Below, one piece after another: positions 1-64,000 of a DNA stretch of 64,000 bases (positions within the stretch are counted from its first letter, which is position 1; every line of letters begins with the position of its first letter). Made by a program: the position numbers and the translations under genes. Origin of the DNA: Priestia megaterium NBRC 15308 = ATCC 14581 (lineage in GTDB: Bacteria; Bacillota; Bacilli; Bacillales; Bacillaceae_H); NCBI RefSeq assembly GCF_000832985.1, contig NZ_CP009920.1, forward strand, positions 5,140,501 through 5,204,500. Direction: 5' to 3'. Under the pieces are notes generated by a model. It saw nothing but the letters and a program-made list of their open reading frames with translations, ran no database searches and had not been told where the DNA came from.

Positions 1-138
1 ATTATCATAAAAAGTTTAATTTGTTTACCTTACTTTGTCAACAAAGGTTTTTAAAGGATATAGGCGCTCTAACAGTTGTTTTCACCCTTTATGATGATTA
101 AAATTTATTGATAACGCATACAAATGAGCATAAAAAAA

Positions 139-161
139 ACAAAGCCTTCTCGAGGCTTTGT
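139..161 (-). terminator. intrinsic terminator of the DUF4395 gene
   Basis: A 9-bp stem (ACAAAGCCT / AGGCTTTGT) closes just past the stop codon and is followed, reading leftward, by a T-rich run (A-run at 132-139 on the plus strand). Confidence 0.8.
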
Positions 162-575
162 TTATGCAGCGTGTTTTTTTCTTTTATATTTCCACATCAT
201 ATATCGATAACGAATCGTGCAGCCTATACAATATCCCATTAGCGCTACACCAGCAGCAAGAATCACCATTATACTAAATACATAGCCGACAAGCGTATAG
301 CCCATTAAAAATGAAATGAAAGCAACCCCCATACATATCGTTGCAATCCATTGGTTAAAAAGCTGCTGATCCCGGTCTTCCATTTGATAAGAAGAAGCAG
401 GCTTTTTGAGAAGCTTTTTCCCTGCCATAATTACGGGATTACGCTTTGTTGCAAGTGTGACTACTCCAATGAGAAAAGGCAAAAGTAAAAGCCACTTTGC
501 CGCAAGTAAAGCGATCAAAACCGTTATAACGATAAAGAGTTGATTAAGCTGAACTAATGGTTTGGGAATGCTCAT
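162..575 (-). CDS. DUF4395 family membrane protein
   Basis: Small integral membrane protein of 137 residues. Hydrophobic segments lie near residues 12-40 and 78-115. The C-terminal segment carries a Cys pair (C116, C119) before a basic tail, and the N-terminal IPxPLVxxNQ-type start is typical of DUF4395 proteins. The family's biochemical role is not established; the Cys pair suggests a thiol or metal role, which is inference. A good ribosome site (GGAG) precedes the ATG. It is monocistronic with its own terminator, and upstream lies a small membrane protein gene with a separate start. Confidence 0.75.
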   Translation of the reverse strand: MSIPKPLVQLNQLFIVITVLIALLAAKWLLLLPFLIGVVTLATKRNPVIMAGKKLLKKPASSYQMEDRDQQLFNQWIATICMGVAFISFLMGYTLVGYVFSIMVILAAGVALMGYCIGCTIRYRYMMWKYKRKKHAA

Positions 576-669
576 GGAACTCCTCCTTCTTAAAACCTAT
601 TATACAAATTGGTTTACTAATTTAAAAGAAAAAGCACTCCAAATGAACGATAAGACTCATATAAAAAAG

Positions 670-786
670 TTACATAATTTCACTAACGTACTTTAAGATC
701 AGTATCGTAAATAAAATCAAGACAACGTATCGTAAAGAACGAATTCGACGTTGAAGAAGACGTTTTACATGCCTTTTATTACGCAT
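670..786 (-). CDS. short basic single-pass membrane protein (38 aa)
   Basis: Too short for usual ORF calling but well supported. An ATG at 786 has the ribosome site AAGGGAG about seven bases upstream. The 38 codons give a strongly basic N-terminus (about residues 2-18, rich in Arg and Lys) followed by one hydrophobic helix (about 20-33). This charge pattern predicts an inside-positive N-terminal anchor. No family was recognised. It lies alone between the DUF4395 and YitT genes on the same strand. Confidence 0.6.
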   Translation of the reverse strand: MRNKRHVKRLLQRRIRSLRYVVLILFTILILKYVSEIM

Positions 787-887
787 ATGGGTTCTCCCTT
801 TCGTATATTGAATTGTCTCTAGACACACTTATATCATACTTTTTCGGAGAACACCAACGTCAGAAAAAATTGCCAAGAACCACAGCT

Positions 888-1718
888 TTATGCGCTTAAA
901 AAGCCTTTTCCAATTACATCTCGTACATCGTGTACAATCACAAATGCTTCATCATCAATTTTTTTAATCAGCTTTTGAAGCTTAATGAGCTCTTGTTTAT
1001 TAATGACCACATACAAGATTTCTTTTGATTCTTTTGTATAGTTCCCTCGACCGTTTAGAATCGTTACTCCGCGATCAAGCTGTTCATTGATTTGATCTGC
1101 TACTTCATTTTTGTTGCTTGAAATAACGGTAACGGCCTTTTTGGCATCAAACCCTTCAATAACAAAGTCAATTACTTTTGTTGTAATATAAAGCATGACG
1201 ATCGTAAATAGTAGCTTTTCGATTCCAATAATAAAATAAGAAGCCAATACCACTAGTAAATCAACTATTAAAAGTGCATGACTGACTTTCCAGTTTAAAA
1301 ACTTATTTAGAATTCGAGCAATAATGGCTGAACCTGCTGTTGTTCCACCAACTCGTAAAATCATCCCAATTCCAACGCCTAGCAGTACACCGGCAAAAAC
1401 CATGCCAATGAGCTCTTCATGAAGATGAAGACCCCAACCTTCAGTTACGTGAAGAAAAATAGATGTAGCGATAATCGTAATCATCGTATAGACGATGGTT
1501 TTTTTCTCTAAAAATTTATACCCTACGATAAGCAAGATACCGTTTAAAATAAAGTTAGTGCTGCCCGTTGAAAGATGCGTTGTATAATATAAAATAATTG
1601 ATATACCCGTAACGCCGCCTTCACCTAGTCCTATTGGAATGACGAACATGTTAACTGCAAGTGAAAATACAAACGAACCTATTAATAAAAAGATGACATC
1701 TTTTACTGTTTTACTCAT
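888..1718 (-). CDS. YitT family membrane protein
   Basis: A 276-residue protein with the usual YitT-family length and layout: an N-terminal multi-span membrane region (about residues 8-190) with the early Gly-rich GLGEGGVTG motif and a second Gly-rich loop near residues 120-130, then a soluble DUF2179 domain (about 215-270). Bacillus genomes carry several paralogues (YitT, YpjC, YqfU, YvjA, YxkD). Transport or signalling roles have been proposed but the substrate is not known. The ATG is preceded by GAGGAGG. It appears monocistronic. Confidence 0.85.
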   Translation of the reverse strand: MSKTVKDVIFLLIGSFVFSLAVNMFVIPIGLGEGGVTGISIILYYTTHLSTGSTNFILNGILLIVGYKFLEKKTIVYTMITIIATSIFLHVTEGWGLHLHEELIGMVFAGVLLGVGIGMILRVGGTTAGSAIIARILNKFLNWKVSHALLIVDLLVVLASYFIIGIEKLLFTIVMLYITTKVIDFVIEGFDAKKAVTVISSNKNEVADQINEQLDRGVTILNGRGNYTKESKEILYVVINKQELIKLQKLIKKIDDEAFVIVHDVRDVIGKGFLSA

Positions 1719-1916
1719 CGATTAAACCTCCTCGTCATAAAAATTCACATAAAAAAGTCCCTTCTCCAAAAGAGAAGAGACGCTTATGTTTAGTTTTTAT
1801 ATTACGTATTCTTAAATTGCCATGTATGACTATAATATGTTCAAATACGTTTGTCAAACGGAAAGTTTATGCATTATGTGTAACCACGGCTATGAGTCAT
1901 TTATCTTTTATGTATA

Positions 1917-2477
1917 CTAGGAATGTTTTAATTTATTTAAACAAAGACGGATGCAGGAATTAGTTGACTCAATCAATTCTTTATCGCCTTTTTTCAATCG
2001 AATTTCTAACGCACGTTGAAAATAGTGATGTGCTCTGGAAACAACCCGCTGATCAAGTAAACATTTTCCATAATGCTGATAGACAAAGTCTTCATATATG
2101 TGAAGGTCTTCATCTGCTTTTAATTGTTCAATGAGTAGCTGAAACGTTTCATTCGCTTTATCCCACTGTTCTTGCCAGTGATATGTATGTCCAAGTCGGA
2201 TCGTATTCAAAAATTCACCTATTGTATCAGCATGCCGGTCATATAGATAAATGGCCAGCAGCAGATGTCTTTCACTGCTCGTTAATTCTCCAAGTATGCG
2301 CTCATATACACCAATATGTCCATATGTTTTAGCAGCGGCACACTCATCCTCTTCTTCAAGAGCTCGTTTCTTTAAATAGATAATTCCCTGCTTCATTTGG
2401 TGTGGGTTAACCGGAACTTCTCGAAGCTGTTCATTAAATCGATAACTCATATTAAACGGAAGATCTCTGATGTTCAT
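1917..2477 (-). CDS. tetratricopeptide-repeat protein
   Basis: A 186-residue soluble helical protein with TPR-like repeats between about residues 50 and 175 (pairs of helices with the Tyr-Gly, Ala and Leu spacing seen in TPR/Rap-type proteins). Role unknown; TPR proteins of this size in Bacillus usually bind other proteins or peptides. The reading frame is open further upstream to 2561, but the ATG at 2477 has AAAGGAG six bases before it, so I use that start. A hairpin at 2590-2611 separates it from the upstream GNAT gene. Confidence 0.65.
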   Translation of the reverse strand: MNIRDLPFNMSYRFNEQLREVPVNPHQMKQGIIYLKKRALEEEDECAAAKTYGHIGVYERILGELTSSERHLLLAIYLYDRHADTIGEFLNTIRLGHTYHWQEQWDKANETFQLLIEQLKADEDLHIYEDFVYQHYGKCLLDQRVVSRAHHYFQRALEIRLKKGDKELIESTNSCIRLCLNKLKHS

Positions 2478-2589
2478 GCACGCTCCTTTCATGTGGCACA
2501 TCAGCAAACATACTTTCATGACCGCTTGCTTATGGTCCATTGGATGTAGGATTCTTTCCATTTTGATACGTTTACGCGATTTACAGGAA

Positions 2590-2611
2590 AGCTCAGCAAA
2601 AGTGCTGAGCT
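2590..2611 (-). terminator. hairpin between GNAT and TPR genes
   Basis: Stem AGCTCAGC / GCTGAGCT with a six-base loop. The T-run on the leftward strand is weak (TTTCCTG), so it may be a poor terminator for the GNAT gene or another RNA structure. Confidence 0.4.
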
Positions 2612-2674
2612 GTTGGTTCTTATTATTTTACTTATATATCCATTTTATCACAAAAAATACTACCGTAAAGATGC

Positions 2675-3229
2675 TCAGGCAGTCTTCATATAAAAAAATG
2701 GTTTTTTATCAATAAAAATGGTTTTATGCTCTTGAAAGCCTATACGCTGATACAATTTCTTGGCTTCTACGTTATTATATTCAACGTTTAACGATAAAAA
2801 CATCTTACGCTTTTTGGCTTCTTGCTTGGCTACATTTAAAAGAGCCGTTCCTATCCCTTTTCCACGATAAGCTTCATCTACACATAGAGAGTCAATATAA
2901 TAATCTCCATGTTCAGTTTCTATATCAATTTCCCATGCTGGATTATTAAGTTTAGCACGTACAAAACGCTTAACTGGTTCATAAAGCGTTTGTAACATAC
3001 TTCCTTCGTAGCAAAGCATAAGTCCAACTACCTTCTCCTCGACTTCTGCGATTGTAATATGATGATAGCTATAGCGATTCTTCTCAGACAGAATAAACGC
3101 TTTAAGTCTTAAAAGCGCTTCTTCATTCGTTGTAGCCGCCGTATGAGAGCGTGCAATACTGCCAAGCATGTCATAAAGTAATTCCGTTACAGCAGAAGCA
3201 TCTTCTTTTCTTGCTTTCCTTATTTTCAC
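2675..3229 (-). CDS. GNAT family N-acetyltransferase
   Basis: Acetyl-CoA-dependent N-acyltransferase fold. The acetyl-CoA binding motif A (YRGKGIG, an R-x-x-G-x-G pattern) lies around residue 123 after a beta strand ending in the conserved VDE, and motif B (an NxxAxxxYxxxGF pattern) follows near residue 155. The substrate cannot be read from sequence. The frame is open to a TTG at 3238, but a GTG at 3229 sits ten bases after GGGAG and gives 184 residues with the normal GNAT N-terminus, so I prefer it. Confidence 0.8.
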   Translation of the reverse strand: MKIRKARKEDASAVTELLYDMLGSIARSHTAATTNEEALLRLKAFILSEKNRYSYHHITIAEVEEKVVGLMLCYEGSMLQTLYEPVKRFVRAKLNNPAWEIDIETEHGDYYIDSLCVDEAYRGKGIGTALLNVAKQEAKKRKMFLSLNVEYNNVEAKKLYQRIGFQEHKTIFIDKKPFFYMKTA

Positions 3230-3388
3230 GATTTTCAAACTCCCTTTATTCTCTTCGCTTGCGTTATTTGTAGCAAACCTTCTTACCTATCTACTTTAAC
3301 ACGAAAAAGAAAAGAAAGAAAAAATTAACTGCTAATCTTCCTTTCATTGTATAATTAATGTATATTTTCAAATGAATGGATGATGACT

Positions 3389-3532
3389 ATGAAAAAACAC
3401 CGTCAGCAGAAAGATACTACGGTAAGTGGATGGGAAGTTTTAGCAGAAATTCTTTTACAAGTGCCTCAGCTGCTCATATGGCCCCTGCGTCTTCTTATAC
3501 GGATTGGTCGCTCTTTGTTGGATGGTATTTAG
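3389..3532 (+). CDS. small amphipathic protein (47 aa)
   Basis: ATG at 3389 with a weak GGA upstream. The product has a charged N-terminus (KKHRQQKD) followed by a hydrophobic and amphipathic stretch from about residue 15 to the end, with spaced Arg residues, the look of a short membrane-associated peptide. A bidirectional terminator follows at 3569-3594 and a TATAAT lies at 3350-3355, so it has its own transcription unit. A 60-codon frame over the same bases is less protein-like. No family was recognised. Confidence 0.5.
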   Translation: MKKHRQQKDTTVSGWEVLAEILLQVPQLLIWPLRLLIRIGRSLLDGI

Positions 3533-3568
3533 CCACTCCTATACAAATACTTACTTAACTCAAAAAAA

Positions 3569-3594
3569 AGAAATTCAGCAGTTACTGAATTTCT
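3569..3594. terminator. bidirectional terminator
   Basis: Ten-bp stem AGAAATTCAG / CTGAATTTCT between convergent genes, with an A-run on the left (T-run for the leftward nuclease gene) and a T-rich right side. Confidence 0.75.
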
Positions 3595-3597
3595 TTA

Positions 3598-4422
3598 TTA
3601 GTTTTTTGCTTTTTTGTATCCTGCTTCTTGCGCATCTTTTTCGGTACAAAACCAAATGACGTGGTTCATGGTTTGATTGTAGTGCGCCCCAGTTGGCACG
3701 TGATAAATTTTAGAGTTCTGATTTCCTTTTATTTTACCTTCACAGCTTTTGGCAGACTGAGTATCCTTTTGTTTAGAAGAGGACTGATTTTTTACAGCAT
3801 CCGTATTATACCCTTTTTCCTGGGCATAGTTTTCAATGCTCCAGATTCCTTTTTCGCTTTTTCGAGCCTGCTCCTGGATTTTCTTAAATTCATCTACGTA
3901 CTTTGTGTTAGGAGGAAATACTGCTACGCGGGCTAGCCCTTTTGCTAGCAGCTCTTCATTATACAGCTCATTGTCTATCCATACATACGCAAGTAACCGG
4001 CCATATTGATCACGCTCTTGCACATCAAATTCAAGGGTGATTTCCTGTCCTTCTAGCCTTTTTTTTGTGTAAGCAGATGCTTCTGGACCAAAGGGCTGTA
4101 CGCCTAGTTTGGGATGCTTTGTTTCTGGGGTATCAACAAGAAGTAATCGCACGCGATCTCTCTTTCCGTTCAGCATTTTCACTTTAAGCGTATCACCGTC
4201 CACTACTCTTTCTACCGTAGCCGCCTCACCTACTACATCTTCACGATTTGCTTTAGAAGGACTATGATCTTCTTCTTGATCTGATGAATCTTCTACTTGA
4301 ACTGCTTGTTTTGTATCGGCAGAAGATGTGCTTGAATGACTTGCCTGCTCATCGCTGCATCCAGTAAGAAGCAGCATAAACATCGCAAGCATCGTGCAAA
4401 TAATTGCTTTTATTTCTTTCAA
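3598..4422 (-). CDS. thermonuclease (SNase) family lipoprotein
   Basis: Exported lipoprotein nuclease. A signal peptide ends in a lipobox (LLTGC, Cys about residue 22), followed by an acidic Ser-rich linker. A staphylococcal-nuclease domain spans about residues 65-200, with the VVDGDTLKV metal-site motif, the Arg and Asp of RVRLLLVDTPE, and the later Glu/Arg region. A C-terminal Cys-containing segment with a GNxxSKIYH motif resembles the small domain found after SNase domains in Bacillus (as in YncB/YhcR-type nucleases). The start is a TTG nine bases after AAAGGAGG. It probably degrades extracellular DNA or RNA; the anchoring is inference from the lipobox. Confidence 0.85.
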   Translation of the reverse strand: MKEIKAIICTMLAMFMLLLTGCSDEQASHSSTSSADTKQAVQVEDSSDQEEDHSPSKANREDVVGEAATVERVVDGDTLKVKMLNGKRDRVRLLLVDTPETKHPKLGVQPFGPEASAYTKKRLEGQEITLEFDVQERDQYGRLLAYVWIDNELYNEELLAKGLARVAVFPPNTKYVDEFKKIQEQARKSEKGIWSIENYAQEKGYNTDAVKNQSSSKQKDTQSAKSCEGKIKGNQNSKIYHVPTGAHYNQTMNHVIWFCTEKDAQEAGYKKAKN

Positions 4423-4509
4423 AACCCGGGCCCTCCTTTAACACGTTCCCTATCTACTATATAAAAGTAAAATGATTTTATAAATAGTGTAGATCACCTA
4501 AAAACAAAA

Positions 4510-4536
4510 ACTCGTGAAAATACCTTTCACGAGTTT
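4510..4536. terminator. orphan terminator-like hairpin
   Basis: Stem AACTCGTGAAA / TTTCACGAGTT followed by six T on the plus strand and preceded by an A-rich run. Confidence 0.6.
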
Positions 4537-4794
4537 TTTCGTGCGACTGTTATAAAAATTGGTTACCTGTTTTAAAGTTATTCTTTTAAATAGCATCTAT
4601 TTTATTTTTATTTCACGAACACATTTTTCGTTTTAGTGTATCCAGATTTTTAATCATGAGGATATTTTACACTACAAATACATTTATCGTCTACCGCCTT
4701 ATAAGAATAAGGAATAGCCGCACAAATAGAATAAGTGTGAATATTTCAATATAATAACTGGCTAACACGATTGCTATTTTTTTGTAACATAAAT

Positions 4795-4829
4795 AAGAGC
4801 CCTCATTAACAATAGCTAATAGGGCTCTT
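4795..4829 (-). terminator. terminator of the prolyl-4-hydroxylase-like gene
   Basis: Nine-bp stem AAGAGCCCT / AGGGCTCTT with a 17-base loop just past the stop codon. Confidence 0.65.
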
Positions 4830-4842
4830 CAAACCTTTGTTT

Positions 4843-5502
4843 TTACGATCGAATTTTTTGTTTGCGCATCCACTGGGTAGCGACCCACTTTTCTCCTTTT
4901 ATAACAGGAGCTCCCCCGTGGAGAGTACGGTCATTAAGTTCAGCGTCACTATAAAAATATTCAAAGTACACGGCCATTCCTTTTGTCGGAGATACGGAAA
5001 GACCCAGCTTAGGAAAATAAGTTTCTCCTCCTTCTTCGACATCGTTTAAGTACATAACCAATGTACTAATACGGTTGTTTTTAGATGCTTTACTTGCAGA
5101 AGTGAAATAATCGTGATGTGCTTTGTATTCTTGGTCAGGCAAGTATTTTAAAACTTGAAGACCTTCAGCATATTCAATAGATGGTCCCATGATTTTAGAA
5201 AGTCGTCTTTCGATTTGATGTACAAGCTCGTTTTCGCTTTCTTCAAAAAACATGCCGCTGCTCGTTCGAATACTGTTTACTTCACGTGCAGCACCAATTT
5301 TTGATCGCTGCATTTTATCTTTGGATAGCTGTATAAGTTCGTCACATTCTTCGTTACTTAGGACATTTCCTAAAACTAGAACAAGAGGCTCTTCAAATCG
5401 AGCAACAATATCAATCTCTCTGTCTTCTAATTTAATTTTATTCCCTGTATGGTTAAAAATCGTTTGTTCTTTCGTTAGTAAAGATGTATTAGTTAGAATC
5501 AT
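4843..5502 (-). CDS. 2-oxoglutarate/Fe(II) prolyl 4-hydroxylase-like protein
   Basis: Soluble 219-residue oxygenase, the same size as the structurally studied Bacillus anthracis prolyl 4-hydroxylase. The double-stranded beta-helix carries the Fe(II) triad H129-x-D131 and H195, and K205 for the 2-oxoglutarate carboxylate. Family members hydroxylate prolines in collagen-like or elongation-factor peptides; the substrate here is unknown. ATG with GGAG upstream. A near-consensus cre site lies about 50 bases upstream, suggesting CcpA control. It is monocistronic. Confidence 0.85.
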   Translation of the reverse strand: MILTNTSLLTKEQTIFNHTGNKIKLEDREIDIVARFEEPLVLVLGNVLSNEECDELIQLSKDKMQRSKIGAAREVNSIRTSSGMFFEESENELVHQIERRLSKIMGPSIEYAEGLQVLKYLPDQEYKAHHDYFTSASKASKNNRISTLVMYLNDVEEGGETYFPKLGLSVSPTKGMAVYFEYFYSDAELNDRTLHGGAPVIKGEKWVATQWMRKQKIRS

Positions 5503-5553
5503 CTTTTATCGGCTCCTCGAAATAGCTATTTTCCAATTCTTCACTTCATTACA

Positions 5554-5567
5554 TGTAAACGCTTACT
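5554..5567 (-). promoter_or_regulatory. cre-like CcpA site upstream of the hydroxylase gene
   Basis: TGTAAACGCTTACT matches 13 of 14 positions of the Bacillus cre consensus (TGWAANCGNTNWCA). It lies 52-65 bases before the start codon. Confidence 0.6.
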
Positions 5568-5748
5568 AATAAGAATTATATCATGAATACGAAGTAAATT
5601 CTGCTAGTAAAGGAAATAAATAAAAAGAAGCCCGTTATATAACGAACCTCCCTCATTTTTTCTTTTAGATTTCACATGTCGTTTAAATGCTTTAACTATC
5701 TAAAAGACTCTTTTAATATAGAGTATACGTATCAAAGGCTGCCTAAAA

Positions 5749-7251
5749 TCAGCGATACACAAGTTCTTTTTTACTTAAATCAAGCGTTTGTGATGTAGAA
5801 GCATGAATTTCGTTAAAAAGCGCTGGATTTTCTACCAGTGACAAGCCGTAAGAAGGAATCATTTCTTTTATTTTTGATTCCCATTTCTTCATATGCTGCG
5901 GGAAACACTTTTCCAGCACTTCAAGCATGACATGAACGGCAGTCGAAGCACCTGGCGAAGCACCGAGCAATGCAGCAACGGAACCATCAGCTGAACTCAC
6001 AACTTCGGTACCGAATTGAAGAGTTCCTTTACCTCCGGCTTCCGTATCTTTGATTACTTGTACACGCTGACCCGCTACGACGATATCCCAGTCTTCGCTT
6101 TTTGCGTTTGGAATAAACTCGCGAAGTTCTTCCATACGCTTTTCATCGGACAACAGCACCTGCTGAATCAAGTATTTCGTTAAGCCCATCTCTTTGACGC
6201 CTGCTGCTAACATCGTTAAGATATTATTCGGTTTTACAGAATTGATTAAATCCAAATTTGAACCCGTTTTTAAGAACTTTGGTGAAAAGCCGGCAAAAGG
6301 TCCAAACAGCAGTGTTTTTTTGCGGTCGATATAGCGTGTATCAAGGTGCGGAACCGACATCGGCGGAGCGCCAACCTTTGCTTTTCCGTACACTTTCCCG
6401 TGATGCTGCGCTACAACTTCGGGGTTATTGCATACCATAAATAATCCGCTTACCGGAAACCCTCCAATATGTTTGGACTCAGGAATACCCGTTTTTTGGA
6501 GTAAAGACAGACTTCCGCCTCCTCCTCCGATAAAAACAAAGTTCGCCGTGTGATATTCCTGTTTGCCGGTATGAATATCATGTACTTTTACTTCCCACGA
6601 GCCGTCCGCGGTACGTGTCAGATTTTCAACGCTGTGGTTATAGTTTATTTCTACCCTTTTACTTTTTAAATGTGTAAACAACATACGAGTTAAAGCTCCA
6701 AAGTTCACGTCTGTCCCTGAGTCGATTTTGGTTGCCGCAATTGCTTCAGTCGATGTACGGCCTTTCATAACAAGCGGCATCCATTCTTTTAGCTTTTCAG
6801 GACGATCTGAATATTCCATCCCTTGAAACAATGGATTATTTGATAACGCTTCAAAACGTTTTTTCAAAAAGGATACGTTCTTTTCTCCTTGTACGAAACT
6901 CATATGAGGGATTGGCATAATAAACTCTTGCGGATGATGAATTAAATTACTGCTTACAAGATATGACCAAAACTGTCTTGAAAGCTGAAACTGTTCATTA
7001 ATCCGCACTGCTTTCGTAATATCTATAGATCCGTCAGCTTGTTCAGATGTATAGTTCAACTCGCACAGTGCAGCATGGCCAGTCCCTGCGTTATTCCATT
7101 CATTCGAGCTTTCTTCTCCTGCATCTGCGAGTTTCTCAAATACTTTGATTTCCCATTCCGGCGCTAACTCTTTTAGTAAAGATCCCAACGTTGCGCTCAT
7201 CACTCCGGCCCCAATTAAGATAACGTCTGTTTTTTTATATACATTGCTCAT
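5749..7251 (-). CDS. mqo: malate:quinone oxidoreductase
   Basis: FAD-dependent peripheral membrane enzyme that oxidises malate to oxaloacetate and passes electrons to quinone. The 500-residue length, the N-terminal dinucleotide-binding motif (LIGAGVMSA), the family-typical [19 protein letters not shown] region (about residues 50-70) and the C-terminal GASPGAST motif identify Mqo. The frame begins at a GTG one codon earlier; I choose the ATG at 7251, six bases after AAGGAAG. The PPDK regulator lies upstream on the same strand with a 120-base gap, so co-transcription is possible. Confidence 0.93.
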
Positions 7252-7371
7252 CACAATCTTCCTTATCTTTTATATTTTAAAAAAGCACCTTTTAGCAACA
7301 TGCCTGTTCTACCTGACTCTCTACAGATTAAGTATGTCTGACAAGTTATCTGTCTTACATAATGGGTGTTT

Positions 7372-8196
7372 TTATACATACCCTTTCATCTTGTCCTTTT
7401 TTAACATGCTCAATATCACTTCAGCGGTTTCTTCAACTGCTTTACCTGAGACATTAACAATAGGACAGCCAATGCGCTTCATAATTTTCTCAGCATAGTC
7501 CAGCTCTTCAAGGATTCGATCTACATTGGCATAATTGGCTTGAGACGCTAAACCTAAATTTTTTAATCGTTCTTTTCGGATTTCATTGAGCTTATCCGGT
7601 GTAATAACTAAACCAATACATTTATTTTTCGGAATAGTAAAAAGTTCATCAGGAGGCGTCACTTCTGGAACTAACGGTATATTCGCTACTTTAAGACTTT
7701 TATGAGCTAAATACATAGAAAGTGGCGTCTTAGATGTTCTCGAAACACCAATCAACACTAGATCAGCTCGCTTGATGCCTCTGAAGTCTTGTCCATCATC
7801 ATATTTAACAGCAAATTCAACTGCTTCTACTCTTCGGAAATAGTTATCGTCTAATTTTCTCGTTAATCTCGGTTGGAGATTAGGTTCTTTATTAAAGGTT
7901 TGGCTAAAGGCACTCATGAGTGGGGTCATTAAATCAATGGCTACAATTCCTTCTTCTTGTGCCTTTTGGTCAAGATACTGTTTTAAAGGTGGGATGACGA
8001 TAGTATACGCAATGATGGCCTCGTTACACCTTGCTTCAGCAATGATATTATCAATATTTCCCTCATCTTCTACGTAAGAAGTATTTTGAATTTCAATATC
8101 TTCTCCACTAAATTGAGTTAAAACTGCTTTTACCATCAGCTCAGCCGTTTCACCTACTGAGTCGGAAACTATATAGACAATTTTTCTTTTATTCAC
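7372..8196 (-). CDS. pyruvate, phosphate dikinase regulatory protein (DUF299)
   Basis: Bifunctional ADP-dependent Ser/Thr kinase and Pi-dependent phosphorylase that switches pyruvate phosphate dikinase (or PEP synthase) off and on. The N-terminal VSDSVGETAE motif and the P-loop-like GVSRTSKT (G150-T157) are hallmark features; 274 residues is the usual length (Bacillus YqfL). The start is GTG with AGGAAG upstream. The target dikinase gene is not in this window. Neighbouring Mqo also feeds oxaloacetate/pyruvate metabolism, so the placement makes functional sense, but this is inference. Confidence 0.9.
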   Translation of the reverse strand: MNKRKIVYIVSDSVGETAELMVKAVLTQFSGEDIEIQNTSYVEDEGNIDNIIAEARCNEAIIAYTIVIPPLKQYLDQKAQEEGIVAIDLMTPLMSAFSQTFNKEPNLQPRLTRKLDDNYFRRVEAVEFAVKYDDGQDFRGIKRADLVLIGVSRTSKTPLSMYLAHKSLKVANIPLVPEVTPPDELFTIPKNKCIGLVITPDKLNEIRKERLKNLGLASQANYANVDRILEELDYAEKIMKRIGCPIVNVSGKAVEETAEVILSMLKKDKMKGYV

Positions 8197-8772
8197 ATTA
8201 AATCTTCCTATTCTTTGATTTTAATAGTTTAATAACGCTAGTATTTTTTGTTCAACTATCATTTATCAGCTTGCAAGATACATATTTTATGGGTAATGAA
8301 TGGGCTAATATCCTGGATACTGTGATTATAAACACTTAAAAAACGAGCGAATCTAGGATTTATGTCATACTAATTATAAAATAAAACTAAATATGTTATA
8401 CTATTTTCATTAAATGTTATATTAGCATTAAATATACGGAGATACAATCCCTTTTCTCCGCATTTTATAAAAAGTTTGAAGAAAGAAAAAGTTTAGATGT
8501 TAAAATGTTTTATGCTTTGGCATGGTGGCACTCATCAGGGCTGAGAGGCGTTTTGCAGCGATAGGTACGAGGATAGTTATATAGTTATGTTGTTTATAGC
8601 ATGATTTTTAAGTTATAGAAGATTTATTCTTATCTATTCTTTTTAGCTAAGAGTGCTATAACTAAAAATAATGAACGGTTTACTTTCCACCTTATGTATA
8701 CTAAAAACACCGCCTAAAAGACGATGTTTTGAATAGTTGGTTATAATGCATTGTCATGAAATAGATTAATTT
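8197..8772. other. 576-base gene-free region
   Basis: No convincing protein gene. It holds an 8-bp inverted repeat (TTATAGCA at 8594-8601, TGCTATAA at 8654-8661), a CGGAGA/TCTCCG stem near 8438-8461, a more GC-rich patch at about 8515-8575, and a terminator-like hairpin at 8704-8730. It probably contains the leftward promoter of the PPDK-regulator gene and the end of the Cof phosphatase transcript. A small RNA is possible. Confidence 0.4.
8704..8730. terminator. terminator-like hairpin after the Cof phosphatase gene
   Basis: Eleven-position stem AAAACACCGCC / GACGATGTTTT with two wobble pairs. It lies about 40 bases past the phosphatase stop codon. Confidence 0.45.
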
Positions 8773-9654
8773 TTATAAAACGGGATTACTTCTAGTAGAT
8801 TTTTGCAATAAAAATTTAGAAAGATAATGAGATACGCCGTTTTCGTCACAGTTAAATTCCGTTACGTCATCGACAATTTCTTGAATATGATCCGGCGCAT
8901 TTTTCATCGCTACGGCATAGCTGGCAAACTGAAACATTGGTAAATCATTATTGCTGTCGCCAATTGCTAGAATGTCTTGCTCGGGCAAATTAAAATGTTT
9001 TAGCATTTGCTGAATTCCCGTTGCTTTATTTACGTTTGCCACCATCACTTCAACATTGTGTTTAGATGAAGTAGAAGTTGTAAAGTCGATTTCTTTTTTA
9101 AGTTCTTCAAGTTCCTCTTTCCATTTATCGATATGCTCGTGCGTTCTTGCAAAGAAATAGAACTTTGAAAATTCACTTCCCTCTACAGAATCTTTCCAGT
9201 CAATTTCTTCTTTAATCGCTTGTTTACGAGAAAGCCATTCGTTAATTTCCACACTGTCTGGCTTTGGCTCTCTAATTTCATTTTCCACATAGGACTGATC
9301 TTGTTTTAGCGTCACGCGAGGTGTGCCATACGGGAAAAGCTCGTAGTATACCTTGTTCGCTCTTGCTTTTTCAATAATAGTTTCCACCAATTGAAGCGAA
9401 AGCGAGTGCTGAAAGACTGACTCTTTTCCTACGTACCCTGCCATACCATTTGACGTGATAAATCCATCCACTTGAAAGCCTTCAGGAACTAACTCTTCTA
9501 TTTCATCAAACGCTCTTCCCGTAGCAATAAAAACAAAAATTCCCTGTTTTCGTAATTCGTCAATGATTTCTTTTGTTTGAATACTTACTTTGTTGGAGCG
9601 ATTTAATATCGTGCCGTCCATATCTAAAAAAATTGCTTTAGGTTTTAACAACAT
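8773..9654 (-). CDS. Cof-type HAD-IIB phosphatase
   Basis: Sugar-phosphate or nucleotide-type phosphatase of the haloacid dehalogenase superfamily. Motif I FLDMDGT (nucleophile D11, acid D13), a TGR motif II near residue 44, the type IIB cap in the middle, and motif IV GDSNNDLPM near residue 230. The substrate is unknown. The frame is open to 9693, but the ATG at 9654 has AGGGGG eight bases upstream and gives the normal N-terminus, 293 residues. Confidence 0.85.
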   Translation of the reverse strand: MLLKPKAIFLDMDGTILNRSNKVSIQTKEIIDELRKQGIFVFIATGRAFDEIEELVPEGFQVDGFITSNGMAGYVGKESVFQHSLSLQLVETIIEKARANKVYYELFPYGTPRVTLKQDQSYVENEIREPKPDSVEINEWLSRKQAIKEEIDWKDSVEGSEFSKFYFFARTHEHIDKWKEELEELKKEIDFTTSTSSKHNVEVMVANVNKATGIQQMLKHFNLPEQDILAIGDSNNDLPMFQFASYAVAMKNAPDHIQEIVDDVTEFNCDENGVSHYLSKFLLQKSTRSNPVL

Positions 9655-9967
9655 ATTTATTCCCCCTATTTGTAAAAAGAGTGTACTTGGCAAGTATAAA
9701 CTTTTCCATTTTCAAACTCAATGAATGTACTTTGCTTTTCTCTTTTATAAAACTACTATAATACTCTCCTTACATCTAAAATTGTACAAGCGCTATAAAG
9801 AAAGAATTTTATCTTTGCAATAAGCCTTTATATACTAATAGCCGGCTAGGCTAATTTGATATAAAACTGCATTCACAAAAACGAATTTTTCTTTTAGCCT
9901 TTAGAGTATCGTTCAAAAAAGATATAATAAGACTGTTACAGATTAAATACATACAGAGGAGGTCAAC
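9655..9967. other. intergenic region with divergent promoters
   Basis: About 310 bases, AT-rich. The rightward promoter of the Rep-like gene is recognisable at its right end (9900-9928). The leftward promoter of the phosphatase must lie in the left part but no clear boxes stand out. No iteron copy was seen here. Confidence 0.4.
9900..9928 (+). promoter_or_regulatory. sigma-A-like promoter of the Rep-like gene
   Basis: Perfect -10 TATAAT at 9923-9928 and a weak -35 TTTAGA at 9900-9905 with a 17-base spacer. A strong ribosome site AGAGGAGG (9955-9962) follows before the ATG at 9968. Confidence 0.55.
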
Positions 9968-11431
9968 ATGAACGAACCATCCAATTTTTCTCCTTACCTT
10001 ATTAAACAAATCAGCGATGCGATCGATGACAATATCAAAGCAAAGTGCATAGACTTTTTATATGATTCTCATTCGTTTTTTTCGAATGAAAAAGATTTTA
10101 TAGAAGACTACATTTTAAATATATTGCAAGATACGTTTGTTTTAGAGAATAAATTAATAAATCCTAAGGAAATAAGAAATCCCGCTTACAAAAGAAGGCA
10201 ATCGAATAAGAAAAACTGGCTGCAAACGTTAAAAAAAGATATTAAAGCAGAAAAGCCTAATCCTATTTTTGAAGACATTGAATTGGCCAAAAAAGTGATG
10301 GATAAAAAAGTGGATACCGAACACTTAAAAAAGCTGTTTGGCGTGGAAAAACCTGAAGATATTTTAAAGATAAAGTTAAAAGAAGTAGAGGCATGGGCTA
10401 AAAGTAAAAAAACAAACATTACTGATTTTCCTTATTTAGATTCAAAAATGAATTATCAAATAGAGAAAGCATTTCACACGGACTTTACTTTTTTAATTGC
10501 TGAAATCATACTAGAAAAATACAATGGGAATTTGAGTAACTGGATTGATAAACGATTAAATTCGTGGGTAGAGGCCCCTATCTTCTCAAATGAAAGTCAC
10601 TCTCTTAAAACCAATATGGAAGTTAAAACAAACTCCCAAGAAGTCGTTTTATATAATGACTATAAAGTTGATGAAGAATATTTCATTCGCACCATTATCC
10701 CTGTGAATGATAATCAAACGGTTCTTTCCAAACGAAATATGGTATTAGATCCAAAAGATTCTCAAATTATCCAGTTTGCTCTTTCACAGCGCGACGAGAT
10801 GTTTTATAAAGAAAAAACGGTGACTCTTGATTTAGCGGATATCGTTAAAGAAATTTATAATTCAAAAGGTGTAAAAAACTATGAAGCGGTTGAAGCCCGC
10901 ATTATGAAAATTGCCAGATACCATGTAGAAGGTGTAGCGAAGAAGAAAAATTCCAGAGATACAAAATTTGCAATAAACTTCTTCCAAAAAGCTGTTATTG
11001 AAACCGATGAAGTAACGGGCAGACGATATGCAACCATCGTATTTAGCGACGATACGCATCAAGGCTTTTTAAATCAGCAGTTTGTACAAATTTATAGTGA
11101 CGTTATTAAAAAGTTTAAAGATAACTCGCTGTCTTCTTTACTGCTGTATGCATTTCAAAAAGAGCGATTAGATTGTTATTTACAAGAGAAGTCTTACACC
11201 CATTTTTACCCGTATCAATATTTTGCTTCAAAAGTTCGTTTTCGTTCAAAGAAAATTGATGTCAATCTAAAATTAATTAATGAATCTCTAGCAGAGTTTG
11301 TTAGCAATCAAGTACTGATCCAAAGTTATCAGCAAAAACTTCAAGGATTTGAAATCTCTTTTATTCCTCTTCAAAATTATGAAATTCAAGACTATTTTGG
11401 AGGAGAACATAGAGAAACATTGGAAGGGTAA
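9968..11431 (+). CDS. putative plasmid-type replication initiator (Rep_3-like, two winged-helix domains)
   Basis: A 487-residue protein with no signal or membrane segment. The N-terminal 220 residues are charged and helical and were not recognised. From about residue 225 the layout resembles Rep_3/RepE-type initiators: a strand-rich start, then a winged-helix-like unit (about 260-315, ending in a basic recognition-type helix and a KKKNSR patch), beta strands (about 330-355), and a second unit opening with a long Tyr/Leu helix (about 365-400), like the region before the second winged helix of Rep proteins. The call is by architecture and context, not by a recognised signature. It is followed directly by a terminator and a 16-copy iteron array, the classic neighbour of such initiators. 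Strong ribosome site AGAGGAGG. Alternatives are an iteron-binding transcription factor or a decayed initiator. Confidence 0.5.
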   Translation: MNEPSNFSPYLIKQISDAIDDNIKAKCIDFLYDSHSFFSNEKDFIEDYILNILQDTFVLENKLINPKEIRNPAYKRRQSNKKNWLQTLKKDIKAEKPNPIFEDIELAKKVMDKKVDTEHLKKLFGVEKPEDILKIKLKEVEAWAKSKKTNITDFPYLDSKMNYQIEKAFHTDFTFLIAEIILEKYNGNLSNWIDKRLNSWVEAPIFSNESHSLKTNMEVKTNSQEVVLYNDYKVDEEYFIRTIIPVNDNQTVLSKRNMVLDPKDSQIIQFALSQRDEMFYKEKTVTLDLADIVKEIYNSKGVKNYEAVEARIMKIARYHVEGVAKKKNSRDTKFAINFFQKAVIETDEVTGRRYATIVFSDDTHQGFLNQQFVQIYSDVIKKFKDNSLSSLLLYAFQKERLDCYLQEKSYTHFYPYQYFASKVRFRSKKIDVNLKLINESLAEFVSNQVLIQSYQQKLQGFEISFIPLQNYEIQDYFGGEHRETLEG

Positions 11432-11450
11432 ATTGTTCCCTTCCTTTTTT
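11422..11450 (+). terminator. terminator of the Rep-like gene
   Basis: Seven-bp GC-rich stem GGAAGGG / CCCTTCC around the stop codon followed by six T. Confidence 0.85.
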
Positions 11451-11520
11451 ATTTGATATTTTTCCACTTTCAGCTTATAAATACAAAATATCCCTCTATT
11501 TTTATTTCATAGTTTGGAAG

Positions 11521-12290
11521 TTTTGTCATTTTTAACGTACTAACCAGAAGCTTTTGCTGTTTTTGACGTACCTGTTCGCTTCTTTTGCCGTTTTTAGCGT
11601 ACTAATTACTACCTTTTGCTGTTTTTGACGTACCACTCTGATTCTTTTGCCATTTTTGACGTACTACATTCATTTTATTTACTCGTAATCACTTATTAAT
11701 TGTTAATTATTCTCTTTTTTTCGTAAAACAATCCTACCTTTTGCCGTTTTTGACGTACTCCTTCACTACTTTTGCCGTTTTCTGCGTACTAAACATTGCT
11801 TTTCCCTTTGTTATTGCCTTTTCAAACCCCATTTTTTATTTTTTTCGCAGCATATATAAAGCTTTTGCCATTTTTGACGTACCAAACAAAAACTTTTGCT
11901 GTTTTTATCGTACTACTACGTCGTTTTTGACGCTTTTCACGTACTAAAAATAGCTTTTGCCATTTTTGACGTACTGATGAAATTCATTGTGTTATTTACA
12001 ACGATCAGAGAAGTGATTTTTTTACCTTTTTTTAGGTGAATCGAGATAACTTTTGCTGTTTTTAGCGTACTACTCTTCACTTTTGCTATTTTTGGCGTAC
12101 TATACTGAGCCTTTTGCCGTTTTTTACGTACTAAAACGCATAAAGTTTTTTTTGATTTTTACTGATCGTAACAAATACTGTTCTGCCGGCGCTTGCTTGC
12201 TTTTGCCGTTTTTGGCGTACTAAAAAACCTATACGCTTCACCCCTTGATATGACAGCATTCTTTGAACCTTTTGCCGTTTTTAGCGTACT
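11521..12290 (+). repeat. iteron array: 16 direct copies of a 21-bp repeat
   Basis: Each copy reads TTTTGC, then Y-R, then TTTTT, two variable bases, then CGTACT. All are in the same orientation. Starts: 11521, 11552, 11583, 11614, 11645, 11739, 11770, 11863, 11894, 11925, 11955, 12051, 12081, 12112, 12201 and 12270. Within runs the step is 30-31 bp, close to three DNA helical turns. The 93-96 bp gaps equal about three steps, and degraded copies sit in register inside them, for example at 11707-11727, 11987-12007 and 12020-12040. The unit is not a palindrome, has no CRISPR-like spacers and encodes nothing. Direct repeats beside an initiator-like gene are the known arrangement of iteron replicons. 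Confidence 0.9.
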
Positions 12291-12300
12291 ACTCGTTCGT

Positions 12301-12328
12301 TTGCGATTCTATTTCTTATTGATATAAT
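12301..12328 (+). promoter_or_regulatory. promoter abutting the last iteron
   Basis: -35 TTGCGA at 12301-12306 and perfect -10 TATAAT at 12323-12328, 16-base spacer. The last iteron ends at 12290, ten bases before the -35, so iteron-bound protein could control this promoter. The transcript enters the gene starting at 12401. Confidence 0.6.
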
Positions 12329-12400
12329 TTTCACAAGGTATTCTTTGTTATTTTACCCTAATAAATTATTGTTGATATGAAATAGATTGGAGGGATTCTC

Positions 12401-13423
12401 ATGATAAAAAAAGAATTTGCGAAAATTGGAAAACAAATTATTCGCCAATTGTCTAGCACCGTAGAAAAATATAAAGATATTGAAGATCACATGGACCTAG
12501 ACGCTCATGGGAACCCTACAATCAAAACAGTGGCAGAACATCACCGTTTATCTAAATCTCAAATTTCACAATTAATTTTTTATCACTTCCTTCACGTTGA
12601 TGAAAGAGGTATTATTTGTGATGTTTCTGAAAAAGAGATTGCAGCCGCTTTGAACTGTACCGTTCGAACAGTTCGCAACAACAATGTAGTATTAGCAGAA
12701 ACAGAATTAATTTCCTATTCTCGCAGCGGCAAAGGAATCAATATTTGTATTGTTCCCTATCCTCAATATTTTGAAGAACACGGCTTTGGGTTTATGGAAT
12801 TAGAATATACTCGCTTTGAAGAACTTATTCTAATTGAAAATGTAAATGCCCTTCGCTTAGAGCTGCGCAAAGAATTGGTTTATGACAACGATACGATTAA
12901 GCGTCAGTTTAATCCTGCAGAAAACACTTCAAAAATTAGCTTTAATGATTATAAAATTTTTACGCCGAAATATACTCACTACAAAGGTATGATGCAAAAA
13001 ATAGCTGAAACACAGACAAGCGCATTTAAAACAGTTGTCCAAGGATCTACTATTTTCTTTGTTTTAAAAGACGGAGCTAAAAATGGCAAGATGTCAAAAC
13101 AAGAAAAGAAAGATCAATACGCTGCGGCGATTCGACGTACTATTGAAGAGACTTTTGTAAAATTATCTGGACACAGCACAGATTCTACCGGAATTATTAT
13201 GTCTTCATTCCAAAACGAAGACATCGCTGATTTGGTTCAGCTTTCTTTTGAATATGGTATTGAACGAGTAAAGTCTGCCCTTTATTCTCTGATTGAACAG
13301 GCCTTCTTCAGCCATGATGCTCAAGTCGTTGAAAATTACGGTGGAAAAATCCGTACGCTCATTCGAAAAGAGCTTTCAAAAAATCTTCAAGATCAAGTCC
13401 CTGCCGAACTTACAGCTTCATAA
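12401..13423 (+). CDS. putative winged-helix DNA-binding / replication-associated protein
   Basis: A 340-residue soluble protein not recognised as a named family. Residues about 45-115 form a winged-helix-like unit, including a helix-turn-helix segment near residues 75-105 (EKEIAAALNCTVRTVR). The middle is a strand/helix region of unknown fold. The C-terminal 70 residues (about 262-335) are helical with a YG-x-E-x-V-x-x-AL pattern and a later conserved-looking Tyr-Gly. This loosely recalls the DnaD/DnaB_2 domain of Gram-positive helicase-loading proteins. The similarity is a visual impression only. Ribosome site GGAGGG six bases before the ATG. It lies between the iteron array and a DnaA-box region, which supports a role in replication or its control. 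Confidence 0.5.
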   Translation: MIKKEFAKIGKQIIRQLSSTVEKYKDIEDHMDLDAHGNPTIKTVAEHHRLSKSQISQLIFYHFLHVDERGIICDVSEKEIAAALNCTVRTVRNNNVVLAETELISYSRSGKGINICIVPYPQYFEEHGFGFMELEYTRFEELILIENVNALRLELRKELVYDNDTIKRQFNPAENTSKISFNDYKIFTPKYTHYKGMMQKIAETQTSAFKTVVQGSTIFFVLKDGAKNGKMSKQEKKDQYAAAIRRTIEETFVKLSGHSTDSTGIIMSSFQNEDIADLVQLSFEYGIERVKSALYSLIEQAFFSHDAQVVENYGGKIRTLIRKELSKNLQDQVPAELTAS

Positions 13424-13448
13424 GGGGCTTCTTTGGCATGCCTTTTTT
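13422..13448 (+). terminator. probable terminator of the winged-helix gene
   Basis: A weak hairpin (AAGG/CCTT ends with internal GGC/GC pairing) overlapping the stop codon, followed by eight T. Confidence 0.4.
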
Positions 13449-13573
13449 TTATTTTCTCTCCCTTCTCTTCTCTTATTGATACAAATAGTGCAAACAAACA
13501 CCCCTTTTTGCAGCTATCCAATTCCATTATCCTATCTATATAAACGTAATGAGTTCAAATAAATGATATTTCT

Positions 13574-13582
13574 TGTGTATAA
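13574..13582 (-). promoter_or_regulatory. DnaA box
   Basis: TGTGTATAA on the plus strand is TTATACACA on the minus strand, a full match to the TTATNCACA consensus. Confidence 0.5.
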
Positions 13583-13615
13583 CTACGGAATATTGCTAAA
13601 AAAATACCTTCATAC

Positions 13616-13624
13616 TTATCCACA
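13616..13624 (+). promoter_or_regulatory. DnaA box
   Basis: Perfect TTATCCACA, the high-affinity DnaA box of E. coli and Bacillus. Confidence 0.65.
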
Positions 13625-13741
13625 AAAGAAAGAAAACATATTCAATGACTGTTATATCATCCTTTTTGTTGATAAAAACATCCCTTTTATTTTTTTATTA
13701 ACGATAATTTCCAGGTTATTTACTCTTTAACACGACTATTT

Positions 13742-13750
13742 TTATCCACA
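13742..13750 (+). promoter_or_regulatory. DnaA box
   Basis: Perfect TTATCCACA, followed by GTGGA so that TCCAC and GTGGA form a short odd-centred inverted repeat. Confidence 0.65.
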
Positions 13751-13867
13751 GTGGAAATAATTCATACTTTTAATAGCAATTTTCATACTATGAGTTTTAA
13801 AATCCGTCTATTGCAGAAGAAAAAACATAGTGAATAAAATAGTTTCCATATCTGTTGTTATAAAAAA

Positions 13868-13887
13868 CATCCTTTAGCTAAAGGATG
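13868..13887 (-). terminator. leftward terminator-like palindrome
   Basis: Perfect 20-base palindrome (CATCCTTTAG / CTAAAGGATG) with an A-run on its left, that is a T-run on the leftward strand. No leftward gene ends here, so it points to an unseen leftward transcript starting between it and 14266, or it is a structural element. Confidence 0.45.
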
Positions 13888-13907
13888 CTGTTCACAAAAA
13901 ATGTCTA

Positions 13908-13916
13908 TTTTCCACA
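13908..13916 (+). promoter_or_regulatory. weak DnaA box
   Basis: TTTTCCACA, one mismatch from TTATCCACA. Confidence 0.35.
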
Positions 13917-13947
13917 CAGTTATTTATTGAAAAGCAATTTCCTCTCT

Positions 13948-13990
13948 AACCCTTGATATCATTGGGTTTTCACAGGGTTTTTCTTTCTTT
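13948..13990 (+). terminator. weak rightward terminator-like hairpin
   Basis: Stem AACCCT (13948-13953) / AGGGTT (13974-13979) followed by a T-rich run interrupted by C. Confidence 0.3.
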
Positions 13991-14266
13991 AATATCTGTA
14001 TATAATGTTTGTTAATAAGATCTATACTAATCTCTGTTATAAGGTTTTATTTAATATTTGTATAAAGAAATGTTTTAAAGATATCTATACCTGAGGATTT
14101 TTTCTTTTTCTAAATTAAGGAGTTTTCATTACGTATACCTAATACAAATAAATTAAAATAAAACAATAATTCAAACGCCTCTTCATAAATTCTAGTAGTA
14201 TATTTTTAAAAATAAATTATACTATTCAGTAGAGAAAATTTTATAAAGCAAGAAAGGGACTTAGTC

Positions 14267-14863
14267 ATGAAAGACATACAGTGGGTACAGAAAACTTTAT
14301 TTAATACCGGTAAGTGGATTGACATTAGTGAAGTAATTATAAAGATTATCTTGATTTTCATTATTGCTCAAATCGTTATCAGGTTTGCTCGCAGTGTAAT
14401 TAATAAAATCTTTGATTTCAGATTTAAAACTAAACTGCTGAGGTACAATGAACGTAAAGAAATAACGCTGAAAAAGCTTTGTCTGAGCATTGTCATGTAC
14501 GTAGTGTATTTTATTGTACTTATTACGTCTTTAGAGGCAATCGGAATTAATATGAAAGCACTCTTAGCTGGTATTAGCGTAGCAGGATTTATTACAGGCT
14601 TAGGTGCACAAAATTTGATTAAAGATATTTTAAACGGTTTTTTTATTCTATTTGAAGATCAATTCTCAGTAGGAGATCACGTATCCATAAATGATACGAA
14701 AGGAACTGTTGAAGAAATTGGATTGCGTACGACAAAAATTCGCGGAGTGGATGGAGAGTTTTACTTTTTTGCTAATAGTAACATTACAAAAGTAGCGAAC
14801 TATACGCTCGGTGAAATTCCCGAAGTACATAAGCCTGAACAAATAAAAACTCGTGAAGAATAG
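14267..14863 (+). CDS. MscS family mechanosensitive channel, short form
   Basis: Membrane channel of the small-conductance mechanosensitive family that releases solutes on osmotic downshock. Three hydrophobic segments lie at about residues 22-42, 68-90 and 92-125. The last is the Gly/Ala-rich pore helix (AGISVAGFITGLGAQN) leading into the conserved LFEDQFSVGDHV beta-domain start. At 198 residues it is shorter than usual Bacillus members (about 270-280) because the C-terminal alpha/beta domain is mostly missing. There is no frameshift sign and the ORF runs to a clean stop and terminator. AAAGGGA ribosome site. It sits directly to the right of the origin-like region. Confidence 0.85.
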   Translation: MKDIQWVQKTLFNTGKWIDISEVIIKIILIFIIAQIVIRFARSVINKIFDFRFKTKLLRYNERKEITLKKLCLSIVMYVVYFIVLITSLEAIGINMKALLAGISVAGFITGLGAQNLIKDILNGFFILFEDQFSVGDHVSINDTKGTVEEIGLRTTKIRGVDGEFYFFANSNITKVANYTLGEIPEVHKPEQIKTREE

Positions 14864-14877
14864 CTTCACGAGTTTTT
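14846..14877. terminator. bidirectional terminator
   Basis: Thirteen-bp stem AAAACTCGTGAAG / CTTCACGAGTTTT between the convergent MscS and HAD genes. Confidence 0.85.
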
Positions 14878-15450
14878 ATTTACGACAGTTGTAAAAAATT
14901 GATCGTATGATGTAAGGTGATAATCTGCTTCAATGTCGTCATTTTGAAATGCACATGTTTTGATTCCCAGTTCACGGGCAGGTTTTAAATCAAGCTCGCG
15001 GTCTCCAATCACTAAATCGAGCTGATACTTATCGTGAAGATAGGCATAAGCGCCGCTATCAGGCTTTCGTTTATAGCCATCATCTTTTGTAATAATCTCC
15101 GTAAAATAGTGCTCCATATTAAAAAATGCCAGGATATCAAGAGTAGACTGTCTAGATTTATGTGTAACAATTACATTTGTATCCGCAAAGCTCAGTACGT
15201 CTTCTACATGAGGAAAAGCAGGCTTATCTTTAGGATTGATTTTCTGTTCGAGCACATGGAAGTGTTTATCAAACAAAGATTTTTTAATATCGAAGTGCTT
15301 AATTGCTATGTCAGAAGATATCTTCATTTGTTTTAAAATATCGTCTTCTGAAATCGTTTGATCTGTTAGTAATTCTTTGAATGCTTTTACAATCGTTGGA
15401 TAGGTATCAAAGATGGTTCCATCAAAGTCCCATAAAATATTCATTTTCAC
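14866..15450 (-). CDS. HAD family hydrolase (phosphoglycolate phosphatase-like)
   Basis: A 194-residue phosphatase with motif I WDFDGTIFDT (nucleophile D8, acid D10), a helical type I cap, motif II VTHKS near residue 100, motif III Lys in YKRKPDS, and motif IV GDRELDL. Related to PGP/beta-phosphoglucomutase-like enzymes; substrate unknown. The start is probably a GTG at 15450 five bases after GGAG; an ATG two codons later is eleven bases away. Confidence 0.8.
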   Translation of the reverse strand: MKMNILWDFDGTIFDTYPTIVKAFKELLTDQTISEDDILKQMKISSDIAIKHFDIKKSLFDKHFHVLEQKINPKDKPAFPHVEDVLSFADTNVIVTHKSRQSTLDILAFFNMEHYFTEIITKDDGYKRKPDSGAYAYLHDKYQLDLVIGDRELDLKPARELGIKTCAFQNDDIEADYHLTSYDQFFTTVVNKNS

Positions 15451-15540
15451 TGTCTCTCCTTTTTTAAAAACGTAACGATTATACCAAATTTTTCATTGCT
15501 TGTCAGTGAACCATTTTGTCGTCGTTGCATTTAAAGTAAA

Positions 15541-15565
15541 AAAACTCGTTTTATACGAGTTTTTT
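15541..15565. terminator. terminator
   Basis: Stem AAAACTCG / CGAGTTTT with T-runs on both strands, just past the GRDP-like gene stop. Confidence 0.8.
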
Positions 15566-15572
15566 TACTTTA

Positions 15573-16559
15573 TTAGCTGCTGCTGCACCCACTCCCACAG
15601 CTGGAGCTTGAACAGCTGCTGCCGCTGTCATGATGGTGATGCCCTCCATCGTGTTGGTGATGGTGGCGATTGTCTTCCCATGGACTTGAACAGCTATAGC
15701 CGCTGTAAGAGGCTGTATCTCCCGCATACATCGTTTTTTTATATAGCAGCAGCTCATTCATATGGCTTGAAAAGTTGGCGGCTTTGTAGAGAGAATAAAA
15801 AACAAAACCTTGAAGAAGAAGTTCGTTTGATACATTTCCTTTTTTAGCCGTTTTTTTAAAATAAGTTGATCCGCCTGCTTTTTTTCTTTTTCGAGCAGCA
15901 TTGATTTCTTCTTTTAACGTTTGAATCAGGGCTCTCTGCAGTTTTTCCCATTTGCCGTTTCTTAAAAAATAGCGATCTAGTAATTCATCTTCTGACAATC
16001 TTTGAAAATCTTGAAGTGTACTTTTATCAAGCGGATGCTGAAAAAATTTCCCCCAAAGCAGTCGGCTGTTGCCCGTTATGTCAAACAAATGAGCATACAT
16101 CCAATCGAAGAATGCTCGCTTATCCGGCTGTGGTGATGGCGTAGTGTCTACATTTGGCTGGTGATGCAAAAAACGGTCAAAAAAACGGTCTGTAAAACGC
16201 CCGTAATCCACTGTAAACATGATCATTTCGTGCCACACTTCATCTACTTTTGCACTAAACATCGGTACGTCTTTGATGACTGCATTTAATAAAAAGTAGC
16301 GCTTCATCTCAAAAAACGTCCATTCTACTTCATCGTCTTTTGTATTTCGCCCTTGCATACGCTGTTTCACCTGTTGAACATAGGCTTTCGGTAAAGAATC
16401 TTCTAGTGAATGAACAATATCTTCAAAACCATTACCTTCATGTATTCCGAGCTCATCTGGAAGCTCCTCTTTATACAAGCGAAATCCCCTTGGCTTTCCA
16501 ATCCCTTTAATAATCAAAGCTAAAAGAATTACCGCTCCTACTATAATTGCTGTTATCAT
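15573..16559 (-). CDS. GRDP-like membrane-anchored protein with a His/Cys/Ser-rich tail
   Basis: A 328-residue protein with one N-terminal hydrophobic segment (about 2-18). The central region (about 70-200) has the signature of the glycine-rich-domain-protein-like family: KRYFLL, VDEVWHEMIMFT with a conserved Trp-His-Glu, then repeated Phe/Arg/Asp. The last 45 residues are very low complexity with eight His in two runs and four Cys set among Ser/Gly. Such a tail could bind Zn, Ni or Cu. Function is unknown; placement of the bulk in the cytoplasm or outside cannot be decided. AGGGGG ribosome site precedes the ATG. Confidence 0.6.
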   Translation of the reverse strand: MITAIIVGAVILLALIIKGIGKPRGFRLYKEELPDELGIHEGNGFEDIVHSLEDSLPKAYVQQVKQRMQGRNTKDDEVEWTFFEMKRYFLLNAVIKDVPMFSAKVDEVWHEMIMFTVDYGRFTDRFFDRFLHHQPNVDTTPSPQPDKRAFFDWMYAHLFDITGNSRLLWGKFFQHPLDKSTLQDFQRLSEDELLDRYFLRNGKWEKLQRALIQTLKEEINAARKRKKAGGSTYFKKTAKKGNVSNELLLQGFVFYSLYKAANFSSHMNELLLYKKTMYAGDTASYSGYSCSSPWEDNRHHHQHDGGHHHHDSGSSCSSSSCGSGCSSS

Positions 16560-16622
16560 CTTTTTCCCCCTATACGGTGTCTATATATTCAATATTTTAC
16601 CACATTCGTAAAATACAAAAAA

Positions 16623-16645
16623 AGAGCTCAATTAACTTGAGCTCT
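16623..16645 (-). terminator. terminator overlapping the stop of the next gene
   Basis: Nine-bp stem AGAGCTCAA / TTGAGCTCT with an A-run on the left (T-run leftward). Confidence 0.75.
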
Positions 16646-17051
16646 CGTCATCATCGGGCATCTCGTCTACCTTTTCTACTTTGACTAGACCTTTGGTGCT
16701 ATATTCAAGATCAAAGTATGCTTTAACGATATCCCCTTTTTTCAAATTGCTTGGAATCGGTTCATTTAAATTTTTATCGGAAAATTTAATGCCCGTTCCT
16801 TCTTTTGTTGTTCCGCTGTATGTACCATTTTCGATTTTTTCAATAGTAATATAATACACTCGATATTTGTGCGCTTCCTCGTCGCCCTTTGCTTTTTCTT
16901 TAACGGTTTCTTGTTCAGGGAGCTTACTCAGTGTTTCTTGGGCCTGTTCGGAAGTCGGCTCTGCTGATCGATTTATGAATTGCATCACAACTAACACTAA
17001 ACATATAACTACTAAAACTAATAATAATATCTTTTTTGCTGATAAAGACAA
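16632..17051 (-). CDS. membrane-anchored hypothetical protein
   Basis: A 139-residue protein with one N-terminal transmembrane helix (about residues 8-26), a charged linker, and a C-terminal domain of about 80 residues with beta-strand spacing and a very acidic end. No family was recognised; the C-terminal part resembles small OB-like or YxeA-like exported domains only loosely. The frame is open to a GTG at 17093, but the ribosome site AAGGAGG lies inside that extension, nine bases before a TTG at 17051, which gives a normal membrane-anchor N-terminus. Confidence 0.55.
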   Translation of the reverse strand: MSLSAKKILLLVLVVICLVLVVMQFINRSAEPTSEQAQETLSKLPEQETVKEKAKGDEEAHKYRVYYITIEKIENGTYSGTTKEGTGIKFSDKNLNEPIPSNLKKGDIVKAYFDLEYSTKGLVKVEKVDEMPDDDESSS

Positions 17052-17458
17052 TGAACTGTGCCTCCTTACACCTTTATGTATATCATGCTGCACACAAGAG
17101 ATTATACACGATAAAGGATTAGAAATTGGAATAAATTCTATAAAAATAGTAAAAATATGAAAAAGTACCTAGAATTTTTTACGCTTTTCTGCACTTTTTT
17201 GAGATAAAAAAGAAATTTGGTACCTTATCCTTAAATTGTAACTGATTCACTTCATTTTCGAAAAGAGTTTTGACCATTTTGTCGTAAAAAAGTCATAATA
17301 AGAAGGAATATCACACCATATTGTCGAACGTATGTATATACTTATAATGAACTGCCGAACTGCTTTTCTCTACCCTCATTGTTGAGGCAATATGGCAACT
17401 GAAACAGCTTGCTGTTAAATTCAGATTACACATCTATACTCAGGAGGTGGAATGCAAA
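17052..17458. other. divergent intergenic region with a structured leader
   Basis: About 400 bases between divergent genes. A rightward promoter lies at 17321-17348. The 100-base leader after it can form short stems (CCTCA/TGAGG at 17374-17387, AACAGC/GCTGTT at 17403-17416). No riboswitch class was recognised. Confidence 0.45.
17321..17348 (+). promoter_or_regulatory. sigma-A-like promoter
   Basis: -35 TTGTCG at 17321-17326, perfect -10 TATAAT at 17343-17348, 16-base spacer, upstream of the membrane protein gene at 17459. Confidence 0.55.
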
Positions 17459-17950
17459 ATGATGTTTGCACTTATTGTTGTGGTTGGTATCGTAGCACTT
17501 GGCGTAGCTAGCTTCTACGTCATTAAGCGGCCTCAAGGCGCTGTTGATCCTGAGGATCGCAAACCGCTTGTTTCTGTAAACGGGCATGTTAAATTTGCAG
17601 AAGGAATTAATCAAATTTCCATATCTAAAATTGACATGTACGATCAGCGTCTTGTTATCAATCAAGTAGCTATTATTCCATTTAACCGTATTCAACGAGC
17701 AGAATTTTCAAAGGTTGTCAAAAATGAAAAAGGCCTTCACGGAGCTCCTGTTCAACGCTATTTCGGTGAATTAACCATTCATTTCACAGATAAGAACGGG
17801 CAAGAAACATACATTAGCTGTGAAACACCGAAAAAAAATCAATTTCACCTCATCTACCAGTACGATTTAATGAAAAGACAATTAAATAAGCGTCTGGGTC
17901 TTGAAGATCTGCAGCCTTACCTTACTCTTCAAGAACCATACGAACTATAA
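17459..17950 (+). CDS. membrane-anchored hypothetical protein
   Basis: A 163-residue protein with an N-terminal transmembrane helix (about residues 2-20) and a soluble C-terminal part of mixed strands and a final amphipathic helix. The pattern looks like a PH-like small domain, but I did not recognise a family. An in-frame GTG lies at 17447, inside the AGGAGGTGG ribosome site, so the ATG at 17459 is the likely start. The next small gene (18031) follows on the same strand. Confidence 0.55.
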   Translation: MMFALIVVVGIVALGVASFYVIKRPQGAVDPEDRKPLVSVNGHVKFAEGINQISISKIDMYDQRLVINQVAIIPFNRIQRAEFSKVVKNEKGLHGAPVQRYFGELTIHFTDKNGQETYISCETPKKNQFHLIYQYDLMKRQLNKRLGLEDLQPYLTLQEPYEL

Positions 17951-18030
17951 GAGAAAACCTCCCTTTTTCACATATTATTTCACTTCCCTGTACATACTAG
18001 AAGCGAAACTGAAAATGGGAGGTCATTCCA

Positions 18031-18165
18031 ATGGATTTCGTCCGTTTTTTGCAATATTTTTGTTCAATCGCCGGCGCTCTATGCTTAGGGTTTACCTACT
18101 ATCACATGTTCAAGCGTGACGCTCCGGTTAAAAAAGAAGAATCACAGCAAGGTGGAACTGACTAA
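18031..18165 (+). CDS. small single-pass membrane protein (44 aa)
   Basis: ATG with GGGAGG eight bases upstream. The product has a hydrophobic segment (about residues 4-25) with two Cys residues, then a basic/charged tail. A strong terminator overlaps the stop codon. The combination of ribosome site, clean frame and terminator makes this a real gene. Function unknown. Confidence 0.7.
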   Translation: MDFVRFLQYFCSIAGALCLGFTYYHMFKRDAPVKKEESQQGGTD

Positions 18166-18183
18166 CGTTCACCTTGTTTTTTT
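18149..18183 (+). terminator. terminator of the 44-aa protein gene
   Basis: Stem AAGGTGGAAC / GTTCACCTT with one bulge, followed by seven T. Confidence 0.8.
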
Positions 18184-18222
18184 ATGTGCAGGCATGTGTA
18201 CTTCGCATTTTGTGGTTGAAAG

Positions 18223-18585
18223 TTAGATTACTTTAATCATTTGTAAAATCACGGGTGATTTTTCTAAAGGAATATCCTCTGTGTTAATGATAAGAAGTCC
18301 TTTTTGGACGCTGTAATTGGAGGAAGGCTGTAACACACCGTTTATGAATAGATTACTGTACGAGTAGCTCTCAGGATCCAATATATGCTGAGTGCCGTAT
18401 TCTTTTAATGCATCTTGATCTGTAAAGATGCGCTTGCTGCCTCCGGCTACCGTATAGTATTCAAAGATGCGAACTTTTTTCGGAAATATATACCTGAATT
18501 CCTGCTGAGGCAACACGGGAAGCTTAATAAAAGGTGTTGAACAAGAGGTTGCATAGTGATTGCAGCCGTAAGATTTTTTCTTCAA
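18223..18585 (-). CDS. DUF4183 domain protein
   Basis: A 120-residue protein. The C-terminal half has the DUF4183 pattern: [11 protein letters not shown], followed by a strand, a Gly turn and a PLEKSPVIL strand. DUF4183 proteins are common in spore-forming Bacillus and are often linked to the spore surface; a role here is inferred only from family. The start is a TTG eight bases after AAGGAG. It is divergent from a second DUF4183 ORF only 53 bases away. Confidence 0.65.
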
Positions 18586-18638
18586 GAAAAAATCTCCTTC
18601 ACAGATGTACTTAGTTATAGTCTTTAAGAATTAAATTT

Positions 18639-18893
18639 ATGCCTCTTCAAATTATGAAACTCGCTATAGCCGCTACTGCACTTCCAGCTTTAGCTACGGA
18701 TAACAGCTATTACAATGTATATATCAACGGCGTTTTACAAATGGCTGGCCTTTCTATATATACGCCAGGAGCTACGGGTGTCGGTTCTTTAGCTATTACT
18801 GTTCCTGCAGGATCCAGCGTTTTAACAGGTTCTCCTATAGTTTTAGAAGTTGTTAACTTTGCTCCTGATTCTACAACTGATGTACAAACTTAA
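18639..18893 (+). CDS. short DUF4183 domain protein, possibly decayed
   Basis: An 84-residue ORF that starts with the MPLQIMKL-type N-terminus typical of DUF4183 proteins and runs into YYNVYINGVLQ and a GSPIVLEVV end. The stretch between the N-terminus and the VYINGVLQ core is shorter than I remember for full members, and no ribosome site precedes the ATG. It may be translated poorly, or be a remnant left after an internal deletion. Confidence 0.5.
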   Translation: MPLQIMKLAIAATALPALATDNSYYNVYINGVLQMAGLSIYTPGATGVGSLAITVPAGSSVLTGSPIVLEVVNFAPDSTTDVQT

Positions 18894-18977
18894 AAATAAC
18901 TTGTTATCGTTTTATTTTAAAGCGTAATCGCGTGTAAGATATATGAAGTTTCAGTTTTACAGAAATTTAGTGGTCAT

Positions 18978-19016
18978 AATAAAAGCTTCTGCGGATGTAG
19001 CGCAGAAGCTTTTATT
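18978..19016. terminator. strong bidirectional terminator
   Basis: Sixteen-bp stem AATAAAAGCTTCTGCG / CGCAGAAGCTTTTATT between convergent genes. Confidence 0.9.
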
Positions 19017-19033
19017 ATTGTTATTTATTTAAT

Positions 19034-20266
19034 TCAAAACGCCCAGTTCCCTTTTCTAAACACAGGCTCGCTTGTGCCGTCAGCTTTGATGCCGTCGATG
19101 TCCATTTCAGCTGAGCCAATCATGAAGTCAACGTGGGTGATGCTGTCGTTTGCTCCGTTTTGTGACAGCTCTTCTTTAGACATCGTTTTTCCGCCTTCTA
19201 GACAGAAAGAGTACGAGCTGCCGATCGCTAAGTGGTTGGATGCATTTTCGTCAAACAGCGTGTTGTAGAAGATGATGTTTGACTGAGAAATTGGCGATTG
19301 ATGCGGTACTAAGGCTACTTCTCCTAAGTATTTGGCACCTTCATCTGTTTCAATTAGGTGCTTTAACGTTTCTTCGCCCTCTTCTGCTTTTACATCAACA
19401 ATTTTTCCATTTTCAAATGTTAACGTGAAGTTTTCAATTAAGTTTCCTGCGTAGCTAAGCGGTTTTGTGCTTGTTACTTGTCCGTTTACGCCGTCTTTTT
19501 TTGGAAGTGTGAATACTTCTTCTGTTGGCATATTGGCCATAAACGAGTTGCCGTCTTCATTAACACTGCCTGCGCCAACCCAAATATGTTTGTCAGGAAG
19601 CTCAATTGTTAAATCTGTTCCTGGCGCTTTATAGTGAAGCTTAGCAAATCTCTTTTCATTTAAAATGTCTACTTTTGTATGTAATGAAGCATTATGCTCT
19701 TCCCATGCAGCCACTGGATCTTCTTGGTCTACGCGCACGGATTTAAAAATAGCTTCCCACAGTTTTTCTTGCTGCTGTTCTTCTGGAACGTCAGGAAATA
19801 CTTTTGCTGCCCAGTCTTTTGAAGGAACAGCTACAATGGACCAGCTGATTTTATCGGATTGGATCGCTTCACGGAATTTTTTCATTGCTTTTCCGCTTAC
19901 TTTTTGGAAAGCAGCAATACGTTTGCCATCTACTCCTTTTAGTAAGTCAGGGCCGCTTGAAATCACAGATAAAACAGCGCCTCCGTTTTTCACAAGCTCT
20001 TCTCTTGCTTGAGCTTTCCAAGCAGGAAATTCACTAAATACAGATTCATCCGCTTTTTCATATTTCAAACGAACTAAATGATCGTCATGCCAGTCTACAT
20101 CAACAGACTTTGCTCCGGCTTCGTATGCTTTTTTCGCAATTTCACGAACAAAATCAGCGGAAGAAATATCGGCATTAATGTTTAATATTTGCCCTTTTTG
20201 AATGTTTACACCGACTTTTACAGCTAGCTCGGCATACTTTTCAATATTGCGCTCAAACTGTTCCAT
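19034..20266 (-). CDS. ampS: aminopeptidase, M29 family
   Basis: Cytoplasmic metallo-aminopeptidase of the AmpS/PepS/aminopeptidase T family with a two-metal centre. The 410-residue length is normal. Signature parts are the N-terminal VNIQKGQ and DWHDD segments, the NMPTEEVFTLP metal-ligand motif (about residue 245-255), the ALVPHQSPIS segment, the NHLAIGSSY segment, and the C-terminal THVDFMIGS motif with the metal His and Asp. It releases N-terminal residues from peptides. ATG with AAAGGAG upstream; monocistronic. Confidence 0.92.
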   Translation of the reverse strand: MEQFERNIEKYAELAVKVGVNIQKGQILNINADISSADFVREIAKKAYEAGAKSVDVDWHDDHLVRLKYEKADESVFSEFPAWKAQAREELVKNGGAVLSVISSGPDLLKGVDGKRIAAFQKVSGKAMKKFREAIQSDKISWSIVAVPSKDWAAKVFPDVPEEQQQEKLWEAIFKSVRVDQEDPVAAWEEHNASLHTKVDILNEKRFAKLHYKAPGTDLTIELPDKHIWVGAGSVNEDGNSFMANMPTEEVFTLPKKDGVNGQVTSTKPLSYAGNLIENFTLTFENGKIVDVKAEEGEETLKHLIETDEGAKYLGEVALVPHQSPISQSNIIFYNTLFDENASNHLAIGSSYSFCLEGGKTMSKEELSQNGANDSITHVDFMIGSAEMDIDGIKADGTSEPVFRKGNWAF

Positions 20267-20389
20267 AATTTATCTCCTTTACGTATATATTCTAACGACT
20301 TTATTGTATCATGAATAAAACATCAATTAAAAATCCTAGCCTATAGTTTACATAATATAATTACGTTATTTTACAGATTATTATATAGC

Positions 20390-20424
20390 AAAAGTTTGTT
20401 CTCTAAGAATCAGAACAAACTTTT
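20390..20424 (-). terminator. terminator of the IclR gene
   Basis: Thirteen-bp stem AAAAGTTTGTTCT / AGAACAAACTTTT overlapping the stop codon. Confidence 0.8.
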
Positions 20425-21204
20425 GTCTTTCACAGATTCAGTTTTGTAGCCGAGCCGCTCCGAAATGTTCTTGCCTATATCAACCATGCGTTCTTGAAAA
20501 TACGTTAATCGCTCATTTGTCATACGCATGGTAGCACCGGAAATGCTGACTGCGGCAACGACTTGACCAAGGTGATCAAAAATAGGCGCTGCGATGCAGG
20601 TAATTCCATATTCATTTTCTTCTAAATCCAGCGCATATCCTTTTTGTTTTACTTCTGAAAGTTCTCGAAGAAAGCTTTCTTCATCTGTAATGGTGTGATC
20701 GGTATGAGCGGGTAAGCCTTTTCTTTCAAGAATGCTTGTTACCGTGTTAAGCGGTAAAAAAGCTAGGATAGCTTTACCGACAGACGTGCAGTGCATAGGG
20801 GCTCTTTTCCCCACTTTTGAATGCATGCGCAGCGTCTGATTGCCTTCTAATTTTTCAATATACACTACTTCACCTTGATCGTAGACAACAAGATGAATAA
20901 CTTCATTTGTTTCACTTTCAAGTTCTTGCAAAAACGGCTTTGCTTCCGTTCGTAAATCAATAGAATCTAAAAGCTTTGAACTTACTTCTAAAAACTTATA
21001 CCCAAGCTTGTACCGCCCGGTTTCTTGATCTTGTTCAATATAGCCGTACTGAGCAAGAGTAGTTAGAATACGGTATACGGAGCTTTTGTTGATGTCCATT
21101 TGCTTTGCAATTTCTGTGACGCCTACCCCTTCTCTTTCCATACTGACAATTGTGACGATATCCAACGCCCGGCTTACAGACTTCACCATATTTTCTCTCT
21201 CCAT
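20410..21204 (-). CDS. IclR family transcriptional regulator
   Basis: A 264-residue regulator: N-terminal winged helix (about 5-65, with the helix-turn-helix EIAKQMDINKSSVYRIL) and C-terminal IclR effector domain with the hallmark GKAILAF and ISGATMRM segments. It is the last gene of the leftward glycolate block, 51 bases after the FAH-family gene. By position it probably senses glyoxylate, glycolate or a related acid; known relatives (IclR, AllR, GclR) bind glyoxylate or pyruvate. The ATG at 21204 has GGAG eight bases upstream; the open frame to 21243 has no such site. Confidence 0.88.
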   Translation of the reverse strand: MERENMVKSVSRALDIVTIVSMEREGVGVTEIAKQMDINKSSVYRILTTLAQYGYIEQDQETGRYKLGYKFLEVSSKLLDSIDLRTEAKPFLQELESETNEVIHLVVYDQGEVVYIEKLEGNQTLRMHSKVGKRAPMHCTSVGKAILAFLPLNTVTSILERKGLPAHTDHTITDEESFLRELSEVKQKGYALDLEENEYGITCIAAPIFDHLGQVVAAVSISGATMRMTNERLTYFQERMVDIGKNISERLGYKTESVKDKSLF

Positions 21205-21255
21205 TTTTTTCTCTCCTTTATGTGTCGTGTTACTGCCGGGCATTTTTTATCACTC

Positions 21256-22032
21256 TTATACGTTTACACGTTCTTTCTCTGCAGCAAACGGATTTTGGAG
21301 GGTTCCAATTTCTCGGATGGTGCATTCAATGATATCGTTTGCGCTTACCAGCTCCGCGCCGACCGGACTTCCTGTTAAAACCACATCTCCCGGCTTAAGG
21401 GTCATAACAGTAGAAAGGTAAGCGATCATTTGCTCAACGGAAATAATCATTAAATCTGTCGAGCTATTTTGTTTTTCAACGCCATTTAAAAACGCTTTTA
21501 CATGAATGGATTTAAAATCAAGCTCCGTTTCGATTACGGGGCCAAGAGGGGTAAATGAATCAAAGGATTTTCCAATGGTCCAGTGCCCGTCTTCATGAAA
21601 ATAATCCGGAGCCGTTACATCGTTTCCAATTGTATACCCAAATATATAGTCCAGCACGTCTTCTTTTGCGATGTTCTTCGCTTCTTTTCCAATAACAACC
21701 GCAAGCTCGGATTCAAACTTGACGTGCTTAATCGCGGTTGGAATGACAATGGCATCGTTTGGACCGATCACAGAGGATGTGGGCTTAAAAAAGAAGACAG
21801 GAATAGAAGGCATTTCTCTTGGCAGCTCCGACTTTGCAGCCGCATAATTTGCGCCTATTCCAATAATTTGATTCGGCTCTAAAGGAGCCAAAAGCCTTAC
21901 TTCACTCGGTGAAAAAGTCTGCCCTGTATAGTCCCATTTCTCAAATATATTTCCTTTAATGACGCTGATCGTATTCTCTTTTAGTACACCTGTATGACGG
22001 CTATCTTGTACAGCGAACCTTACAAATTTCAT
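21256..22032 (-). CDS. fumarylacetoacetate hydrolase (FAH) family protein
   Basis: A 258-residue FAH-fold enzyme. The metal ligands are seen in FESELAVVIG (about residues 107-116, the E-x-E pair) and in the GYTIGNDVTAPD Asp. The C-terminal LKPGDVVLTGSPVG motif is typical. Family members act as acylpyruvases, oxaloacetate decarboxylases or C-C hydrolases. Next to malate synthase and glycolate oxidase, an oxoacid-handling role such as oxaloacetate decarboxylation is plausible but not shown. Ribosome site AAAGGAG. Confidence 0.85.
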   Translation of the reverse strand: MKFVRFAVQDSRHTGVLKENTISVIKGNIFEKWDYTGQTFSPSEVRLLAPLEPNQIIGIGANYAAAKSELPREMPSIPVFFFKPTSSVIGPNDAIVIPTAIKHVKFESELAVVIGKEAKNIAKEDVLDYIFGYTIGNDVTAPDYFHEDGHWTIGKSFDSFTPLGPVIETELDFKSIHVKAFLNGVEKQNSSTDLMIISVEQMIAYLSTVMTLKPGDVVLTGSPVGAELVSANDIIECTIREIGTLQNPFAAEKERVNV

Positions 22033-22139
22033 AACATAGCTCCTTTTCCCATTTGCTTAATTTTAATAAGAATAGTAGATAGTCAGATTCTGAAGGTGTA
22101 AGTACAGCCTGCCATCCCTATGCTGACAGGCCGTTTGTT

Positions 22140-24317
22140 TTACTGTTTTATAGCTGCTTTTGCCTTTGCTTCTATACGGCTGCGGTGTAAAATGGGCTCC
22201 GTATAGCCGTTTGGCTGATCGTAGCCTTGAAATACTAAATCGCAGGCTGCTTGAAAAGCAATGGATGCGCTGTAGTTCGGTGCCATTGGCTGATACAGAG
22301 GATCATTTTCATTTTGTTGATCCACTACTTTTGCCATTCGCTTGAGCGTCTCCGTTACTTGTTCCTTTGTACAAATTCCATGATGAAGCCAGTTAGCTAC
22401 GTGCTGACTAGAAATACGAAGCGTTGCCCGGTCTTCCATTAGCCCTACATTATTAATATCCGGTACTTTTGAACACCCTACTCCTTGGTCGACCCACCTT
22501 ACTACATAACCAAGTATTCCTTGAGCGTTGTTGTCGAGCTCCTGCTGAATTTCATCTTTGCTCCAATTTGGTTTTTCTGCCACAGGAATTTGCAAAATGT
22601 CATCTTGTAAATCAGTAGACTGAGTAAGCAATTCGTTTTGAACATCTCTTACATCAATTTGATGATAGTGAAGAGCATGAAGCGTTGCTGCGGTTGGTGA
22701 AGGCACCCATGCCGTATTCGCTCCTGCTTTTAAATGTCCTACTTTTTGTTTAAGCATTTCCGCCATCATATCCGGCATTGCCCACATTCCTTTTCCGATT
22801 TGAGCGCGCCCTTGGAATCCGCTTGCTAATCCTACATTTACATTAGACTGCTCGTAGCCTTGAAGCCATTTAGACGTTTTCATATCATTTTTACGAATAA
22901 CAGCGCCCGCTTCCATTGAGGTATGAATTTCGTCACCCGTTCGATCCAAGAATCCAGTATTAATAAAAGCCACTCGTTCTTTTACTTCTTTGATACACGC
23001 TTTTAAATTAAGCGTCGTGCGGCGCTCTTCGTCCATTACGCCAATTTTAATTGTATGACGCTCAAGCCCTAGCATATCTTCAATTGAATTAAATAGCGTA
23101 TTGGCAAAAGCTACTTCTTTGGAGCCGTGCATTTTCGGTTTAACGATATAGATAGAGCTCTTTTTAGAATTTTGATACGTACCGTTTTTAAGCAAGGTGT
23201 GTTTGGCAATTAAACTAGTAATCACGCTGTCTAAAATACCTTCATAGATTTCGTTGCCATTTCGATCTAAAACAGCGCTGTTTGTCATTAAATGTCCAAC
23301 GTTTCGAACAAACATAAGCGAACGGCCAGACAGTGAAATCTTTTTCTTGTCCGGAGAAATATAGGTACGGTCTGGATTTAAACGCCTTGTCATGTTTTGA
23401 CTTCCTTTTTTAAAAGTAGACGTCAAATCACCTTTCATTAATCCCAGCCAGTTGCGGTAAACATCTACTTTATCTTCTGCGTCTACTGCCGCTACTGAAT
23501 CTTCACAGTCCATAATCGTCGTAAGAGCTGCTTCCATTAAAATATCTTTTACACCCGCATCGTCTGTTTTACCAATCGAATCCGTACGGTCAATTTGAAC
23601 TTCAAAATGCAGGCCGTTGTTTTTGAATAAAAGAGCATCAGGGCTTTCTTCTTCCCCTTGATACCCTACAAATTTCTCTTCTTCCTGTAATTCGGTTAAA
23701 CTGCCATCGTTTAATTGAGCGACAAGCTTTCCATTTTCAAGGCTGTACTGAACCACTTCCGCATGAGAAGACTGAACGAGCGGAACAACTTCATTAAGAA
23801 AATTCTTCGCAAACGCAATAACTTTTTCTCCTCGAATTGGATTATAAGAACTCGTGCGCGAAGCTCCATTTTCTTCACTGATTGCATCAGTACCGTAAAG
23901 AGCATCATAGAGACTTCCCCAACGTGCATTAGCAGCGTTAATAGCGTACCGGGCGTTATTTACTGGTACAACAAGCTGTGGTCCTGCCTGATAGGCAATT
24001 TCGCTGTCTACTCCTTCTGTACCAATAAGAAAATCTTCTGTCTTGCCTTCTAAATAGCCAATTCTCGTTAAAAACGATTTGTATTCGCTAAAGTCACCGT
24101 CAGGGTTTTCTTGATGCCACGCATTAATTTGAGCTTGCAGCTGATCACGCTTTTCTAACAAACGTTTATTTACGGGTGTTAACTTGGTTACTAACGCTTC
24201 AAAATCAGACCAAAAATTTTCTGTACTTAGGCCGCTGCCCGGAATAGCTTCCTCATTGATAAATTGATAGAGAACTGGAGCTACTTTCAGATTTCCAACT
24301 TGTTTATAGTTTGTCAC
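22140..24317 (-). CDS. glcB: malate synthase G
   Basis: Condenses glyoxylate with acetyl-CoA to malate. The 725-residue length is that of the G isoform. Family motifs are [15 protein letters not shown] (about residue 270-284), the RNVGHLMT segment, and the [22 protein letters not shown] region with the glyoxylate/Mg ligands. The start is GTG nine bases after GGAGG. A weak cre-like site lies 40 bases upstream. It lies between glcD and the FAH/IclR pair on the same strand and consumes the glyoxylate that glycolate oxidase makes. Confidence 0.95.
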
Positions 24318-24356
24318 CGTCTGTTTCCTCCTCTTACTCTTTTACATTTTTAAATT

Positions 24357-24370
24357 TGGACGCGCTTTCA
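24357..24370 (-). promoter_or_regulatory. weak cre-like site upstream of glcB
   Basis: TGGACGCGCTTTCA matches 12 of 14 cre positions and lies 40 bases before the glcB start. Confidence 0.3.
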
Positions 24371-24489
24371 TTCCTTTTTGCCAAAAATGGTTAAGACGAA
24401 CATATGCGGTTCTGTTTCTTATTACGAAACAGTGTTTTATTTTTGTTAAAAAAATCATATCATCGAGCGAATATATTTTCAAGAATTTT

Positions 24490-25941
24490 CTAAAAATATT
24501 CTATTTTTTTCATTTCTTTTTTGACTTCAGCGCAGCGGCTCGGACTTGGAAACAGCTTTCCTGCATTTAATAGATTTTTAGGATTAAATACTTCTCGTAT
24601 ATTCGTTTGTGCTTGAATTTCCTCTTCATTGAAAACAAATCGCATTTCTTCTTTTTTTTCAATGCCCACGCCGTGTTCGCCGGTAATCGTTCCTCCTGCT
24701 TCTGCACATACTTGCAAACATGCGCTTCCGGCGTCGAGTGCTTTTTCAGTTTCCCCGGGTTTTCTAGCATCAAATAATACCAGCGGATGCAAGTTCCCGT
24801 CTCCGGCGTGAAAAATATTGGCAATGCGAAGGCCAGATTCTTCGCTAATTTTGTTAATTCGCTTCAGCACTTGAGGCAGTTTACTTCTTGGAATAACGCC
24901 GTCTTGTACGAGATAGTCAGGGGATATAGCTCCCATCGCTCCAAATCCTGTTTTACGATTTGCCCACCACCTCGCGCGCTCTTCTTCACTTTCAGCTACT
25001 TTCACTTCCCGTACGTTTTGTTTTTTACATACGTCTAAAATACGAAGGATTTGCTCTTCGATACCGGCTGAAATGCCGTCTACTTCAATTAATAAAAGAG
25101 CTTCAATATCTCTAGGGTGTCCGACTGGAAACGCAGCAGCTTCCACTCCTTCAATGGCGGTTTTATCCATCATTTCAAGCGCAGCAGGTACAATGCCGGC
25201 TGATATAATGTCCGATACCGCTTGGCTGCCGTCTTCTATGCGGTCGAAATAGGCAAGAACCGTTTGTTTTGCTTCGGGGTTTTTCAAAATGCGTACCGTA
25301 ATTTTTGTAACGATTCCTAACGTCCCTTCTGATCCTGTTAAAAGCCCTAATAAATCATATCCCGGTTCATCTGGAATACCTTGCTTGCCAAGCTCAATCA
25401 CATCTCCATTTGGAAGCACGACCTCTAGCCCTAAAATATGGTTGGTAGTTACCCCGTATTTAAGACAGTGTGCCCCTCCTGCGTTTTCCGCTACATTTCC
25501 ACCAATGGTGCAGCAATATTGACTCGAAGGATCCGGTGCATAATAATATCCTTTTTCAGAGATTGAATTGGTTAATTTAAGATTAATAAATCCCGGCTCT
25601 ACAACGGCACGCCTGTTTTCATAGTCGACGCTAAGAAGGCGCTTCATTTTCACTAAACTAATAACCACTTCGTTATTAAGAGGAATTGCTCCCCCGCTCA
25701 GTCCTGTCCCTGCTCCTCTTGCGAGAAAAGGCAAATCATGTTCATTGCAGTATTTAACAATGCTAGAAACTTCTTTCGTATTTTGAGGAAATAACACCGC
25801 TTTAGGCAAATGTCTATGAATGGTAAATCCATCGCAGTCGTACGCAAGCAAATCTTCTTTATGATGCAAAATAGAATGAGCATCTACTAGTTGAGAAAGA
25901 TTTTTTACGTGAAGATCTTTTATTCTATTTTTCTTCAACAC
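24490..25941 (-). CDS. glcD: glycolate oxidase subunit GlcD (FAD-linked)
   Basis: FAD-binding catalytic subunit of the GlcDEF glycolate dehydrogenase, oxidising glycolate (or D-lactate) to glyoxylate. A PCMH-type FAD domain (about residues 40-220) has the RGAGTGLSGGA and DPSSQ/TIGGNVAENAGG motifs, and the C-terminal domain ends with FHAGDGNLHP and GEHGVGIEK. The frame is open to 26019, but the start is more likely the GTG at 25941, nine bases after AGGAGG. That overlaps glcF by 17 bases and gives 483 residues, implying translational coupling. Confidence 0.92.
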   Translation of the reverse strand: MLKKNRIKDLHVKNLSQLVDAHSILHHKEDLLAYDCDGFTIHRHLPKAVLFPQNTKEVSSIVKYCNEHDLPFLARGAGTGLSGGAIPLNNEVVISLVKMKRLLSVDYENRRAVVEPGFINLKLTNSISEKGYYYAPDPSSQYCCTIGGNVAENAGGAHCLKYGVTTNHILGLEVVLPNGDVIELGKQGIPDEPGYDLLGLLTGSEGTLGIVTKITVRILKNPEAKQTVLAYFDRIEDGSQAVSDIISAGIVPAALEMMDKTAIEGVEAAAFPVGHPRDIEALLLIEVDGISAGIEEQILRILDVCKKQNVREVKVAESEEERARWWANRKTGFGAMGAISPDYLVQDGVIPRSKLPQVLKRINKISEESGLRIANIFHAGDGNLHPLVLFDARKPGETEKALDAGSACLQVCAEAGGTITGEHGVGIEKKEEMRFVFNEEEIQAQTNIREVFNPKNLLNAGKLFPSPSRCAEVKKEMKKIEYF

Positions 25942-27286
25942 GATGTGCTTCCTCCTCTTCTTTTTGATAGGCCCACTCCAAAAGCTGTACCGTGTGAACA
26001 ATTTGCTGACTTCGTCCATATTTTTTCACTCCTACTGCCATCTGCAGCATGCATCCCGGGTTTCCCATTGAAATCATTTCTACGTCATGAGGCACATGTT
26101 CCATTTTACTTTGAAGCACAGCTCCCGCCATATCAGGATTTGTTAAATTATAAATTCCTGCACTTCCACAGCATCGGTCCGCATTAGCCATATGAACCAT
26201 TTCCACTCCCGGAATAGAAAGCAAAATATCTCTTGGTTCTTCTCTAACTCCTTGACCATGAGCTAAATGGCAAGCGTCGTGATACGTAATACGCTTATGC
26301 AGCTTTGTCTGCGGGGCTCGATATCCCGTATCGTGAAGGTATTTTGAAATATCCTGGACTTTTTCAGCAAAGACTTCGGCTTTTTCAAGCCACTCTTGCT
26401 CTTCTTCTCTAAATAGTTCAGGATACTCTTTCAACATGCAGCCGCATCCTGCAGCGTTTACAATAACAGTGTCCGCATGCTGAAACGCCTCTATATTTTT
26501 TTTTGCAAGCTGTCTTCCCATGTCTCGGTCTCCTGCATGAACGTGCAAAGCACCACAGCACGTTTGAGATGGAGGAATAACGACGTCGTTTCCATTTCTT
26601 CGTAATACATTAAGAGTCGCTTCATTAATATCACTGAACATGACGTCCATGATGCAGCCGGTTAAAAAAGCAACTTCTGCTTTTCTTTCGGCTTTTGCTT
26701 TTAGAACGCGTTTCTTTTTATATTTTTTTCGAACAGAACGGGTAATTTTAGGCATTACATGTTCCATTTCTGCTAGATGTGTCGGCATCATATTTAACAT
26801 GCCTGCTGTGCGCATCATTTTTTGCATTCCGCTTTTTTGATACAGCTTCAATAAGCTTCCTGCAGCTTCTAAGCGATGAGAGTGAGGAAAAAGTTCTTTT
26901 AGAAAAAACTTGCTGATCATGCCTTTCCATCCCGTCAAAGGCATTGCCTGACGAATTTGGCCGCGAGCTTCTTCAATGAGTCCGCCAACGTCTACATTTG
27001 CAGGGCAAGCAGTTGTACAGGCCCGGCAATCCAAACAGGCAAACACAGGGGCTGTAAACTGCTCATTCACGCTTATTTTTCCTTCTGCTACCGATTTGAT
27101 AAGGTGCACGCGTCCTCTTGGTGAATGCTGTTCTTGCCCCGTTATTTCATAAGTAGGACAAGACTCCAAGCACATTCCGCAGTGTACACAATCCGCCCAT
27201 TTTTTTTCGTCTGGCGCGTCTTTCCACAAATAATTGCTAACCCTTTGACATGGAGCATCTTTGATATCCGCTTTCGCTGAATTCAC
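25925..27286 (-). CDS. glcF: glycolate oxidase iron-sulfur subunit GlcF
   Basis: Electron-transfer subunit of GlcDEF. Two [4Fe-4S] motifs near the N-terminus (CVHCGMCLESCP about residue 36, CLDCRACTTACP about residue 86) and two C-terminal Cys-rich CCG domains (CCGALHVHAGD and CCGSAGIYNL) match the family. 453 residues. GTG start directly after the glcE stop codon, with its AGGAGG inside the end of glcE. Confidence 0.93.
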   Translation of the reverse strand: MNSAKADIKDAPCQRVSNYLWKDAPDEKKWADCVHCGMCLESCPTYEITGQEQHSPRGRVHLIKSVAEGKISVNEQFTAPVFACLDCRACTTACPANVDVGGLIEEARGQIRQAMPLTGWKGMISKFFLKELFPHSHRLEAAGSLLKLYQKSGMQKMMRTAGMLNMMPTHLAEMEHVMPKITRSVRKKYKKKRVLKAKAERKAEVAFLTGCIMDVMFSDINEATLNVLRRNGNDVVIPPSQTCCGALHVHAGDRDMGRQLAKKNIEAFQHADTVIVNAAGCGCMLKEYPELFREEEQEWLEKAEVFAEKVQDISKYLHDTGYRAPQTKLHKRITYHDACHLAHGQGVREEPRDILLSIPGVEMVHMANADRCCGSAGIYNLTNPDMAGAVLQSKMEHVPHDVEMISMGNPGCMLQMAVGVKKYGRSQQIVHTVQLLEWAYQKEEEEAHRVEEK

Positions 27287-28612
27287 TTAGATTCCTCCTA
27301 TAAATCGTTTATAGTTAAGCACGTTTTTAGCGTCCATCTTTGCTTTAATTCCTGCTAGTAACGGAAAATGAGAAGGTTCTTCTCCCCATACATTTACTTT
27401 TTGGCGGAGTATAAAAGGCAAATGGTTAACGATCACATATCCTCCGTACGTTTTAGCAGTTTCAGTAAATGAAGTAATAACGGAAAGAATGGCATCTTCT
27501 GAGCCTTTTATGTAGACCGAACAAAGACCATGTCCAACTCCTCCATGTGCTTTTATCAGCATTGGACGGGACGTTTTTAATGCAGTACTTTTGTTTATTA
27601 CATCGAGTACATTCATATTTGGTACGCCAATTTTTAGTGCGGCTTCCATTTCCTCTTCGAAAGAACAGCATGCACCATTTGGACTAATGTTACTAAAAAA
27701 TCCCCAAAATACTTCGGCTTCTTTTTCATGCAGCACTTTTAAAATCGTATCAGGCGGCTGAATACTTTTGATGTAATTCTCTTGATAATGAACGGAGCTT
27801 TCCACATCTTCAAAGCTGATTACAAGTGTAAACAGATGCTGCCCTATTACATCTTCAGCTAGAGAAGGATTTAATAATTCCAAAGCAACGGGCTCTATCA
27901 TGGAATCTAAGACTTTGCTAACAAACGCATGAATTTCTTCGATATTGCCTGTTGAAAAAGAAATAAAGACAATGCTTTGATACTTGGGCAGCGGACGCAG
28001 CTTTAACGTTATTTCGGATATAACGCCGAGCGTTCCCATTGAACCAATAAACAGCTTATTCATATCATAGCCAGCCACGTTCTTGACGACTTTTCCCCCT
28101 GAACGAACAATGGTTCCATCTGAATATACGACTCTCATACCGATTACTGCATCTCGAGCTGATCCATAAGACAAGCGCTTTGGACCACTTTCATTCGCTG
28201 CAACAACTCCGCCGATTGTAGCGTATTCTCCTAGAGCTGGGTCAAGTGAAACTTGCTGATTATAGGTTTTTAAATACGTTTGTAGCTCTCCAAACGGTGT
28301 ACCAGCTTTTACAGTAACCGTCATATCTCCTACTGTATGTTCAACAATTCCGCTGTATTCAGTCAGTGAAAGTAAAAGGTCAGCTGTCTCCATAAGCCCG
28401 CCAAACCCTTTTTTTGTACCGTTCCCTTCAATGATGACTTTTTTTCCGTGTTCCGTTGCATACTTTAAAACGGCTGCTATTTCTTGCTCTGTAGTTGGCT
28501 TAACGTGAAGGGATCCGTTATTTCCAAGGAAGGGATTCATATGCTGTTCTTCAAGTGTGGAAGAATTAAATAAAATGGATTTTAAATGACCTGGAAGCTC
28601 TAACGTACTCAA
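27287..28612 (-). CDS. glcE: glycolate oxidase FAD-binding subunit GlcE
   Basis: Second FAD-binding subunit of glycolate oxidase, 441 residues. The PCMH FAD motif is seen as EGNGTKKGFGG (about residue 62) and ATIGGVVAANESGPKRLSYGSARD (two stretches around residue 127-150), followed by VKNVAGYDMNKLF. It is longer than E. coli GlcE and lacks the GlcD C-terminal GEHGVG motif, which supports the E call. TTG start eight bases after GAGGAG. First gene of the leftward glc operon. Confidence 0.88.
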   Translation of the reverse strand: MSTLELPGHLKSILFNSSTLEEQHMNPFLGNNGSLHVKPTTEQEIAAVLKYATEHGKKVIIEGNGTKKGFGGLMETADLLLSLTEYSGIVEHTVGDMTVTVKAGTPFGELQTYLKTYNQQVSLDPALGEYATIGGVVAANESGPKRLSYGSARDAVIGMRVVYSDGTIVRSGGKVVKNVAGYDMNKLFIGSMGTLGVISEITLKLRPLPKYQSIVFISFSTGNIEEIHAFVSKVLDSMIEPVALELLNPSLAEDVIGQHLFTLVISFEDVESSVHYQENYIKSIQPPDTILKVLHEKEAEVFWGFFSNISPNGACCSFEEEMEAALKIGVPNMNVLDVINKSTALKTSRPMLIKAHGGVGHGLCSVYIKGSEDAILSVITSFTETAKTYGGYVIVNHLPFILRQKVNVWGEEPSHFPLLAGIKAKMDAKNVLNYKRFIGGI

Positions 28613-28744
28613 TAAATTGACTCCTCTCGTTTTGTAATAGCAAACAACGTTTCACTAGTAACAGAAAGAAGTGCTCCATATAATACGACTAAAAGTAGTA
28701 GATTAATAAGAAGGATAATTAGTAGAATAGATGAAAAGATATAT

Positions 28745-28758
28745 TTCAAGCGCTTACA
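28745..28758 (-). promoter_or_regulatory. cre-like site upstream of glcE
   Basis: TGTAAGCGCTTGAA on the minus strand matches 12 of 14 cre positions with an intact AAGCGCTT core; it lies about 130 bases before the glcE start. Confidence 0.45.
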
Positions 28759-28853
28759 ATCATTAAATCACCTATTCTTGGGATTTTCAACCAATATTTT
28801 CTTCATATCAATAAAAAAATGTCCCTTCTTTTGAAAAAAGTTTCTTTTGGCAC

Positions 28854-28883
28854 TTGCCTATCCTAAAAGGATTAGAATATAAT
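28854..28883 (+). promoter_or_regulatory. sigma-A-like promoter of the permease gene
   Basis: -35 TTGCCT at 28854-28859 and perfect -10 TATAAT at 28878-28883, 18-base spacer. Confidence 0.55.
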
Positions 28884-28896
28884 GTAAGCGAATTCA
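28883..28896 (+). promoter_or_regulatory. cre-like site at the permease transcription start
   Basis: TGTAAGCGAATTCA matches 13 of 14 cre positions and begins at the last base of the -10 box, a position where bound CcpA would block initiation. Confidence 0.6.
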
Positions 28897-28993
28897 TTTT
28901 TACATAAGTCATCAGATGACCTTATCATCGTAGTTTTGATTGTTTTGTTTTACTAAATTTGTAGTTCACTAATTTGAAAATGAGGTGTTAGTT

Positions 28994-30694
28994 ATGACAT
29001 GGACACAGCAGTTCACTCCTGTAGGAAACAGCGTCATTTGGTCTTCATTAATCGCTTTGATTCCTATTCTTTACTTCTTTTGGGCTCTGGCTATTAAACG
29101 AATGAAAGGTTATATGGCTGGGGTTACAACTTTACTGGTCGCACTTGCCGTTGCAATACTTGCCTACAAAATGCCGGCTAGCATGGCTTTTATGTCGGCT
29201 AGTCAAGGAGCTGTATACGGTATACTGCCGATTGGATGGATTATCATTACGTCCGTTTTTCTTTACAAACTAACCGTAAAAACCGGTCAGTTTGATATTA
29301 TTCGTACCTCTGTCGTATCTATTACAGAAGATCGCAGACTTCAAGCTTTGTTGATTGCTTTTTCGTTTGGGGCTTTTCTTGAAGGGGCCGCTGGTTTCGG
29401 CGCACCTGTTGCTATTTCAGCAGCTCTGCTGGTAGGTTTAGGATTTAATCCACTGTATGCTGCTGGCTTATGTTTATTAGCAAACACAGCACCTGTTGCT
29501 TTTGGTGCAATCGGTATTCCTATCACGGCTATGGAAGGTCCTACTGGAGTAGCGGCAATGGAAATCTCTAAAATGGTAGGCCGCCAGCTTCCTTTTATTT
29601 CTGTATTTATTCCGCTGTATTTGGTTTTTATAATGGCAGGATTTAAGAAAGCAGTAGAAGTACTCCCTGCTATTTTAGTATCCGGCATCTCTTTTGCCCT
29701 TACCCAGTTTGTCAGCTCTAACTTTTTAGGACCGGAACTTCCCGATATTTTATCGGCACTCGTTTCACTTTTTGCGCTTGCTATTTTCTTAAAATTCTGG
29801 AAACCGAAAACAACGTTTCGCTTTCAATCTGAAAAAGCAGCACATGAAGTAGCTTCCGCTTCGGCTGAGCCAAGAGAAACTCAAGATCAACCTACATTCA
29901 CGGGGGCTCAAATTGCAAAGGCGTGGTCACCTTTTTTAATTTTAACGATCTTTATTTCTATATGGGGAATTCCTCAAATTAAAACCGCTTTGACAGGACA
30001 TTATGAAGGAGCTAACGCTTTTTTGAGCGCTATCAATTCCATCGGACATTATTTAACGTTTATGCCAGAAGTACCTTGGTTAAATAATTTAATTTTAAAT
30101 GGAAATGGAGAACCGATTGCGGCAGTGTATAAGTTAGAATTACTAGGCGCTGCCGGCACAGCTATCCTGTTGTCTGCTGTTGTCACAAAATTTATCGTCA
30201 ACATCTCTTGGAAAGACTGGTTCATTACGTTTAACGAGACGTGCAAAGAATTAGCGTTGCCGCTGCTTACCATTATGTCCGTTGTGGCATTTGCTTACGT
30301 GACAAATGCTTCTGGAATGAGTACAACCTTAGGACTACTGCTAGCTAAAACAGGCGCGTTATTTCCCTTTTTCTCTCCTGTACTCGGCTGGCTCGGTGTT
30401 TTTATTACAGGATCAGATACATCGGCCAACCTATTGTTCGGCAACTTACAAAAAATTACGGCCACGTCTATTGGAATGGACCCGCTTCTTGCTCTTGCAG
30501 CAAATTCTTCAGGGGGAGTAACCGGGAAAATGATTCCCCCCCAGTCCATCGCCGTTGCCTGTGCTGCGGTTGGGTTGGCTGGAAAAGAGTCCGATTTGCT
30601 TCGTTTTACGGTGAAACACAGTTTATTTTTACTGCTGATTGTCTGCGTACTAACATTTTTACAATCTAATGTATTATCATGGATGATTCCTTAA
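28994..30694 (+). CDS. lctP: L-lactate/glycolate permease (LctP family)
   Basis: Proton symporter of the LctP/GlcA family with about 12-14 hydrophobic segments over 566 residues. Conserved stretches include FGAFLEGAAGFGAPVAI (about residues 114-130), the Gly-Ile-Pro-Ile-Thr-Ala loop, and the C-terminal TGSDTSANLLFG and NSSGGVTGKMIPPQS. Placement opposite glcEFD and malate synthase suggests glycolate uptake, though lactate is equally possible for the family. GTG at 28985 lies inside the GAGGTG ribosome site, so the ATG at 28994 is used. Confidence 0.9.
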   Translation: MTWTQQFTPVGNSVIWSSLIALIPILYFFWALAIKRMKGYMAGVTTLLVALAVAILAYKMPASMAFMSASQGAVYGILPIGWIIITSVFLYKLTVKTGQFDIIRTSVVSITEDRRLQALLIAFSFGAFLEGAAGFGAPVAISAALLVGLGFNPLYAAGLCLLANTAPVAFGAIGIPITAMEGPTGVAAMEISKMVGRQLPFISVFIPLYLVFIMAGFKKAVEVLPAILVSGISFALTQFVSSNFLGPELPDILSALVSLFALAIFLKFWKPKTTFRFQSEKAAHEVASASAEPRETQDQPTFTGAQIAKAWSPFLILTIFISIWGIPQIKTALTGHYEGANAFLSAINSIGHYLTFMPEVPWLNNLILNGNGEPIAAVYKLELLGAAGTAILLSAVVTKFIVNISWKDWFITFNETCKELALPLLTIMSVVAFAYVTNASGMSTTLGLLLAKTGALFPFFSPVLGWLGVFITGSDTSANLLFGNLQKITATSIGMDPLLALAANSSGGVTGKMIPPQSIAVACAAVGLAGKESDLLRFTVKHSLFLLLIVCVLTFLQSNVLSWMIP

Positions 30695-30696
30695 TC

Positions 30697-30745
30697 AAAA
30701 AAGCTTCCGTATCTAGAGGTATCCCTCTGCGCGGAAGCTTTTTTT
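30697..30745 (+). terminator. terminator of the permease gene
   Basis: Long stem AAAAAAGCTTCCG / CGGAAGCTTTTTT with an inner small hairpin, followed by more T. Confidence 0.85.
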
Positions 30746-30751
30746 CTTCAT

Positions 30752-31024
30752 TTACGATCGATTAATGGCATATACAACAAATAAAACAATATCTAGCAAA
30801 ATCATTACAACACCAAAAAGCAGCCAGACGTTTCCTTGAGTCTTCTTCTCTCCTTCTTGCATTTCAAACGCTCGAATAGCAAATACAATTCCAAGTGTAA
30901 ACACAAGAAAAAACAGCTGACGGTAATCGAAGAACGACAGTACGACAAAAATTAAGGTAAAAAACACCATAATCATTTCTAAAATCCGATAAGGTTGCTT
31001 TTGACATGCTAATAAAAGTTTCAT
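30752..31024 (-). CDS. small three-span membrane protein
   Basis: A 90-residue hydrophobic protein with about three transmembrane segments (residues about 16-32, 35-52 and 66-86). No family was recognised. The frame begins at an ATG at 31042 with a ribosome site that is too close; the ATG at 31024 has AGTAGGTCA six bases upstream and is preferred, but the choice is not certain. Confidence 0.55.
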   Translation of the reverse strand: MKLLLACQKQPYRILEMIMVFFTLIFVVLSFFDYRQLFFLVFTLGIVFAIRAFEMQEGEKKTQGNVWLLFGVVMILLDIVLFVVYAINRS

Positions 31025-31121
31025 TTCTTGACCTACTTTCATCCCGTTCTTAATAGCGTTATTTTACTATTAATTTTAAATGAGATGTTAGCGTTTCGTG
31101 CACTGTTCACTGTTTTGTAAC

Positions 31122-31156
31122 AAAGAAGCGTACGTTAGTTAAACGCACGCTTCTTT
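31122..31156 (-). terminator. hairpin after the VC0807-like gene
   Basis: Stem AAGAAGCGT / ACGCTTCTT with a long loop containing further pairing, just past the stop codon. Confidence 0.55.
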
Positions 31157-31157
31157 T

Positions 31158-31805
31158 TCATTCATTTACATTTGGATTCATTGGATTATCCATCCCTGTT
31201 TTATCTTGAATTTTTTTATAGATAAAATACGTGTAGACGGCAATTAAAATGGAGAATGCCCACGTAACAGCCTGACGGAATACAATCATGTTCCCGTACC
31301 CTTCTACTCCGTACTTTTGAATCAATACGTATTTTACAATTGCTAAAAATACATAGCGACCTGCGAACAGTACTGTAAGCCAGTTCATCATTTTGAATAA
31401 ATCAGGCTGGTGGAAGAGTTTTAGAGAGTCTTCTCGCTTATAGCCCATTAAGTAAGCCGTATCTACAAAAAAGTACAAACCAATTGGCTTTTTTATCACA
31501 ATGGTAAAAAGGACAACTACAGCCAGTCCAATCATAAAGTATACTTGATTGTTTAACATCGTTGCTGCGTTCCCTGAAATTAAATCAATAATAGTACGTG
31601 CCAGCAGCGTAATGACAATAAACAATCCTGTTACGTTAAACTGGCGATCTTTAATAAATGTATAAATGGTATACACAAATGCTGGTGCTGTTGAAAGCAA
31701 AATGGCATAGTAATCACCAATAATGTCTTTTCCTTGGTTCCATATTAGGTAAGGAATAGCGATATAAAAAAGTAAATCAAACCATACTCGTTTTGTATTG
31801 TTCAT
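31158..31805 (-). CDS. VC0807-like multi-pass membrane protein
   Basis: A 215-residue integral membrane protein with about six hydrophobic segments. The FDLLFYIAIPYLIW start, the central GYKREDSLK loop and the closing YTYFIYKKI resemble proteins annotated as VC0807 family, a family of unknown function. AAAGGAG ribosome site precedes the ATG. Monocistronic. Confidence 0.6.
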   Translation of the reverse strand: MNNTKRVWFDLLFYIAIPYLIWNQGKDIIGDYYAILLSTAPAFVYTIYTFIKDRQFNVTGLFIVITLLARTIIDLISGNAATMLNNQVYFMIGLAVVVLFTIVIKKPIGLYFFVDTAYLMGYKREDSLKLFHQPDLFKMMNWLTVLFAGRYVFLAIVKYVLIQKYGVEGYGNMIVFRQAVTWAFSILIAVYTYFIYKKIQDKTGMDNPMNPNVNE

Positions 31806-32057
31806 ATATAACTCCTTTAAAAACGTTGTTCTTGCTATTATATGGGATACTACGCAAGAAAAAAAGGCTTTTACCTGGAATGTTATGAAATTTTAATCAT
31901 TTGATGTTTAGATCCAGAGCGACAGGGAAAAAGATTTCTAGAAAGACTTTAAGAATCATAAACATCCAAACACTTGAGCAGCAATACATGTGCCACAAGT
32001 GAAAAATGCTGAAAGGATTGATTCATTATCGCACTTCACCTAACGTACACGTCAGAA
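31806..32057. other. intergenic region, little visible
   Basis: AT-rich, about 250 bases. It contains AAAGGA at 32013-32018, which could serve a non-ATG start (ATT at 32025) of the small ORF ending at 32204. Otherwise no clear promoter or gene was seen. Confidence 0.35.
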
Positions 32058-32204
32058 ATGGAAAAGGCCATGCAGCTTTCTCACGGCGTGGGGTATGCTG
32101 AATATAGCCGTAAACTAGACAAACGTCTACAGGTGGAAAAAGAACGAGAAAAAGATTATCAGGCTAGCAAAGATATACTGCGTGATATTAACCAGCATCG
32201 ATAA
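32058..32204 (+). CDS. small charged helical protein (48 aa), start uncertain
   Basis: A 48-codon ORF encoding a highly charged helical peptide (AEYSRKLDKRL, then a KEREKDY segment). It ends just before a strong terminator, which argues for a real transcript. The ATG at 32058 lacks a ribosome site. The frame extends upstream to an ATT at 32025 that follows AAAGGA at normal spacing, so the true start may be non-standard or the gene may be a remnant. Some residues recall Spo0E-type small helical proteins, but the conserved SQELD motif is not intact. Confidence 0.4.
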   Translation: MEKAMQLSHGVGYAEYSRKLDKRLQVEKEREKDYQASKDILRDINQHR

Positions 32205-32205
32205 T

Positions 32206-32247
32206 AAAAAGCCGCTTGCTACTTTTGGTAGCAAGCGGCTTTTTATT
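32206..32247 (+). terminator. strong terminator
   Basis: Twelve-bp stem GCCGCTTGCTAC / GTAGCAAGCGGC flanked by A5 and T5. Confidence 0.9.
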
Positions 32248-32312
32248 TACAAATGAACCAAATTTATACATAATAAGGAAGTGCGTATACCAAAGAAAGG
32301 AACTTGCTTATT

Positions 32313-33116
32313 ATGATGGAAAAATTACTGATTATTTGTGTGTTTGTAGGAATTATTCATATGATTGAAACACTAGCCTACTCTGTGAGGCTTGCGGGCT
32401 TAAAAACTGGAAAACTAGTCGTGGCTTTATCTCTTTTTAATATTATTGTCATTGTGTCAAGAACAGCTAATATGGTGCAAGCTCCGCTGACCGGTAAATT
32501 AGGAGATGCGGTTCAGTCTAAAGAAGATTTGCCCGTTCTGCTTCATCAGCTTCAAACTATCTTGCTCGCGGCTTCTATTGGTACAATCGCAGGTGCTCTT
32601 TTAATTCCTAGCTTTGTATCAATTTTCTCCCGAATGATTTCACATTTAGAAGTAGCGGGATCTGTACCCAAAATGATGAAAAACATTACTTCCATACATA
32701 CGCTGGAAAAAGCAAAAAAACACGTGAAGCGTCCTAGGTGGATTATGCTGTCTCAGCTGCGAATAGGCGGAGTGCCCAAGCGGTTGCTTCTTTTAAATTT
32801 AATGGCTACGACCATTTATACAGTAGGTGTTCTTTCCACTCTTTATGCTTCTACGCTCGAGCCTACTCTTTCTAAATCAATTTTGATGTCTTCTGGTCTT
32901 ATTAACGGACTAGCGATGATTACCCTTGCTGTGTTTGTAGATCCGCAAGTAGCCATTTTAACTGAAAAGGTAATGAAAGGTGAATCTACTAAGCAATCTA
33001 TGAATAAAATGGTTGGTACACTCGTCATCTCTCGTTTGTGCGGGACAGTATGTGCCCAAATTCTCTTAGTACCTGCTGCTCTTTATATTGCATGGATTTG
33101 CAAATTAATCCCTTAG
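32313..33116 (+). CDS. amj: lipid II flippase Amj
   Basis: Alternate lipid II flippase (Amj, formerly YdaH; DUF2837) that moves the peptidoglycan precursor across the membrane when MurJ is absent or inhibited. 267 residues, close to the 273 of B. subtilis, with about six hydrophobic segments. The IETLAYSVRLAGLKTGK start and SLFNIIVIVSRTANMVQAP stretch are typical. In B. subtilis amj belongs to the SigM envelope-stress regulon; I could not find a clear ECF promoter here. The ATG at 32313 follows AAAGGAAC; a TTG at 32304 is too close to it. Confidence 0.88.
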   Translation: MMEKLLIICVFVGIIHMIETLAYSVRLAGLKTGKLVVALSLFNIIVIVSRTANMVQAPLTGKLGDAVQSKEDLPVLLHQLQTILLAASIGTIAGALLIPSFVSIFSRMISHLEVAGSVPKMMKNITSIHTLEKAKKHVKRPRWIMLSQLRIGGVPKRLLLLNLMATTIYTVGVLSTLYASTLEPTLSKSILMSSGLINGLAMITLAVFVDPQVAILTEKVMKGESTKQSMNKMVGTLVISRLCGTVCAQILLVPAALYIAWICKLIP

Positions 33117-33117
33117 A

Positions 33118-33146
33118 AAAAAGACTTCGTTAAAGAAGTCTTTTTA
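33118..33146. terminator. bidirectional terminator
   Basis: Eleven-bp stem AAAAAGACTTC / GAAGTCTTTTT between convergent amj and yxlG-like genes. Confidence 0.85.
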
Positions 33147-33920
33147 TACATATTCCACTTTTTTGTATCTATGAACAGCAGCGATTAAAAGAAAAAAACT
33201 GCTCATTAACGTAACAACTACGGTATAGGTGACACTTTGTGACCAATGCAATTGTTCAAGCAGACGAGCGGCGTATTGTGACAGCGCTGCAGGACTCCAC
33301 TTTAATTGATTCGTAAACAAAGTACTCAAAAATGAAAGTAACGCAATGATCAAAATACTTACTCCAGCAATTCCTCCGATTTGTAAAAGAAATGTTCCAG
33401 CTGCCACTAAAACGGACAAGATAAAAATCAGCCACAGGCTGTATAAAAGAAAGCTAACTAGCATATGAGTCCAATCCACATATGAAAATAAAAGATTTGT
33501 ATAATACCATGCTGCTATATAGCTTATAAACGTTGAGCCAATGACCAGTACGATTTGCGCAGCCCATTTACTCATAATGTATTGAATGACGCTCACCGGT
33601 CTCATCATAACAAGTATAGCAGCATGATTTTGTCGTTCATTTGAAATTATATTCATGCTTGCTAGTACAATCAGTAAAGTTCCTATTGTGCTATATTGTG
33701 AAAGGACACCTTGCATTACTTCTTGACCGGTGGGCGTAGGAAGTTGAATAATTGCTCCTTTTGGTAAATTCCCTGCCATGTTAATGATTTGTGGCATATA
33801 ATAATTCGTTAAAGGCTGTGTGATGCCTAGTAAAATTAGAGAGATTGGCAGCCAAATTCCTTTGCCGTTCGCAAATAATTCATGCAGTTCCTTTTTAAAT
33901 AAGACTCCAAATGTGTTCAT
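33144..33920 (-). CDS. yxlG: ABC-2 type permease of the sigY operon
   Basis: Membrane component of an ABC exporter, 258 residues with about six transmembrane segments (first near 22-40, then a long extracytoplasmic loop of about residues 45-75). Size and position match B. subtilis YxlG (259 aa). The start overlaps the yxlF stop by four bases. With YxlF it forms a transporter of unknown substrate induced by SigY. Confidence 0.85.
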   Translation of the reverse strand: MNTFGVLFKKELHELFANGKGIWLPISLILLGITQPLTNYYMPQIINMAGNLPKGAIIQLPTPTGQEVMQGVLSQYSTIGTLLIVLASMNIISNERQNHAAILVMMRPVSVIQYIMSKWAAQIVLVIGSTFISYIAAWYYTNLLFSYVDWTHMLVSFLLYSLWLIFILSVLVAAGTFLLQIGGIAGVSILIIALLSFLSTLFTNQLKWSPAALSQYAARLLEQLHWSQSVTYTVVVTLMSSFFLLIAAVHRYKKVEYV

Positions 33921-34807
33921 TTGTTCATCACCTCTAGATACACATCTTCGAGAGAATGCTGTTTTCGTTCAAATAAAACAAGGTTTGCTTGTTGATCAAC
34001 AAGCAGTTGAAGCAGTTGCTGCTGCTGAGATGTATCTTTTACACCTACAGTGGCTTTATAAGGAGAATGAAACAGCACCTGTTCACTTGGCAGACTGCTA
34101 AGTGATCCAGGGAGCCTTTCTTCTGTTTCAATCGTAAAAGCAGGAGTCGTAAACTCTTGGCGCAGCGAACTCTTTGTTCCATTCCATTTCATACGTCCGT
34201 TTTTAATCATAATAATGTTATCGCATATTTGTTCTGCATCATGCAAAATGTGAGTTGAAAAAAGGATGGTCGTATCTTTTTTTAATGTTTCGATAATCAT
34301 TAGGACATCTTTTCTGCCTTCAGGATCTAAAGCCGAAACCGGTTCATCTAGAATTAGCAGTTCAGGTTTATGTAACAAGGCTTGCGCCAAGCCCAAACGT
34401 TGTTTCATTCCTCCAGAAAAGCCAGCAATTTTCTGCTTTTCCTTTCCTTTTAAACCTACAGTTTCAAGTACTTCATCTATTCGGTGGGAAAGCACATTTT
34501 TTGAAATGTTAGATAAAAGACCTAAAAAAGTTAAATACTGCTGAGGCGTCATCCAATTAAAAAACGTAGGATGCTGTGGCAGAAAGCCAATAAATGATCG
34601 TACGTCTTGATGCTGTTTATCTTCAAAAGAAATTTTCCCTTTATTAGGTGCAGTAAGACCTGCAATCATATGCAAAGTAGTCGTCTTACCTGCACCATTA
34701 GGGCCTAACAACGCTGCACATTTTCCCTTGTCGAGATTAAATGAAAGGTTATTCACAACAGTTATATTACGATACGCTTTTGTCAGTCTTTCTACTTGCA
34801 TAAACAT
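33917..34807 (-). CDS. yxlF: ABC transporter ATP-binding protein of the sigY operon
   Basis: ATPase of 296 residues: Walker A GPNGAGKTT (about 35-43), signature FSGGMKQRLGLAQAL (about 133-147), Walker B LLILDEPVSALD, then a C-terminal extension of about 80 residues typical of drug-type exporters. Matches B. subtilis YxlF (295 aa). AGGTGG ribosome site precedes the ATG. It pairs with the downstream permease. Confidence 0.88.
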   Translation of the reverse strand: MFMQVERLTKAYRNITVVNNLSFNLDKGKCAALLGPNGAGKTTTLHMIAGLTAPNKGKISFEDKQHQDVRSFIGFLPQHPTFFNWMTPQQYLTFLGLLSNISKNVLSHRIDEVLETVGLKGKEKQKIAGFSGGMKQRLGLAQALLHKPELLILDEPVSALDPEGRKDVLMIIETLKKDTTILFSTHILHDAEQICDNIIMIKNGRMKWNGTKSSLRQEFTTPAFTIETEERLPGSLSSLPSEQVLFHSPYKATVGVKDTSQQQQLLQLLVDQQANLVLFERKQHSLEDVYLEVMNK

Positions 34808-34819
34808 CTTAGTTCCACC

Positions 34820-35011
34820 TCACTGTTTTTTACGTCCTAAAACAAAATATAAAACAGGGCCAACTGTACTTACACATAAAATGATGAGTCCCCATAACCA
34901 TTTTGGCCCGTTTGTCTCTTCTTGCTTTATGCAGCTTATCAATGCTGGAATCATTAAAAGCAATTGTAAGAATAGAATTGGAGCAATTAACAACCAGTTA
35001 ATGTCCTTCAT
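34820..35011 (-). CDS. yxlE: YxlE-like small membrane protein (PLDc_N type)
   Basis: Two-span 63-residue membrane protein. The CIKQEE...GPKWLWGLIIL...VGPVLYFVLGRK pattern is that of the phospholipase D N-terminal-like (PLDc_N) domain. In B. subtilis YxlE together with YxlD and YxlC restrains SigY. It starts right after the yxlD stop codon. Confidence 0.82.
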   Translation of the reverse strand: MKDINWLLIAPILFLQLLLMIPALISCIKQEETNGPKWLWGLIILCVSTVGPVLYFVLGRKKQ

Positions 35012-35212
35012 TTACATCCCCCTTTTTCTTCGTGCTGGCAGCCAAATAATAAAAAACCAATAAAACAGCGTTGGCATTGGAATTTGAATCAGTCCCCATA
35101 TTCCCCAAAACCATGGATGAGCGCCGCGTTTTTTTGCATTGATAAAAAGTAGAAAGCTTTGAAGAAGGAGAAATGGTGAAATAAACAGCACAAGAATCCA
35201 TTTTTCATTCAT
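35012..35212 (-). CDS. yxlD: YxlD-like small membrane protein
   Basis: A 66-residue two-span membrane protein with a conserved KKRGAHPWFWGIWGL-type loop and basic ends. Same size class and operon place as B. subtilis YxlD (68 aa), reported as part of the SigY-inhibiting group. It overlaps the yxlC stop by one base. Confidence 0.78.
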   Translation of the reverse strand: MNEKWILVLFISPFLLLQSFLLFINAKKRGAHPWFWGIWGLIQIPMPTLFYWFFIIWLPARRKRGM

Positions 35213-35532
35213 TATAAAAACATCTCCTTTTTTCGTTTATAGTGAAAGACGATAAAAGAAATAGGAGCAACAATGATCCCAATTACTTCAATGGCGATAA
35301 ATAAGGCAGGTATTTGTAAAATAGCAGTTGCCATTACCGTTAAAATAACAAGTGCTGTTAATGTAAATAAACATAACTCTTTCCGGAAAGCTTTTTTCTG
35401 CTTTTGTTTTTGAATGAGAAGCTGTTCTTGAATTGCATGAAGAGAAATACGTTCATGACTTGCTAAACTCTCTAGCTGCTCCCAATCTTTTTTTAAAGAA
35501 TGTAAGGACTGATTGTTATTTTCTTCTCTCAT
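35212..35532 (-). CDS. yxlC: YxlC-like SigY-associated membrane protein (anti-sigma type)
   Basis: A 106-residue protein, the same length as B. subtilis YxlC. It has a soluble N-terminal helical part (about 1-45) and two transmembrane helices (about 48-95), as expected of a membrane-bound anti-sigma component. The ATG at 35532 overlaps the sigY stop by four bases (ATGA) and has AAAGGA upstream; the earlier GTG at 35541 is too close to that site. Confidence 0.8.
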   Translation of the reverse strand: MREENNNQSLHSLKKDWEQLESLASHERISLHAIQEQLLIQKQKQKKAFRKELCLFTLTALVILTVMATAILQIPALFIAIEVIGIIVAPISFIVFHYKRKKEMFL

Positions 35533-36059
35533 TCTTTCCACTCCTTTCTCAGTATGTTTACTCCTTTATTTACTCTTGATTTGACGGTTCCTGCTCGCAT
35601 ATTCAGCATATGGGCAATCTCATCGTATGTATATCCGTAATAATGTCGAAGCAAGACAGGAATTCGAAAGCGCGAATCGAGTTCGTTAAAATCGGAAAAC
35701 ATCTCGCTCCATTCCACTCCTTTGTATTTAGCTTTCCACTGAAGCTGGTGCGATAAAGACTGCTTTATTCGCTGGAGACTGCTTTTTTCCCGTTTTTGCT
35801 TACGCAAATAATCCATGTACAGTCTTGAAGCAATGGATATCATCCAAGTCGAAAACTTTGCTTCATTTTTGTATGAAGAAAGATTCACGTAACACTTCAT
35901 CATTGCTTCCTGACACAATTCACTGCATAAGTCCTCATCTAATGTCAGCTTTAAAAGGTATTTATATAAAAATGAATGATAGCGCTGAAATAATAATGAA
36001 AAGGCATCATCATCACCTTGTAATGCTTTTTGGACAAGGATGAAATCATCTTGTTCCAA
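35529..36059 (-). CDS. sigY: ECF sigma factor SigY
   Basis: RNA polymerase sigma factor, 176 residues (178 in B. subtilis). Region 2 lies at about residues 12-85 with the FSTWMISIASRLYMDYLRK core, and region 4 at about 115-172 with the YTYDEIAHMLNMRAGTVKSRVNKG helix-turn-helix. The gene order sigY-yxlC-yxlD-yxlE-yxlF-yxlG is complete. The start is a TTG nine bases after AAGGAGG; the frame open to 36089 is not used. An ECF promoter fitting SigY lies directly upstream. Confidence 0.9.
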   Translation of the reverse strand: MEQDDFILVQKALQGDDDAFSLLFQRYHSFLYKYLLKLTLDEDLCSELCQEAMMKCYVNLSSYKNEAKFSTWMISIASRLYMDYLRKQKREKSSLQRIKQSLSHQLQWKAKYKGVEWSEMFSDFNELDSRFRIPVLLRHYYGYTYDEIAHMLNMRAGTVKSRVNKGVNILRKEWKE

Positions 36060-36095
36060 AGCGGTCACCCCTCCTTTTTGTTTCATCACCTATAT

Positions 36096-36121
36096 GACGC
36101 TTTAGCGATTGAAATCGTTCA
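36096..36121 (-). promoter_or_regulatory. ECF (SigY-type) autoregulatory promoter
   Basis: On the minus strand TGAACG (36116-36121), a 16-base spacer and CGTC (36096-36099). This matches the TGAACGC/CGTC pattern of the autoregulated sigY promoter. The CGTC ends about 37 bases before the sigY TTG. Confidence 0.75.
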
Positions 36122-36136
36122 TTTTTTATATAAAAA

Positions 36137-36156
36137 AAACGCCCAGCTGGACGTTT
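36137..36156 (-). terminator. terminator of the DUF1033 gene
   Basis: Stem AAACG-CCCAGCTGG-CGTTT (one mismatch) with an A-run on the left (T-run leftward), next to the stop codon. It separates DUF1033 from the sigY promoter. Confidence 0.7.
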
Positions 36157-36498
36157 TTATTTAGTACGAAGTATTTTTAATCCTTCTTCATCTTCTTCTA
36201 AGGGATAGACTTCGTCGTTTTTAGCGAATAAAACACCGTGGAAGATTTGAAGGTCATCATCACAGGCTTCACAAAATTCCTTTTCGCCTTCGTTCCAAAA
36301 GCTAAAAAGCGCTAGTTCATCGCTACGCACGCTTGCATATTTTTGATGAAATTCATAAATCATCATCGCATAGTAGCGAAGCGCTTCTTCTTTTTTTTCA
36401 AATTCAATAGTTTCAATAATATCTTTTTCCCAGCCTTCTAAAAATAGCCAAGGTTCACAATCGCTTTTTATTTTATGAACTCTCCATTTATCTGTCAT
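36157..36498 (-). CDS. DUF1033 family protein
   Basis: Small acidic cytoplasmic protein of 113 residues. The N-terminal EPWLFLEGWE motif and the EALRYYAMMI helix are typical of DUF1033, a Firmicutes family of unknown function. AGGAG ribosome site. Monocistronic with its own terminator. Confidence 0.75.
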   Translation of the reverse strand: MTDKWRVHKIKSDCEPWLFLEGWEKDIIETIEFEKKEEALRYYAMMIYEFHQKYASVRSDELALFSFWNEGEKEFCEACDDDLQIFHGVLFAKNDEVYPLEEDEEGLKILRTK

Positions 36499-36681
36499 GA
36501 TAGAACATCTCCTTACTTACAGCTTACTTCTAAAATTTCTCTTTTCCTTATTATTCAGCAAAAATAACTTTGAATCAAGTAAAACGGAAAAAACGCCTAT
36601 TTTCAGGAAATAGACGCTAACAATGTGGCTTAATCTGAACTTCTCTTTTATATTAATAATAGCTCCTTAAACTATAAGGAA
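36499..36681. other. intergenic region
   Basis: About 180 bases with no ORF and no clear terminator; it would hold the leftward promoter of the DUF1033 gene. Confidence 0.35.
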
Positions 36682-36831
36682 CTAAACTGCCCGTATAATA
36701 CTGGGTAATGGGAGGAAAAACGCCTGCTGAAGGCGTGATTTCCCCCACCAAGATGGTTTTTTGCCCCGCCAGTTGTCCATCGCTCCATCAGGTGAAACGA
36801 CAAATCCAATTGGACGTGCAAACGAAGGCAT
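36682..36831 (-). CDS. possible small aromatic-rich protein (49 aa or longer)
   Basis: A frame rich in Phe, Tyr, Pro and Trp that continues upstream of the ATG at 36831 to about 36893 without a stop (segments FYTPFQYSFYPYF, then FVVSPDGAMDNW). The composition resembles spore-coat type small proteins. No ribosome site precedes the ATG and no standard start was found for the longer version. It lies directly downstream of the GerP-like gene, so translational coupling or a frameshifted extension is conceivable. Low support. Confidence 0.3.
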   Translation of the reverse strand: MPSFARPIGFVVSPDGAMDNWRGKKPSWWGKSRLQQAFFLPLPSIIRAV

Positions 36832-36893
36832 AAAATACGGATAGAACGAATACTGAAAAGGCGTATAGAAAGAAGAGTAAAATATCTCTTTCT

Positions 36894-37112
36894 TTATCCG
36901 TTTCCGAATCCGTTTTGATCAGAACCATCGGGATCGAGCGTATTTGTATTAGAAAGTCCTGAATTTGTATTTACACAAATTCCTGTATTTGAAGACCCTG
37001 AACCTTGTGCAGTTTTACTGTTACTTTTTGGAGAAACATAGTACGTATCGCCAAACGTAACGACTCCTCCTGTAACGTTTGGAATCACTACATGATTAAT
37101 AACAATCGGCAT
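36894..37112 (-). CDS. GerPA/GerPF-like spore germination protein
   Basis: A 72-residue protein of the GerPA/GerPF type: short hydrophobic N-terminus, GGVVTFGDTYYVSPKSNSKT core, then a Gly/Ser/Asn-rich end. GerP proteins are needed for germinant passage through the spore coat. The ATG at 37112 has GGGTGAGG upstream; the frame open to 37178 is not used. It is an isolated copy, not a gerPABCDEF operon. Confidence 0.8.
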   Translation of the reverse strand: MPIVINHVVIPNVTGGVVTFGDTYYVSPKSNSKTAQGSGSSNTGICVNTNSGLSNTNTLDPDGSDQNGFGNG

Positions 37113-37221
37113 TATCCTCACCCTTTTTATTTTCATCATGATGTAATATATGAACGATTTATCAAAAGGGTTATACATTAATGGATATAAATAAAAAATC
37201 CCCCTGCAGAGTGGGGTATTT

Positions 37222-37743
37222 TTACGCTTTTACCTCTTTTTTAGAATGACTTAATTCATCTCGCAGAATATCAAAATCTCGTTCTGCTACTTCTTCAATT
37301 TTAGTATACAATTCCTTCTCTGTTAGAAGTCCTTTTTCTTCAAGTATTTCGACAAGAGCCTTAAACTTTATTCTAGATAAAAGCATTTCGTTTACGGTGC
37401 TCTCTGTTGGCTGTTCATTTTTCACTTGTTCTTTTGCTTTAACAGGTTCTTGCTGCAGCTTCACCCTGAAAACAATATTCGTATGATCTGTAATTTCAGG
37501 TGACTGATAAAATGTGCTATGCGAAATGTTTTTTAGTGTTAGCGTTTCTTTTGTCTCCATATTTGTTACTTCAAAATACGAATCCTCAAAAAATGCATCA
37601 TATTTATCATAAGCTGCTTTGCCTACAACCGAAAAAGAAAAGTTTAGCCTTTTCAACTCTTCACCTGTATTCGCATCAGTAATCATTTTTTCTTCAAACA
37701 TATCAACGTGAAAATTTACGTTATTAATCATTAGTTGTGTCAA
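37222..37743 (-). CDS. hypothetical protein with a DUF3219/YkvR-like N-terminal domain
   Basis: A 173-residue soluble protein. The first 100 residues (INNVNFHV, a Phe-rich strand, Tyr-Asp-Lys-Tyr, IVFRVKL) loosely match the DUF3219 (YkvR) pattern. An acidic linker follows, and a helical C-terminal domain (about 122-170) has a KFKALVEILEEKGLLTEKEL motif reminiscent of short helical dimerisation domains. The start is a TTG eight bases after AAGGAGG; the frame open to 37821 overlaps a hairpin. Function unknown. Confidence 0.5.
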   Translation of the reverse strand: MTQLMINNVNFHVDMFEEKMITDANTGEELKRLNFSFSVVGKAAYDKYDAFFEDSYFEVTNMETKETLTLKNISHSTFYQSPEITDHTNIVFRVKLQQEPVKAKEQVKNEQPTESTVNEMLLSRIKFKALVEILEEKGLLTEKELYTKIEEVAERDFDILRDELSHSKKEVKA

Positions 37744-37806
37744 TTCAATCGCCTCCTTCTTTATTAATACGACACGGAGTGACATGTTCCCTGTTTTTTT
37801 ATATAA

Positions 37807-37837
37807 AAAAACATCTCCCAAAAATGGGGATGTTTTT
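37807..37837. terminator. hairpin upstream of the DUF3219-like gene
   Basis: Stem AAAACATC / GATGTTTT with inner CCCA/TGGG. With the next hairpin it ends the leftward YiaA-type transcript or protects the next one. Confidence 0.6.
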
Positions 37838-37841
37838 CAAG

Positions 37842-37869
37842 GAGCTAAAAAAATGCTCTTTTTTAGCTC
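37842..37869 (-). terminator. terminator of the YiaA/YiaB-type gene
   Basis: Nine-bp stem GAGCTAAAA / TTTTAGCTC overlapping the stop codon, A/T-rich flanks. Confidence 0.6.
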
Positions 37870-38108
37870 TACAATTCTTCTTCTGCTTTGTCATATTTGC
37901 GTTCGTGTGCCGTATCTTCTTCGTTATCACGAATGGTTTTTTGGAGCACAAAAGCAGACATTGTTAAGTATAAAGTTCCAACGGCATAATAACCTTTTAC
38001 CGGTAATGATGCATCTAAGGTATAAATTCCTATAAACATAGCTAATAGTGCTGTAATAAAAGCTGTCCATGCTAAAAATGTAAAAGCTGCTGTATTACGC
38101 TTTTTCAT
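37869..38108 (-). CDS. YiaA/YiaB family small membrane protein
   Basis: A 79-residue protein with two transmembrane helices (about residues 8-28 and 37-58) in the arrangement of the YiaAB two-helix domain, then an acidic tail. Function unknown. The ATG at 38108 has GGAGG eight bases upstream; the frame open to 38180 is not used. Confidence 0.75.
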   Translation of the reverse strand: MKKRNTAAFTFLAWTAFITALLAMFIGIYTLDASLPVKGYYAVGTLYLTMSAFVLQKTIRDNEEDTAHERKYDKAEEEL

Positions 38109-38355
38109 CGTATGACCTCCTCTTTTCCTTTTTCTGTTAAGCGTCGCTTTCATTTTACATTGTAAAATAATTGTTGTCATGGGTATTTATAGTCAGTTAC
38201 CCTTTTAATCAGAACAAGAAACGGAAGAATTTGGGTCTTACATCCTGTTTTTATCATAAAGCTTTTTTTCGAAATGATTAGATATATGGAATTTTTCTTT
38301 AAAAGTATGTTCATTCGTTTTCATTAAGAAAAGCTCCAAGTAATTATTGTAATAA

Positions 38356-38385
38356 AAAAATCATCGCCGAGACGATGATTTTTTG
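38356..38385 (-). terminator. terminator of the DUF6501 gene
   Basis: Ten-bp stem AAAATCATCG / CGATGATTTT with T-runs on both strands. Confidence 0.8.
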
Positions 38386-38386
38386 T

Positions 38387-38587
38387 TTAGCCTTCAAAGT
38401 ATTCTTTATAAAAGCCGCCGACTTGGCCAGTGTTATCAACAACAAAATAAAACTCTTCTGTTTCGTTTTTCACATCATATGTTTTTCCTGCTGTTAAGAC
38501 ATTTTCAACCACGAATTTTTTTGCATCTGTATGTATGCATTTTACTTGTTTAATTGTTGGACGATCGTTCCATTCTAAATGAATCAT
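38387..38587 (-). CDS. DUF6501 family small protein
   Basis: A 66-residue soluble protein with the HTDAKKFVVENVLTAGKTYDV and VGGFYKEYF patterns of the Bacillus DUF6501 family. Function unknown. The ATG at 38587 has AAGGAG nine bases upstream. Confidence 0.7.
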   Translation of the reverse strand: MIHLEWNDRPTIKQVKCIHTDAKKFVVENVLTAGKTYDVKNETEEFYFVVDNTGQVGGFYKEYFEG

Positions 38588-38651
38588 GTATGTACACTCC
38601 TTTGTTTTCATTCAAGATTCATTTTATCTTACTTGAAGTAAAAAAGAAACG

Positions 38652-38681
38652 GAGCGAATTTAAAAATTAAAAAATTCGCTC
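38652..38681 (-). terminator. terminator of the esterase gene
   Basis: Ten-bp stem GAGCGAATTT / AAATTCGCTC around the stop codon. Confidence 0.6.
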
Positions 38682-39440
38682 ATGCACTTTTTTTTTGGCA
38701 ACTGTTGCTTGTACAAACTGTGCCGTTTGTGCAACAATTGTGTCTTTATCAAAATCCATCGACGCAACATGGTAAGAGTTTCGAAGCATGTGCTGTCTTT
38801 TTTCTGCTGATTGAATATGGCTTAAGATATAAGCTGAATTCTCAGGCGGTACTACGTTATCAACTGTTGATGTTAGTACTAAAGCAGGGCACGTTACATA
38901 AGATAAGCGTTCTTTTGTTTCGTCCATTAAAGAAAGCAGCTCACGCATAGAGCGCACGGGTACTTTATCGTACGTAATTTCATGTACGTTTGGATCTTTA
39001 ATATCAGGATGCTCTTCTTTTAAATAACGAGGCGTATGACGAGAGCGATAAGGCTCCATTGAAGGAATGGACGTCATAGCCGGATTGATTGCAATAACTC
39101 CGTCAAGGTCTAATCCTTGGCTTGCTGTATGAAAGGTAAGAGTGCCTCCCATGGACTGACCCAAGATAAATACATGACGGCATTCTTGCTTCAAACGCTG
39201 ATACCCAGTTAAAAAGTCTTGCTTCCATTCCTGGTACGTTGTTTGTTCAATATCATAGTAGTGAGTACCATGTCCCGTTAGTCGTAAACCGTACACAGTA
39301 AAACCTTTTTCAGCTAATTCTTTTCCGATATATTCCATACTTTGAGGAGTCCCCATAAATCCATGAGAAACAAGTATACCAATGTCGTTGCCTTTATAAT
39401 AAAAAGATTCTGCGCCTTGAATTACGTCATAACGTTCCAT
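38667..39440 (-). CDS. alpha/beta-hydrolase, carboxylesterase type
   Basis: Cytoplasmic esterase of 257 residues. Oxyanion region SHGFMGTP (about residue 26), nucleophile elbow GQSMGG (Ser near residue 95), the acid Asp in TSTVDNVVPP (about 196) and the catalytic His in NSYHVASMD (about 227). It resembles the Geobacillus Est30-type carboxylesterases and monoacylglycerol lipases. The ATG at 39440 follows AAAGGGTGA; the GTG three codons earlier overlaps it. Confidence 0.85.
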   Translation of the reverse strand: MERYDVIQGAESFYYKGNDIGILVSHGFMGTPQSMEYIGKELAEKGFTVYGLRLTGHGTHYYDIEQTTYQEWKQDFLTGYQRLKQECRHVFILGQSMGGTLTFHTASQGLDLDGVIAINPAMTSIPSMEPYRSRHTPRYLKEEHPDIKDPNVHEITYDKVPVRSMRELLSLMDETKERLSYVTCPALVLTSTVDNVVPPENSAYILSHIQSAEKRQHMLRNSYHVASMDFDKDTIVAQTAQFVQATVAKKKVHERIF

Positions 39441-39542
39441 TTTCTTCACCCTTTATCACAAATTTTCTGACTAAATGAACTATCTTTATAATACACCTAT
39501 AATTCCTATAAGTCAACTGGGGTATTTGTTTTTTTACGATTT

Positions 39543-39584
39543 AAAAAGAACGAAGCAAGAATTATCTCTTGCTTCGTTCTTTTT
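39543..39584 (-). terminator. terminator of ssuD
   Basis: Eighteen-bp stem starting AAAAAGAACGAAGC and closing with GCTTCGTTCTTTTT, overlapping the stop codon; works on both strands. Confidence 0.9.
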
Positions 39585-40632
39585 GGATATGTGGAAATAC
39601 TAGCTCAGCAAACGTATATGCTTCTTCTAGATGCGGGTAGCCTGATAAAATAAATGTATCAATTCCTAGCTCTTTGTACTCTTTTAACCGATCCGCTACA
39701 ATTTCAGGACTTCCAACAAGAGCAGTGCCAGCACCTTCTCGTGCTAAGCCAATTCCCGCCCATAGATTCGGAGCAATCTCCAGTGCACCTCTATCTTTTG
39801 TGCCGCTGTGCAAACTTGACTGTGTTTTTTGGGCAGTGGAGTCAAATGAGGCAAACTTATCTTGAAACGCTTTGATCGTATCATCATTAACATGTTTAAT
39901 TAATTTATCTGCAGATTCCCACGCTTCGTCTTCCGATTCTCTTACAATAACGTGCAGGCGAATACCAAAGCGAATGTCCCTGCCTTCGTTTGCAGCTTTT
40001 TCTTTCATATCATCAATTTTTGTTTTAATCACCGCAGGCGGTTCTCCCCATAACAAATATACATCTGCATGCTTTGCTCCTACTTCTTTTCCTGCTGGAG
40101 AAGACCCGCCAAAGTACAGCGGAGGATACGGTTTTTGGATAGGAGGCGATGGAATGTACGCGCCTGTTACATCAACATACTCTCCTTTATAATCCACTTT
40201 TTTTCCTTCCATTACATCTCGCCAAATCGTTAAAAATTCATCTGTTAACTCATAGCGTTTATCGTGGCTTAAATAGTTACCGTACGTTGCTTGCTCCACG
40301 GGATCACCTCCCGTCACAATATTTAACATAAGTCGGCCGTTTGACATTTGATCAAATGTCGAAGCCATCCGTGCTGAAAGTGTTGGAGACATTACACCCG
40401 GGCGAAGTGCAATTAAAAACTTCAGTCGATTCGTAACGGAAGCAAGTGCCGATGCAATCACCCATGAATCTTCACAATTTGAACCAGTGGGCAACAAAGC
40501 GCCGTCATATCCTAGATAATCCAGTCCATGTGCGATTTGCTTTAAGTAGTGAATGTCGCTTGTTCTGCTTCCTTCGGTTGTGCCTAGATAATGTCCGTCG
40601 CCTGCTGTAGGGAAAAACCATAAGATGTTCAT
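39562..40632 (-). CDS. ssuD: FMNH2-dependent alkanesulfonate monooxygenase
   Basis: Luciferase-like TIM-barrel flavin monooxygenase that releases sulfite from alkanesulfonates. 356 residues, with the SsuD marks: WFFPTAGDGHYLGT start, PTGSNCEDSW, LRPGVMSPTLSARM and NIVTGGDP. It normally works with an FMN reductase and the SsuABC importer. Neither is adjacent here, so this is an orphan copy that must use partners encoded elsewhere. AGGAGG ribosome site. Confidence 0.88.
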   Translation of the reverse strand: MNILWFFPTAGDGHYLGTTEGSRTSDIHYLKQIAHGLDYLGYDGALLPTGSNCEDSWVIASALASVTNRLKFLIALRPGVMSPTLSARMASTFDQMSNGRLMLNIVTGGDPVEQATYGNYLSHDKRYELTDEFLTIWRDVMEGKKVDYKGEYVDVTGAYIPSPPIQKPYPPLYFGGSSPAGKEVGAKHADVYLLWGEPPAVIKTKIDDMKEKAANEGRDIRFGIRLHVIVRESEDEAWESADKLIKHVNDDTIKAFQDKFASFDSTAQKTQSSLHSGTKDRGALEIAPNLWAGIGLAREGAGTALVGSPEIVADRLKEYKELGIDTFILSGYPHLEEAYTFAELVFPHIQKERSKR

Positions 40633-40821
40633 TTCTATTTCCTCCTAAATATTCTCGTATTCTATATAAAGCGTTTTCATATTGTTTGTTTAATTCTTGT
40701 CCGCTAATTATAGAGATGCATTTTTATAGTAGCGTATGTAATACGACTCTTTTTATTTATTAAATTAGTAAAATCATAATACCTCTTTAACCTATATGTC
40801 AAGTATGAATTGGAATAAAAA

Positions 40822-40849
40822 AAACAAGAATTAAAAGTAATTCTTGTTT
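40822..40849 (-). terminator. terminator of the RsbR-like gene
   Basis: Eleven-bp stem AAACAAGAATT / AATTCTTGTTT just past the stop. Confidence 0.75.
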
Positions 40850-40852
40850 GCT

Positions 40853-41692
40853 TTATTTCCTCATACGTGAAGCCATCGCGTTAGCAAGGGTTGATTTTGT
40901 TGATATATTTTCAAACGATAAACCTAAATGAGAAGCGGTAATCGCGATTTCAGGACGTACCCCAGAAATAGTTGATTCTACACCTATTAATTTTAATGCA
41001 TCAATCAGCTGGAAAATCTGATGAGCAACCATCGTATCAACAATAACTACTCCTGAAATATCAATATAAAGGTGATTCACTTGCTGTTCAGCGCAGCGAG
41101 TTAACGTATTTTCTAAAATTCGGCGCGCTCTTGCTGTGTCGATATCCCCAACAAGCGGAAGAATCGCAATATGATCGCTTAATGGAATAACTGGCGAGCT
41201 CAGCTCATTGATCAGCTCTTTGTGTGCTTCAAGTAACCTCTTTGCATGCTGATGGTGCTCTTCTACAAATTTATAAACGGTGATATCAAACACGCGTACA
41301 ATCAATTCGTTCCATTCGTCTAGTTCTTCTTGCGTAATATCTTGCTCGTACTCTTCTACAAATTGATTTAAATACGTTAAATACTGTTTTCTAACTCGGA
41401 AAAATTCTCGAATAATATAATGAATAGGCGTTCTTACATGCTCTCCGTCTTCCGCAATCTTTAAAATCCACGTTTCAAATGAATCAAAAAATTCTTTTTC
41501 ACTTTTTATAAATACATCGGCTATGTATAAATGGAATTCATTATTTTGATCTTTTAATACTGAAATGACTTCCGGATGAGTAGATGCATAAACTGATTCT
41601 GGGTCATTGTCTTCAATGCTTTCATACCATTCTTCCGTCAGTTGATCCGCATGTTTTAAAAAAAACATTCGAAGTGCTTCATTTTTATTCAA
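40853..41692 (-). CDS. RsbR-family stressosome protein
   Basis: Co-antagonist of the general stress (SigB) pathway: an N-terminal non-haem globin-like sensor half (about 1-150) and a C-terminal STAS domain (about 165-275) with the DISGVVIVDT phosphoacceptor region, whose Thr is the RsbT target in RsbR proteins. 279 residues, as for RsbRA-RD. The start is a TTG seven bases after AAGGGG; the frame open to 41728 includes that site. No rsbS or rsbT is nearby, as usual for paralogues. Confidence 0.85.
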   Translation of the reverse strand: MNKNEALRMFFLKHADQLTEEWYESIEDNDPESVYASTHPEVISVLKDQNNEFHLYIADVFIKSEKEFFDSFETWILKIAEDGEHVRTPIHYIIREFFRVRKQYLTYLNQFVEEYEQDITQEELDEWNELIVRVFDITVYKFVEEHHQHAKRLLEAHKELINELSSPVIPLSDHIAILPLVGDIDTARARRILENTLTRCAEQQVNHLYIDISGVVIVDTMVAHQIFQLIDALKLIGVESTISGVRPEIAITASHLGLSFENISTKSTLANAMASRMRK

Positions 41693-41858
41693 AACGATTC
41701 CCCTTTCCATACCAGCTACTGCTATCATTATAATTCAACTTTTTCACCCTTACTAGTTTTATAAAAAGAGAAGAAAGAAAATTATTCTTTTAAATACGTG
41801 TAGTTTATGATTTTATGCTACATTGAAAATAGTTATAAAAACACAAAGGAGTTTTCAA

Positions 41859-42821
41859 ATGATACGAACGTTAGCTCTTACGAACGATGACATACTTGTG
41901 AAGCATATACAATTAGGTCAGATTCACGATCCCTCTATTCAGTACTATTGGATTGACTTTAACTGCCCTTCTGAAGAAGAAGCGCTGCTGCTTCAATCAT
42001 CCTTTCACTTTCATCCGTTAGCGATTGAAGATTGCTTTCATTTTCTGCAGCGCCCAAAACTCGATTATTATGAAGGATACAGTTTTTTTGTCCTTCATTC
42101 ATTAAATCGTCAAACGTTAGAAGCTGAAGAAGTTGACCTTTTTATCGGCGGAAATTATATGGTTACTTTTCATTTTCACCCGTCAGCTGCAATTGATAAA
42201 GTATGGGAAAAGCTGCTTCATACACCTTCGATTCAAGAAAAAGGGATAAGCTATCTTGCGTATTCTGTGATGGATAAAGTGGTAGATGAATATTTCCCCA
42301 CTGTATATCAGATTGAAGATGAGCTGAATGATATAGAAAACATAGATGCAAAAAAATCCATCTCTGTTTTAATGGAAGATGTATTCAAACTTCGAAGTGA
42401 TTTGCTAAAAATCAGAAGAACCATTTTGCCCATGCGCGACTTATTGTACCGTGTTATAAATTCTGAACGCCTAGATGTTCATCCGGAACAAAAAAGGTAT
42501 TTTAAAGATGTCTATGACCACTTATTAAAATTAGCCGATATGATTGAATCAAATCGGGAAATGACGTCTGATATGCGCGATAATTATCTTTCTCTTAATT
42601 CAAACCGGATGAATTCAATCATGATGACACTGACTGTTATTTCATCTATCTTTATTCCCCTTACCTTTATCGTTGGCGTATACGGAATGAATTTTGAAAA
42701 TATGCCTGAGCTAAAGTGGCACTATGGCTATTTCTTTGTGCTTGGCTTCATGGGACTGATAACGCTGGGGTTAATTTTATGGTTCAAGCGAAAAGGCTGG
42801 TTTAATACTGATAAAGAGTAG
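41859..42821 (+). CDS. corA: CorA family magnesium/divalent cation transporter
   Basis: Pentameric Mg2+ channel of 320 residues. A large cytoplasmic N-terminal domain is followed by two C-terminal helices, with the signature YGMNF after the first and a short acidic loop (ENMPE). The C-terminus is basic. The ATG at 41859 has AAAGGAG upstream; the frame open to 41823 is not used. It is followed by an intergenic repeat. Confidence 0.92.
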   Translation: MIRTLALTNDDILVKHIQLGQIHDPSIQYYWIDFNCPSEEEALLLQSSFHFHPLAIEDCFHFLQRPKLDYYEGYSFFVLHSLNRQTLEAEEVDLFIGGNYMVTFHFHPSAAIDKVWEKLLHTPSIQEKGISYLAYSVMDKVVDEYFPTVYQIEDELNDIENIDAKKSISVLMEDVFKLRSDLLKIRRTILPMRDLLYRVINSERLDVHPEQKRYFKDVYDHLLKLADMIESNREMTSDMRDNYLSLNSNRMNSIMMTLTVISSIFIPLTFIVGVYGMNFENMPELKWHYGYFFVLGFMGLITLGLILWFKRKGWFNTDKE

Positions 42822-42823
42822 AA

Positions 42824-43157
42824 AGATTGAGACATAACGAAATCAATCCAATGTAAAGACGAATGTAAAGACGAACAAATTGGATAAGTAAGCTAGTGCT
42901 GTCAATTTCCGCACAAGACTTCGCTTTCAGGGGGCGGCCAATGAGCCTCCTCTTCGCTTAGACTCCTGCGGGGTCTCACCTGTTCCGCTTTTCCCGCAGG
43001 AGTCTTTGCCTTGCCCTCCAATTAACAGCTATTACATACGGTAAATCTACGTTCACCATCACAATGAAAAAATCCGAACGAGTTGAATTCTCCGTTAAGA
43101 ATCTCGATTGATCGTTCGGATCTTCCTTCACCGAAAATACGTCTGTCCCAGCTTCTT
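42824..43157. repeat. palindromic intergenic repeat element with imperfect terminal inverted repeats
   Basis: The ends are related in opposite orientation (AGATTGAGACATAACG at 42824-42839; the reverse complement of 43140-43157 contains AGCTGGGACAGACG). Inside are a GC-rich 13-bp stem (AGACTCCTGCGGG at 42960-42972 / CCCGCAGGAGTCT at 42993-43005), next to a CGGCCAATGAGCCTCC segment of a type widespread in Bacillus intergenic repeats, and a 10-bp stem (ATCCGAACGA at 43072-43081 / TCGTTCGGAT at 43112-43121). It encodes nothing and its base composition differs from the flanks. It is likely a non-autonomous, MITE-like repeat. Confidence 0.6.
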
Positions 43158-43277
43158 TTCTATGGGAAGGTAACTAGTTATTTCCCGAAAATATTCATAA
43201 AATAACGTGCTTACGTTTCTTTTTTGAAAAAGTTTCATAAGATAGTGAAAATAATGCTCAAAAAGGAGGCTGAAGTA

Positions 43278-44555
43278 GTGGATATTAAAGGCAAACACTT
43301 GCTAATGGATGCGTTCGAATGCGATGAAGGGATATTAAACGACCCCTCACTCTTAAGGAGAATTCTTGTTGAAGCTGCACTAGATGCAGAGATGGAAGTT
43401 TTGCACTGTTATTTTCACCAGTTTACGCCCCAAGGCATTACAGGCATTCTCGTATTAGCTACCTCTCACTTGTCTATTCATACGTGGCCGGAGGAAAACT
43501 ACGCTTCATTAGATTTTTATACGTGCGGAGACAAAAAAATAATTGAAATTGGTTATGCGTTGCTGAAGCAATTAGCTTCAAAAAAAGCTGTTGTGTATTC
43601 GATTTCTCGCGGAATTCAATACGCCGAAACTCCAACAAAAAATCGTCAGCATGCTGAAAACACTCGTCTTCTCAATCGTGGAGATGACTCAGATCACGTT
43701 AGTCTAAAGCAACTCTTATCAGGCCAGCATGACATTTTGTTTCATCAAAAAAACCGTATTCAAGATATTCAGCTGATTAAAGCATCGGATATTCGAATGT
43801 ATTTGGATGAACAGCTGCAATTTAGTTCATTGGATGAACATGCGTACCATGAAGCTCTTGTACACCCTATCTTTGCAGCTTCCTTACGTCCTCACCGCAT
43901 TCTTATTCTAGGCGGTGGAGATGGTTTAGCTTTACGAGAAGTCCTTAAATATAAAGAAGTTAAAGAAATAGACCTTGTGGAAATAGATGCTGACGTTGTA
44001 AATGCTGCGATGAATGTAGAAGAATTAAAGAAGTTAAATCAACGCTCATTTGAAGATTCTCGTGTCACCGTTCATATTCAAGATGCTGTTGACTACCTCT
44101 CTTTGAATTCAGCGTGTTATGACATCATCATTATTGACTTTCCTGATCCTACTAACAAAAAAATAAGTGCTCTTTATACAAAAGAATTTTACGCACTTCT
44201 CCATCGTTCACTATCGCGCAGCGGCTTGGTCGTATGTCAGTCAAATTCTCCTAGAGACACACCTATCGTTTTTTGGAGCATTAATAAGACGATGAAAGCT
44301 TCTCAGTTTTATACGTTGAGCTACCACACCATTATTCCTTCTTTTGGAGATTGGGGTTTTCACATCGGCTCGAAAACACCTTTGTCTGCCCCTATACTCT
44401 CTACTGATGTTTCATCTACTACGCTGCCGTCAGACTTTACTAAGTTAATGCGTTTTTCTCCCCATTCTCTTTCCAAAAAACAGTTTGCAGTTGTGAACTC
44501 TGCTGAGCACTTGGTTCTGCATAAAATATTTAAAAAAGAAGGCTTATATTTGTAA
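43278..44555 (+). CDS. speD/speE: S-adenosylmethionine decarboxylase - spermidine synthase fusion
   Basis: One 425-residue ORF joins two polyamine enzymes. Residues about 1-125 are a SpeD proenzyme: pyruvoyl Ser at S63, H68 and C83 align with the catalytic Ser63, His68 and Cys83 of Thermotoga AdoMetDC. Residues about 165-425 are an aminopropyltransferase: beta-hairpin with YLDEQLQFSSLDEHAYHEALVHP, SAM motif LILGGGDGLALRE, the acidic VEID, and DFPDP. Together they would make decarboxylated AdoMet and transfer the aminopropyl group to putrescine. The residue before the cleavage Ser is Thr rather than the usual Glu. GTG start eight bases after GGAGG; the frame open to 43224 lacks a ribosome site. 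Confidence 0.9.
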   Translation: MDIKGKHLLMDAFECDEGILNDPSLLRRILVEAALDAEMEVLHCYFHQFTPQGITGILVLATSHLSIHTWPEENYASLDFYTCGDKKIIEIGYALLKQLASKKAVVYSISRGIQYAETPTKNRQHAENTRLLNRGDDSDHVSLKQLLSGQHDILFHQKNRIQDIQLIKASDIRMYLDEQLQFSSLDEHAYHEALVHPIFAASLRPHRILILGGGDGLALREVLKYKEVKEIDLVEIDADVVNAAMNVEELKKLNQRSFEDSRVTVHIQDAVDYLSLNSACYDIIIIDFPDPTNKKISALYTKEFYALLHRSLSRSGLVVCQSNSPRDTPIVFWSINKTMKASQFYTLSYHTIIPSFGDWGFHIGSKTPLSAPILSTDVSSTTLPSDFTKLMRFSPHSLSKKQFAVVNSAEHLVLHKIFKKEGLYL

Positions 44556-44590
44556 AAAAGGAAAGCTTGGCTTATACATTCCTTTTCTTT
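44556..44590 (+). terminator. terminator of the speD/speE fusion
   Basis: Stem AAAAGGAA / TTCCTTTT just past the stop codon, followed by C and T-run. Confidence 0.55.
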
Positions 44591-44639
44591 TGACATACTA
44601 AAACAGTCTCGTCACCACTGTGCAATAGAAAGGATTGTT

Positions 44640-45374
44640 ATGAGAAAAATTTCGATTTTTGTTATCTTAGTGCTAACTGTTATTTTCCCTTCCCCCGCTT
44701 TTAGCCAAGTGAAAGTGCCTGTCTTGATTTACCATTCTATTGATGCCTACACAGGCCACGGGGAAAAAGAACTGTATGTGACGCCTGAAAATTTTGAGAA
44801 ACAACTTCTTTATCTTAAAAAGCAAGGATATACGCCGCTAACATTTGAAAAATGGCAGGAACTAAAGCATGTGAAAAAACCTATATTTATTACATTTGAC
44901 GATGGATATAAAAATAATCTTACTATCTTGCCCATTTTTCAAAGAGCAGCCAGCCCTCAATTTCATCCAGCGGCTACAATTTTTGTGATTTCAGATTTTA
45001 TCGGCCGTCCCAACCGTTTGTCGCCAGCGGATTTAAAAAAATTTGTTGATTCAGGATTTTTTTCTATTCAGTCTCATACCGCTACTCATCCGGATTTAAC
45101 TAAGACGAAAAATTTATCCTACGAGCTAGCTGATTCAAAACGAAAAATTGAAGCCATTACGAGCCAGCCCGTTATTGCTCTTGCTTACCCTTACGGAAAG
45201 GTCAATAGCCGCGTAGTGGAAGAAACAAAAAAGAATTATACATTTGGCCTTTCAACGATTCCAAAATCTTTCACTGAGAGCGGACAAAAAAATGAAAACT
45301 ATCTTATTCCCCGTCTTTACGTCACGTATTCTACAACGATTGAAGATTTTGCTAAGCTATTAAAAGAAAGCTAA
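44640..45374 (+). CDS. exported polysaccharide deacetylase
   Basis: NodB-fold carbohydrate esterase (CE4) of 244 residues with an N-terminal signal peptide (about 1-22, AFS cleavage region). Motif 1 TFDDGY (about residue 84-89) holds the catalytic Asp and metal Asp, motif 2 SHTATHPDL (about 143-151) holds the two metal His, and ALAYPYG follows. It resembles the PgaB/YadE-type group that starts with VPVLIYHSI. It probably de-N-acetylates a cell-wall or exopolysaccharide. It ends in a terminator shared with the convergent DUF421 gene. Confidence 0.87.
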   Translation: MRKISIFVILVLTVIFPSPAFSQVKVPVLIYHSIDAYTGHGEKELYVTPENFEKQLLYLKKQGYTPLTFEKWQELKHVKKPIFITFDDGYKNNLTILPIFQRAASPQFHPAATIFVISDFIGRPNRLSPADLKKFVDSGFFSIQSHTATHPDLTKTKNLSYELADSKRKIEAITSQPVIALAYPYGKVNSRVVEETKKNYTFGLSTIPKSFTESGQKNENYLIPRLYVTYSTTIEDFAKLLKES

Positions 45375-45404
45375 AAACCCTTTCTTTTAAGGAAAGGGTT
45401 TTTA
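45373..45404. terminator. bidirectional terminator
   Basis: Twelve-bp stem AAAAACCCTTTC / GAAAGGGTTTTT between convergent genes. Confidence 0.88.
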
Positions 45405-46073
45405 GAATTTTGTTATTTCTAGTCCTCGCTCTTGCTGCCATTCAGCATAAAAAACTTCGCTGTATTTTTTAATTTTCTTGATTGCAAGCTGTTTTTTCAA
45501 CCATTTTTCATCTACGTTTGCTTCTTTCAAATTACCAGGCACTACTTTTCCATCCATGATTAAGGCAATAGGTAAATTGGTTTGAGAATAAGGGATATTT
45601 AAATCATTTTTCGTCGGAGGGCCGAATTCGTGTTTAGGAGCGACGCTCACCTCTCCATTTGTTTCTAAAATGACGTATTCTGCTTCATACAGTGAAAAAT
45701 ACCCTTGCTGTCTCATTAGATGCTGAAGCTGATTCAAGTCCAAGTTGTTTTTCTTAAGCTCTTTATAAAGGATTTTCCCTTTATAAATAATCATTGAAGG
45801 CTTTCCTTCAAGAATCCCTCTAAATCCTGTAAAGGTTTGAGATAGCTTTGTCACTGCGTAGATCAGAAGCCCCCAAATCAAAACGCTATAAAGAATTTCA
45901 GTTAACTCTACTCCTTTTTCAAGAGCTGCGTCCCCCACAATATTTCCCAGGACAAGCGTGGTAATAAAGTCAAACGGGGTGATTTGAGCAAACTGCGTCT
46001 TACCTAAAAGCTTCAGCATAATAAATAGCGCTAAAAATCCACATATCAGTTCAATCGCAATATCTTTATACAT
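45402..46073 (-). CDS. DUF421 family membrane protein (YetF/YdfS type)
   Basis: A 223-residue protein with three N-terminal transmembrane helices (about 7-75), the conserved RxxGK/TPFDFITTLVLGNIVGDAA region, then a soluble C-terminal half with the KPSMIIYKGKI and LIMDGKVVPGNL strands. In Bacillus members are found in spore and envelope settings (YetF is in spores); precise function unknown. GAGGAAGGG ribosome site. Confidence 0.85.
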   Translation of the reverse strand: MYKDIAIELICGFLALFIMLKLLGKTQFAQITPFDFITTLVLGNIVGDAALEKGVELTEILYSVLIWGLLIYAVTKLSQTFTGFRGILEGKPSMIIYKGKILYKELKKNNLDLNQLQHLMRQQGYFSLYEAEYVILETNGEVSVAPKHEFGPPTKNDLNIPYSQTNLPIALIMDGKVVPGNLKEANVDEKWLKKQLAIKKIKKYSEVFYAEWQQERGLEITKF

Positions 46074-46188
46074 CGATACCCTTCCTCTATAGCAAGCATG
46101 TTATAGTATCAGTTTGTATCATATGTGAGAGTGATAAACCTGACTTTTCATTTTTCTTTCCTTCTTTCTCCAGTTATAGAACTTTTGA

Positions 46189-46905
46189 TTAAGCTTTTTT
46201 CTTACTTGCATAGGTTTCTAACGTTGCATATTGATTAAAAATGGATGCATCTGCTTTTTTCCCTACATACCTAAGGTGCCATGGTTCGTATTTATAGCCG
46301 GTAACCTGTTCTTCACCTTCAGGGTATCGAATAATGAATCCGTATTGGTACGCATTTTTTGAAAGCCAATGAGCCTCTGATGTAGCAGCAAAGCAGTCTG
46401 CGGCAGCACACATTCCGCTTCCTCCCGTGACATCGATTGCTAGTCCCGTTTCGTGTTCACTTGTTCCAGGGTAGGCGCTATAGGTGCGTGCTTGTTCTTC
46501 TCCGTCTCGCTTTGCGTAAAATGCAAAAAGCTCTTTTTGACGCTCGTGAGATCGATAACCGGATACACCAAGTAAGCTGATTCCCTCTTTTTCAGCATCT
46601 CGGAAAAGTTCTTCAAGCGCTTGTGCTGCAGGCTTTCTAAGCATTCGTTTTTCTATTTTTTCGTTGAAGATAAACGGAACGTCGGCATAGACTAAATCGG
46701 AAGGCTGATAGGATTCAGGAAGCTGATGCTTTTTATTAACTAAAGCTGTAACCGATTCTGGATTGGCTATTACCACTGTTTCGTCTACTTGAGCCTGTCC
46801 ATTTTTTGTAAATTCTCTAGCAGGCTTTGATGAAGAATTGTTTGTGCCGCACCCTGCTATCATCAGCGTAAAAGCTAAAGAACAAATGAATAAAAAGTAT
46901 TTCAT
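46189..46905 (-). CDS. D-alanyl-D-alanine carboxypeptidase lipoprotein (VanY/M15B)
   Basis: Exported lipoprotein peptidase of 238 residues. The lipobox (MIAGC) sets the mature Cys near residue 19. The M15B fold (about 95-225) has SGYRSHERQ, the zinc motif SEHETGLAIDVT and the later His of EPWHLRYVG. It trims D-Ala from peptidoglycan stem peptides, resembling B. subtilis YodJ. AAAGGAG ribosome site. Monocistronic. Confidence 0.88.
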   Translation of the reverse strand: MKYFLFICSLAFTLMIAGCGTNNSSSKPAREFTKNGQAQVDETVVIANPESVTALVNKKHQLPESYQPSDLVYADVPFIFNEKIEKRMLRKPAAQALEELFRDAEKEGISLLGVSGYRSHERQKELFAFYAKRDGEEQARTYSAYPGTSEHETGLAIDVTGGSGMCAAADCFAATSEAHWLSKNAYQYGFIIRYPEGEEQVTGYKYEPWHLRYVGKKADASIFNQYATLETYASKKKA

Positions 46906-47045
46906 GATGTCTTACTCCTTTCAAGCGGCTTTTGATGCGCTACAAAAGCCTATAAAGAAAGGATAAAATATAAATGTTTCTGTCTGTTATTCAGTTGTTT
47001 CAAACTTGTAAACACTCTAAAAAAAGTAAGGTGTGAAAAAAATAG

Positions 47046-47071
47046 AAATAGACTGCCTAAGCAGTCTATTT
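47046..47071 (-). terminator. terminator of the lipoprotein gene
   Basis: Eleven-bp stem AAATAGACTGC / GCAGTCTATTT around the stop codon; A-rich left side. Confidence 0.75.
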
Positions 47072-48133
47072 CAAAAAGATAATATACGTATGAACTTGAT
47101 TTTGCGTAAAGCTCGATGCAACTAGTTTATTTCCTGATTGACTCCAAGCAAGCTGATCAGCGGCATAGTCTAAATTTACGTTTAAGTGTGTAACATCTCC
47201 TGTTAATCCATCTGCTATGAATATCCCTTTATCTCCCTCTTTTTCAGAAATAAAGTTATAGGCTAATTTCGAACCGTCGGGAGACCAGCTTACGCCAAAA
47301 ATTTGAGTGGACAGAGCAAGCTGAAAGGCCTCTGATCCTTTTAAATCTGTGATAGACAACGTTCTCGTTTGGGCATCTTTTTGCTGAACGAGTGCTAATT
47401 GTTTTCCGTTTGGAGACGGGATAATAGAACTCACATTATCTCGGATTTTTTCAGGGTTCGTCTGTTCGTTATGAAGAAAAAAAAGCTGGTTGTTTACACC
47501 AATATAATAAATGCCACCTATTCCTTTAACTGCATCTAAGATTCGATCGTCTCTGTGCAACAGAGGTTCTGCTTCTCCTTTTACATTTGCTTTAGAAAGC
47601 TTTCCTTCCATTGTAATAAACATTACTTCTGAATTATTAAGCCACTCTCCGCTTGATGGATAGAGAAGAACATTCTTTATTTTAACCGTTTTTTTTGTTT
47701 GAAGGTTCATTATATAACCAAATGTATCTTCGCCTTTTGCTACTTTATAAAAAAGATAATCACCATTCGGAGAAAGCTTCGCCGCATGTTGAATTTCATT
47801 GCTTGGATGCAACACAAAAGTAGACTTGTTTTTTAGATTATAAGTAGCTAGATTCTGTGCATATACCTCTTTGGGACCGAAATCGTGCGAACGAAATTGT
47901 TTATTTTCTTTACTAACAATCATTGTGTTTTCATTTAAAAATTGAAACGCCCTTACGCCGTTAATATCCTGAACATCTTTCACTTCTATTTTTCCATCTT
48001 TATCTACTTGGTCCAATATAGTAATTTTCTTGTCGGGTTTTTCAACGGTTTCTCTATGGCTTTCTTTTTGTCCGCATGATGTTAAAATAAGAAAAGTGCT
48101 TGCTATACATATCATTAATCTATACCGTTTCAA
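47066..48133 (-). CDS. beta-propeller lipoprotein linked to a two-component system
   Basis: A 355-residue exported lipoprotein (lipobox LTSC, Cys about residue 20) whose body forms TolB/WD40-like repeats, with PNGDYLFYK, PNGKQLALV, PDGSKLAYN and QSGNKLVAS marking blade starts. It is likely anchored on the outer membrane face and may sense a ligand for, or be the output of, the adjacent histidine kinase; this is inference from its place as third gene of the operon. Start is a TTG after AAAGGAG. Confidence 0.7.
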   Translation of the reverse strand: MKRYRLMICIASTFLILTSCGQKESHRETVEKPDKKITILDQVDKDGKIEVKDVQDINGVRAFQFLNENTMIVSKENKQFRSHDFGPKEVYAQNLATYNLKNKSTFVLHPSNEIQHAAKLSPNGDYLFYKVAKGEDTFGYIMNLQTKKTVKIKNVLLYPSSGEWLNNSEVMFITMEGKLSKANVKGEAEPLLHRDDRILDAVKGIGGIYYIGVNNQLFFLHNEQTNPEKIRDNVSSIIPSPNGKQLALVQQKDAQTRTLSITDLKGSEAFQLALSTQIFGVSWSPDGSKLAYNFISEKEGDKGIFIADGLTGDVTHLNVNLDYAADQLAWSQSGNKLVASSFTQNQVHTYIIFLK

Positions 48134-48158
48134 TAACGGTTCACTCCTTTTAGCTAAC

Positions 48159-49628
48159 TCATTTCTCTGGTTTCAAAGGAAACGACACTTTGAAAATCGT
48201 CCATTTAGAGTCAGAATGATGCAGCCTGATAACGCCTTTTTGTTTTTCAGTTAAATCTTTGGCTAATGCTAAGCCAAGGCCTGTACCTCCGGATAAACGC
48301 GACCGATCTTTATTTACGGTGAAAAATGGTTGAAATAATTTCTCTTCTGCTTCGGGTGGAATCCCTATTCCGGTGTTAGCTACATCCACAATAATAGAAT
48401 TCTCTAAAGTGTAAGACGTTACTTCCACTTTTCCGCCTGGTTCATTATATTTAATAGCATTGTCAATTAAATTGATAAAAATGTGTATTAAACTTTCACG
48501 ATCAGCCCAAACAACTGCTTCTTTAATATTTGTATGAAGAGTCAAATCAAATTTAGCTGCTTTTCCTTTCATACGATCGCATATGTCTTCTAGAAGCCGC
48601 TTCAATTCAACTTGCTCTGGCCGCTGCTCGAAATCATATTTTTCAAGCGCTGAAAGCTTTAAGATTTTATCTACCATTTCATGAAGGCGATTCGTCTCTT
48701 TACGAATATTCTGCACGCCGTCTTCCATAAGCTGAGGATCATCTCGATACATATCAAGTAAGTCAACATAAGCTTTGATCGATGTTAAAGGCGTCTTAAA
48801 TTCGTGGCTGATGTTACCGATAAACTGCTTTTGCTGCTGTTCAAGAGACTGCAGTTTCGAAATAGCAAACTCAAGCTTTCTTTTTTCTTCATTCATTTGA
48901 TCGATATTTTTTTCAATCGACGTACTCATAAAAAACAAGCCTTGACTGAGCTCTCCAAGTTCATCGCGTCGTTTGAACGGTACATCAGTTAAATAATGGC
49001 CTTTTCGAATCTGCTGTGAAGTTTTTTGAAGCGTAGCGATGAGCGAAGCAATGCGGTAAAAATAAGCGTAGCCAATTAAAAAAGCTACTGCTGCTGCAAT
49101 CATTCCTCCCATACGAAATAAGTGCCTAATATCAGCTATAAACTGCTGATTATTTTTTAGGGAATGGTCAAAACGAATGGCTCCAATAAATTGATTATCG
49201 ATTGACACAGGTGCGAAGTAAATAAGGGAAGAACCCGAGATTTGATAGGCTATTTTTCCTTTCAAAGCATAGCTAAGCGTATCAGAAACATCCACATCTT
49301 TTTGGCCGATGGGAATAGAGCTTCCTGCTTCCTGTCCTTTTTGATTATATAGGACTGTTTGCATTCCGCTTTGTGATGCAATCGAAGATGCAAGGCGCTG
49401 TCCTTTTTGCTGAAGAAAAGAATCTGTATTCAGAGACGGGTCACCGGTTACATAACTTTGATGAATCGTCTGCTCGGCTGCTTTGCTTTTTTGAATAAGT
49501 TCACTTTCTAGCTGATCACGCTGATTTGTCTCAATTCCTTTTAACACAAGTACGCTCAGTACAGTTACTGTTAAAATAATTAAAAAAGCAAGAACGAGTC
49601 CCATCTTAGCTTTTAGGCTGATTTTCAT
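48159..49628 (-). CDS. sensor histidine kinase
   Basis: A 489-residue membrane kinase: TM1 about 9-30, an extracytoplasmic sensor domain about 31-170, TM2 about 174-192, HAMP about 193-245, HisKA with phospho-acceptor H275 in GNISHEFKTPLTSIKAY, and HATPase_c with N-box NLIDNAIKYN, G1 DVANTGIGIPPE and G2 GGTGLGLAL. The start overlaps the response-regulator stop by four bases (ATGA). The signal is unknown. Confidence 0.92.
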   Translation of the reverse strand: MKISLKAKMGLVLAFLIILTVTVLSVLVLKGIETNQRDQLESELIQKSKAAEQTIHQSYVTGDPSLNTDSFLQQKGQRLASSIASQSGMQTVLYNQKGQEAGSSIPIGQKDVDVSDTLSYALKGKIAYQISGSSLIYFAPVSIDNQFIGAIRFDHSLKNNQQFIADIRHLFRMGGMIAAAVAFLIGYAYFYRIASLIATLQKTSQQIRKGHYLTDVPFKRRDELGELSQGLFFMSTSIEKNIDQMNEEKRKLEFAISKLQSLEQQQKQFIGNISHEFKTPLTSIKAYVDLLDMYRDDPQLMEDGVQNIRKETNRLHEMVDKILKLSALEKYDFEQRPEQVELKRLLEDICDRMKGKAAKFDLTLHTNIKEAVVWADRESLIHIFINLIDNAIKYNEPGGKVEVTSYTLENSIIVDVANTGIGIPPEAEEKLFQPFFTVNKDRSRLSGGTGLGLALAKDLTEKQKGVIRLHHSDSKWTIFKVSFPLKPEK

Positions 49629-50335
49629 TCATTGATCCCTGCTGTCGCTTTATATCCAACCCCGTATACCGTTTGAAGCAAATAAGGCTCTGCTTCTCCT
49701 ACTTTTTTTCGAAGGCGCTGCATGTGAATATCTACCGTACGTGTACCGCCTGCATAATCCATTCCCCAGACAAGATCTAGTAAATCTTCTCGTGTGTACA
49801 CTCTCTCTAAATTGGCAAGTAATAAAGCAATAAGATCAAACTCCTTTGGTGTAAGCTTAACTAACTCATTGGCAACATGTAACGTGCGCTGAATTAAGTT
49901 CACCTTCACTTTTCCCACCGTGATTTCTCCCACAGCTTCAGGAGCTTCATTTTTTTCCATTCGCCGAACAAGTGCTTTAGCTCTAGCTACAAGTTCTCTT
50001 ACGTCAAAAGGCTTGGTCATGTAATCATCTGCGCCTAACTCTAAGCCTAGAACTTTATCGACGATATCATTTTTAACTGTTAACAAGATAATCCCCATTC
50101 CTCTTCGATTCTCAAGTTTTCGGCATACTTCATAGCCGGTTAATTTCGGCATCATCACATCCAATATCATCACGGCAGGTTGAAAGCTTTTTACTTTTTC
50201 AAGTGCTTCTTCACCGTCAGATGCGGTGTCTACAATATATCCTTCGCGCTTGAAAGCATAGGATACTGCTGTAGCAATACTTTTTTCATCATCAACTACT
50301 AAAATCTTTTTATTCAATGTATCACGTACTTTCAT
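49625..50335 (-). CDS. OmpR-family response regulator
   Basis: A 236-residue regulator with receiver domain (acidic D15-D16, phospho-acceptor D59, Lys near 109 in TKPF) and C-terminal winged helix (about 135-230, with the GGTRTVDIHMQRLRKK recognition helix). First gene of the kinase/lipoprotein operon. The initiation region has only a weak ribosome site. Targets are unknown. Confidence 0.92.
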   Translation of the reverse strand: MKVRDTLNKKILVVDDEKSIATAVSYAFKREGYIVDTASDGEEALEKVKSFQPAVMILDVMMPKLTGYEVCRKLENRRGMGIILLTVKNDIVDKVLGLELGADDYMTKPFDVRELVARAKALVRRMEKNEAPEAVGEITVGKVKVNLIQRTLHVANELVKLTPKEFDLIALLLANLERVYTREDLLDLVWGMDYAGGTRTVDIHMQRLRKKVGEAEPYLLQTVYGVGYKATAGINE

Positions 50336-50416
50336 TTGATATTTCTATTCGTCTATCTTATCAAACAGCTTTCCCAAAAACATCTCCAAGTTGTTTCGAA
50401 ATTGTAAACAAAAATA

Positions 50417-50445
50417 AAAACACCATATAAGATGGCGTTTTTTTA
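50417..50445 (-). terminator. terminator of the monooxygenase gene
   Basis: Stem AAAACACCAT / ATGGCGTTTT with one mismatch and flanking T-runs. Confidence 0.65.
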
Positions 50446-50448
50446 GAT

Positions 50449-51963
50449 CTAATATTCATTTGTAAAAGGAAGGATTTTATGCGTATTCAAATATTGATGA
50501 AGCAGATCTATACGCTGCTCGCTGCTAATAAAACCAATGTATCCGTCCGGTCTAATAACGTACAGAGCATCTTTTTGAAGCCCTGCTTTCTTCAAGTAAG
50601 GGTTCCAAGAAAACTCGTGCAAGGAGAAGTCTTTTTCTTGCATGCTTTTTTTTAGCTTCTCTGCTGCTGTTCCATAGACATGTATTTGCCAGTTTAAAGA
50701 CTGTAAAGATTCAAAATTCCCTTCTACATAGGGTAATCGATCACCACTTTGCACATTTGTCCCTTGCCCGCTGCTTAGGTCACTGTTTCGATACTTAATG
50801 CGGATTTGAGATAAAATCGTAAATGCTTTGTGACGGGGATAAGGGAAACGAAATAAAAAGGATAGTACAGGCGGAAAGATATGCTTCCTAAAAAATTGAC
50901 TCGTTTTATCTCGTGCCACCATTCGTTTAAAAGCGCGATCAGTTGTATTTACAAGCAGCTCTGCAAAAGGCAACCTTTCTTCTTCGTATGTATCTAATAT
51001 GGAAAGTGCCGCTTTGTGTTGAAGGACAGCTGCTAATTTCCATGAAAGGTTGATTGCATCTCCAATTCCTGTGTTCATTCCTTGTCCGCCTGCAGGACTA
51101 TGAATATGGGCTGCATCTCCACTTAGAAAAATACGCCCTTGTCGGAAACGATTTGCTACTCTGTGATGGATATGATATGTCGAGAACCAATTTATACCCT
51201 CAATCTGAACACCAAATGTTCGTTGAATAAAAGCGTGAATGTTTTCAGCTTTTACATCGTTTTGATCTCTAAAAGCTGAAGGAATAATGCCAATCATTCG
51301 ATACGTTCCTTTACTTCTAACCGGCATACAAATCAAAAATTCTTCATTGCTAAAGGAAATACTGATTTTTTGATCCTTCATCACTTCACCAGAGCCGTGA
51401 ACATCCATCACATAAAAATGCTGTTTATATTTTTCTCCTTTAAACTCTATCTTCATTTGCTTGCGAACGGTACTGTGTGCTCCGTCACATCCACAAATAT
51501 ACTTAAAATAAGCGGTTTCCTCTTGCTGGGCTTTTAATAAAGTTTTTACCCCTTCTCCGTGTTCAGCTAGAGATAGTAACTCCGTCCTCCATTCTACTTC
51601 GATTCCAAAATTTTTTAATTTTCCAAGCAGAAACCGCTCGTGGTCGTCCTGTGGAAATGTAAGAACAAAAGGAAAAGGACTTAATCCTTCTCCTAAAGAT
51701 CCTAGATGAACTTTTGCTTTTATTTTATTCTTCACTCGGATGTATACATCTTCCATCTTAATCCCGCTGTCTATGACTTCATCTGCAAAACCGAACTGCT
51801 GATAAAATTCAAGTGTTCGCGGTAAAATAGCCATTGCCCGGGAGGCTTGCCCAGGTCCGTCGCTTCTATCAATAATTCGAAAAGGAATGTTATGTCTGGC
51901 TAAATTGTAGGCCATAACGAGGCCAGTAGGGCCGGCACCAACGATTAGGATTTGTGGATTCAT
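50449..51963 (-). CDS. FAD-dependent aromatic-type monooxygenase
   Basis: Flavoprotein hydroxylase of the PheA/TfdB group, 504 residues. N-terminal GxGxxG motif VGAGPTGLV, the CDGAHSTVRK (DG) motif near residue 162 and the GD motif GDAAHIHSPAGGQGMNTG near residue 285. A thioredoxin-like C-terminal domain follows (about 400-500). It hydroxylates phenolic or polyketide-like compounds; the substrate is unknown and the setting next to a Pip-type exporter could point to detoxification. Three tandem ATGs; I use the third, eight bases after GGAG. Confidence 0.85.
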   Translation of the reverse strand: MNPQILIVGAGPTGLVMAYNLARHNIPFRIIDRSDGPGQASRAMAILPRTLEFYQQFGFADEVIDSGIKMEDVYIRVKNKIKAKVHLGSLGEGLSPFPFVLTFPQDDHERFLLGKLKNFGIEVEWRTELLSLAEHGEGVKTLLKAQQEETAYFKYICGCDGAHSTVRKQMKIEFKGEKYKQHFYVMDVHGSGEVMKDQKISISFSNEEFLICMPVRSKGTYRMIGIIPSAFRDQNDVKAENIHAFIQRTFGVQIEGINWFSTYHIHHRVANRFRQGRIFLSGDAAHIHSPAGGQGMNTGIGDAINLSWKLAAVLQHKAALSILDTYEEERLPFAELLVNTTDRAFKRMVARDKTSQFFRKHIFPPVLSFLFRFPYPRHKAFTILSQIRIKYRNSDLSSGQGTNVQSGDRLPYVEGNFESLQSLNWQIHVYGTAAEKLKKSMQEKDFSLHEFSWNPYLKKAGLQKDALYVIRPDGYIGFISSEQRIDLLHQYLNTHKILPFTNEY

Positions 51964-51998
51964 CATCATCTCTCCTTTTCATTCAGTTACAGTATCTT

Positions 51999-53174
51999 TT
52001 ATATTGAGCGAGACTTCTCTTTTTTTACAGAAGATGCAGGTAAAGCAGAAGTAAACAGAGCACACAAACTTATTAAAGAGATAAGAGCTAGAGCAGATAC
52101 AGAAGGATTCCATGTCAGATGTTCTCCAAAGAAAAATAGTTCTCTTACGCCATCTACCATAAATCTCATTGGCAGCCATGGATAAATCAACTCTCTATAA
52201 AAATCAGGCATAATTTCTGGGGCTATTGAAAGCAAAGGTGCGCCAAAAAATAGAACAATAACAAAAATCGGAAGTCCCTTTAGTCCTAGCCATGAAAGTA
52301 CGGCTGATATCAAGGTGAAAAAACTGAAGTAAGCAATAGCTAAGAATAGTGCTGTATCCAAAAATGAAGGAACGCTTATTCCAACTACTTCAGCCAGCCA
52401 CGCTAGCCCGAAACCTGCAGCTAAAGCAAGTATAACCCCGATGATTACGAGTCCTACTTGGTTAACGATTTTCTCTTTACGAGAAGAAAACGTGATTTTT
52501 TGAATGCTGAGGAAGATCATTGCAGCACCGGCTATACTTGCCATCCACAGCGGCTGAAATAATGAAACGGGGGCATTTCCGTTGACACTATGAGTCCCTG
52601 TTTCGTTTACGTTTATCACTGTCTTTTGAATCGGTGCAGCGAGTGCTAATGCTTGGTTTGCACTTAGTTGCGTTCCGTTTTGTTCAAATCTTTTCACTAG
52701 CTGCAAGCGCATATTTTCATTCATCTTATCAACTGCCCCGTTTAGCACCTGACTTGCTAGGGTTGAAGCAGCTGTATTCATTCCTTGATTCACTAATAAT
52801 TTAACAGCAGGTGTATCAGGCTTAGCCGTCTGAAGAGTCGCCTGTTTTTTTGTGAAATCTTTTGGAATGATAAGCGCCCCGTAGTATTGTTGATTATTTA
52901 ACCCCTTTTCAACTTCTTTAGTATTTGAGACAAAGATCCATTTAACCGAAGACTGTTCGGTATTTGCCTGTTTCATATTTTGTTTCATTTGATTTCCTAT
53001 ATTTACATTACCCTTTGCTGGAACTGTCATTCCTTCGTCAGCATTTACGAATGCGATTGGCAAATTCTTAGGTGCTGAGCTTGCCGAAGGAATTAAGGTT
53101 AGAATAAAGATAAAAATAACAGCTACTACTATAATTGGTGAAAAATATATAAGCTTTTGATTCCCTAATTTCAT
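51999..53174 (-). CDS. YhgE/Pip-like ABC-2 membrane protein
   Basis: A 391-residue membrane protein: one N-terminal transmembrane helix (about 8-30), a large extracytoplasmic domain (about 35-200, starting LPIAFVNADEG), then five to six helices (about 205-380). This is the YhgE/phage-infection-protein layout. It is divergent from a TetR gene, as yhgE is next to yhgD in B. subtilis. It probably exports or resists hydrophobic compounds. The ATG at 53174 has AAAGGAG upstream; the frame open to 53231 is not used. Confidence 0.82.
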   Translation of the reverse strand: MKLGNQKLIYFSPIIVVAVIFIFILTLIPSASSAPKNLPIAFVNADEGMTVPAKGNVNIGNQMKQNMKQANTEQSSVKWIFVSNTKEVEKGLNNQQYYGALIIPKDFTKKQATLQTAKPDTPAVKLLVNQGMNTAASTLASQVLNGAVDKMNENMRLQLVKRFEQNGTQLSANQALALAAPIQKTVINVNETGTHSVNGNAPVSLFQPLWMASIAGAAMIFLSIQKITFSSRKEKIVNQVGLVIIGVILALAAGFGLAWLAEVVGISVPSFLDTALFLAIAYFSFFTLISAVLSWLGLKGLPIFVIVLFFGAPLLSIAPEIMPDFYRELIYPWLPMRFMVDGVRELFFFGEHLTWNPSVSALALISLISLCALFTSALPASSVKKEKSRSI

Positions 53175-53235
53175 ATAGATCTCTCCTTTTTGTTTTAAGG
53201 ATATACACGTTAACGAAAAGATAATGTACATGATG

Positions 53236-53285
53236 TTGATTAGTGGTCACTATGTAAATTATAATGAAATTACCTGTATTCTCAA
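53236..53285. promoter_or_regulatory. overlapping divergent promoters with an inverted-repeat operator
   Basis: Rightward: TTGATT (53236-53241), 18-base spacer, TATAAT (53260-53265). Leftward: TTGAGA (53280-53285), 16-base spacer, TATAAT (53258-53263). The inverted repeat TAGTG-GT-CACTA (53241-53252) overlaps the rightward spacer and lies just downstream of the leftward -10, fitting a TetR operator that controls both genes. Confidence 0.55.
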
Positions 53286-53370
53286 TATGCAATAATAGCG
53301 GGAATGTCGATTACTTAACACAAAGCATATAACTGTTCATTATTAAAGAAAAAGTAGGTGTTTAAAAGCC

Positions 53371-53979
53371 GTGGGGAATTCAAAAACAGATCGCAGAATT
53401 ATTCGAACGAAAAGATTTATCCGAGATGCTTTGACAGAATTAATGGAAGAGAAAGGGTTTGAAGGCGTAACGGTCAGGGATTTGACGAACAAAGCGGATA
53501 TTAATCGCGGAACTTTTTATTTACACTACCAAGACAAATACGATTTGCTTGAAAAAAGCGAAAATGAAGTCATTCAAGAAATAAAAGAATTTATCAAAAA
53601 AGCAAATCCCAATGAGATTGTGTCTGCTAATTTGAAAGAACAGCCTTTGCCGTTTATTATTACACTTTTTGAATATATTCAAGAAAATGCACGTTTTATG
53701 CAGGTTATGCTTGGTCCAAAAGGCAACCCTGGCTTTCATCTTAAAATTAAAGAAGTTATGAAAACCAATATGCTCGAAAAATTAGAGCTCATTGATAATA
53801 AAACGCCTCCGCTTGTTCCACTTGAACATTTAATATCTTACGTAACGTCAGCGCATCTTGGAGTTATTCAGCACTGGTTAGAACAAGGTATGAAGCAGTC
53901 ACCGGGAGAAATGGCCCTGACACTCGCTAGCATGACTTTTTTGGGTCCTGCTTATGTTGCAGGCATTAAAAGAACATAA
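53371..53979 (+). CDS. TetR/AcrR family regulator (YhgD-like)
   Basis: A 202-residue repressor with an N-terminal TetR helix-turn-helix (about 10-55, VTVRDLTNKADINRGTFYLHYQDKYDLL) and a helical ligand domain. It is divergent from the Pip-like gene, which it probably represses. The start is a GTG; the AGGTG upstream is ten bases away, so the exact start is somewhat uncertain. Confidence 0.85.
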   Translation: MGNSKTDRRIIRTKRFIRDALTELMEEKGFEGVTVRDLTNKADINRGTFYLHYQDKYDLLEKSENEVIQEIKEFIKKANPNEIVSANLKEQPLPFIITLFEYIQENARFMQVMLGPKGNPGFHLKIKEVMKTNMLEKLELIDNKTPPLVPLEHLISYVTSAHLGVIQHWLEQGMKQSPGEMALTLASMTFLGPAYVAGIKRT

Positions 53980-54020
53980 AAGAACCTGCTATTCTCTAAG
54001 AAAATAGCAGGTTCTTTTTA
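53978..54020. terminator. bidirectional terminator
   Basis: Fifteen-bp stem beginning AAAGAACCTGCTATT and closing AATAGCAGGTTCTTT between the TetR gene and sucB. Confidence 0.92.
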
Positions 54021-55316
54021 TTAACCTTCTAGTAATAAAGATTCTGGATCTTCTAATAGTTCTTTAACAGTAGCTAGGAAGCTTACGGCTTCTTTGCCGT
54101 CAACGATACGGTGATCGTAAGAAAGTGCAATGTACATCATCGGACGATTTTCGATACGCTCTTCATCAATTGCTACCGGACGAAGCTGAACTTTATGCAT
54201 TCCTAAAATACCAACTTGAGGCCCGTTTAAAATTGGTGTAGACATTAATGAACCGAATACGCCGCCGTTTGTAATTGTGAAAGTTCCACCTTGTAAATCT
54301 TTTAATGCTAATTTGTTGTCGCGCGCTTTTTTCGCTAAATCAACGATAGATCCTTCGATACCAGCGAATGTTTTGCGGTCAGCATCACGTACAACTGGAA
54401 CAACAAGACCGTCTGGAGCTGACACAGCAATACCGATATCATAGAATTTCTTAATTAATAACTCGTTTCCTTGAATTTCAGCATTTAATAATGGATACTT
54501 TTTAAGTGCTGCTACTACTGCTTTTGTAAAGAATGACATAAAGCCAAGTCTTACGTCGTGCTGTTCAAAAAATTTGTCTTTGCGTCGTTTGCGAAGAGCC
54601 ATAACAGCAGTCATGTCTACTTCGTTAAACGTTGTTAGCATAGCCGCTGTTTGCTGAACTTCAACGAGACGTTTGGCAATTGTTTGACGACGACGTGACA
54701 TACGTTCGCGTTCAACAGGTTTGTCGCTATTTTCACTTGCCGCTGGAGACGGAGATACCGGGTTAGCTGGCTTACTTGCTTGTGCCTGCTGCTTTTGCTC
54801 ATTTGATTTTTGGTCTGCATACGAATCAATATCATGTTTGCGCACACGGCCAAGAGGATCAGTAGTTGGCACTTGATCTAGCTTAATCCCGCGTTCTCTT
54901 GCTGCTTTGCGAGCTGCAGGAGAAGCAATTAGCCATTGTTTTTGATTTCCTTGCTGAGGCGCTTCAGCTGCTGGCGCTACTTCTTCAACAGTTTTTTGCT
55001 GAGCTGGAGCCGCTTCTTGCTTTGGTGCTTCCTCTGCTGGTTTTTCTTCAGCTTTTGGTGCTGCTGGTGCTGAAGCTCCTTCTTTCGCTTCAAGACGTGC
55101 AATTGTTTCACCAACTTGCACTGTGTCGCCTTCGCCAGCAAGAAGTTCCGTTAACACACCAGAGTCTTCAGCTGTAATTTCAACGTTAACTTTATCTGTT
55201 TCAAGTTCAACGATATAATCGCCTTTTTCAACGAAATCTCCTACTTGTTTTAGCCACTGTGCAACTGTTCCTTCAGAAATTGATTCTGCTAATTCCGGTA
55301 CTTTAATCTCTCCCAT
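54021..55316 (-). CDS. sucB: 2-oxoglutarate dehydrogenase E2, dihydrolipoyl succinyltransferase
   Basis: Core of the 2-oxoglutarate dehydrogenase complex (odhB in B. subtilis), 431 residues. Lipoyl domain about 1-76 with lipoyl-Lys K42 (ETDKVNVE), an Ala/Pro/Glu linker, peripheral-subunit-binding domain about 127-163, and catalytic domain about 200-431 with H402 and D406 in YDHRIVDG. It starts 17 bases after the sucA stop, in one operon. Confidence 0.96.
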
Positions 55317-55332
55317 GGTTCATTCCCCTTCC

Positions 55333-58194
55333 TTATCGTGTAACAACGTCGTTAGCAATTTCATTTTTAGTTAATGCATCTTGTAAAATACGTTCTTGTT
55401 CTTGTCTGTGAACTGTTGGATCTCCTTCAGCTGGACTTGAGCGTCTTGTGCGGCCGATGTAGTCAACCGTAGCTCCTTCTGGTGCTACTTCACGCAGTCG
55501 ATCTTCTACATAGTTCCATGCGCCCATGTTTTCGGGCTCTTCTTGTAACCAGACAATCTCTTTTAAATTTTTATAGCGAGCAAAGATTTCAGCAATTACG
55601 CGTCTTGGGAACGGATAAATTTGTTCTAGACGAAGGACGTGTAGCCAATCTTTATCATCTTCTGCTTTGTTCAAGCGTTCCGTTAATTCACTGCTGATTT
55701 TTCCGCTGCACAGAACGATTCGTTCAACTGCATCTTCTTTTTTGCCTAATCCAGGCTGTTCTACTACTAAGCGGAAAGAGCCTTTTGTAAACTCTTCAAG
55801 GTTTGACACACTAAAAGCATTACGAAGCAAACTTTTTGGTGTCATAACTACTAGCGGTCTTACTTCTTCGCGCTGTAAAATGGCAGCTTGTCGTCGAAGT
55901 AAGTGGAAATATTGCGCAGCGCTTGTTACGTTTGCGATTGTCCAGTTGTTTTCTCCAGCTAGCTGTAAATAACGTTCTAGACGAGCGCTTGAGTGTTCTG
56001 GCCCTTGACCTTCATGGCCGTGTGGCAGCAATAAGACCATTCCAGATTTTTGTCCCCACTTAGCACGGCCTGCGGCAATAAACTGGTCAATAATAACTTG
56101 ACCTGCATTGGCAAAATCACCGAACTGTGCTTCCCAAAGAACAAGCGTTTCAGGAGCAAATACATTATAGCCGTATTCAAATCCAAGCACGGATCCTTCA
56201 GATAATGGACTGTTACGGATATCAAAGGAAGCGCTTACGTTCTTCATTGCGTGTAGTGGTGAGTAAACATCCCCTGTCTTATGATCATGCAGAACAAGAT
56301 GTCTATGTGCAAACGTACCGCGTTCAGAGTCCTGGCCTGTAATACGAATTGGCGTGCCGTCTCTTAAAATCGTAGCAAATGCAAATGCTTCACCCAATGA
56401 CCAATCTACGCTTTCATTTTCTTCAAACGCTTTGGCACGTTTAGATAAGATGCGATCAAGTTTTGGAAATACGTTAAATCCTTCAGGATATTTCACCAGC
56501 TCTTGATTTACTTCAAACAGCTCTTCTTTTGTAACCGATGTATCAATATCTGAAATTCCTTTGAAGACTGCTTGTGGCATTTCCATAATTCTATGTTGCT
56601 TTTCAGCTTTTGGCGGTACTTTCTCATAAGCTGCTTTTAACTTCGCTTGTAACTCTTCATTAATTTGATCTGCTTGGCCGCTTTGAATCACGTTTTGTTC
56701 TTCAAGCTGCTTTGCATACATAGCACGAACGGTTGGACGTTTTGTCACAATTTCATACATCTTCGGCTGCGTTACAGACGGTTCATCCATTTCATTGTGG
56801 CCAAATCGACGGTATCCAATTAAATCAATCAAGAAATCTTTGTTAAAGCGTCTGCGATACTCATAAGCAAAATAAGCAGCAGCTAAACAGGCTTCCGGAT
56901 CATCCGCATTTACGTGAACAATTGGAATTTCAAACCCTTTGGCTAAGTCACTTGCATATTTCGTTGAACGAGAATCGACGCTTTCTGTTGTAAATCCAAT
57001 CATGTTGTTAGCAATAATGTGGATTGTTCCACCTGTTTGATAACCAGTCAATTGATTTAAGTTCAGCGTTTCTTGTACAATACCTTCACCAGGGAACGCA
57101 GCATCTCCGTGAATTAAAATCGCGAACGATTTTTTTACATCTTGTTTTGGGTATCCATTCACATCACGCTCATCTTGAGCCGCTCTTGTAAACCCTTCCA
57201 CAACCGGATTAACAAACTCCAAGTGACTAGGGTTGCTAGCCAATGTCAAACGAGCTCGAACTGTGTTTTCTGCTTTAATTTGTTTGTCAGCACCCAGGTG
57301 ATATTTTACGTCTCCCGTCCAGCCGTAGTTGATACCGATTGAACCTTCTGAAGGAACTAATTCCTTGTTAGGTGCATGCTGGAATTCTGCAAAAATCATT
57401 TCATACGGCTTGCCTAATACGTGGGCCAATACATTTAAGCGTCCACGATGAGCCATACCGATATTAACCGTTTTTGGGCTTGTTTCCACTGAGCGTGCAA
57501 TCAGTTCATCTACAAGTGGAATTAACATATCTACGCCTTCAATAGAAAAACGTTTTTGTCCGACAAATGTACGGTGTAAAAATTGTTCAAAGCCTTCTAC
57601 TTCTGTTAAACGCTTTAATACAGAAGTTCTTTTCTCATTTGAAAGAGGTTGGAAAATAGCACCTGACTCGACCATATCAGTCAGCCACTTATTCTCTTCC
57701 ATGTTATGTACGTGATGGAATTCAAACGCAATGGTTTTTGTGTAGACATCTGTTAAATAGTTAATTGCGTCTAAACCATTTTTGACGTGTGATGGCGCAT
57801 TCGTACATAAAATATCAACCGGAATTGATTTCAAATCTTCTTGCGTTAAATTGTAATCTTCCAAGTGAAGCAAGACAGGATCTTTCTTCTCGCTTTCAAG
57901 AGGTTTAATTGATGCGTATAGATGACCATAAGCACGGATGTTTTCCGCTAGCTTAATAGCCGATGCAATTTTAGATGTGTTAGCTGAAGGTACAGCCTGT
58001 GCGTATTCAGCTTGCTGAACCTGCTCGCTTTCGTTTAATGGAGGAGCACCCCAATAATCAAATAATTCTTTTAACTCTGGATCTACTAGATCTGACTGCT
58101 CTTCATATAACTCATACTGTTCTAATACATAGCCATAGTTCGGACCCAAAAATCCTTGCCAAGGCTCCCCTCTATTCGACGTTTCGTTACCCAT
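55333..58194 (-). CDS. sucA: 2-oxoglutarate dehydrogenase E1
   Basis: Thiamine-diphosphate-dependent E1 component (odhA in B. subtilis), 953 residues. It decarboxylates 2-oxoglutarate and succinylates the E2 lipoyl group. Family segments seen are the [17 protein letters not shown] stretch (about residue 247), [14 protein letters not shown], the ThDP region [20 protein letters not shown] (about 460) and the C-terminal EEPENMGAW. Ribosome site GGGGGT. First gene of the sucAB operon. Confidence 0.96.
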
Positions 58195-58557
58195 GATAAA
58201 ACCCCCAACGAGTTATAATAATTGTCGTACTCAACAATCTTTCCATTTTGAATGTCGATTACCTTATCGTCTGACATCTTTACAACGAGTGATAAATCTC
58301 ACTGCGTGTGTATCTGATATCTGCTTATATTTTACCACTCTTTTACTCGTCAATCAAAATGAAATCGCTATATTTCTTTAATTTTTTTTACTTTTTTAAT
58401 AGTCTTACTACTTTTTGAAAGCGTTTTATAAGTAAAGCTGATTAAAGGTCGAATCAGGTGTTAATTAATTGTTATTGACCTAGCTTTTGGCAAAATTAAA
58501 TTGCTTGAAATATATTTTATGACTATTAAAAAAAAGAAGCAGCGTTTTGCTTCTTTT
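58195..58557. other. sucA upstream region
   Basis: About 360 bases. It contains the sucA promoter (58324-58353), a leader of about 120 bases, a weak cre-like site (TGAAAGCGTTTTAT, 58416-58429, 12 of 14) and the PadR-gene terminator at its right end. No gene seen. Confidence 0.5.
58324..58353 (-). promoter_or_regulatory. sigma-A-like promoter of sucA
   Basis: On the minus strand -35 TTGACG (58348-58353), 18-base spacer, -10 TATAAG (58324-58329). Confidence 0.55.
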
Positions 58558-58560
58558 TTA
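58530..58560 (-). terminator. terminator of the PadR gene
   Basis: Eleven-bp stem AAAAAGAAGCA / TTGCTTCTTTTT with strong A/T runs at the stop codon. Confidence 0.85.
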
Positions 58561-59145
58561 AAACTCATCTACGATTTTTTCAACGTCTTCAAAATAACCA
58601 TCATCTACTTCTGTAAGCTTGTTGCTTTTCGCCGCTTCGAGTAAATGAGTGAACCAAGTTAGTTCTACTTTCAAATGCATAATCGTGCGCATAATGATCG
58701 ACAGATTTGCAATGGAATGATCCACCTTTTTAACTCGGTACAAATTTTGCATTTTTTCTAAATAAGCTGCCGTTTCCTCAATCTTTTTTTCTAAAGAAGA
58801 AGCCACTTTTTCTTGATCGACGTAAGAAGTAAATGAAAGCGCAGCATAAACTGGTCTATGCATATGCTCTTTTTTTAATAGCTGTTCAAAATAAAGGCGC
58901 TCAAATTCTTCTCTTCCTGCATCCGTGATAGAATAAACGGTCTTTTCAGGTCTGTTCGTCTCTCGAATCACATCGACTACTTTCACCAGCTGATTTTTTT
59001 CAAGCGTATCAAAAGCATAATATAAAGAGCCGCTTGCCAGTTTAATATAGTGCTTCATTTGTCTTTCATTAATGGTTTGCTGAATTTCATAAGGGTGCTT
59101 GTTTCCTTCCATTAATAAACCCAATATGACTAATTTAACACTCAT
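58558..59145 (-). CDS. PadR family transcriptional regulator
   Basis: A 195-residue repressor: N-terminal PadR winged helix (about 3-85, LVILGLLMEGNKHPYEIQ start and SLYYAFDTLEKNQL recognition region) and a C-terminal helical dimerisation domain (Vir_act_alpha_C type). It lies just downstream of an MFS drug-exporter gene on the same strand and most likely controls it. The ATG at 59145 has AGGTGA eight bases upstream; the GTG at 59157 is too close. Confidence 0.87.
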   Translation of the reverse strand: MSVKLVILGLLMEGNKHPYEIQQTINERQMKHYIKLASGSLYYAFDTLEKNQLVKVVDVIRETNRPEKTVYSITDAGREEFERLYFEQLLKKEHMHRPVYAALSFTSYVDQEKVASSLEKKIEETAAYLEKMQNLYRVKKVDHSIANLSIIMRTIMHLKVELTWFTHLLEAAKSNKLTEVDDGYFEDVEKIVDEF

Positions 59146-59183
59146 AACACCTTTCACCTCTTGATATGCATCTTATTTAGTAA

Positions 59184-59212
59184 AAAAAGCACGAAAATCT
59201 TCGTGCTTTTTC
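59184..59212 (-). terminator. terminator between MFS and PadR genes
   Basis: Eleven-bp stem AAAAGCACGAA / TTCGTGCTTTT with T-runs. It implies the two genes can be transcribed apart. Confidence 0.85.
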
Positions 59213-60756
59213 TATTTTTGAGCTGCAGGTTCCTTAGCTTCTACCCGCTTTTTAGGGGGAACTTCCACTCGTTCATTTCCCATTAAAAAGACAGTAATGA
59301 TAGCTACTGCAATTGGAATAAGAGCAAGCATAAATGCATACGTGATCGATGTAGACATAGCATCAACAATCTTATCTAATATTTGAGGCGGAATGCTGTT
59401 TCGGGCACTTGATTGAAAAACTGCACTCGGATCTCCTATTTGAGAAAATGCTCCTTGTGATCCATTTCCCATACCTTGAAAATTGCGCTGCAGCTCATTT
59501 GTAAATGTATTGCTTTGAATCGTTCCAAAAATCGTAACTCCCAGCGTCATTCCTAAAGAACGCGCAAATGAGTTCGTTGAGTTGGCAGAACCTCTAAACT
59601 GTGGATCCAGCTTATGCGTTGACGAAGTTGGTAAAAGAGAAAAGCTAAATCCTACGCCAAACCCAGTCAAAATCATGAATACCGTTAGCATCCAACGAGG
59701 TGTATCAGGTTCCATTGTTCCTAATAAAAACATTCCTACTGCAAATGAGAAAACGGACATAACCATTAAATTTCGGAAGCTTGTTTTTGTAAGAAAAATC
59801 CCACCGATCGCACTTCCTGCTACCGACCCTAACATCATTGGAGTTAAAATTAAACCTGCATTTGTAGCAGAACCTCCATAAACAGCTTGAACGAAAATAG
59901 GAATAAATACCGTTAAAATAATAAACGTTGCTCCGTATAAGAAAGCGAGAATTTGTGATGTTGCAAATAAACGGCGTTTGAACATCCAAAACGAAATAAT
60001 CGGCTCTTGCGCCCGTTTTTCTACAAAAAAGAAGAATGATAGCGCCACAGCAAAGATAACGAAAAGAGATAAAATTTGTGGAGAAGACCACTCATACTCT
60101 TTTCCTCCAAGCTCAAGAGCAAACATTAAACTGACTACTGAAATTACAAAAGTGGCTGCACCAGCCCAGTCAATTTTTTGCTTTTTATGACTTTTTGACT
60201 CTTTATAAAAGCGTACGATAAAAAATAATGACAAAAGTCCAATCGGCACGTTCACATAAAACACCCAGTGCCAGCTGATATATTCTGTAATGTAGGCACC
60301 AAGAAGCGGGCCAAATACGCTTGCTGAGCCAAAAACAGCACCTAGTAATCCAGTCATCTTCCCGCGCTTTTCGGGAGGGAAAATATCAAATACAATGGTA
60401 AAAGCAATCGGAAGAAGCGCTCCTCCTCCAATCCCTTGAATCGCCCGGTAGATACTTAGCTGCACAATGCTTTGCGCTAGGCCACACAATGCAGATCCAA
60501 GTAAAAATACCGTCAATCCAAAAATAAAAAACCGTTTACGACCGTACATATCAGACAGTTTACCAAATATCGGCATACCTGCCATCACGGCAACCATATA
60601 GGCGGATGTAACCCAAACAAACTTATCTAACCCACCTAGATCAGAAATGATTTTCCCCATAGCCGTCGCTACGATGGTATTATCCATGGCTGACATAAAA
60701 ATACCGAGCAGCAATCCTGCTACGATAAAACGAATATGTTTTTCCGATGAAACCAT
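59212..60756 (-). CDS. MFS multidrug exporter, DHA2 (EmrB/QacA) family
   Basis: Proton-driven exporter of 514 residues with about 14 transmembrane helices. Motif D1-like MSAMDNTIVATAM in helix 1, motif A GKLSDMYGRKRFF between helices 2 and 3, and motif C GPLLGAYI in helix 5. A loop of about 70 residues before the last helix is Ser/Gln-rich. Substrates unknown. AAAGGAGG ribosome site; paired with the PadR regulator. Confidence 0.9.
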   Translation of the reverse strand: MVSSEKHIRFIVAGLLLGIFMSAMDNTIVATAMGKIISDLGGLDKFVWVTSAYMVAVMAGMPIFGKLSDMYGRKRFFIFGLTVFLLGSALCGLAQSIVQLSIYRAIQGIGGGALLPIAFTIVFDIFPPEKRGKMTGLLGAVFGSASVFGPLLGAYITEYISWHWVFYVNVPIGLLSLFFIVRFYKESKSHKKQKIDWAGAATFVISVVSLMFALELGGKEYEWSSPQILSLFVIFAVALSFFFFVEKRAQEPIISFWMFKRRLFATSQILAFLYGATFIILTVFIPIFVQAVYGGSATNAGLILTPMMLGSVAGSAIGGIFLTKTSFRNLMVMSVFSFAVGMFLLGTMEPDTPRWMLTVFMILTGFGVGFSFSLLPTSSTHKLDPQFRGSANSTNSFARSLGMTLGVTIFGTIQSNTFTNELQRNFQGMGNGSQGAFSQIGDPSAVFQSSARNSIPPQILDKIVDAMSTSITYAFMLALIPIAVAIITVFLMGNERVEVPPKKRVEAKEPAAQK

Positions 60757-60876
60757 TTCAGTTCCTCCTTTCGCATCATCTTTCTTGATGAACAGAAATG
60801 ATAACTACTTAAATTATTATATTCAAATTTGAGTATTTTACAATCTTAAATGTGCTATTTTTTAGAAATAAACATA

Positions 60877-60906
60877 AAAAAAGCGTAATGAACTCATTAC
60901 GCTTTT
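60877..60906 (-). terminator. terminator of the OsmC gene
   Basis: Thirteen-bp stem AAAAGCGTAATGA / TCATTACGCTTTT with flanking A-run. Confidence 0.85.
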
Positions 60907-61343
60907 ACTGTGAGCCGGGGCTCTAATTCAATTTCAACATTTCCTTGGATGGCTCTTGAAATCATACAGGATGTTTCTGCTTTTTTTATAAGTCGACTGA
61001 TTTTTTCTTCTTGAGCCGTAAGTTCAGGTGTGATGATAACGTGAGGTTTGTGAATAATTTTTTCGTATGTGAATACACCATTCGTTACGTCCACAACAGC
61101 TTCTGATTCCATCGTTAAAGCTTCCTGACGGATTCCGCTTCTTTCGAACATCGCCGCAAGCGTGATAATATAGCAAGTGGCTGCTGCTCCTAGCAGCATT
61201 TCATCTGGATTTGTTCCTACTCCTGGCCCGTCCATTTCTGGCGGAATAGAAATTTGTGTTTTTAATTGTCCTGATTCAATTGTACCTACTTCATTTCGAC
61301 CTCCTGGCCAATTTGCTTGCAGGTGAAAATGGTGTTTTGCCAT
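60897..61343 (-). CDS. OsmC/Ohr family peroxiredoxin-like protein
   Basis: A 148-residue thiol-dependent peroxidase of the OsmC superfamily. The two reactive cysteines are C57 (in AATCYIITLA) and C126 (in AETSCMISRA), at the usual spacing. The family reduces organic hydroperoxides. AGAAGGA ribosome site. Monocistronic. Confidence 0.88.
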   Translation of the reverse strand: MAKHHFHLQANWPGGRNEVGTIESGQLKTQISIPPEMDGPGVGTNPDEMLLGAAATCYIITLAAMFERSGIRQEALTMESEAVVDVTNGVFTYEKIIHKPHVIITPELTAQEEKISRLIKKAETSCMISRAIQGNVEIELEPRLTVKA

Positions 61344-61429
61344 AGTTTATCCTTCTTCCTTCTATATAATGATGTGTACCTAGCGTACCCTTTTTATGTA
61401 TAAAATAAAAATGTTCTGCTTGTAACAGC

Positions 61430-61460
61430 AAAAAGACTGCTAAACAGCGCAGTCTTTGTT
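61430..61460 (-). terminator. terminator of the epimerase-like gene
   Basis: Nine-bp stem AAAGACTGC / GCAGTCTTT with flanking A/T runs. Confidence 0.8.
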
Positions 61461-61465
61461 TTCTC

Positions 61466-62362
61466 TTAACTTAAAGGTACTTTCTTTTCGCTTTCAACGA
61501 AAGCTTTGATTAATGATGGCAACCAGTCCTGCAGATTTGTAAATGAATATCCCCAAAAGCTAGCTTTTTCATTGCTCATTGTCCAAGAATGATCTACTCC
61601 GTACGGAGAACTATTTTCGTCTGTTAAACGAGAGGTTGTTTTTGCTGTTTTACCCGCTGCTTGTTCAATATATGAAAATAAATTTTTGAGTGAAATGGTA
61701 CCATTTGAACAAGCATTAATCGGCCCTTTTAGCTTCTGCTCTGCACACCAGACTAAAAATTCACCAGCTTCTTCCTGTGAAATAAAGTTCATTTCCGCTT
61801 CGATAGCCGGTACACCAATTTCTTCTTCATGCATAATTTTTTCTACGTGAAAACGTAAACGATCCGTATAATCATCTTTTCCCATTACAATTGGAAAACG
61901 GACAGCCGTTACCGAAAACGGTGCTTTTTGAAAAAATACCGCTTCAGCTTGGCGTTTTCCTTCTTGGTAGGAAATATTTTCACGGCGTGTATATGAAATA
62001 GGATACTTGTATGGGTCAAAATCTTCTTCATAACACGTTTTTTCTAAAGAACCGTATACTGAAAGAGTCGAGGTGAGTACATAGTGACTCGTACTATGAC
62101 GAAAAGCTTCAACAGCCACAGCTGCGCCGTGTGAAGAATAGCATATTTGATCGAAGATAACATCCCATTTTCTTCCTCGTGTTGTTTCGATTACAGAATC
62201 TTTTTCTACACGATCAAGAAAAATCCGTTCAACTCGGTCGCTGAAATCATCTGGTGTTTTACCTCGCGTTGCTAACGTAACCTTAACTCCTTTAGAGAGC
62301 AATGTCTGGACTAAATTTTTTCCAAAAAAACGAGTTCCACCTAACACAAGTGCTGTTTTCAT
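61466..62362 (-). CDS. NAD-dependent epimerase/reductase (extended SDR)
   Basis: Rossmann-fold protein of 298 residues. N-terminal LVLGGTRFFGKNL cofactor motif, the TSTLSVYGS active-site strand near residue 100, and a degenerate catalytic YxxxK (SYQEGKRQAE near 137). It resembles the CSP41/isoflavone-reductase-like atypical SDRs; substrate unknown. The ATG at 62362 follows GGTGGAG; the GTG at 62374 overlaps that site. Confidence 0.8.
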   Translation of the reverse strand: MKTALVLGGTRFFGKNLVQTLLSKGVKVTLATRGKTPDDFSDRVERIFLDRVEKDSVIETTRGRKWDVIFDQICYSSHGAAVAVEAFRHSTSHYVLTSTLSVYGSLEKTCYEEDFDPYKYPISYTRRENISYQEGKRQAEAVFFQKAPFSVTAVRFPIVMGKDDYTDRLRFHVEKIMHEEEIGVPAIEAEMNFISQEEAGEFLVWCAEQKLKGPINACSNGTISLKNLFSYIEQAAGKTAKTTSRLTDENSSPYGVDHSWTMSNEKASFWGYSFTNLQDWLPSLIKAFVESEKKVPLS

Positions 62363-62527
62363 CTTTTTCTCCACCTTTCGTATTTGATATGAGTAACCAT
62401 ACCATTATTATCCAACTTTTTTGTTCATAAAGCTATGAATCTTTCCGCTTATTTTTTTATATTCCCCCCTATTTTTTCGCCACTGCCGTGTTAAGATGTA
62501 CATATCTAACAAAAAGGAGCGACAGTG

Positions 62528-63748
62528 ATGAATCCTTCTCCACTTCCCCTTAACGACCGCCTTGTTGTTCTTGATATTATTCGGGGTATTGCTTTGCTAG
62601 GCATTTTCTTAGTAAATATCCCTGCTTTTGCTTATCCGATATTTATTTTTCAAATGTACGATATTCCTTATGAATATAAAGGAATCGATGCTTATATTGA
62701 TTTATTCCTGCTGCTGTTTGTTCAAGGAAAGTTTTTTACGATTTTTTCTTTTTTATTTGGACTTGGATGCGGAATCTTTTTGCGTAGAGCTGAAGAAAAG
62801 CATTACTTTGCCGCTGCTTTATGGTCAAGAAGAATGGCTTCTTTGCTATTAATCGGGCTTTTTCATCTTGTCTTTTTCTGGTATGGAGACATTTTGCATG
62901 TGTATGCTATTGGCGGTTTTTTATTGTTGTTTTTTTATAATCAAAAAACCAAGACGATTTTGCTGTGGGCAATAGGCTTGCTATGCTTTTTTTATCTTTT
63001 GGCTTGCATGCAGTTTTTTATTCCAGCCCACGTCTTGCAGGAGGCTCAGTTGGAGTATAAGGTTTTACATGAACATGCCTTAGTCCAATATTTATCCACC
63101 TACAGGCAAGCAGACTATTTATCTTGGCTGTTTTATCGTTTGAATGTTGAAGTGGTACCTATGCTATTAAATCTACCGTTTTCTATCTTTCCCGTATTTT
63201 CTATGTTTTTATTTGGCTTATATACTGCTAAAAAAGAATTAGTACATAGTATCGAACAAAATCGTTCCTTTTTTAAGAAAATTCAGTTAATAACAGGTGC
63301 AGCAGGTTTTACTTTAACTATCATTCTCGCTATCTTAAAACTAGAAATTTTAAAATATGGACTCTATCAGCAGTCGGCCATTCACCTTTTTACAAGTTTG
63401 AGCGGCATTTTTCTATGTTTTTTTTATCTTACCACCTTACTGTTATTCCTGCAATTTTCTCCTTACGCTTCGATGCTGGGTCTTTTTAAGTATAGTGGAA
63501 CAATGGCATTAACAACTTACCTTAGCCAAACTTTAATTTGCCTGTGGATGGTTAGAGACTTTGGTTTATACGGAACTCTTACCTTAACAGAAAGCACGAT
63601 TATTTCTCTCATTATATATACACTCCAGCTTTTTTTTAATAAGTGGTGGCTTTATTATTTCTATTACGGTCCGTGTGAATGGTTATGGCGGAGCTTTACA
63701 TACCGATCTTTCCCGCCTCTCAGACGGAATAGAAAAGCTTCAGCTTAA
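62528..63748 (+). CDS. DUF418 family membrane protein (YeiB type)
   Basis: A 406-residue integral membrane protein with about nine to ten hydrophobic segments. N-terminal RLVVLDIIRGIALLGIFLVN and the GKFFTIFSFLFGLG stretch are signatures; the C-terminal DUF418 domain (about 225-390) ends YYGPCEWLWRS, also typical. Function unknown; homologues are sometimes linked to cell-envelope assembly. The ATG at 62528 follows AAAGGAG at eight bases. Confidence 0.88.
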   Translation: MNPSPLPLNDRLVVLDIIRGIALLGIFLVNIPAFAYPIFIFQMYDIPYEYKGIDAYIDLFLLLFVQGKFFTIFSFLFGLGCGIFLRRAEEKHYFAAALWSRRMASLLLIGLFHLVFFWYGDILHVYAIGGFLLLFFYNQKTKTILLWAIGLLCFFYLLACMQFFIPAHVLQEAQLEYKVLHEHALVQYLSTYRQADYLSWLFYRLNVEVVPMLLNLPFSIFPVFSMFLFGLYTAKKELVHSIEQNRSFFKKIQLITGAAGFTLTIILAILKLEILKYGLYQQSAIHLFTSLSGIFLCFFYLTTLLLFLQFSPYASMLGLFKYSGTMALTTYLSQTLICLWMVRDFGLYGTLTLTESTIISLIIYTLQLFFNKWWLYYFYYGPCEWLWRSFTYRSFPPLRRNRKASA

Positions 63749-63751
63749 CAG

Positions 63752-63783
63752 CAAATCGGCCTTCAAATTTGAAAGCCGATTTG
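63752..63783. terminator. bidirectional terminator
   Basis: Near-perfect palindrome: stem CAAATCGGC / GCCGATTTG with inner CTTCAAATTTGAAAG pairing, between convergent genes. Confidence 0.75.
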
Positions 63784-63789
63784 TCTCCT

Positions 63790-64000
63790 TTACTGCAAAG
63801 GAGGTACGGTTATTCGTTTAATTCCATTTGTCTCAAACTCTCGTATATACTCCATTTCTCGATGAAAAATTTGCATAAAAACTTCATTTTTTATTTCTTT
63901 AATGGGTCCTATTTGTTCTATCACATCTCGTTTAGCCATGCGATAGGCTAGCGCTTCCCAAAACACTTCGTTATCGTATTCTCCAATAATATCTTGAAGA
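63790..64000 (-). CDS. 3' end of a conserved hypothetical gene (partial)
   Basis: The leftward frame is open from the window edge to a TAA at 63790-63792 and gives the last 69 residues of a protein, rich in Glu/Ile with helical character (EYDNEVFWEALAYRMAKRD near its visible start). The start lies outside the window. No family was recognised from this fragment. Confidence 0.6.
   Translation of the reverse strand, partial: LQDIIGEYDNEVFWEALAYRMAKRDVIEQIGPIKEIKNEVFMQIFHREMEYIREFETNGIKRITVPPLQ

Follow-up and report, generated by a model that had tools for sequence, protein, structure and literature searches.

The general view is that a bacterial chromosome uses a single origin. Agrobacterium tumefaciens reportedly has fused, dicentric chromosomes with two origins on one chromosome. 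That fusion involved whole replicons, with repABC; the parallel with Priestia lies in the two origins per fused chromosome, whereas the Priestia elements are short cassettes. Among plasmids, Rep_3 iteron systems such as F with RepE combine iterons, DnaA boxes and an AT-rich region. A 2015 opinion paper that lists computationally found putative double origins reported no evidence at that time of two origins being used on one chromosome (PMC4403523). A natural case is that of Vibrio cholerae NSCV1 and NSCV2, described in PMC6284228, where the main chromosome contains a plasmid-type origin, ori2 with RctB, that works in one of the two strains and is silent in the second. As presented there, these are single-strain chromosome fusions, whereas the Priestia loci are compact cassettes common to several species genomes. 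The oriN/RepN system likewise places a plasmid-derived origin in a Bacillus chromosome, that of B. subtilis, but as its report outlines it is engineered and DnaA-independent (PMC4207641), in contrast to the natural Priestia locus with its conserved DnaA boxes.

Organization of the Locus

The window analyzed here is a stretch of 64,000 nucleotides from Priestia megaterium NBRC 15308 = ATCC 14581. Its positions 9968-13423 contain, in order, a gene for 487 aa, an array of about 16 iterons on one strand and a helix-turn-helix gene of 340 aa; a stretch free of genes, with a cluster of DnaA boxes, comes next. Both open reading frames named in a preliminary description of this DNA are present on the + strand, as listed below with the other features and the basis of each assignment.

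9968..11431, + strand: Rep-like initiator gene P0001, 487 aa (open reading frame, tblastn relatives on plasmids, dN/dS, AlphaFold2)
11521..12290, + strand: array of about 16 TTTTGCYRTTTTTNNCGTAC iterons, many spaced 30-31 bp (pattern and 14-mer scans)
12301..12328, + strand: possible second-gene promoter, TTGCGA-16-TATAAT with TG before the -10 (consensus match only)
12401..13423, + strand: second gene P0002, 340 aa, helix-turn-helix-like (open reading frame, profile matches, plasmid relatives, dN/dS)
13424..14266, no strand: gene-free AT-rich region, GC 26%, probably the origin proper (base composition, DnaA boxes)
13574..13582, - strand: DnaA box TTATACACA, kept in 5/5 genomes
13616..13624, + strand: perfect DnaA box TTATCCACA, kept in 5/5 genomes
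13667..13675, - strand: weak DnaA box TTATCAACA, absent from the 4 other genomes
13742..13750, + strand: perfect DnaA box TTATCCACA, kept in 5/5 genomes
13908..13916, + strand: DnaA box TTTTCCACA, kept in 5/5 genomes

At up to one mismatch, the array contains 13 exact and 2 one-mismatch copies of TTTTGCYRTTTTTNNCGTAC, all on the + strand. A 14-mer scan of the 969-bp intergenic region (up to 2 mismatches) gave 15 copies on the + strand and 0 on the - strand, against a maximum of 5 copies in 20 first-order Markov shuffles. The 16 iterons counted earlier are a fair figure, with the 15 scanned copies joined by a degenerate one at about 11925, which in genomes G001 and G007 can still be recognised as an iteron. 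Outside the array, the 5.75-Mb genome has a single one-mismatch copy, on another contig (control pattern, 0). Across five genomes, iteron cores vary less than spacers (37/320 versus 100/449 columns; Fisher p 1e-4).

Within 13424-14266, 5 DnaA boxes at up to one mismatch were found versus 0.23 expected; 2 of them are perfect, and the window has no other perfect box. The two perfect and two further boxes described previously were all recovered and are conserved among the 5 genomes, but the count is five and the fifth, at 13667, is not conserved. The promoter proposed at the array edge shows a consensus match (10/12), yet the region has no excess of such matches over chance (16 found versus 20.7 expected).

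P0001 and Its Plasmid Relatives

Relatives of P0001 were identified by tblastn on 34 Bacillota plasmid records, 25 of them with at least 80% query coverage. Among the matches listed (30 of 34), these plasmids range from 69 kb to 1.44 Mb, and the closest plasmid homologue has 39% identity. No Pfam or NCBIfam replication model matched P0001. The Rep_3 models PF01051 (WH1) and PF21205 (WH2) hit 0/12 family members at E <= 0.1; the same profile library detects both in a Pontibacillus Rep_3 protein. RepA_N and DnaD-type Pfam models gave nothing for P0001 at E <= 1 or for the 12 members at E <= 0.1. A PDB search at E <= 10 gave no sequence relative of P0001, which also has no sequence match among characterised initiators, and hhalign of the family with 4 Rep_3 proteins was colinear and non-significant (E 0.18 and 0.11, probability 0.3-0.5%). 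An assignment to Rep_3, RepM or DnaD, among the checks proposed at the outset, found no sequence support and was rejected on that basis. A profile for proteins of unknown function, phrog_13763, was matched by 8/12 members.

The AlphaFold2 model of P0001 (mean pLDDT 72, pTM 0.44; below 50 at 321-336 and over most of 187-260) shows a pair of alpha/beta segments in succession (about 262-359 and 361-465). At this pTM, the predicted helix/strand order of residues 262-465 would fit two winged helices. The locus resembles Rep_3 systems such as F/RepE in its iterons, DnaA boxes and AT-rich region, and the predicted element order of this part of P0001 may be a further likeness. It differs in that P0001 is unmatched by Rep_3 models, is 487 aa long and has an extra N-terminal helical region, and in that a second gene in Priestia separates the array from the putative origin.

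P0002 matches PHROG 13905 (function unknown, E 5e-13), with weak PHROG matches to a replication protein and to a DnaD-like protein (the latter at E 0.0064); its helix-turn-helix matches are weak only. Its relatives were found on 9 plasmid records, of which 8 also appear in the P0001 list of 30. The gene is not kept family-wide: at its position in Brevibacillus, P. polymyxa and Alkalihalophilus identity is 15-17%, and in some family members an unrelated-looking protein replaces it.

Arrays adjoin rep elsewhere in the family. In a comparison that left out the unannotated pFDU301A locus L051, the commonest 14-mer next to rep was restricted to one strand and above the maximum of 20 shuffles in 12/12 loci, with thin margins in E. 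eligens (5 vs 4) and a C. difficile phage (6 vs 4). The Aneurinibacillus array sits between divergent genes. Tandem Repeats Finder gave no report for 4/11 arrays because their repeat spacing is irregular. In chromosomal Paenibacillus loci the commonest 14-mer reached 3-6 copies, as raw counts without shuffle control. DnaA boxes lie downstream of the second gene in 2-5 copies in 7/9 plasmids, with 1 in P. koreensis and 0 in E. eligens; Paenibacillus H1-7 and RC67 have 2 there and another 3 within the array region. On a 68.7-kb Exiguobacterium mexicanum plasmid, some 5 kb separate the P0001-type gene from parA, and none of the further features listed in the incomplete gene table is named as a replication initiator.

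Scans of viral contigs found no relative, as was also the case for a Rep_3 yardstick, and experimental work on this Rep family did not turn up in the literature searched. The plasmid pBMB165, considered as a characterised member, was rejected, since its published description places it in the pAMbeta1 family.

Judged by sequence, the locus represents a plasmid-replicon cassette whose Rep-like family is unnamed. With the cassettes of large Bacillota plasmids it shares a homologous Rep and a one-strand array and, with some of them, a P0002-type gene and downstream DnaA boxes. The Priestia copies differ in being chromosomal, in being two and unrelated, and in having no partition gene recognised alongside.

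Selection, Chromosomal Position and a Second Cassette

The preliminary description had proposed a plasmid-type replicon embedded in the chromosome. This is supported, as Rep beside a one-strand array, often with a P0002-type gene and DnaA boxes, is found on Bacillota plasmids, whereas the present locus (locus 1) shares a 5.34-Mb chromosomal contig with dnaA and the best dif match. Such a replicon might be no more than the inert remains of a plasmid that once integrated, in keeping with the absence of any partition or other plasmid gene recognised among the ORFs listed around it (positions 7-18 kb; four proteins profile-scanned). However, its reading frames are free of stops in 5/5 carrier genomes, and the iteron cores and 4/5 DnaA boxes are conserved. 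P0001 has a dN/dS of 0.000-0.026 in 10/10 genome pairs, below that of neighboring genes (HAD gene, 0.056-0.161 in 10 pairs; mscS, 0.053-0.134 in the 6/10 pairs computable), and P0002 one of 0.061-0.163 in 10 pairs. These measures indicate that locus 1 is not a relic and is held under purifying selection; we regard inertness as highly improbable.

Locus 1 lies 0.38-0.49 Mb from dif in three genomes, which bears out the expected placement near the terminus and far from oriC. A second cassette, locus 2, lies 0.54-0.60 Mb beyond dif on the opposite replichore, and both are present in 5/10 genus genomes. The dif pattern gave a weaker, 3-mismatch second match in G000 and in G007 and no match in H1-7, RC67 and G531. 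The zone within 0.6 Mb of dif makes up 22-23% of the chromosome, and two placements there are therefore not strong evidence for clustering at the terminus. In G009 both cassettes are transcribed towards oriC, although two cases prove nothing. Among 9 non-carrier relatives, best hits were at 45-50% for the flanking mscS (9/9) and at 53-54% for the PPDK regulator (8/9; 72% in G012). As these are mostly paralogue-level, no insertion boundary is defined.

Locus 2 was acquired separately and is not a duplicate of locus 1. Its Rep has a dN/dS of 0.000-0.050, and it has 0 DnaA boxes downstream, where the flank is not conserved. Its iteron TCCGTGCAAATATG nearly equals that of a P. koreensis plasmid, CTCCGTGCAAAAGT, and a P. 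megaterium megaplasmid with this Rep type has a divergent version (28.8%). Both observations would suit a Rep/iteron system reused as a DNA-binding regulator, as a terminus organiser, or for exclusion of same-type plasmids by chromosomal iterons and Rep, as would DnaA boxes lost from, or never at, locus 2 and the conservation of Rep and iterons where skew indicates no regular origin use. Against reuse, the DnaA boxes of locus 1 are conserved and not obviously needed for regulation or exclusion, and confinement of the iterons to the locus, save for the one match, leaves no regulon in sight. We consider reuse unlikely.

Strand Composition around the Two Cassettes

Over the stretches covered, dif is the one point where GC skew changes sign, with no inversion at locus 1 or 2; neither cassette is therefore a regular, replichore-setting origin. 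This argues against a second origin firing in most cell cycles, which conservation of every origin part would otherwise favor. Such firing could also account for the steps in GC3 skew of co-directional genes at all third positions from the oriC side to the dif side (0.090 to 0.177 at locus 1, 0.096 to 0.180 at locus 2). A gene-level fit, which separates transcription from replication, was applied to four-fold sites in the genome carrying the loci, with 3/40 arm samples dropped for overlapping a newly added stretch. At locus 1 the dif side (0.080±0.019) did not differ significantly from the oriC side (0.055±0.014). The step at locus 2 persisted (0.154±0.016 versus 0.060±0.018), but its oriC side includes a lower-GC stretch at 1.65-1.77 Mb. 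Four-fold AT skew steps from 0.018 to 0.072 at locus 2, with none at locus 1 (0.082 vs 0.074). The skew steps accordingly do not prove part-time firing and weigh neither for nor against it. An origin active in most cycles appears quite improbable.

Conclusions

These sequence data are best read as a plasmid origin that has been domesticated, is replicated passively for the most part and is silent or conditional, with firing as a candidate property only. P0001 would bind the iterons and limit its own expression. Together with DnaA at the conserved boxes, it may open the AT-rich region downstream of P0002, which could aid helicase loading or act as a regulator. Forks from oriC would normally be the first to copy the locus, and for this reason handcuffing and titration of the iterons would keep it mostly silent; in an under-replicated terminus half, it may act as a conditional origin. 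Precedents exist in the accounts of an integrated oriN/RepN able to drive the B. subtilis chromosome (PMC4207641) and of a functional plasmid-type ori2 held silent on the single chromosome of V. cholerae NSCV2 (PMC6284228). Weighing against this view are the single sign change of GC skew, the lack of a sequence match to any characterised initiator, the missing DnaA boxes and unconserved flank of locus 2, the patchy retention of P0002 in the family, and arrays elsewhere that are irregularly spaced or low in copies. On balance we think it probable that the P. megaterium-group chromosome captured an entire replicon of the iteron type from a family of large plasmids, and that it was selected as a mostly silent conditional origin. 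More tentatively, and with the balance against it, this chromosome may be naturally multi-origin, with oriC and plasmid-derived conditional origins flanking the terminus, each having an initiator of its own and selected for rescuing or finishing replication of the terminus half.

A conserved cassette pair in an industrial species group that is harmless and tractable makes working spare chromosome origins a directly testable question. Plasmid typing and vector building may benefit from the Rep-like family found on large Bacillota plasmids, which no replication model of Pfam or NCBIfam matched. If the multi-origin reading is right, similar captures in Paenibacillus and in a further lineage of the class would turn it into a recurrent solution.

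Anatomy of the Cassette

Locus 1 was found as the preliminary description had given it, with a 487-aa gene, a directional iteron array, a second gene, and an AT-rich region with DnaA boxes.

Features of the two chromosomal cassettes
9968–11431, + strand: gene of P0001, the Rep-like protein, 487 aa (open reading frame)
11521–12290, + strand: iteron array, all copies in the same direction (repeat pattern)
12401–13423, + strand: gene of P0002, the helix-turn-helix-like second protein, 340 aa (open reading frame)
13424–14266: gene-free region, 843 bp, 26% GC (base composition)
L046:11834–15311 (G000:C6, about 4.07 Mb): locus 2, a Rep/array/P0002-like cassette related to P. koreensis plasmid replicons

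The array held 13 exact and 2 one-mismatch copies of the iteron pattern. Iterons scattered genome-wide, which the preliminary description had named as evidence against a replicon, were absent, as a scan of the whole 5.75-Mb genome returned a single one-mismatch copy outside the array. The commonest intergenic 14-mer occurred 15 times on the plus strand and 0 times on the minus strand, versus at most 5 times in shuffles (n = 20). Five DnaA boxes (≤1 mismatch) were present in the gene-free region against 0.23 expected; two were perfect, as originally described, and were the sole perfect boxes of the 64-kb window. A 10-pair stem with one G-T pair and a 4-base loop (13866–13889), terminator-like on the minus strand, directly precedes the DnaA box at 13908.

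Two flanking genes were also compared with relatives. At only 198 aa, the product of the mscS-type mechanosensitive-channel gene after the cassette (14267–14863) is small: the top matches from nine relatives lie in open frames of 292–322 aa and share 45–50% identity with it. The gene is a short, divergent paralogue. For the PPDK-regulator-like gene (7372–8196), identity to the best-matching copy was just 53–54% in eight of the nine relatives that lack the cassette; the ninth, genome G012, has two copies, one of them 72% identical. These values suggest that the gene is a divergent second paralogue.

Selective Maintenance

Selection was assessed in five carrier genomes (10 pairs). The dN/dS of P0001 was 0.000–0.026, that of P0002 0.061–0.163, that of the neighboring HAD gene 0.056–0.161, and that of mscS 0.053–0.134 (6 pairs without gaps). 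At locus 2, values were 0.000–0.050 for Rep and 0.079–0.182 for the second gene. Variable columns at locus 1 numbered 37/320 in iteron cores versus 100/449 in spacers (p = 1e-4), and 3/45 in DnaA boxes versus 174/798 (p = 0.007), with 4 of 5 boxes identical across all five genomes. Because the initiator, its putative binding sites in the iterons, and the DnaA boxes are all kept, the cassette is no relic. Locus 2 had no DnaA boxes downstream and that flank was not conserved, so the two loci may differ in capability.

A Rep-like Family of Bacillota Plasmids

The profile search against replication models proposed in the preliminary description gave no Pfam or NCBIfam match for P0001, and its family is without a curated replication model. 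Among PHROG families, one of unknown function matched weakly (E = 0.0002), and the same PHROG matched 8 of 12 family members. Searching 72,556 plasmid records by tblastn, we found P0001 relatives on 34, with query coverage of at least 80% in 25; the best shared 39% identity (Brevibacillus). The hosts were Bacillota, including Exiguobacterium, Paenibacillus, Clostridioides, Priestia, Alkalihalophilus, Virgibacillus, Pontibacillus, and Lachnospira. P0002 relatives were found on nine plasmid records, eight of them also among the 30 listed for P0001, and C. difficile phages carried distant relatives of both genes.

Arrays were compared at 12 loci (the window, the second chromosomal locus, nine plasmids, and one phage). 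A repeat on one strand only lay beside rep in all 12, with counts above all 20 shuffles, although the excess was marginal at the E. eligens and phage loci, and the repeat sequence differed from locus to locus. Tandem Repeats Finder gave no report for 4 of 11 rep-adjacent regions because the repeat spacing is irregular. In the P. megaterium megaplasmid pFDU301A (1.08 Mb), a minus-strand frame of near-identical peptide repeats after the Rep relative (L051:9799–10284) reveals an extended, nearly perfect array of repeats.

In Aneurinibacillus, rep and the second gene are divergent with the array between them. The protein following rep in Brevibacillus, P. polymyxa, and Alkalihalophilus shared 15–17% identity with P0002, too divergent to call homologous, and the second gene therefore looks exchangeable. 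Downstream of the second gene, 7 of 9 plasmids had 2–5 DnaA boxes. The E. eligens cassette adjoins parAB, and on the 68.7-kb Exiguobacterium mexicanum plasmid rep lies ~5 kb from parA, with no other initiator named among the genes of its incomplete table. From this shared anatomy (arrays, DnaA boxes, and par neighbors), we infer that the cassette is a replicon of these plasmids. The literature searched gave no experimental account of this Rep family. Some plasmids need not rely on the cassette, since the Pontibacillus plasmid also carries a Rep_3 gene near its P0001 relative.

The AlphaFold2 model of P0001 (10 sequences, mean pLDDT 72, pTM 0.44) predicted helices in the N-terminal region, followed by residues 187–260 at low confidence and then by the element orders H-H-E-H-H-E-E-E-E at 262–359 and H-H-E-H-H-E-E at 361–465. 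The order at 262–465 would fit the two successive winged helices of Rep_3 initiators. When this region was aligned with Rep_3 proteins by hhalign, the result was colinear but not significant; it points the same way as the predicted order. Membership of P0001 in Rep_3 was rejected on sequence, given the non-significant alignment and the lack of a Pfam or NCBIfam model.

Chromosomal Setting and Probable Independent Captures

Locus 1 sits on a 5.34-Mb contig that also carries dnaA and a dif match; this setting and the plasmid homologues bear out the proposed plasmid-type replicon embedded in chromosomal DNA. With the B. subtilis dif pattern, the best match (2 mismatches) coincided with the point at which GC skew changes sign in G009, a Priestia carrier, and weaker matches (3 mismatches) were found in the carriers G000 and G007. 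The contig of locus 1 also holds a second relative (29% identity), accompanied by an array and a P0002-like gene of its own. Both cassettes were present in 5 of 10 genus genomes and, in the three best assembled carriers, lay on opposite sides of dif at 0.38–0.49 Mb (locus 1) and 0.54–0.60 Mb (locus 2).

In a maximum likelihood tree of 24 proteins, the locus-2 Rep grouped with sequences from P. koreensis, the three having support of 99/96; a 198-kb plasmid carries one of these P. koreensis sequences. The locus-1 Rep fell in another part (nearest branch 86/85). These different positions indicate two separate acquisitions and no recent duplication.

Protein searches found P0001 relatives in 7 of 16 genomes at the family level and 14 of 397 at the order level. 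In the nine matching order genomes outside the genus, the relative was on contigs of 91–603 kb, a size that for the draft assemblies suggests plasmids. A class-level profile search matched 28 of 398 genomes, 21 of them in one family on contigs of 8–237 kb; a short, weak match lay on a 3.98-Mb contig of genome G152. Other chromosomal members were found in Paenibacillus sp. H1-7 and RC67 (chromosome records) and in G531 (a single 6.45-Mb contig). Since H1-7/RC67 and G531 add two further tree lineages, chromosomes seem to have captured the cassette at least four times, the direction of transfer presumably being from plasmid to chromosome. Arrays were weaker at the five Paenibacillus loci (commonest 14-mer 3–6 copies, raw counts without shuffles), and G531 had 5 copies versus at most 3 in 10 shuffles. 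Rep cassettes closely related to one another in Paenibacillus (L186–L189, L192) had different neighbor genes in each genome, as if a short cassette moves or its surroundings reshuffle.

Firing and Proposed Role

An origin that was used regularly, and in both directions, at locus 1 or locus 2 would be expected to invert the skew. We analyzed contiguous stretches of G009 (1.65–2.05 and 2.2–3.0 Mb) and 40 arm samples, with 1.25–1.65 Mb added. In the contiguous stretches GC skew changed sign only at dif, and majority gene orientation did not turn over at locus 1 or locus 2. Over all third codon positions, skew fell on the oriC side at both loci, the pattern expected of an origin active part of the time. 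When four-fold sites were fitted at the gene level, no significant step was left at locus 1; at locus 2 the step persisted, next to a lower-GC stretch. This stretch (G009:C1 1.65–1.77 Mb, L085–L090), which flanks locus 2 toward oriC, has weak strand bias, confounds skew tests there, and is perhaps acquired DNA.

Iteron initiators bind their repeats, open an AT-rich element with DnaA, and load the helicase, and they are restrained by titration and handcuffing. Judged by its anatomy, locus 1 should work like an iteron origin. The B. subtilis chromosome can be replicated from an origin taken from a plasmid, without DnaA but with DnaD, DnaB, and DnaC (PMC4207641). In a single-chromosome V. cholerae strain, a functional plasmid-type origin is kept silent (PMC6284228). 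By analogy, forks from oriC would duplicate the Priestia cassettes passively, so that they would stay off; they might fire only when the terminus half lags. Locus 1 is a real, selectively maintained plasmid-type replicon in the chromosome, which also carries a second, independent one.
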